From a virus, in the IMG/VR virus record IMGVR_UViG_3300032213_001491, positions 1 through 23,826 of that record: a stretch of 23,826 nt of DNA. One strand, given 5' to 3'. Below, in pieces: positions 1-23,826 of this stretch. The translations under genes were made by a program, and so were the position numbers. Position 1 is the stretch's first letter. The number at the start of each line of letters is the position of its first letter. Under the pieces are notes generated by a model. It saw nothing but the letters and a program-made list of their open reading frames with translations. It searched no databases and was not told the DNA's origin.

Positions 1-614
1 AATGTTGTTCTTATTATTCTCTCCGTACCTGCTCCTACTTCTTGTTGATTATCAAAGTTATCAATCATAACTCTGAATTTATATTTATCCTCCTCACCCC
101 AATATCTATCTGTGAAGTATTGGAATTGTTCTATAATTTTATTATTGTGTTCTGTAAAGTTTGTCCATACCATTACTTCGTATGTAACAGTAACATAATC
201 CGGCATCTTTACATCATAAGTTTCATATCTCTTTTTGAATTCTGAATTTAATAAAGAGAAACGGTCATATGCATTCTTTTGTGAAAACTTTCTAATAGTT
301 GGATATGTAATTTTATCATCTTTTAAGAATTTCATTGTTTCATTCTTAGCAAATGAATTTCTCTTAAACATAATAAGTGGGATTTGAATTTTTCCCAATT
401 TATCTTTTAAGTATCCATCTTTTTGTGCACCTTTCCATCTCTCTGCATTTCCATAAATCAATGGAACTTTAACCTTAGATTTATTTTGTTCAATTTCAGG
501 AATTACATGCTTTTCCATATAGGATGCAATAGTACTATCAATATCAATTAATGATAGTGAGAACATTTCTTGTTCACCCTGCTTTACTATTTTTGAAAAG
601 TTTTTATCTGCCAT
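1..614 (-). CDS. 15: Tail completion / sheath stabiliser protein, gp15-like (3' end outside window)
   Basis: This frame starts with ATG at 614 and stays open through position 1, giving at least 204 residues; the C-terminus lies outside the window. By family, gp15 sits on the upper end of the contracted-tail myovirus tube and sheath and connects to the neck. What I see: a segment reading VPLIYGNAERW near residues 49-59, a central region with TYEVMVWTNFTEHNNKIIEQF, and a final IIRTT before the edge. T4 gp15 has the same order of elements (a VPITY-type strand, a YELSIFTRYEDD-type strand followed by an IVEQI helix, and LIRTT), which is remembered, not searched. The start overlaps the stop of the gp14 gene in a TAATG, so the two are probably translationally coupled. 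Position directly after gp13 and gp14 supports the call. Confidence 0.66.
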   Translation of the reverse strand, partial: MADKNFSKIVKQGEQEMFSLSLIDIDSTIASYMEKHVIPEIEQNKSKVKVPLIYGNAERWKGAQKDGYLKDKLGKIQIPLIMFKRNSFAKNETMKFLKDDKITYPTIRKFSQKNAYDRFSLLNSEFKKRYETYDVKMPDYVTVTYEVMVWTNFTEHNNKIIEQFQYFTDRYWGEEDKYKFRVMIDNFDNQQEVGAGTERIIRTT

Positions 615-1069
615 TATCTTACTCTTTCTTCTAAATTGATGCCACTATTTCTAGTAACGAATGTTTCACATATAACAGAGAACTTATTTTGATATCCACC
701 GCCTATCCATTGGTCTTCATTAACATTTGATACCTCATAATATGAACCATCTAATAAAATAATATCACCAACTTCAGGATAAAAATTTGCTTCAATTAAA
801 GTATGTCTATTGAAACGGAAATTAGAAGTTCTACTTGCATCTGGACCAAATCCTTCATAGTTAGTTTCAGTTTCACCTCTTTCAATTACAGAATAAGTTT
901 CCATTCCTCTATAGTATTGTTTATCTAAACTTTCACCATAAAGATTATATGAAGTTTCCGCTGAATTGATTTTAAATAATGTAACCAGTGTTTCGATTAC
1001 ATCGTTAACCATTTCAGTAGAAATTTGTTCGAAAAATTTTATATCCCTTGCGGAGTTAAATCGTGGCAT
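614..1069 (-). CDS. 14: Neck protein gp14-like
   Basis: This 151-residue protein is probably the neck protein gp14, which with gp13 closes the DNA-filled head and forms the site where the tail joins. The N-terminus (residues about 8-50) is a helix followed by VTLFKINSAETSYNLYGES, matching the 'T.IYGEA' core I remember from gp14 of T4-like phages. The C-terminal half has a beta-barrel pattern, VGDIILLDGSYYEVSNVNED, then a strand ending in VICETFV, also typical of the family in marine T4-like phages. It is much shorter than T4 gp14 (256 residues). The ATG lies one base after the gp13 stop (TAATATG), and the gp15-like gene starts inside its own stop codon, so gp13, gp14 and gp15 form a tightly coupled set. 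The GGAT just before the start could act as a weak ribosome binding site. Confidence 0.72.
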   Translation of the reverse strand: MPRFNSARDIKFFEQISTEMVNDVIETLVTLFKINSAETSYNLYGESLDKQYYRGMETYSVIERGETETNYEGFGPDASRTSNFRFNRHTLIEANFYPEVGDIILLDGSYYEVSNVNEDQWIGGGYQNKFSVICETFVTRNSGINLEERVR

Positions 1070-1070
1070 A

Positions 1071-2228
1071 TTATCCTACATATATTGCTAAAGGTGCTTT
1101 CTGCAACATCTCCATTTGTTGTTGTGCTTCAGCAGCTTTATTTTCAAAAATCTTTTTTCTTGAAACCTCATCTAAGTTTTCTCTTAAGATAGTAATTAGA
1201 TTTTCTTTTTCGGTTGTTGCCTCCGCTCTTAATTGTGCACCATCCAATGTAGTTTCACCACCTGGAATAGGAATAGTATTATACTTTTCTCTAATTGCAC
1301 CCAATAATTCTTTTGCTAATGCTAATGTATATTTTCTAATCCACTGTCTTCCCACATCATTAATTCTTTGATATGGAGTAAAATCATATTTGATATTAGA
1401 ATAATCCGAAATAACACCATCTCTAATTCCTAATGAATTTGTATCAAACTCATCTCTTACATAATATTCAAAATAAATTCTATTATCATAAGATGGATAA
1501 GGGAATATTTGTAAGTTTCCGTTTGTTATATTAAATGTGTGTGCTGATTTTCTTATCTGGTCATTAAACTCTATAGCCTGAACCCTCAAAAGGTCTTCAT
1601 AGAACGGCATTAATACGAATTGGGTAGCAGTACTGAACGAACTAAATCCGAACTCCTGAGTGATGTTTAAAGTACCCATACCACTAACTGCATAAGGGTC
1701 AAAGAAACGAGCTAATGCAGGTTTTGGTTCGAAGTAAACTTTTGTTACTTCAATTCTTTTTCCACTCTCACTTACCTCTCCCCATAAAGTTTTTAAATCA
1801 TACGATTGAGTATATGCAGTTGCATCCACCCACCCTCTTTTAATATCAGCATTTCCCCCCACACCTGCAACAGTTCCATATGCATCGGAAATTCTTATTG
1901 TTTGATTTAAGAAAGAACCCTCTACTAATTTACCGGTGTAGTTAGAACCCGTACCTTGCCCCATTAATTGAGGTAAGTTGTTTCGTATATTAAATTGATT
2001 TACTTGTGCAGAGTATTCCGATGTTGCTTCTTCAAAACAAGCATATAATTGCTCATCGATTAGCTCTACATCTATAATAGGATACCCCAATCTTCTCACA
2101 CACCAAAGGGCTACTTTAGGTGCATCGTTCGAAAAATGGTAGTCATTATCGTATATTTCGAATGGAGTCATTCCAGGGAAGAACGATGATGAACCAGGAT
2201 AATGATTTATTGTTGAATTTACTGACAT
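1071..2228 (-). CDS. 13: Neck protein gp13-like
   Basis: This 385-residue protein is a gp13-type neck (head completion) protein acting at the portal vertex after packaging. Residues around 40-80 contain a segment (LWCVRRLGYPIIDVELIDEQ) corresponding to the 'RRLGAPxxNVElTxdQ' opening of T4 gp13, but here it is preceded by about 40 extra residues. Near the C-terminus, QWIRKYTLALAKELLGAIR followed by IPIPGGETTLDGAQL is the other family hallmark, after which comes a charged helix rich in Glu, Lys and Gln. T4 gp13 is 309 residues, so this version is extended at both ends. It has its own leader of about 50 bases with a TATTTATA box about 20 bases before the ATG, and it is followed by gp14 with a one-base gap. 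It probably heads a gp13-gp14-gp15 transcript. Confidence 0.78.
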   Translation of the reverse strand: MSVNSTINHYPGSSSFFPGMTPFEIYDNDYHFSNDAPKVALWCVRRLGYPIIDVELIDEQLYACFEEATSEYSAQVNQFNIRNNLPQLMGQGTGSNYTGKLVEGSFLNQTIRISDAYGTVAGVGGNADIKRGWVDATAYTQSYDLKTLWGEVSESGKRIEVTKVYFEPKPALARFFDPYAVSGMGTLNITQEFGFSSFSTATQFVLMPFYEDLLRVQAIEFNDQIRKSAHTFNITNGNLQIFPYPSYDNRIYFEYYVRDEFDTNSLGIRDGVISDYSNIKYDFTPYQRINDVGRQWIRKYTLALAKELLGAIREKYNTIPIPGGETTLDGAQLRAEATTEKENLITILRENLDEVSRKKIFENKAAEAQQQMEMLQKAPLAIYVG

Positions 2229-2247
2229 CTATATAAGAGTTTACTCA

Positions 2248-2257
2248 TATAAATATT
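2248..2257 (-). promoter_or_regulatory. Candidate late promoter box upstream of gp13
   Basis: In the coding orientation the gap reads AATATTTATA, 20 bases before the gp13 ATG and 22 bases after the stop of the fibre paralogue. The same ten-base string recurs in other gaps of this window. No -35-like partner is obvious. T4 late promoters have a single TATAAATA box; here the reverse complement of that string faces the gene, so the promoter reading is inferred only from recurrence and position. Confidence 0.4.
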
Positions 2258-2279
2258 CAGTTTGTCAAATAAAGAAGTT

Positions 2280-2804
2280 TTAAACTAATCTGATTTTCAG
2301 AGTTCCGTTTGTATGATACATTCCACCTAAATTTATGTTACCTGCCGCTGCTGCTGCATCGTTAGCATAGTTAGATGCGGAAATTGAGTTTAGATTGAAA
2401 GCAGTTCTATCTGTATCAGATGTTCTAATTTTAAGGTATCCATCTGTATGATATACCCCTCCCAATGGAACTCCCTGACTTTCAGCAGTATAATCCGTAG
2501 GATAGTTCGATGCGGTAACTGAGCCCAATTGAAGTGCTCTATGGTTATCCCCACTATTAAGCACAATACCTGCAGTAGAACCCGTAATTTGTACTATTGT
2601 ATTAAATGATGCGGATGTAGTTGATTGAAACGAACCTGTTATTACCACCGAACCTGTAATAGTTTGGTTTCCTATAAAAGTATTAGAAGCAGTTGTTGCT
2701 CTAAATTCTATACTAGATGTAATAGCAGCAAAGTTACCATCCATTTGTTCGATAGATAACTTATCCGATAAATTTTTTCGTAGTGTTACTCCGCTGATTG
2801 CCAT
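2280..2804 (-). CDS. Small tail-fibre-associated protein (paralogue 2)
   Basis: This 174-residue protein is built like a short fibre or fibre tip, and I do not recognise a named family. The N-terminus (VTLRKNLSDKLSIEQMDGNF) is shared with the upstream 139-residue protein. Residues about 45-75 carry GNQTITGSVVITGSF-type beta repeats also found in the giant fibre. The C-terminal half holds two copies of a module of roughly 45 residues ending in GGVYHTDGYLKIR and GGMYHTNGTLKIR, whose closest copy is the single module ending the upstream protein. This layout fits trimeric beta-structured fibres with receptor-facing or collar-like tips. It starts 10 bases after the previous stop and has no Shine-Dalgarno; the leader is nearly all A and T. 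It is probably a virion decoration or adhesin protein. Confidence 0.62.
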   Translation of the reverse strand: MAISGVTLRKNLSDKLSIEQMDGNFAAITSSIEFRATTASNTFIGNQTITGSVVITGSFQSTTSASFNTIVQITGSTAGIVLNSGDNHRALQLGSVTASNYPTDYTAESQGVPLGGVYHTDGYLKIRTSDTDRTAFNLNSISASNYANDAAAAAGNINLGGMYHTNGTLKIRLV

Positions 2805-2814
2805 TTATAATAAA

Positions 2815-3234
2815 TTAAACTATTCTAATTCTGATTGCTCCTGCATTATGGTAGATACCTCCAATTGGAACACCACCTGCTGCAGCCGCTGTATCGTTAG
2901 CGTAGTTTGAACCCAATACAGAGTTACCACTACCACTTGCTATTACTCTACCTAAGAAGTTTGCTGAACCTGAATATGTTTGAGAACCAGAAACACTAAG
3001 AGTTCCTGTTACAAATAAGTTACCACTTGTAATTAAACCGCCTCCAGCACCATTAGCTCCTGCCAATAAGTTAGGAAATGCTATAACTGATTGAGATACT
3101 CTATTATTTAAAGTAGTAATATTACCGGTATTTGCCTCCACACTAGATGTTATGGTAGAGAAATTACCATCTAATTCGGTGATAGTTAATTTACTACCTT
3201 TTGTTATTCTTAATGTTACACCTGCTAATGCCAT
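2815..3234 (-). CDS. Small tail-fibre-associated protein (paralogue 1)
   Basis: This 139-residue protein shares its N-terminal design (VTLRITKGSKLTITELDGNF, then TITSSVE) and its C-terminal module (NYANDTAAAAGGVPIGGIYH, then IRIRIV) with the next gene, so the two are paralogues. The middle has GNLFVTGTLSVSGSQTYSGS beta repeats like those of the giant fibre just upstream. I infer a trimeric fibre or fibre-tip protein. It carries one copy of the GG[IVM]YH C-terminal module where its neighbour has two, so the pair looks like gene duplication followed by module gain or loss. A TATTTATA box lies 28 bases before the ATG. The bases just before the ATG are A-rich with no Shine-Dalgarno. Confidence 0.6.
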   Translation of the reverse strand: MALAGVTLRITKGSKLTITELDGNFSTITSSVEANTGNITTLNNRVSQSVIAFPNLLAGANGAGGGLITSGNLFVTGTLSVSGSQTYSGSANFLGRVIASGSGNSVLGSNYANDTAAAAGGVPIGGIYHNAGAIRIRIV

Positions 3235-3262
3235 TTTATTTTATTTTTATTCTGTGTCTTTG

Positions 3263-3272
3263 TATAAATATA
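3263..3272 (-). promoter_or_regulatory. Candidate late promoter box upstream of the small fibre genes
   Basis: The coding strand reads ATATTTATA 28 bases before the ATG at 3234 and just after the stop of the giant fibre gene. It is the same box as in other gaps, in the same orientation relative to the genes. Regulatory function is inferred. Confidence 0.38.
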
Positions 3273-3279
3273 TAACTTC

Positions 3280-6200
3280 TTAATAAACATAATCAGAATC
3301 TGCACCATCTACAACTGATATATCGAAATAATCATCAGCGTAAAGTGTTTCATCTAACCAAACTGGAGTAATATATCTTCTTTTATTAGAACCCTGTCCA
3401 ACAAAATATTCTAAATATTCATCCGGAGTTCTTATCCACGCCCCACTTGAAGTATTATTAGTTGTAAAAGATGAACTCCATGCTTGAGCCTCAGTTAATG
3501 TATATATCGCATCAGCGGGATTATTTGAACCAGTTGCTTTAAGATTTGTAGCATTTCTTGTAAGAGAACCGGTGATTTCTAACCCTCCAGATATTATGAT
3601 AGAATCTGTCATTGAATCTCCAAATAAGATAGGTGCTCCTTTTACAGATAATCCACCTGTTATAGCTAAACTTCCTGTTATATTTACATCAGAATCAAAT
3701 GTTGCACTACCACTTACATCCAACGTACCGCTTACTGCAAAGTTTCCACTAACTCTGTTACTTCCAGTTATTGTTAAATTTCCACCTATAAATGTAGAAC
3801 CTGTTATGAATGTAGAACCCGTTACAACCAAATGTGCGAACGAAGCAGTATTAGTTACTTTTAGTGATGAAGATATTGTGGTAGAACCTGTTACGATTAA
3901 TGTAGATGCTATACCAACTGCTCCACTAACATTTAATGTTGAATGAAGTGTAGTTCCACCATTTACTTTTAATGAACCAGATGTTCTTATATTTCCGGTT
4001 GTATCATCTATTTCAAATGCTCCACCTCCTACTTTGAATGTTACCCCATCATAAGTAAAGTTTGCACTATCAACTAAAATATCAGTTGAATCCACATAAG
4101 GAATTCTACTCATACTTAAATCATTTATCGCTAAACTCTTAACTCTCGTAGAACCCGATATAGCAGTTATATTTGAATTAAAGAATGTATCACTATCTAC
4201 TCTTAAGTTTAGAGTGTTCAATCTAGTTTCATCTGCTACCGCATTTCCACCTGCACCTAATGTGATAGTAGTGTTATCAACATCAAACTCTCCATTAATT
4301 CTAGTTAATCCCTCAACTCTTAAAGAAGAAGCGGTTACAGCTGAAGATGCTGAAATTGTAGTTCCGATGAAGTTACCACTTACAGATGTATTTCCCCCCA
4401 CCTGTAATGTACTATTACTACCCGTAATTTTAACACTACCGGTAATTTGAACACTTCCTGTGAAATATGAACCACTTCCGTTTTGTCCCGCATTTACTCT
4501 CAATGAACCGGTAATTTGAACACCACCATCATAATGAGCAGTATATCCCCCTGCTAAGTAATCACCTACTCTGATATCTCCGCCAACATATGCATTTGAT
4601 ACATAATCATTATCCGATACAAATAATATTGAATCTATTCTAGTTGCACCATTTTGAACGGTAAAGTTTCCAGATGGAACACCTCTTAAATCTATAGTAG
4701 TACTTCCTGTTAAAGATGTAGAACCAGATACTATGAATGTTCCACTAACCGCTTGTCTTCCACTATTAGATGATGTTAATAATGCACCATATTCAACGAA
4801 TTGAAGAGATGAACTTACTACTGCGTTATTAGCTCTAATATGCCCACTATGTGTAGCCGCAGTAATTGTAGTCGAAGATGAAATACTTCCAAATACATAA
4901 ACTGAACCTGTGAAATTATGGTTATCAGTTGCATCATTACCAAACGTAGTAGAACCACTACTAAATGAAGTAGTCATATAAGTTACAGAAGAACTCACTA
5001 TGTAGTTCTGTGCTACTATATTTCCACTTACAAATAAATTTCCACTAACATTTAAGTTTACCCCATTAGGTTGAATTGCTCCTTTTAATGAAGAAGTGTA
5101 TGTGTTAATAGATGAAGTAAATGTATTGATTATAGAACCTGTTGCAATTACACTAGCACTAAACGTATTAACTGATGAAGTGAATGTGTTAATTATTGAA
5201 CCACTTGCTCTAACTGATGCACTAAAAGTATTAATCGATGAAGTAAATGTATTCATCAATGAACCTGTTGCAATCACACTTGCACTAAATGTATTCAACG
5301 ATTGAGTTGAATTATTTAAAGATTGAGTTGTATTGTATAATGAACTTGTAATTATGTTTAAAGATGCAGTTGATACCTGAGAAGCATTTATTGATGCCAC
5401 AGATGCACTTAATAAATTAATAGATGAACTTACCGAACTACTTAATGAAGATGTTGCAGTATTAATTGATTCACTTATTGAACTTGTAAAGTTACTAAAT
5501 CCTGTTGTCCCACTTACATTAGTTTGAATTGAAGAACTAAATGCTCCATTAAATATACCTATGAACGCAGATGCACTAACTACTCCAGATGCAGTTATAG
5601 ATGAATTAACATTTAACCAAACTGGATTAGCAACCGGGTCACTAGCACTAGGATATAAATTTATTTGACCATAGAAATTTGAAGTACCATTTATTATTTG
5701 ATTATCACCATAAGTGTTACCAAATGTATGATTACCATCAAAATTAGATTCTGTTACATAATAAGTTGATGTACTTACAATATATTGTTGTGCTATAATA
5801 TTTCCACTAACATATAAGTCTGCCCCCACCGCATTTATAGCTCCTTTTAGTGAAGCTGTATAAGTGTTCAAACTTGCAGTTGAAGTATTAACAGATGCGG
5901 TAAATGTATTAATTATTGAACCACTTAATCTAACTGATGCAGAGAATGAATTCAAACTCGCGGTTGTTAGGTTTGAAGATGTTACGAATGAGTTATATAC
6001 GGTTCTCTCTAAAAATCCTGTTCCAAATACTAATGTATTAATTCTAGAAGTAATACTTCCCGAAACATCTTGTATCTTTAAATTTATACTAGATGATAAT
6101 CCATTTGTAGTAATTGCTATACTAGATGATAAACCACTACTTACATCCCAAACTGAAGCGGATAGAGATGAGCCTGTTAATCTTAATTGATTTATAGAAT

Positions 6201-8898
6201 TCGATGCGGAATCACTAGCTGATACCAATTCACCATCTGTAGCAAATCCTGAATTTAAATTACTTATTATATTTTGAACAGATGCGACTCTTTGGTCAAT
6301 TGAAGCGGAGAATCCAGGAAATTGATTACCGATAAATTGACTACTTTGTGAAATACTACCACTAAATTGGGTTATTTTTGTATCAAAATAAGTACCGGAT
6401 GCTTCCAATGCCGTAATTCTAACACTCTGTGATACAACCGAACCGGAAACAGTTGAAATTGATGCGGTATATTGTTCTAATGAATTAACTCTTGAACCAA
6501 TACCAGATGCACCACCACCAATTTCTGCTGAGATAGAAGAGATTCTATTATCAAATGATGCACTTGCAGTTGCAAATGTACCGGTATTACCAATCCAAGT
6601 TACTATACTAGCAGTAAATCCACGTAATATAGTATCTTGATTCTGTAAACTTAATATAGAAGCCGATACAACTGATGAGGTTGCAAAAGTTGCACTAGCT
6701 GAAGCGTTTAAAGCGTTTAACTGAATAATAGTACTTCCAGTAGTACTTATTAAATTTGAAATCGTTGTACCAATTCCTGATATAGCACCAGCCTGAGCAC
6801 TATTTGTAACCGCTGATAATGATGCACTTGTTTCTAATGCAGTTATTCTATTTCCAGTTGCACCACCTCCTAATGAAGATGATAATGCTAATATCCTACT
6901 ATCAACTGATGTACTGAATGGTAAATAAGTTGATGATGTAAATGTATTTAAAGATGACGTATGTAAGTTAATAGCATTTAAACTATTACTTACAGATGCA
7001 CTATATGTATTTTGTGCATTATTTACACTATTAATCGTAGATATTGATGCAGAGAATGAACTACTTGCTATCAATAAACTAGAACTTATAGTATTAAATG
7101 AACTACTTAATTGTGATAATTCTACTCCATCTACTAATCCACTAACTGCAATATCTCCTGTTACACTAACTCCTTTATTTATTGCAATCTTAGATAAGTT
7201 ATTATTCCAAGTTAGACTAGCATCTGCACCACTAATATAAATACCGGCTCCATCCGCCATCGCTGCAGTAGTTGAACCACTTGCTATTTCTATAAGTTTA
7301 TCCGCAACTTTTAAGTTAGTTGTGTTAATAGATATTTGAGTTCCTTGTACAACAAAATTTCCTAATATTGTTGTTGTTCCACCTGTCACATCTATTGCGG
7401 TTTTTAATGATGCAGTATATGTGTTTATTGAAGCAGTTGCAGTATTAACCGAAGATGTGTGTGTATTAACAGAACTACTAAATGTATTCACACTCGCACT
7501 AAATGAATTATGAGAACCACTACTTACTTCCAACGCATCTATTCTACTCTTCGCAGATGATGCCGATGTAGCTAATGAACTACCACTACTTACTAAACTA
7601 GAAGTAAGAGTATTCAAATTTGCAGTTGTTGAATTAACACTTTCGGTAAATGTATTAACCGAAGCTGAAGTATTTTCTAATTGAGTTAATCTAGTTAAAA
7701 CAGCTGATGCTGAACTTGCTAAAGAAGATGCCGATACTACTAAACTACCACTTCTAATATTAAGAGTAGTAATTGAAGTATTCGCACTTGCAGTAAATGT
7801 ATTTAATGAAGCCGTTGCAGTATTAACTGAACTACTAAATGTATTAACACTTGCACTAAATGTATTTAATGCAGAAATATTTGTCGATGCTCCCCAACTT
7901 GCAGATGCTGCTTCGATTGAATTTAATCTACTATTAGCTGAAGATGTAAAAGCACTTAATGAAGCAGTTATAGAAAGAATAGAACCTGTCAAAGCTTCTA
8001 CTAAATCTATTCTACTTTCATGATTTGAAGTGGATACAAATAAACTTTGTGTTGCCGCTTCTAATGAATTTATTCTACCATCATCTACAGATGTACTTAC
8101 GAATAAAGCTAATAAATCCGTTGTTACACTTCCTGATTTTGTTTCTAATGAAATTAATCTGTTTTCAATTGAACCTGTCTTTGTGTTCAATGAAGCAGTT
8201 ACTAAATTTATTGATGCAGTTGTAGAATTAACAGATGCTGTATGTACGTTATGTGCTAATCTTATACTACCACTTGCACCTTCTAATGATGCTAATCTAG
8301 GTTCTACAATAGAAGATGTATAACTTTCATAGTTTGATTTACTTAAGAAAGGTGTTACTACAATACTTCCAAATTTAGAATTAATTGTTGCGGTTACACT
8401 TCCACTCAATGAACCAATTGATGAACTCAAATTAGCTACAGAATGTGATAATGATTGTGAAAGCGAAGAACTGAATGTTGAATATCCAGTTGTATTAGCT
8501 AAAGTTACTCCTTGTGAAGCACTTATTAAATTTGTTCCAATTACGTTTATAGTTCCACCACTAACAATTAAACTTCCTGTTATGGTAGTTGAACCCGATA
8601 TATTTACAGAACCGCTAAATGAAGCTGGTCCAATGTTTACTAAAGTATTTGAACCTGATAAGATAAATGAACCCGTTACGATTACATTTCCGTTTATCGC
8701 TTGTTGCCCTACCCAATTATTACTACCACTTGATGATAATATTGTACCACCCGCATTTATAACTGTCCCATCGGAAAGTGTTATAATTAAATTAGAACCA
8801 GAGAATGAAGCATTTACTACATGAGCTCCTGTCAACCCTCTTGTTCCTGCGGTTGCTACTGTTAATTGCGGTGAGTTATTTACTAATGTTACAGACAT
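3280..8898 (-). CDS. Giant Ser/Thr-rich tail fibre protein
   Basis: This 1872-residue protein is almost certainly a long tail fibre, although I cannot name a T4 counterpart. Residues about 50-125 are short beta repeats of the kind GSVNISGSTTITGSLIVSG. From about 140 to 1000 the sequence is dominated by seven-residue-periodic Ser/Thr/Asn helices such as NTFTASVNT interrupted by SRINSLE- or RITALE-type turns, as expected for trimeric coiled-coil shafts. Near 508-560 there is an insert (FVVQGTQISINTTNLKVADK) of a type common in phage fibres. Two related inserts near 1022-1080 and 1283-1330 begin with VSGNI[IV]AQ[QN]YIVS. Residues about 1340-1790 return to ITGS beta repeats. The last 80 residues are non-repetitive and aromatic (DEYLEYF, YITPVWLDETLYADDY), probably a distal tip or assembly cap. 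It starts one base after the preceding stop. Confidence 0.85.
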   Translation of the reverse strand: MSVTLVNNSPQLTVATAGTRGLTGAHVVNASFSGSNLIITLSDGTVINAGGTILSSSGSNNWVGQQAINGNVIVTGSFILSGSNTLVNIGPASFSGSVNISGSTTITGSLIVSGGTINVIGTNLISASQGVTLANTTGYSTFSSSLSQSLSHSVANLSSSIGSLSGSVTATINSKFGSIVVTPFLSKSNYESYTSSIVEPRLASLEGASGSIRLAHNVHTASVNSTTASINLVTASLNTKTGSIENRLISLETKSGSVTTDLLALFVSTSVDDGRINSLEAATQSLFVSTSNHESRIDLVEALTGSILSITASLSAFTSSANSRLNSIEAASASWGASTNISALNTFSASVNTFSSSVNTATASLNTFTASANTSITTLNIRSGSLVVSASSLASSASAVLTRLTQLENTSASVNTFTESVNSTTANLNTLTSSLVSSGSSLATSASSAKSRIDALEVSSGSHNSFSASVNTFSSSVNTHTSSVNTATASINTYTASLKTAIDVTGGTTTILGNFVVQGTQISINTTNLKVADKLIEIASGSTTAAMADGAGIYISGADASLTWNNNLSKIAINKGVSVTGDIAVSGLVDGVELSQLSSSFNTISSSLLIASSSFSASISTINSVNNAQNTYSASVSNSLNAINLHTSSLNTFTSSTYLPFSTSVDSRILALSSSLGGGATGNRITALETSASLSAVTNSAQAGAISGIGTTISNLISTTGSTIIQLNALNASASATFATSSVVSASILSLQNQDTILRGFTASIVTWIGNTGTFATASASFDNRISSISAEIGGGASGIGSRVNSLEQYTASISTVSGSVVSQSVRITALEASGTYFDTKITQFSGSISQSSQFIGNQFPGFSASIDQRVASVQNIISNLNSGFATDGELVSASDSASNSINQLRLTGSSLSASVWDVSSGLSSSIAITTNGLSSSINLKIQDVSGSITSRINTLVFGTGFLERTVYNSFVTSSNLTTASLNSFSASVRLSGSIINTFTASVNTSTASLNTYTASLKGAINAVGADLYVSGNIIAQQYIVSTSTYYVTESNFDGNHTFGNTYGDNQIINGTSNFYGQINLYPSASDPVANPVWLNVNSSITASGVVSASAFIGIFNGAFSSSIQTNVSGTTGFSNFTSSISESINTATSSLSSSVSSSINLLSASVASINASQVSTASLNIITSSLYNTTQSLNNSTQSLNTFSASVIATGSLMNTFTSSINTFSASVRASGSIINTFTSSVNTFSASVIATGSIINTFTSSINTYTSSLKGAIQPNGVNLNVSGNLFVSGNIVAQNYIVSSSVTYMTTSFSSGSTTFGNDATDNHNFTGSVYVFGSISSSTTITAATHSGHIRANNAVVSSSLQFVEYGALLTSSNSGRQAVSGTFIVSGSTSLTGSTTIDLRGVPSGNFTVQNGATRIDSILFVSDNDYVSNAYVGGDIRVGDYLAGGYTAHYDGGVQITGSLRVNAGQNGSGSYFTGSVQITGSVKITGSNSTLQVGGNTSVSGNFIGTTISASSAVTASSLRVEGLTRINGEFDVDNTTITLGAGGNAVADETRLNTLNLRVDSDTFFNSNITAISGSTRVKSLAINDLSMSRIPYVDSTDILVDSANFTYDGVTFKVGGGAFEIDDTTGNIRTSGSLKVNGGTTLHSTLNVSGAVGIASTLIVTGSTTISSSLKVTNTASFAHLVVTGSTFITGSTFIGGNLTITGSNRVSGNFAVSGTLDVSGSATFDSDVNITGSLAITGGLSVKGAPILFGDSMTDSIIISGGLEITGSLTRNATNLKATGSNNPADAIYTLTEAQAWSSSFTTNNTSSGAWIRTPDEYLEYFVGQGSNKRRYITPVWLDETLYADDYFDISVVDGADSDYVY
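5102..5290 (-). repeat. Three tandem 63-base repeats in the fibre gene
   Basis: Copies lie at 5102-5164, 5165-5227 and 5228-5290. Each encodes 21 residues, three heptads, of the form NTFSASV[IR]A[ST]GS[IL][IM]NTFTSS[IV]. The copies differ at many third codon positions while the protein is nearly unchanged, so this is a maintained duplication of coiled-coil shaft rather than a recent slippage product. Such in-frame arrays let shaft length change in whole heptads. Confidence 0.85.
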
Positions 8899-8899
8899 C

Positions 8900-9277
8900 T
8901 TATCGGGTTACATTTTTTGACAATTTCACTTGTCCTTCTAATAATCTCGTAACCTCATTACCACTCACCATTTCTAAATCATAGTAAGCAGTATCAAAAT
9001 TTAATAAAGAAGAGGTAGCTGCTGAAATGTATATTCCAATAGAACCACTTTGAACCGCAGTTACTCCATCAGAGCCACTCATATTTAATCCCGTACCATC
9101 TGTTTGTCGTGATGAACTTAGTGATAAATAAACGGTTTCAGATGTAGCGGCTGGTCTGATTTGCATTCTTCCTCCGTATCCAGAAAGGTTTACACTACCA
9201 CTCTCATCTTGCCATGTTAGTTGTATGTTAGTAGTTGCTCCTTGCTCTATTACAAATGAATATCTCGCTGCTGCCAT
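8900..9277 (-). CDS. Small beta-rich tail-associated protein
   Basis: This 125-residue protein is of a type that often stands next to fibre genes in environmental phages. The N-terminus (YSFVIEQGATTNIQLTWQD) is followed by LSGYGGRMQIRP, a Ser/Thr-rich middle, and YYDLEMVSGNEVTRLLEGQV ending in KLSKNVTR. The alternating hydrophobic pattern suggests a beta-sandwich of eight or nine strands with no signal peptide or membrane segment. I recall similar short proteins without an assigned role beside tail or baseplate genes. The gene sits one base upstream of the giant fibre start (TAAGATG), so co-translation with the fibre is likely. It may be the adaptor linking fibre to baseplate, or a fibre chaperone; that role is inferred from context only. 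Confidence 0.55.
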   Translation of the reverse strand: MAAARYSFVIEQGATTNIQLTWQDESGSVNLSGYGGRMQIRPAATSETVYLSLSSSRQTDGTGLNMSGSDGVTAVQSGSIGIYISAATSSLLNFDTAYYDLEMVSGNEVTRLLEGQVKLSKNVTR

Positions 9278-9294
9278 TAATTTTGTTCTTTAAT

Positions 9295-9304
9295 ATATAA
9301 ATAT
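9295..9304 (-). promoter_or_regulatory. Candidate late promoter box upstream of the fibre operon
   Basis: GATATTTATA in coding orientation ends 18 bases before the ATG at 9277, in the 38-base gap after the Dps-like gene. It would serve the small beta-rich protein plus the giant fibre. It is the same motif as in other gaps; its function is inferred. Confidence 0.4.
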
Positions 9305-9315
9305 CAGAAATACGA

Positions 9316-9687
9316 TTAACCTAAATTAATTAATTTGTATTTCGTTGAATATAATAACGTAGCTATATTATCTATATCATTTTGCATCCAACTATGTTGT
9401 AACTTCTCATTTTTTCTAGCAGCTTCTAAATATGTACATAGTTTAGTAAAATAATTAATGATATTATCTTTTTCTGCATTATTATCCACTCCCTTTACAT
9501 CCTTATACTCTATTAATCCATACATACCTTGATACGATTCAACTAATCCATCTATTAAAGGTATTATTTCTGTGTAATATCCTTCTAATGCCAAGTGTAA
9601 TGCTAATGCCCCAGTTCCTCTAACTCTAGTATGAAACACATGAGCCTGAGTTCTGCTGTGAAAAAACACCGAAGCCAATTCTTCCAT
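9316..9687 (-). CDS. Dps/ferritin-like helical-bundle protein
   Basis: This 123-residue all-helical protein has the metal-ligand spacing of Dps mini-ferritins. Visible residues are H19, H31, E35, D46 and E50. In E. coli Dps the ferroxidase ligands are H51, H63, D67, D78 and E82, so every interval (12, 4, 11 and 4) is the same, with Glu for Asp at one site. The surrounding segments (FHTRVRGTG, LHLALEGYY, IDGLVESYQG) also fit Dps helices A and B, and two further helices follow at about 71-91 and 100-116. The protein is shorter than Dps (167 residues) and lacks the Lys-rich N-terminal tail and most of the BC helix. By family, the site would oxidise Fe(II) at a dimer interface. It lies between the methyltransferase and fibre genes, after a TATTTATA box. 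Whether it binds iron or only keeps the fold is unknown. Confidence 0.55.
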   Translation of the reverse strand: MEELASVFFHSRTQAHVFHTRVRGTGALALHLALEGYYTEIIPLIDGLVESYQGMYGLIEYKDVKGVDNNAEKDNIINYFTKLCTYLEAARKNEKLQHSWMQNDIDNIATLLYSTKYKLINLG

Positions 9688-9710
9688 TTATATTAAATTT
9701 AATTATACAT

Positions 9711-9720
9711 CTATAAATAT
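9711..9720 (-). promoter_or_regulatory. Candidate late promoter box upstream of the Dps-like gene
   Basis: ATATTTATAG in coding orientation lies immediately after, and partly overlaps, the TGA stop of the methyltransferase gene, 24 bases before the ATG at 9687. Recurrence of the box in the window is the only support. Confidence 0.38.
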
Positions 9721-10367
9721 CACTTCCTAATTAAAAAAGAGTTTGGAAATATCTGAATCTTGTGATTTGGTATTTTTTCTCTCTCAATTAACTCATTCAT
9801 TGCTTTCATAACCGATGGATAAGCATCTATATCATCTCCCCCTAAGTATCCACCTACTTTAACTCTACTCCACCAATTATCAATATCCAACTTAACTATT
9901 TCATAATTATGGTCTCCATCTATGTAAACAAATTGTAAGGATTCCTCATCATACCATTTCCATAACCATCTACTATCACCTATCATAAGGTTAATATACT
10001 CATCCACCCCACATAATCGATAATGGGCTTTGATTAACTCATCAATTGGGATATCCTTAAGCTGTTCGGAAAATCTGTAATCGTAAAATGATTTAGGATG
10101 GTCTCCCCTTCTCACATCCGCATCTATTTGCCAAAGGGAATCTATTGTATCAAACTTTATTTTTTTTCCACTTTCTTTTATAAGAGAAGCCATAAAGATT
10201 GTAGATTGACCGAAAAATGTTCCAATCTCTACTATTGAATCTCCATCATTTAATTCTTTGAATACTAATCCATAGATATCCTCTGCACAACCAATCCACC
10301 CTGGTACATCTTCATAGGTTTTAATTTTACCTATTTCGTACTTATCCTTTATTGTATGTAACCTCAT
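9720..10367 (-). CDS. Class I SAM-dependent methyltransferase
   Basis: This protein of 215 residues has a Rossmann methyltransferase fold. Residues about 44-56 read SIVEIGTFFGQST (SAM-binding motif I, E-x-G-x-x-x-G); FDTID at 72-76 is the end of strand 2; and FVYIDGDHNYEIVKLDIDNW near 147-165 with VKVGGYLGGDD is the pattern of the Methyltransf_24 group, which methylates sugars and small molecules. I cannot tell the substrate. An ATG at 10409 in the same frame would add 14 residues (MRNHPFFCVF...), but it lies inside the hairpin of the gp23 terminator, so I place the start at 10367. The gene follows the capsid gene and precedes the Dps-like and fibre genes. Possible roles include modifying a virion or host surface glycan; this is inference. 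Confidence 0.72.
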   Translation of the reverse strand: MRLHTIKDKYEIGKIKTYEDVPGWIGCAEDIYGLVFKELNDGDSIVEIGTFFGQSTIFMASLIKESGKKIKFDTIDSLWQIDADVRRGDHPKSFYDYRFSEQLKDIPIDELIKAHYRLCGVDEYINLMIGDSRWLWKWYDEESLQFVYIDGDHNYEIVKLDIDNWWSRVKVGGYLGGDDIDAYPSVMKAMNELIEREKIPNHKIQIFPNSFLIRK

Positions 10368-10387
10368 AAATTTAAATATAAAGACAC

Positions 10388-10412
10388 AAAAAAAGGGGTG
10401 ATTTCTCACCCC
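10388..10412 (-). terminator. Intrinsic terminator after gp23
   Basis: In coding orientation the sequence is GGGGTGA, loop GAAA, TCACCCC, then seven T. The stem is a perfect seven base pairs and the loop is a stable GNRA tetraloop. It lies 43 bases after the stop of the capsid gene and is the only classical Rho-independent terminator I find in the window. It should end the strongly expressed head transcript or set its 3' end. Confidence 0.88.
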
Positions 10413-10454
10413 TCTCTTTTATTATGTAAGTTAACTTAACCTAATCAATTCAGA

Positions 10455-12092
10455 TTAGATAGAAGATAAATCTTTAACATAGATTCTACCGTAGAACTCA
10501 GGTCTTACGATTTTCTTAGCGTATCTAGTCATAACACCTCTACGTGGAGTAAAGTTGTCTGGGTCGTACACTAAAGGAGTCATAATCAATGGTACATATG
10601 GTGCGTAAACCGCTCCAGTCTCCAAGAAGTTTGAACCTTTAAATCCTAACAAGATTTGGTTAGAAGTCATGTAAGGGTTTTTGTAAACTGTGTATCTGTT
10701 AGAGATTGAACCTACTACAGAAACACCAGCTGCAAATTGTAATGCATCTTTCTCAGCATTCACGTGGAATCCTGGGATTGATTCTAAAATAGTACATACA
10801 TCTGGAGATGCAACGATAAAGTTAGCTCCACCTCTCATTGTTAATTGATGTATCTTGTTAGATACTTTGTTCAATTTAACACCTAAAGTCTGGAACCATG
10901 TAGCTTTTTGGTATGCTAATGCAGAAGAACCTGCAGTCCAAGTACCAGCTGCTGGGTTGTATTCTTCACCCACAGTTGCTGACCAATAATCAACTGTCAA
11001 TGCGTTAACTTGTAACATATCTAAGATTTCTAAGTCGATTTCTAAAGAGATGTATTCAGATAACATTGAAGTTAATTCTGCTTCAGCATCAATTGAGTGG
11101 TAAGCATTTAAATCTTGTGCCAACTCAGGAGTCCATACTGCTTTCAACTTACGAGTCTTAGCAACGATTGATTCGCTCTTTAATTCTAAGTCGATTTCAG
11201 GGATGTTTAAGTTAGTACCACTTAATTGGTTTGCACCATTAGCGATTGGGTTTTGGTCTTCAAAGTCACCTCTTTGGTAAGAGATTGGTTGAGTTTGGAA
11301 CTTAACAGAAGATAAGTTTACAGAAGTAGAAGCCGAAATAGGGTTCTTAACTTTTGCAAATAACACTAAGTTATTTCCAGCATAATCATGCTTATAGAAA
11401 GCAGGATATTCAACATCGATGTTAGTAGCATCTACTAAATCAATTAACTTAACAGCTTCAACATCAACGTTAGTTAATGCAGATGCAGCGATTGTTAATT
11501 TCTTAAAGTATGCAGATGTTGCAGCACTTGTGTTGAAAGATGCAGAGTAGTTAGCATCGAATCCGAAATCAGCCCAAGATGCAGAAGCAATTGTAGTTGC
11601 TACTGTAGCTGCAGATGAAGTTGGAGCCAATGAATAACCATAAGCACCTTCGCCATATAAACCACCAGCAGCAGTTTCAGTTCTACCGAACTTAGAACCA
11701 GTGCCATATAAAGAATCTAAAGCAGTTTTACCACCTTTAGTTGAACCATATTTGAAGTCCATAAAGAAGATAAGACCAGAAGGTAAGTTCATTGGTTGAA
11801 CTGAAACGAATTCCTTCGCTGCAATTTCACCAAAGATTCTTCTTACCAATGGTAAAGCAACACCACTCCACTCTTCAGAACCTTGTCCGTTAGCGTTAGT
11901 TTGTGATGATTCTTGTAATAATTGTTGTGCTTGGTTTTCCAAAAGCACTGCCATTGAATGTTGGTCTCTATCTTTAAGGCCTTCTAACAAACCAGTCTTA
12001 GACCATTTTGTTTTCAATCCTCTTGTTTGCTCCAACATAACGGTCTGAGGGTTTTTCGCCTCTAATAATGATTTAACATTAAAGTTTGCCAT
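10455..12092 (-). CDS. 23: Major capsid protein gp23
   Basis: This is the major head protein, 545 residues (T4 gp23 has 521), forming the hexamers of the shell with an HK97-like fold. Residues 59-61 are LQE followed by SSQTNANGQG, matching the gp21 cleavage consensus [IL]-x-E and lying very near the T4 cleavage point (after residue 65), so the mature subunit should begin at S62. The segment ALPLVRRIFGEIAAKEFVSVQPM and the downstream FFMDFKYGS are hallmark gp23 strings. Later parts include KLKAVWTPELAQDL, RGGANFIVASPDV and the C-terminal VRPEFYGRIYVKDLSSI. It is preceded by scaffold gp22 across a 29-base, nearly pure A/T leader with no Shine-Dalgarno, and followed by a strong terminator. Identification is firm. 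Confidence 0.95.
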   Translation of the reverse strand: MANFNVKSLLEAKNPQTVMLEQTRGLKTKWSKTGLLEGLKDRDQHSMAVLLENQAQQLLQESSQTNANGQGSEEWSGVALPLVRRIFGEIAAKEFVSVQPMNLPSGLIFFMDFKYGSTKGGKTALDSLYGTGSKFGRTETAAGGLYGEGAYGYSLAPTSSAATVATTIASASWADFGFDANYSASFNTSAATSAYFKKLTIAASALTNVDVEAVKLIDLVDATNIDVEYPAFYKHDYAGNNLVLFAKVKNPISASTSVNLSSVKFQTQPISYQRGDFEDQNPIANGANQLSGTNLNIPEIDLELKSESIVAKTRKLKAVWTPELAQDLNAYHSIDAEAELTSMLSEYISLEIDLEILDMLQVNALTVDYWSATVGEEYNPAAGTWTAGSSALAYQKATWFQTLGVKLNKVSNKIHQLTMRGGANFIVASPDVCTILESIPGFHVNAEKDALQFAAGVSVVGSISNRYTVYKNPYMTSNQILLGFKGSNFLETGAVYAPYVPLIMTPLVYDPDNFTPRRGVMTRYAKKIVRPEFYGRIYVKDLSSI

Positions 12093-12121
12093 TTTGTTAT
12101 TTTTTTAAATTTTTTGTTCAA

Positions 12122-13213
12122 TTACTTGATAATACCAGCTAATTTTTTGAATCTATCTGATGCAGAATTATCTTCAGCGATAATTTGCTTTGGTGCAGTA
12201 GAAGCCGCCGGCTTTGATGCATAACTTTCTGTAATTTTAGCAGTTACTTTCTTAGTTGCTCCGTTTCCAAATTTGAAACTTTCAGCAATTGTTGAGAATA
12301 CTAACTTAACTTCTCTTACATTTTTAGTTCTATCTAATGTTTCAACAACTTTAGATTTTTGTTCGTTTGTTAAATTGAATGAACGGAACAATTTGTTCAC
12401 ATACAATAATTTAGCATTCAAAAGGTTTACTTCGTTGATTGTACCTTTTAAAGATTTGATTACGCTGATAGCTTCACCTAATTCAGACTGAACTGATTTT
12501 AATTCTGCTTTCAATGCATCTAATTCTTCTTCAGATTCTTCACCTTCAGTAGCAACAGGTGCTTCTTCTGTAGGCTCATCTCCGTATCCCATTTCTCTTA
12601 GAATTTCATCTAAGTCAATTTCATCTTCTTCAGCTACTGGCTCTTCAGCTGCAGGCTCTTCAGTTGGTTCAGCTACAGGAGCTGCTTCCTCTTCTTCACC
12701 TTCAGTTGTTGCGTATGATTCTTCATCATCAGCTGCTGCTTCCAATTCTTTGATAATTTCATCGATTTCAGAGTCAACGTCATCCATTGTCTCTTCTTCG
12801 TTGTAATTCATACCTGTTCCAGGAGTTGCTCCCTCGACATCTTCTACTTCCTCGCCTTCTGTGATTCCTGCTACTTTCTCAGCATTCTCGTCTTCTGAAC
12901 CTACTGCTGCAGAGATTTTATCTACATCTGCTGCTGCTAATTCATCTGATTCCGCTGCTGAACTGAAAGCTTTAGCTGCTGGCATTTTAGTACCATCACC
13001 ACCGCCGATTTCTGAAGATACATCATTCTCCTGAGTCAATTCTACTTCTTCTTCACTTTCATCGCCTTCTAATTCCTCTGATAATTTTTTAGAAAGCATA
13101 GATTGTAATTTAGGAGTAAAAGCCTCTTCAAGAGCGATTTTTGCGTTTGCTAATGCTGTTTCACGAACCGCTTTAGCATCTGCGATTGCTTCTTTCAAAA
13201 GTTTACTATTCAT
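12122..13213 (-). CDS. 22: Prohead core scaffolding protein gp22
   Basis: This 363-residue protein is the scaffold around which the capsid assembles and which gp21 later digests. The N-terminal 50 residues form an amphipathic helix (MNSKLLKEAIADAKAVRETA). Residues about 50-230 are strongly acidic and rich in Glu, Asp, Ala and Thr (e.g. EGEEVEDVEGATPG). Then follow a coiled coil (LDALKAELKSVQSELGEAIS) and the family's conserved C-terminal block, LLNAKLLYVNKLFRSFNLT and TKNVREVKLVFSTIAESF. Several possible [IL]-x-E cleavage sites are present, such as LKE near residue 8 and LSE near residue 45. The acidic insert makes it longer than T4 gp22 (269 residues). It has its own structured leader of 126 bases and lies directly before gp23, as in T4. 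Confidence 0.86.
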   Translation of the reverse strand: MNSKLLKEAIADAKAVRETALANAKIALEEAFTPKLQSMLSKKLSEELEGDESEEEVELTQENDVSSEIGGGDGTKMPAAKAFSSAAESDELAAADVDKISAAVGSEDENAEKVAGITEGEEVEDVEGATPGTGMNYNEEETMDDVDSEIDEIIKELEAAADDEESYATTEGEEEEAAPVAEPTEEPAAEEPVAEEDEIDLDEILREMGYGDEPTEEAPVATEGEESEEELDALKAELKSVQSELGEAISVIKSLKGTINEVNLLNAKLLYVNKLFRSFNLTNEQKSKVVETLDRTKNVREVKLVFSTIAESFKFGNGATKKVTAKITESYASKPAASTAPKQIIAEDNSASDRFKKLAGIIK

Positions 13214-13230
13214 TTTACTTTTTGATTGTG

Positions 13231-13297
13231 TTAGGCTAATGAGTGTGTGCCTAAATAAGATTATTTGATTATATGTGATTCCATATAGAGATGGAAT
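13231..13297 (-). promoter_or_regulatory. Two hairpins in the gp22 leader
   Basis: In the 126 bases between bS21 and gp22 there are two perfect inverted repeats: TTAGGC/GCCTAA at 13231-13236 and 13249-13254 (12-base loop), and ATTCCAT/ATGGAAT at 13278-13284 and 13291-13297 (6-base loop). Neither is followed by a T run, so they are not intrinsic terminators. They may be RNA processing or stability elements that help raise gp22 and gp23 over the upstream genes. No exact TATTTATA box is present here. The functional reading is speculative. Confidence 0.3.
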
Positions 13298-13339
13298 ATT
13301 CGAATCAATTACATATAAGTATATAACAATTATAGAAAA

Positions 13340-13555
13340 CTAAAGAAAATTAAAATTATTTTTTCTTTTTGCTTTTTCTTTTTGTAATCTTTTCTTTACA
13401 GAAGGTTTCAAAAATTCCTTCCTATCACGCAATTCCTGCGTTATTTTTAGCTTAAAAACTTTGTTTTTGTAATCTTTCAGAGCCTTTTCTACATTACGAT
13501 TGCTCTCTTCTTTGGATGAACCTTGTTTAACTTTTATTATAATTCGTGCTGGCAT
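13340..13555 (-). CDS. rpsU: Phage-encoded ribosomal protein bS21
   Basis: This 71-residue, Lys/Arg-rich protein is a homologue of small-subunit ribosomal protein bS21, which sits beside the 3' end of 16S rRNA near the anti-Shine-Dalgarno. The core LRDRKEFLKPSVKKR at residues 42-56 matches, as I remember it, the Bacteroidota bS21 core LRARQAFIKPSVKKR almost exactly. The N-terminus (IIIKVKQGSSKEESNRNVEK) keeps the family strand-then-helix layout with a few extra residues. After KKR the sequence is LQKEKAKRKNNFNFL and lacks the Tyr I expect in host proteins. It lies one base after the gp21 stop (TAATATG) and upstream of gp22, thus inside the head operon and probably expressed late. It could replace host bS21 on ribosomes and favour phage messages. 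The family call is strong; the effect is inferred. Confidence 0.82.
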   Translation of the reverse strand: MPARIIIKVKQGSSKEESNRNVEKALKDYKNKVFKLKITQELRDRKEFLKPSVKKRLQKEKAKRKNNFNFL

Positions 13556-13556
13556 A

Positions 13557-14162
13557 TTATGCTAACTCTTCTATAATTTCTCTAATTAAATGTTGTGTTC
13601 TGCACCATTCTCCACATACATCTGTTCCGTATGTTTCGTTAATTTGTTTCTTAGAAGATACTGATTCATTTAAGTTTTCCATAAATGCACCCTGAGTTGA
13701 TGGGTTTGATACAAAATCCCACCCAATCAATTCAAAATCTTCAGCCACCATTACTTTATTATCTCCAATGGATTGAACTGAGCCCATACCTCTACTTGAG
13801 ATACCTAAACGGATTCCCGCTTTTAATAATTCTTTTAATATGTTACCAGATGGAGTTGGTAATATCTCTACGACACCTACCACATCATCTCCTTTCCAAT
13901 AGCATTCTCTTATGTTATGGGATACATTCTTCAAACTAACTACAGATGATTCTGGATGGTCTAATTCACCCAATGCTCTTTTCTCTGTAATAAGTTGTTG
14001 ATATTTCTTAACCTCTCTTTCTAATATTTCTTTTGGGTACACTCTACCATTCTGGTTTTGTGCATCCGCTCTTTGTAATACACCTTTAACCAAAACTACT
14101 CCGTTTTCGTCTTCGTTAATCTTTCCCTCAAATAATTTTGTTTCTATTAAAAGTGATTTCAT
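13557..14162 (-). CDS. 21: Prohead core protease gp21
   Basis: This 201-residue serine protease of the herpesvirus/T4 prohead type cleaves the scaffold and the capsid propeptide. Visible features: GRVYPKEILEREV at 39-51, LGELDHPES at 64-72 with the catalytic His at 69, VVGVVEILPTPSG near 94-106, and GISSRGMGSV at 120-129 with the nucleophile Ser at 122 or 123. The length is close to T4 gp21 (212). The C-terminus has two family-type cleavage sites, LNE at 164-166 and INE at 174-176, then a helix LIREIIEELA; these could be self-cleavage sites that shut the enzyme down. A Cys pair (CGEWC) near 183-187 is unusual. The gene starts one base after the EF-hand core protein and ends one base before bS21. 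Confidence 0.88.
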   Translation of the reverse strand: MKSLLIETKLFEGKINEDENGVVLVKGVLQRADAQNQNGRVYPKEILEREVKKYQQLITEKRALGELDHPESSVVSLKNVSHNIRECYWKGDDVVGVVEILPTPSGNILKELLKAGIRLGISSRGMGSVQSIGDNKVMVAEDFELIGWDFVSNPSTQGAFMENLNESVSSKKQINETYGTDVCGEWCRTQHLIREIIEELA

Positions 14163-14163
14163 T

Positions 14164-15318
14164 TTACTTATTTAGTTTAACTTTACCTTTACCTTCCATT
14201 ATACCAACTGCAATATCACCTACTACAAAATCAGGTTTAGTTGCATATCTCTTATTAACGATTGCAACTTTGTTATTTGGAGTTGGTTGAACTATGTAGA
14301 TTGCTAATGGTTCGGTAGCAAAAGTATATTTTATACCTAATTTCTTTAACTCACTACCTACTCCCATAAATGAAGATGCTGCTTCTACCGCTGATTTGAT
14401 TTTATCCATATCACCAGAAGAAACTCCTTCGTTTATTTTTTTATTCTCACCCAATTGTTTCCCAAACTCATCCCAAATCTGTAATGCTCTTTTTTTAACA
14501 CCTTCTTTAGAATCATTTGCACCAACTGGAATCATTTTTTGAAGTTTACCACGAACTACAAATCCACCATACATTGTATCACCATCAGTAGTTTTAGTTA
14601 CTACTATTTGAATACCTTCTTCATTTTTAAGTTTATTTACAACTTTAATAGTTGGTTTTGCACCTTCGTTTACTGATTCACCCAATGTCTTTAATTGTTT
14701 TTGTAATGGTTTAAACTTATCTAAAAATTGGTCTAAAGTTTTGATTTTACCTGCTTCAGCATCTACTCTTAACTTTTCTATTTTTGCCAAGATGTCCGAT
14801 TCTTTAGATTCGTTTACTTTTGTAATATTATACATTTTACCAGCACCACTCTTAACTAAAGTTTCACCTTCTTTACTTAATATCTTAGTCTGAGGTAATT
14901 CCTCTTCTCCTTCAGTTTTTGCACCGGCTCTAAGTTTAGATAAATCATCACCATCAACTTTTCCGTTTTTGTTTAAATCTATCTTTTGTTGTGCTGCTGA
15001 TAATTCCGCTTCTGTTTTTGCACCCCCTCTTAATTTAGATAAGTCATCTCCGTCAACTTTTCCGTTTTTATTTAAATCTATTTTTTGTTGCTTAGCGGTT
15101 AACTCATCTTCTTTTAATTGAGTTAATCTTTCACTTACACCTTTCCAAGTATCTTCTACTTTATTGAAAAATGCTTTCTTCTCTTCATCTGATTTGAATT
15201 CATCTGGCGAAGATACACCATGCTTCTTTAGCATAGCCTGAAAGAATGATTGATAATCCTTTTCTTCTTGTAATACTTCTCCAACGATGCTTCTTAATTG
15301 CTCTCTAGTTATTTTCAT
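14164..15318 (-). CDS. Prohead core-type protein with duplicated EF-hand/dockerin-like loops
   Basis: This 384-residue protein of uncertain role lies between the portal and the prohead protease. The N-terminus MKITREQLRSIVGEVLQEEK is a short amphipathic helix ending in LQE, a gp21-type cleavage motif, which suggests a capsid-targeting peptide. Residues 26-60 (LKKHGVSSPDEFKSDEEKKA) look like a small helical domain seen in other T4-like phage proteins. Residues 75-140 hold two 33-residue repeats, each with a calcium loop DLNKNGKVDGDD (ligand positions 1, 3, 5, 9 and 12 all acidic or Asn), spaced like a dockerin. [IV]NE motifs occur at 168-170, 216-218 and 295-297. The C-terminal 85 residues look globular. 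A possible AGGA ribosome binding site lies 6 bases before the ATG, a rarity in this window. It is probably an internal head or core protein. Confidence 0.6.
   Translation of the reverse strand: MKITREQLRSIVGEVLQEEKDYQSFFQAMLKKHGVSSPDEFKSDEEKKAFFNKVEDTWKGVSERLTQLKEDELTAKQQKIDLNKNGKVDGDDLSKLRGGAKTEAELSAAQQKIDLNKNGKVDGDDLSKLRAGAKTEGEEELPQTKILSKEGETLVKSGAGKMYNITKVNESKESDILAKIEKLRVDAEAGKIKTLDQFLDKFKPLQKQLKTLGESVNEGAKPTIKVVNKLKNEEGIQIVVTKTTDGDTMYGGFVVRGKLQKMIPVGANDSKEGVKKRALQIWDEFGKQLGENKKINEGVSSGDMDKIKSAVEAASSFMGVGSELKKLGIKYTFATEPLAIYIVQPTPNNKVAIVNKRYATKPDFVVGDIAVGIMEGKGKVKLNK
14899..15096 (-). repeat. Tandem 99-base repeat encoding two Ca-binding-type loops
   Basis: Units lie at 14998-15096 and 14899-14997, each 33 codons. 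The loop and the following helix (KIDLNKNGKVDGDDLSKLR) are identical in protein, while the DNA differs at several third positions. The duplication is therefore old enough to have drifted at silent sites and appears to be conserved by selection on the protein. Confidence 0.85.
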
Positions 15319-15331
15319 AGGGATTCCTAAT

Positions 15332-15787
15332 TTATTTTCTTAAGGTGGTTACGTTTTTACCAATGTTAGATAACCTTTCCTTTATTCTATAAATATGGTG
15401 ATTAGTTCTTTTCCAAAAGTTTTCACCTTTTAGAGAGTTTTCTTTTTTGATTTTACCATACCATTCTAAGAATTTTTCGATTTCATCAATCTTTCTACGG
15501 ATTTCCCTAACCCCCAACCCAATCTTTTGGTTTGGTGTCATAGTTTGGTCTAATCTTAATTTTTGAAATCTGTTTTCGTTAACTGCTGAATATCCAGTTA
15601 ATCCCGCCATTCTTTTTACATACCCCGCTTTGTGAGTACCATTATTAGAAAATGCACGAGGAGTATCGAATCCTGCTACATCTCCTGTAACAGTTACCTC
15701 TTTTTTCAATTTATCTTCTTCTTCCTTTTCTATTTCAGAAAGTATTTCTCTGATACTATTTTTTAACGCTTCTAGTTGAGTTGACAT
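15332..15787 (-). CDS. Small conserved head-cluster protein
   Basis: This 151-residue basic protein is of unknown function, though its place between portal and protease is where T4 keeps the prohead core genes 67 and 68. The N-terminal helix LEALKNSIREILSEIEKEEE contains LSE, a possible gp21 cleavage site, and resembles the N-terminus of the next protein, so it may be a capsid-targeting segment. A central stretch VTGDVAGFDTPRAFSNNG is followed by KMTPNQ-like sequence and a C-terminal helical region rich in Lys and Trp (FWKRTNHHIYRIKERLSNIG). 'G[FY]DTP.AFS' is a string I recall from cyanophage T4-like proteins of unknown role. It overlaps the end of the upstream gene by 32 bases. I infer an internal core protein with moderate confidence. 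Confidence 0.55.
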   Translation of the reverse strand: MSTQLEALKNSIREILSEIEKEEEDKLKKEVTVTGDVAGFDTPRAFSNNGTHKAGYVKRMAGLTGYSAVNENRFQKLRLDQTMTPNQKIGLGVREIRRKIDEIEKFLEWYGKIKKENSLKGENFWKRTNHHIYRIKERLSNIGKNVTTLRK

Positions 15788-16634
15788 TTTTAACTTCTTT
15801 TAATAATTCATATGTAAGCATTAAAACCGAAACTTGCTTTTCTTGATTCTCTTTAAGGAATTTTTCCGATTTATAAAGTTTAATCATTTCTGATATCTTA
15901 ATCTTAGTTACTTTATCATTAATCGTCTTTGATTCCTTTATTAAATTACTCAATACCTTTTTAGTTTCCTCTTCAATGAATTTAGGAAAAGTAGATGTAT
16001 TTGTTACGTTATTGATGAATTCTCTAAGTAATCCTTTTTGAGAATCATCTAAATTAGAATACTTCTTATTGAAGTTTTCTATTAATAATTTATAAGTTAA
16101 CAATCTTAAATCTTCTGATTGTTGTTTAAACGATTCATATAAGGTATCGGTAGGTTTAGTAGCGATTCTTTTATTTGTAACGTGCTCTAAAATAGTATTA
16201 TTGGAATCGATGAAATCTCTAATCTCAACCTTTCTACCTAATGTTTTAGTTTCAAATATCTTATAAACAGAAGCTAATAATTTATAATTCTGTAGATTTG
16301 ACGATAAAAATTTATCCAAATCATAGGATTCCTTTATTGTTTTGATAAGATTATACTTTTCTCTATTTAGTTTATTCTCATCTAACTTCACCCTTTCCTT
16401 AGCCACCTCTTCTAAGAATAACTTAGCATCATCAATTGAAGAATACTTTTCTTTAACGATTTGATTATATAATCTCAATTCTTTAGCCAACTCTTTGTTT
16501 GAACTAAAAAACTCCTTTATAATCTTCTCAGATACATTTTTTGTCGAATTTGATAATACCTCGTGTGTAATTTGTTTGACAAGTAGTTCAAACAAAATAG
16601 CAGTATTCTTAAACTTTGAGTGTTTAACTTTCAT
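15756..16634 (-). CDS. Lys-rich helical protein downstream of the portal gene
   Basis: This 292-residue protein is of unknown function. It is almost entirely predicted helix, very rich in Lys, Glu, Asn and Leu, with no signal peptide or membrane span. The opening (VKHSKFKNTAILFELLVKQI) is a pattern I recall from conserved proteins next to the portal in T4-like environmental phages. Repeated amphipathic helices such as YNLIKTIKESYDLDKFL and KVLSNLIKESKTINDKVTK suggest a bundle that binds other proteins or DNA. It has a separate leader of about 78 bases with two TATTTATA-like boxes, so it may begin a new transcript covering the prohead genes. The last 32 bases overlap the next gene. A role in the prohead core or in portal-scaffold contact is plausible but inferred from position alone. 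Confidence 0.55.
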   Translation of the reverse strand: MKVKHSKFKNTAILFELLVKQITHEVLSNSTKNVSEKIIKEFFSSNKELAKELRLYNQIVKEKYSSIDDAKLFLEEVAKERVKLDENKLNREKYNLIKTIKESYDLDKFLSSNLQNYKLLASVYKIFETKTLGRKVEIRDFIDSNNTILEHVTNKRIATKPTDTLYESFKQQSEDLRLLTYKLLIENFNKKYSNLDDSQKGLLREFINNVTNTSTFPKFIEEETKKVLSNLIKESKTINDKVTKIKISEMIKLYKSEKFLKENQEKQVSVLMLTYELLKEVKNVNSTRSVKK

Positions 16635-16664
16635 CAGAATTTATTGTTTTTTCTTTACTATATA

Positions 16665-16689
16665 TGTAAATATTACTTCTATAAATATT
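16665..16689 (-). promoter_or_regulatory. Paired candidate late promoter boxes upstream of the prohead cluster
   Basis: In coding orientation AATATTTATA (16680-16689) is followed 5 bases later by AATATTTACA (16665-16674), 45 and 30 bases before the ATG at 16634. The doubled arrangement lies just upstream of the prohead gene set and may reflect a stronger promoter. It is inferred from recurrence of the box. Confidence 0.4.
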
Positions 16690-16712
16690 AGGAAACTTTG
16701 GATAAGTGATTT

Positions 16713-18632
16713 TTACACATCTGGTAAGATATTTTTATCATCTAATAGTGAACCCGTATCATCACTTAATCCGTTTATATCCTCGCTTATAATCTTTTTA
16801 CCCGCTTTTCTAGCGTTATTTGATTTAATTTTATTTCGTATCGCATCTCTTAATTTCTTATCTTTATCGGAAATACTCTTAAGTTTTTCACCGATTCTTT
16901 TATGTCGAGTCTCTCTTCCAAAATTACGAGTTATATCACCTTTACCCAACGGGTCTCTTCCAAATGCATTATCATCTGTACCATTATCTCCTGTCATTTG
17001 TGGTCTACCTCCTAATTTACCATTTTCTGCACTAGCATCTGCTGCTTCTTGTGTAGGTTGTTCATCTGCAGGTTCTGCCATCATACCCGTTTCAGGTTGT
17101 TCTCCTTCAGCCGGTTGCTCACCTTCTGCTGGTTGTTCTCCACCTGGTTGTTGAGGTTCTTCTTCGTATGGGTCTACTCCTTCTTGTTCAATCTTATTTA
17201 ATCGGTTTAAATCGAATGTATCATAAACTACATTTGTTCTTTCTTCATCTATTTCTTCAGTAGAAAGTTTAAATATGTTTTGATAAATCCAATCATTAGA
17301 TAACAACTTTAATGCTTTCATATCGGTTGCCAATCTAACTTTCTCAGCCCATAAGTTAATTTTCTCTTGCTCATAGATTGTAGATGGATTAGTTAATTCT
17401 AATTTAAAATCAACCGCATCCATACCCTCAACTCCTTGTGCAATTAAGTGTGCAATAGCTATCTGAGTTAATTCAGATACTACTACTCTTTGTATTCTTT
17501 CGATTGTTCTAGCGAAACGGATATCCTCCGCCGCTAATGTAGCTTTACCATTGATATCCTCTTCATATCCTAAGAAAGCCTTTGGAACTTTAAGTGCCGC
17601 AAATAATTTAGCCTTTAAATAATCAATATCTTCTATCGCAGTATATTGTAATCCTCCTAACGTATCAATTGATGTACCACTATCCCCGCCCCTTACAGGC
17701 ATAAAGAAATCCTCTGTGATGTTCATCATATTATACTTAAGATTATAATCTCCTGTTTTTTGGTCTTGAAAAGGAGTTTTCTTAATCTTATTGATAATCT
17801 TTTGCATATAGTTATCAACCTCTTGTGGAGGGATACTACCAATATCAATTTTAAATATTCTCTTTTCAGGAGCTCTCATAATACGATGTATCATCATCGC
17901 ATCTTCCATCAATGTAATTTGTTTCCACAATCTTCTTGCATTTTCCAACATTGATTTACCATAAGGTAGATAGTTGGTATCTGAATACAAACGGAAGTGA
18001 GCCATTTCAAAGTTATCATACTCATGCTTACCAAATTTATCTGGGTCAACGGTGAATTTAATACCTTGTTCTTTTCTATTAATTCTCTGAGGGTCATTTA
18101 ATCCTTCAGTTCGTGTTACATAGTAAACCGATTGAGGGTGTACGTTTATAACACCTTCTCCTTCAGCAATTTCTAATGTAATAAAACAATCTCCATACTT
18201 ACATAGGTTTCTAACCCACGGCCAAAGATTGAATTCAATATTCATTGTATCATAGAATAAACTCTCTAATACCTCTTTAACTTGTTGGTTTTCTGTTTTA
18301 ATAGTAAGAACATCTCCGTATTCATTTTTTGTAGTTGATTCATCCGCATAGATATCTAATGCCGATGAAAGTATCGGGTCATTATCCATTGCATCATAAT
18401 CTAAGAATAACTCTCTACGAATTACTTGATATGATAATTGTGTCTGATATACATCTTGTGTATATCCAGTTTGCAATCTATAAAATCTATCCTTTAAAGA
18501 TTTAAGGTTTGTTACTTGCTGACTGTTTTCAGTATCTACTACCCTAGTCTTATTACCTTCTTTTTTAACAACTACTCCGGTAGAAAATACCTTTCGTAAT
18601 CTATCAAAAAAAGAATTACTTTGTTCTGCCAT
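16713..18632 (-). CDS. 20: Portal vertex protein gp20
   Basis: This is the portal subunit, which forms the dodecameric ring through which DNA enters and on which the prohead starts. It has 639 residues (T4 gp20 has 524). Family blocks are visible: YDAMDNDPILSSALDIYADE near residues 78-97, LCKYGDCFITLE, a membrane-distal RLYSDTNYLPYGKSMLENAR, MHRIMRAPEKRIFKID, and the conserved GGLQYTAIEDIDYLKAKLFA followed by LKVPKAFLGYEEDINGKATL. The core ends near residue 480. An extra C-terminal tail of about 150 residues follows: a Pro/Glu/Gln repeat (493-516), a Gly/Asp-rich linker and a basic helix (KLRDAIRNKIKSNNARKAGK). This tail probably faces the core or the packaged DNA. The gene follows the terminase gene after a gap of about 100 bases. 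Confidence 0.95.
   Translation of the reverse strand: MAEQSNSFFDRLRKVFSTGVVVKKEGNKTRVVDTENSQQVTNLKSLKDRFYRLQTGYTQDVYQTQLSYQVIRRELFLDYDAMDNDPILSSALDIYADESTTKNEYGDVLTIKTENQQVKEVLESLFYDTMNIEFNLWPWVRNLCKYGDCFITLEIAEGEGVINVHPQSVYYVTRTEGLNDPQRINRKEQGIKFTVDPDKFGKHEYDNFEMAHFRLYSDTNYLPYGKSMLENARRLWKQITLMEDAMMIHRIMRAPEKRIFKIDIGSIPPQEVDNYMQKIINKIKKTPFQDQKTGDYNLKYNMMNITEDFFMPVRGGDSGTSIDTLGGLQYTAIEDIDYLKAKLFAALKVPKAFLGYEEDINGKATLAAEDIRFARTIERIQRVVVSELTQIAIAHLIAQGVEGMDAVDFKLELTNPSTIYEQEKINLWAEKVRLATDMKALKLLSNDWIYQNIFKLSTEEIDEERTNVVYDTFDLNRLNKIEQEGVDPYEEEPQQPGGEQPAEGEQPAEGEQPETGMMAEPADEQPTQEAADASAENGKLGGRPQMTGDNGTDDNAFGRDPLGKGDITRNFGRETRHKRIGEKLKSISDKDKKLRDAIRNKIKSNNARKAGKKIISEDINGLSDDTGSLLDDKNILPDV
17085..17156 (-). 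repeat. Low-complexity Pro/Glu/Gln repeat in the portal tail
   Basis: Residues 493-516 of the portal protein contain three in-frame copies of a GEQPAE-like hexapeptide encoded by 18-base units. On the opposite strand this creates an artefactual Cys/Ser-rich open frame. The repeat is probably a flexible linker between the portal core and its basic C-terminal helix. Confidence 0.75.
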
Positions 18633-18726
18633 TTTTTATTTATTTTCTATAATCCTAAAAACTATACCATATATACATATATATAATAAATCTACTCCAA
18701 AAACACTATTATATAGGTAAACTTAA

Positions 18727-18736
18727 TATAAATATT
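18727..18736 (-). promoter_or_regulatory. Candidate late promoter box between gp17 and gp20
   Basis: AATATTTATA in coding orientation overlaps the TAA stop of the terminase gene and lies about 95 bases before the portal ATG. The remaining 95 bases are A/T-rich with alternating TATATA tracts and no recognisable terminator. A promoter for the portal transcript is possible; the long distance makes this the weakest of the boxes. Confidence 0.32.
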
Positions 18737-20321
18737 AAAATAACCATCTTACATCTTCTTTTTCCATACCTAAATCCATTTCATACGGATTTCTTTGGAA
18801 AGATTGATGATTATATACTCCATCATCCACTCCAGTTGATGAAAAAGAGTTTAATCCTTGCTTAACTAAATCCATTCTTTCTTGTCTTAAACGTAGTGCA
18901 GTATCCCTCACCCATAACCCAATTGCCAAACACATCGTTAAGTCATCATTATATCCTCTCATAGCTTCCGCTCTGTTTGTGTACCATATAAAGGTAAATA
19001 ACTCATCTATTGTTCGCATCGATTGGATTACCACCGATTTTTCTCTAAAGTATTCATCCAATTTAGATATCATAAGAGGACGGGTTTTAGCCGATGTTGT
19101 AAATCCTGCTACCTGTCTTCTATCCTCTGCTCCGTATTTGTTAGTATATTGTTTTTCTACATCAATATATTTGTAATCAGATGTTTGATAATATACATTG
19201 TTATACCCCCTATCTATTACTTGTTGTAATGCCGCCCACCCAATATTTGCATTCTCCACAACTAATAGTGCATTATTATAATCCGTTGCAACTGAAACTA
19301 AGAAGTTACCAAATTCCTTTGTATCTATCTTACCTCTATATTCAGCAACCTGCACATTATTAACTACATCCATAACGTGGAAAGCGGAGTAATCCGATGC
19401 ATCACCTCTGGCAACGTCGGCTACAACCATATAAGATTTATTGTAATCAGGGTATTCCCATTTCCAATAATTTCCATCCCATCCACCCTTTTCAACCGGG
19501 TCTTTAACAAATGTTTCCTTATACCACATTAGGATTTCAGGAGATATTACCGTATCACCGGAAGATATAAAGTCACAATCACACTCTTGTGCCGCCAACT
19601 TCTCTCCCAATACTTTTGTTTGTTCATCTCTCCATCTCTGGTCTCTTTCAGGGTGAACAGTCCAATGTAGATGGATTGGGTTGAACTCATTTGTTCCTTC
19701 CTCCGAACCTACCCATTGTTTGTGAAACCAATTACCCACACCATTCGGTGTAGAAAGTGCTATACAACTACCACCCGTTGATAGGGCCGGAGTTGCAGAT
19801 GCCCAAATCTCATTAATATCCGGTACGAAAGCTGCCTCATCAACAACCAATAGTGATAAGGCTTCCGAACGACCTGCATCAGGTGAAGATGGAATAGCCT
19901 TTACTTGTGAACCATTTACTAATCGTAATGAGAGTTTGTTATCTTCCTGTGTTGCTACCTTTAACCAACTCGGTAAGTTATCATACATAACCCTTACCTT
20001 AGTTACTAAGTTTTTAGCAACTTCCTGCTTAATCGCAATAACAAGTACGTTATAATCTTGATTGAATATCATCTTCCACAGAGAATAACCAGCGGTTAAT
20101 GTGGAGATACCTGTTTGACGGGATTTAAGAACTAAGTTATACCGATGTTCTTTAAATTGTAATAAAGTTTTTTCCTGATATGGAAATAACTCAAACCTTA
20201 ACTTACCTTTTGTAGGATGTTGAATCTTACAATACTTACGCATGAAATATACGGGGTCTGCCGCACATTTAACATACTCTTGTCTAATTACATCCTTTAA
20301 AGATAATTGTTTATCTTGCAT
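18735..20321 (-). CDS. 17: Terminase large subunit gp17
   Basis: This is the DNA-packaging motor: an N-terminal ATPase drives translocation and a C-terminal nuclease cuts the concatemer. Visible ATPase motifs are a deviant Walker A, KSRQTGIST at residues 66-74, with the Lys at the start instead of before the Ser/Thr, as in many terminases. Walker B is LLVVDEAAF (D161, E162), and the coupling motif is ALSTPNG at 188-194. The nuclease has the RNase-H-like acidic set: D302 in VVADVARGD, E356 in LLVVENANIG and D460 in YNDDLTMCLA. The protein has 528 residues (T4 gp17 has 610), mainly through a shorter N-terminus. Its ATG shares a base with the preceding gene's stop (TAATG). Confidence 0.95.
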   Translation of the reverse strand: MQDKQLSLKDVIRQEYVKCAADPVYFMRKYCKIQHPTKGKLRFELFPYQEKTLLQFKEHRYNLVLKSRQTGISTLTAGYSLWKMIFNQDYNVLVIAIKQEVAKNLVTKVRVMYDNLPSWLKVATQEDNKLSLRLVNGSQVKAIPSSPDAGRSEALSLLVVDEAAFVPDINEIWASATPALSTGGSCIALSTPNGVGNWFHKQWVGSEEGTNEFNPIHLHWTVHPERDQRWRDEQTKVLGEKLAAQECDCDFISSGDTVISPEILMWYKETFVKDPVEKGGWDGNYWKWEYPDYNKSYMVVADVARGDASDYSAFHVMDVVNNVQVAEYRGKIDTKEFGNFLVSVATDYNNALLVVENANIGWAALQQVIDRGYNNVYYQTSDYKYIDVEKQYTNKYGAEDRRQVAGFTTSAKTRPLMISKLDEYFREKSVVIQSMRTIDELFTFIWYTNRAEAMRGYNDDLTMCLAIGLWVRDTALRLRQERMDLVKQGLNSFSSTGVDDGVYNHQSFQRNPYEMDLGMEKEDVRWLF

Positions 20322-20989
20322 TAAAATAATCTATTTAGTATCGGATTATCTACCCCCCTCACTCTTTCCTCATATATAACTATATCCTCCTCTAATTCTG
20401 ATAATCCTTTTTCGATATTAGCAATTTCTTCTTCCATTTCCGCTTTCATTTCATCTATCGGCTTTGGTAAATGCCATATCTCAATTCTTCCATCCTCTAA
20501 AACTTGCTCATAATGTGGTTTCAATTCTTTGATACCATCTTCAATTTGAGTCTTTGCTTCTTTAGCCATATCAATAGCTCTTCCAAATAATCTATAGTTT
20601 TTGTAATCATCGTGGATATTTAGCTTTTCGGCTTCGGTATCCATTTCTATATTACAATCTATACAGAATCCAGACTCTTTGATTAATATCTTATCATTAG
20701 GTCCGTATTTTTGTTTAGAACATTCCGGATTTTTACAATTATCCTTTTCTCTTAAAAATTCTCTTGCTGATTGAAACGCCTCGTGATTTTTACCTGTTTT
20801 TAGCACAAACCCTTCTTTCTGTTCATATCGATAAACATCATCTTCCCATATTTCACCAATTTCCCTCTTAGTGTGTGGGTTGAATTTTTCGTAACCAAAT
20901 GCTCTGTTTGGTTCTTCCCCTCTAAACACAAAATCCACCAATTCTCGGCGGGTTTTATGCATTAAATCTTTTCTAAATTCTTTAGCCAT
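20321..20989 (-). CDS. Zinc-ribbon / coiled-coil protein next to terminase (small terminase candidate)
   Basis: This 222-residue protein has no function I can assign from sequence alone. Residues 1-60 are basic-helical (KDLMHKTRRELVDFVFRGEE). C85, C90, C109 and C112 form a CX4C-X18-CX2C set likely to bind zinc, in a segment reading GFCIDCNIEMD. Residues about 130-210 are strongly coiled-coil (MKAEMEEEIANIEKGLSELE). The stop codon shares a base with the gp17 start, an arrangement in which T4-like phages place the small terminase gp16. T4 gp16 is also a short protein (164 residues) with a central coiled coil that forms rings, but it has no zinc ribbon. I infer that this is either a divergent small terminase or an unrelated terminase accessory factor. 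Confidence 0.5.
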   Translation of the reverse strand: MAKEFRKDLMHKTRRELVDFVFRGEEPNRAFGYEKFNPHTKREIGEIWEDDVYRYEQKEGFVLKTGKNHEAFQSAREFLREKDNCKNPECSKQKYGPNDKILIKESGFCIDCNIEMDTEAEKLNIHDDYKNYRLFGRAIDMAKEAKTQIEDGIKELKPHYEQVLEDGRIEIWHLPKPIDEMKAEMEEEIANIEKGLSELEEDIVIYEERVRGVDNPILNRLF

Positions 20990-21031
20990 ATAACCTATTT
21001 TGTATATCTATATATATTATGGAAAATAAGA

Positions 21032-21856
21032 TTAAGGTAATTTTACAACCTCAATCTTAATCTTAGGAGTGTACCCATCTGGCAATTCAGTTCTAACTCC
21101 TTCAAATGATTCTACCTTACTTTCAAAGTAGTTTATCTGTAGTATTCTATCAGTAAGATTCATTACCGTCTGAGAAGATGTCCACATTTCATCTGTTTGT
21201 CTTCTCATATTTAATTGTGAATCTGTTTTAAAAAATTCCTTTCTCATTGCCGCAGCTATCTCTGTCCAATCACTTACTTTATCTACTGATTTTTCAGCAG
21301 ATGTTTTTCTCATCTTAGAAGATAGATATTTAATTCCGTTAGTATATCCCGCATCTGTAAATACGTGTCCATGATTAGTTCTAACTACAGGACTTTCAGT
21401 ATTCTGTAGTTTTATATCAGGTTTATGTTTTGATGTAGTTTCAATACTAACCATATGTTTTGGAGATGATACGAAGGTATGACCTTTAAGTGAAAGCTTT
21501 GATTTACCTTTATATGTAAGTGCAGCTTTGATTGCATCTTTAAGAGTAGGTTGTTTTATGATGTTTCTCATCTTATCACCATCTGGTCCTTGTTTACCAC
21601 CTTTCTTTACAATCTTATGTTCCGCTTCATCGTGACCAACTAATAGTGCCGAATTAATTACTCCTATACCATTTGCATTCATACCCTCACTCCAATCGGT
21701 GATTATATCATGTAAATATGCAACTTCTACACCATCTATAATGGTATGGACTATTTCTAATTTAGGTTTATATGCTCTATCTCTATTCTTTGCTAGGATA
21801 AATTTATCATTAACCTCCTTAGATACAATAATACATTCGGTTACCGGTTTGTTCAT
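21032..21856 (-). CDS. C45-type Ntn-hydrolase-like protein
   Basis: This 274-residue protein resembles the acyl-CoA:6-APA acyltransferase / peptidase C45 branch of N-terminal-nucleophile amidohydrolases. Visible elements in order are C8 in TECIIVS (candidate nucleophile), LAKNRDR at 21-27 (the '[GK]RNxD' motif), GMNANGIGV at 58-66 (the 'GmNexGL' motif) and RTNHG at 159-163 (the 'TNHf' motif). In this family, Cys must become the N-terminus, so removal of the first seven residues is expected. Members cleave or form amide bonds of varied small substrates; the substrate here is unknown. It lies between an oxygenase-like gene and the terminase pair, with a gap of about 42 bases after it. Possible roles include attacking a host signal or cell-wall amide; nothing in the sequence decides this. 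Confidence 0.62.
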   Translation of the reverse strand: MNKPVTECIIVSKEVNDKFILAKNRDRAYKPKLEIVHTIIDGVEVAYLHDIITDWSEGMNANGIGVINSALLVGHDEAEHKIVKKGGKQGPDGDKMRNIIKQPTLKDAIKAALTYKGKSKLSLKGHTFVSSPKHMVSIETTSKHKPDIKLQNTESPVVRTNHGHVFTDAGYTNGIKYLSSKMRKTSAEKSVDKVSDWTEIAAAMRKEFFKTDSQLNMRRQTDEMWTSSQTVMNLTDRILQINYFESKVESFEGVRTELPDGYTPKIKIEVVKLP

Positions 21857-21872
21857 TAGGGAATATTATAGT

Positions 21873-21882
21873 AATAAATATT
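21873..21882 (-). promoter_or_regulatory. Degenerate late-promoter-like box upstream of the Ntn-hydrolase gene
   Basis: AATATTTATT in coding orientation (nine of ten bases of the recurring box) lies 16 bases before the ATG at 21856, in a 30-base gap. Function is inferred from similarity to the other boxes. Confidence 0.28.
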
Positions 21883-21886
21883 AGAA

Positions 21887-22402
21887 TTAAACAAATAGAT
21901 TGTGCCTATCAAACCTATTTTCCAAAACATTTTTCATAGAACTAGATTCCCACTTCATATCCAATAAATAAGCAACCCTAATAGTATCACCTGTATTTAT
22001 TATATTATGTTCTATTTTCTGTGAATCAAACCAATGTATTCTACCATCTTCAAATTTAGTGTTATATTCCACATCATCTATTCTGAACCAATTTATACAT
22101 TTTTCATTTGAAACTATAGGTAATATAAATCTCCTATATTCATGTCCACCATCTTTATGCCAATTTAACTGCCCAGATGAATGTGTAAAAAATAAAAATA
22201 TATTATCGATTTCCATTCCTTCGAATATAGGAAGAATCAATTCATTGAATACTCCTAACTTAGGAAGTTGATATACCTTATCTAAATTATGCATTGAAAC
22301 GTTAGGAGTTTCCGGAGAAATTGAGCTAGTATCATACTGAGATTTTATTTCTTTTAATAATAATTCCGAATCGAACTTTATCTTTGAAGTATATAATTCC
22401 AT
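21887..22402 (-). CDS. 2OG-Fe(II) oxygenase-like (Asp/Asn hydroxylase type)
   Basis: This 171-residue protein has the metal triad and 2-oxoglutarate anchor of double-stranded beta-helix oxygenases. The pattern is H82-x-D84 in LNWHKDGGHEYRRFILPI, distal H132 in KIEHNIINTGDTIRVAYLLD, and R142 ten residues later, which would hold 2-oxoglutarate. This spacing and the 'H.v.N.g...R' string resemble the aspartyl/asparaginyl beta-hydroxylase group. It begins with a helical segment, has no signal peptide, and is short for the superfamily, so it may be a single-domain enzyme acting on a protein or peptide. Its start shares a base with the stop of the ligase-like gene (TAATG). The target is unknown. T4-like environmental phages often carry 2OG oxygenases of unknown substrate. 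Confidence 0.62.
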   Translation of the reverse strand: MELYTSKIKFDSELLLKEIKSQYDTSSISPETPNVSMHNLDKVYQLPKLGVFNELILPIFEGMEIDNIFLFFTHSSGQLNWHKDGGHEYRRFILPIVSNEKCINWFRIDDVEYNTKFEDGRIHWFDSQKIEHNIINTGDTIRVAYLLDMKWESSSMKNVLENRFDRHNLFV

Positions 22403-23826
22403 TATCTACTGAATGTGAAGATTCCTAAAATTTGGTTCAATGGTGCAAATGCTCCAGTCAATTTGTATGTAGCTCCCTTATAAGAAAATACAATACCTTC
22501 ATTTGGAACAATTTTATCAAACCCACCTAACGCATTTAATCTAGCTAATTCTATTTCTAATTTAGCTAAGTTTTTCGCATCACCGGTTGCTTTAATAGAA
22601 GATATAGCAGTTTCTAATCTACCAACCATCTGTTGTTTAGCCGCTTCCGGATTCGCAGTTAAAACTGATGTCATAAACGAAAGTACATCTGCCCCAACAC
22701 CTAAGAATATCTCTTCAAATTTAAGAAGGTTATCCTTTGTTATTTTAGCCTGGTCTTTCTTATCGGTTTGGTCTGCCCACGCTTTTAATTTAGTATCTTT
22801 AATATCAGCTAAACGGAAACTCTTATCTCCAAATGCCCATCTCTTAACTAATCCTATCTTTTGTTGTTCATCTAATGAAGATGCGTTTTTATCAACGAAT
22901 TGTCTCCACCAAGCCTGATGATAATCCGCTACACCATTCTTATCAGTTAACCCAAACTCAGATTGTAATTTCGAAATCATTCCTAAATATACAGGTTGTT
23001 TAGCTTTCAAATCTTTATTAACAGGTAATTTTTGAATCGGAGGCCCTTGTAATGTAAACTTAGATTGAACATCTGCGTTTATCTTTTTAATCATTGCCGC
23101 CAATTTAGCTCCTGCTGCAGGATTCTCTCCTACTGCATCACCCGTTTCATTATATTCCATTGTTCCATGAAATACTAATAATGATGTACCATAAGGAACT
23201 ACGTTTGTATTCTCAGGATAAATGATTTCACAATTCATAAAACATTTACCATCTTTGAATATATCTTTTTTATCTTTATCCGATAATCCTTTTACCGCTG
23301 ATTCCAAATCTTTAATCGCAAAACTAAATGCATCTGATACAGAACCTCTACCAGCAAACTTACTGATTACATCCTGAACTCCCATTGCATCTTTACCTTT
23401 ACTCTTTAAATGTGATTTGTTTCTAGCTGCCACCAATCTACCATTTACCCAACTAATAGCCAATGCCTGTCCATCTGTCTTCTCTCTAGCTAATTCCAAC
23501 TTACCACTTAATGCTTTCTTAACAATATTTTTTAAATCCGCAAATGTAAGATTCATCTGAACATCAAAAGGGTGATTCATATGTCCGTATGCACCACCTT
23601 CCATTATTAAATCTTTAATTTGATTTATGGATTCGATGACACTTCCACCATTCTTTTTAATAAAATTTTGAATATCAGATTCTTTATTTGCAACTTCTAC
23701 ATTTTTGTATTTTTGCTTAAGTTGTTTTAATATTTTTTCATTTTCAATATCATCATCACTCCAATTAGAAGGAATAGCTAAAATCTTTTCAATTTTAATT
23801 TGATTAAGAACAACCTCATTCCAATC
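22402..23826 (-). CDS. Covalent nucleotidyltransferase (ligase-like) protein, 5' end outside window
   Basis: The first Met inside the window is at 23604, but the same frame is open for a further 74 codons to the right edge (DWNEVVLNQIKIEKIL... to ...INQIKDLI), and no ribosome binding site precedes the internal ATG. The true start therefore lies outside. Counting from that Met, motifs of the ATP-dependent ligase / capping-enzyme superfamily are visible: motif I KTDG at 42-45 (Lys42 as adenylation site), RNKSH at 61-65, motif III-like FMNCEIIYPE with E126, motif IV EGIVF at 369-373 and motif V-like YKLTG with K381. About 240 residues separate motifs III and IV, much more than usual. The string EGGAYGHMNHPFD recurs, as I recall, in unassigned cyanophage proteins. 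The role could be nucleic-acid ligation or protein AMP-transfer. Confidence 0.58.
   Translation of the reverse strand, partial: DWNEVVLNQIKIEKILAIPSNWSDDDIENEKILKQLKQKYKNVEVANKESDIQNFIKKNGGSVIESINQIKDLIMEGGAYGHMNHPFDVQMNLTFADLKNIVKKALSGKLELAREKTDGQALAISWVNGRLVAARNKSHLKSKGKDAMGVQDVISKFAGRGSVSDAFSFAIKDLESAVKGLSDKDKKDIFKDGKCFMNCEIIYPENTNVVPYGTSLLVFHGTMEYNETGDAVGENPAAGAKLAAMIKKINADVQSKFTLQGPPIQKLPVNKDLKAKQPVYLGMISKLQSEFGLTDKNGVADYHQAWWRQFVDKNASSLDEQQKIGLVKRWAFGDKSFRLADIKDTKLKAWADQTDKKDQAKITKDNLLKFEEIFLGVGADVLSFMTSVLTANPEAAKQQMVGRLETAISSIKATGDAKNLAKLEIELARLNALGGFDKIVPNEGIVFSYKGATYKLTGAFAPLNQILGIFTFSR

Follow-up and report, generated by a model that had tools for sequence, protein, structure and literature searches.

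The window, i.e., the whole stretch of DNA analysed here, is a virus fragment record of 23,826 bases (IMG/VR record IMGVR_UViG_3300032213_001491) with a single gene for ribosomal protein bS21. The features considered are listed in Table 1. Read 5' to 3', the minus strand carries the genes for the large terminase subunit (TerL), the portal protein, two unknown proteins, an EF-hand/dockerin-like protein, the prohead protease, bS21, a scaffold-like protein and gp23. The bS21 open reading frame starts with ATG and encodes 71 residues; the protease stop codon TAA is followed by a single T and then by the bS21 ATG, which corresponds to a gap of one base. The original prediction of a 71-residue bS21 homologue between the prohead protease and the scaffold gene, one base away from the former, holds on the minus strand, the scaffold gene being identified by position; its product yielded no significant family match in Pfam or PHROG searches. 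The EF-hand/dockerin-like gene encodes repeated DxNxNGxxDxxD-like motifs, its Pfam EF-hand and dockerin matches lie below the cut-offs, and its identity among relatives ranges from 52 to 98%, the neighbouring genes being far more alike. At 9316-9687, within the structural gene set, a family of starvation-inducible transcriptional regulators was matched (phrog_858, 4e-14), and a strong terminator-like hairpin, scored on both strands, lies past the capsid gene at 10388-10419.

Table 1. Features of the window, in the reading direction of the minus strand
Feature	Position	Strand	Basis or remark
ATA[CT]TTAT, nine sites	first bases 21881, 18735, 16688, 15396, 13322, 9720, 9304, 3271, 2256	minus	motif scan
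Large terminase subunit (TerL)	18735..20321	minus	Pfam, PHROG, TerL relatives
Portal protein gp20	16713..18632	minus	Pfam
Late-promoter-like ATATTTAT	15389..15396	minus	78 nt before EF-hand gene, within end of upstream gene
EF-hand/dockerin-like repeat gene, hypervariable, first of predicted late unit	14164..15318	minus	Pfam matches below cut-off
Prohead core protease (Peptidase_S77, 1.2e-29; T4-type)	13557..14162	minus	Pfam; gap sequence to bS21
bS21 gene, 71 aa	13340..13555	minus	Pfam profile, 7jil alignment, pN/pS
Late-promoter-like ATACTTAT	13315..13322	minus	between bS21 and scaffold
Structured leader of scaffold gene, three helices	13226..13311	minus	covariation
Scaffold-like gene	12122..13213	minus	named by position only
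Major capsid protein gp23	10455..12092	minus	Pfam

Regarding the identity of the bS21 protein, the profile search proposed with the prediction gave a match of residues 18-66 to Pfam Ribosomal_S21 (PF01165) with E=1.6e-10 and 40.9 bits, above the curated cut-off of 27, and PHROG 'ribosomal protein S21' was matched with E=5e-5. The score against NCBIfam TIGR00030 (cellular 30S ribosomal protein S21, equivalog) was 28.5 bits, 0.45 bits short of the curated cut-off of 28.95, and the protein is not assigned to this equivalog. Among solved structures, the one yielding the best match was 7jil, the F. johnsoniae ribosome (E=1.1e-6; alignment gap-free over residues 19-63), with 5myj (E=1.3e-4), taken to be a Lactococcus ribosome, and 4ybb (E=0.79), presumably the E. 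coli ribosome, at lower ranks. The reading frame is not a chance one, because all 11 close IMG/VR relatives share the frame, the gap and the gene order and pN/pS is 0.092 (66 pairs, 12 sequences); it is a real gene under purifying selection. An AlphaFold model reached a mean pLDDT of 86.2 and a pTM of 0.55. Foldseek found no significant match with this model (best E 3.2), which lends no support to bS21 and, the protein being modelled as extended and helical, is little evidence against it. With megablast, the whole window matched no phage; tblastn of the bS21 protein against phages yielded a single record (E 4e-3), and the bS21 of Microcystis phage Mel-JY01, not listed there, was noticed solely through its terminase match.

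The core pattern RKE[FY][LVI]KPSV was scanned over one genome per species (84,980 species), and the best 80 of the 116 relatives found were all labelled Bacteroidota or Chlorobi. In a bS21 tree of 116 rows and 63 columns, which is weakly resolved with many open forks and excludes the long-branched Mel-JY01 row, the window protein falls among 45 rows that are all from phages (100/98); this set joins three Bacteroidota cell rows (95/80), five cell rows of other phyla being separate (100/97). A single clade of the sequences that share the window's gene place (the slot) was neither supported nor rejected on this tree (p-AU 0.25). From the 7jil match, the pattern scan and the tree, the core can be classed as of Bacteroidota type, as had been proposed, and the tree suggested as a check groups the protein with phage and Bacteroidota bS21, away from other phyla.

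The closest cultured relatives were Flavobacterium phage immuto (56.5%) and Mel-JY01 (54.3%) for TerL, and Mel-JY01 (64% over 82%) and then immuto (50% over 97%) for the protease; for the capsid, the closest relatives were an uncultured phage, Mel-JY01 and immuto. Searches of the phage collection turned up no cultured phage of the window's own clade. With gene starts taken as the first ATG of open reading frames of at least 100 aa, not as annotated, the leaders of the window and of the relatives G001 (L175-L183, 164.5 kb) and G002 lack SD sequences and are A-rich at -3, -6, -12 and -13, like those of Bacteroidota cells and immuto; G003 leaders are likewise without SD. The SD core was present in 4% of 159 G001 genes, 5% of 408 cell genes, 2% of 153 immuto genes, 11% of 19 window genes (two genes), 11% of 27 G002 genes and 29% of 195 Mel-JY01 genes. 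The bS21 core had been expected to give a host clue, which fits these leaders and the place of immuto among the closest cultured relatives; a Bacteroidota host is graded only as likely because the relative Mel-JY01 was recorded from a cyanobacterium.

Close bS21 proteins (87-97%) were found on 11 IMG/VR contigs at the same location as in the window, one of which (L004) stops short of the scaffold. Regarding the remoter contigs, bS21 lies on the head-gene strand in seven (L012, L017-L019, L022-L024) and on the opposite strand between protease and portal, like in Chen 2022 (PMC9723584), in six (L013-L016, L020, L021). A protease-based survey covered the best 80 of 546 matches, a set from which the known members L006, L010 and L011 are absent. 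Within it, bS21 was found downstream in 19 of 19 contigs with a protease identity of at least 76%, and in none of the 61 contigs at 75% or below, 31 of which show a scaffold gene without a preceding bS21 and 30 no scaffold gene downstream. In 16 of the 19 contigs with bS21, either a single base separates the protease stop from the bS21 start or the two genes share one base; the gap is longer in L253-L255. Four bS21-less loci that were inspected have two or three larger genes between protease and scaffold, and in immuto, the record of which gave no bS21 match, an unrelated protein of 75 aa takes the slot. In a protease tree with eight bS21-less outgroup rows, one change accounts for the presence of bS21. 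Within the set surveyed, the same-strand place just behind the protease is fixed in the clade.

On its coding strand the window has nine sites of the motif ATA[CT]TTAT, all of them 25-109 nt ahead of a gene start and three within the end of the preceding gene; the opposite strand has one site. It is read as a putative late promoter element because it stands upstream of head and tail genes. The site 78 nt ahead of the EF-hand gene was present in 11 of 11 relatives, and none was found within 130 nt upstream of the protease in five relatives checked. In G001, where the intergenic share is 8.8% of the sequence, 21 of the 36 sites on the coding strand fall between genes, vs 1 of 10 on the opposite one (binomial p 1e-13 for the coding-strand enrichment), and the same bias was observed in immuto (20/43 vs 2/20) and Mel-JY01 (21/53 vs 5/44). 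The signal is one of place and strand bias, not of abundance: the G001 totals (36 and 10 per strand) do not exceed shuffles (49), and sites are also present far from the head genes of G001. A sigma-70 scan showed no excess (43 found vs 45.4 expected).

The pattern TTTCGTAT[CA]TTT resembles TAnnTTTG, the -7 element of Bacteroidota; between 62 and 163 kb of G001 it occurs at 14 sites, every one of them on the coding strand (shuffles 0.17), and one of these precedes an open reading frame of 91 aa that presumably resembles GroES. The proposal that such host-type promoters are confined to non-structural regions was dropped, two of four immuto sites lying in the head region (128.5 and 130.5 kb); a looser TTG-TAnnTTTG pattern was scattered.

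With sites before the EF-hand gene and between bS21 and scaffold, and none within 130 nt before the protease in the relatives checked, a unit is predicted that comprises the EF-hand gene, the protease and, at its end, bS21, separate from scaffold and capsid. Since a promoter-like element and a conserved leader intervene, bS21 probably does not share a transcription unit with the latter two. The view that it lies inside the prohead operon is thus retained for the predicted unit with the protease and probably not for scaffold and capsid; this prediction agrees with Chen 2022 (PMC9723584), in which the head-gene region with bS21 is reported not to be a single operon. The probable late expression put forward at the same time is backed at the sequence level by the late-promoter-like elements, as a prediction. 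Directly after the bS21 stop and ahead of the scaffold leader, a GC-rich hairpin with a T run, resembling an intrinsic terminator, was seen in L253 and L254, both of which carry Tyr at position 54 (see below).

Regarding the predicted leader of the scaffold gene, RNAalifold with 15 sequences yielded 19 pairs, seven of them with compensatory double changes. Among 12 distinct leaders 99.6% of cells pair, the covariation score was reached by 0 of 500 shuffles, and sliding the partners abolishes it; when six leaders were folded singly, they surpassed shuffles only mildly (z -1.4 to -3.3). With 31 sequences fitted to the alignment-built model, a fitting that favours the structure, 15 of the 19 modelled pairs show double changes, as do 13 of 16 pairs in RNAalifold's own structure. 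The model matched the coding strand in 28 of the 61 bS21-less loci at E<=1 (best 0.0005, many weak), with one extra match on the opposite strand, and all 19 matches examined end 21-23 nt upstream of the scaffold ATG. A wider model also matched L012 (6e-7) and Mel-JY01 (0.0066), with L019 at 0.94 and no match in the Chen-type loci scanned; one copy was found in G001 and none in immuto. ATA[CT]TTAT precedes 32 of 32 scaffold leaders checked, at a distance of 11 nt in 13 of them and of 39-46 nt in the other 19. Rfam gave no match for the window at the gathering threshold; at E<=5 it gave one miRNA-family match on the opposite strand (18.4 bits vs a gathering score of 119) for the window and none for L245. 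A role of this structured RNA as a control element of bS21 was ruled out, as the leader precedes the scaffold in bS21-less relatives too. By its distribution it belongs with the scaffold gene, not with bS21, and one might guess at an effect on the stability or translation of scaffold mRNA. By eye, a similar hairpin pair is visible before the scaffold gene of immuto.

Position 54 (F. johnsoniae numbering) was located by counting 14 residues from the K of KPSV, in agreement with the 7jil alignment, in which Arg64 of the window protein corresponds to Tyr54. This tyrosine is reported to stack on A1534 and to aid hiding of the anti-SD (PMC9976891). Among the best 80 of 116 pattern matches, all 79 readable cell copies are aromatic at this position (76 Tyr, 3 His), a count limited to matches of RKE[FY][LVI]KPSV that leaves bS21 proteins outside the pattern uncounted. 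Two of these copies, labelled Chlorobi/Chlorobiota, carry Tyr, contrary to the statement on Chlorobia in PMC9976891; the labels may be wrong, as one of the two, L089, groups as identical with a Bacteroidales-labelled row. In the 23 distinct phages of the slot clade (the window, L001-L011, L244, L245 and L247-L255), the residue is Arg in 15, Lys in four, His in one and Tyr in three. In the 92-row viral set, from which the window is absent, the residue is Tyr in 53 rows, Arg in 17, His in 15, Phe in five, Lys in one and unreadable in one. Near-identical contigs are included in the residue counts. When tested for membership in the Bacteroidia-type anti-SD-hiding bS21 (aromatic at 54), the window protein falls outside with its Arg. 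On the protease tree the Tyr54 forms lie outside the Arg/Lys/His set (96/96), which has a longer N-terminal loop, and two changes are enough.

Phage-encoded bS21 has already been reported (Mizuno 2019, PMC6375957). As described in Chen 2022 (PMC9723584), phage bS21 lies beside head genes with metatranscriptomic evidence of late expression, Bacteroidetes-phage bS21 is transcribed late with core structural genes, and the prohead protease is at most 10 genes from bS21 in 310 of 900 published bS21 phages; the place in the head gene set, at first considered unusual, is therefore on record. Clades a-e of that report and the window are alike in a Bacteroidetes-type protein encoded near TerL, portal, prohead protease and capsid, and in late expression, which is reported for the former and predicted for the latter. 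They differ in that bS21 is on the strand opposite to the head genes in the former and shares their strand, one base past the protease stop, in the window, and that residue 54 is aromatic in all 61 phage proteins reported there and Arg in the window. No report of a Bacteroidota-phage bS21 without an aromatic residue at this position was found in the open-licence PMC literature searched. The RpsU gene of Mel-JY01 (PP395634.1) also lies between the prohead protease and the scaffold region, on the same strand, and is accompanied by the leader match; unlike the window, Mel-JY01 has an extra gene between protease and bS21 and SD-using leaders, and its more distant bS21 has Lys at 54. The bS21 of Pelagibacter phage HTVC008M, also phage-encoded and reported to be of alphaproteobacterial origin, a host lineage different from that of the window, enters 70S ribosomes in E. 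coli (PMC6375957). Phage bS21, its head-gene place and its late timing are thus known; what differs here is the same strand with the one-base gap and the lost aromatic residue.

The window bS21 is somewhat more probably than otherwise a late-made replacement for host bS21 in 30S subunits that biases initiation to phage late mRNAs. In outline, this T4-like phage, likely to infect Bacteroidota, carries a genuine bS21 gene, which would be read late as the final gene of the unit with the EF-hand gene and the protease, and translated in coupling with the latter over the one-base gap. The product would displace the exchangeable host protein in 30S subunits and keep initiation on, or bias it toward, the SD-less, A-rich phage late mRNAs during mass production of virion proteins. 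This replacement is argued for by the PF01165 match, the purifying selection, the place fixed in 19 of 19 contigs, the promoter-like element in 11 of 11 relatives, the SD-less leaders and the tree, together with the published late transcription (PMC9723584) and the entry of pelagiphage bS21 into E. coli 70S ribosomes (PMC6375957). Against it stand the about 5% of normal in vitro translation reported for E. coli ribosomes with pelagiphage bS21 (PMC6375957), the relatives that manage without a detected bS21, the loss of the anti-SD-hiding residue, the TIGR00030 shortfall, the Foldseek result and the abundance of ATA[CT]TTAT in G001, no higher than in shuffles.

The main rival is supply without selectivity, in which phage bS21 replenishes a loosely bound protein once host synthesis drops, so that 30S subunits stay active with no choice among mRNAs; this is possible and rather doubtful. 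According to a published description, bS21 binds loosely and can be exchanged (PMC6375957), and window-clade leaders resemble Bacteroidota cell leaders, with no phage-specific signal seen that a selective ribosome might use. In many Flavobacteriales an extended SD is reported to autoregulate host rpsU, as in F. johnsoniae (PMC9976891). Anti-SD pairing of -8 kcal/mol or better was reached by 11 of 80 cell rpsU leaders and by no leader in the 92-row viral bS21 set; phage bS21 genes, that of the window included, thus lack this extended SD, and phage supply would escape the host control. The altered N-terminal loop and residue 54 within the lineage, unneeded for plain supply, speak for more than replenishment.

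In a further and unlikely reading, Arg or Lys in place of Tyr54 would end the stacking on A1534, the 16S 3' tail would leave its pocket and host initiation preferences would shift. The aromatic residue is lost in 19 of 23 slot-clade phages and kept in the readable cell copies, and the F. johnsoniae Y54A mutant is reported to show increased SD-dependent translation (PMC9976891). On the other side, the leaders of the window, G001, G002 and G003 lack SD, so phage mRNAs would gain nothing via SD pairing; Chlorobia bS21 is reported to lack Tyr54 though most Chlorobia mRNAs are SD-less (PMC9976891), so that a non-aromatic bS21 need not imply SD use; and Phe68 and Phe70, four and six positions beyond Arg64 in the same predicted helix (residues 51-70), might substitute for the lost aromatic. 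The idea that Arg54 serves SD-bearing phage mRNAs is unsupported in the window clade, and such mRNAs do not explain the change, because the leaders stay SD-less; a second SD test by slot group agrees (SD-core fractions 0.00-0.14, with just 3 to 23 genes per group). In three remoter Arg54 phages (G004-G006, L190-L194) the SD core was observed in 32-45% of 20-25 genes each, and their basic residue may just match another host type, perhaps outside Bacteroidia. There is also a small chance that the clade variants without the anti-SD-hiding residue would make a late second type of ribosome from host 30S subunits, with the 16S 3' tail freed or re-routed and initiation shifted without phage SDs. Very improbable is a non-ribosomal role as a small basic protein recruited to the head, e.g., an internal protein that is packaged and delivered along with the DNA: coupling to the prohead protease, the adjoining scaffold-like gene, the unrelated protein in the immuto slot and the possibility of packaging raised in Chen 2022 (PMC9723584) would suit it, but the conserved bS21 core is retained and in six related loci bS21 lies on the opposite strand between protease and portal.

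Regarding supply versus re-tuning of the ribosome, the lineage offers a natural comparison, in which a near-identical gene place is combined with Tyr, His, Lys or Arg at position 54 and which includes relatives where no bS21 was found at the slot. The sequences of the slot clade are natural variants that could be introduced into the published F. johnsoniae bS21-depletion strain.
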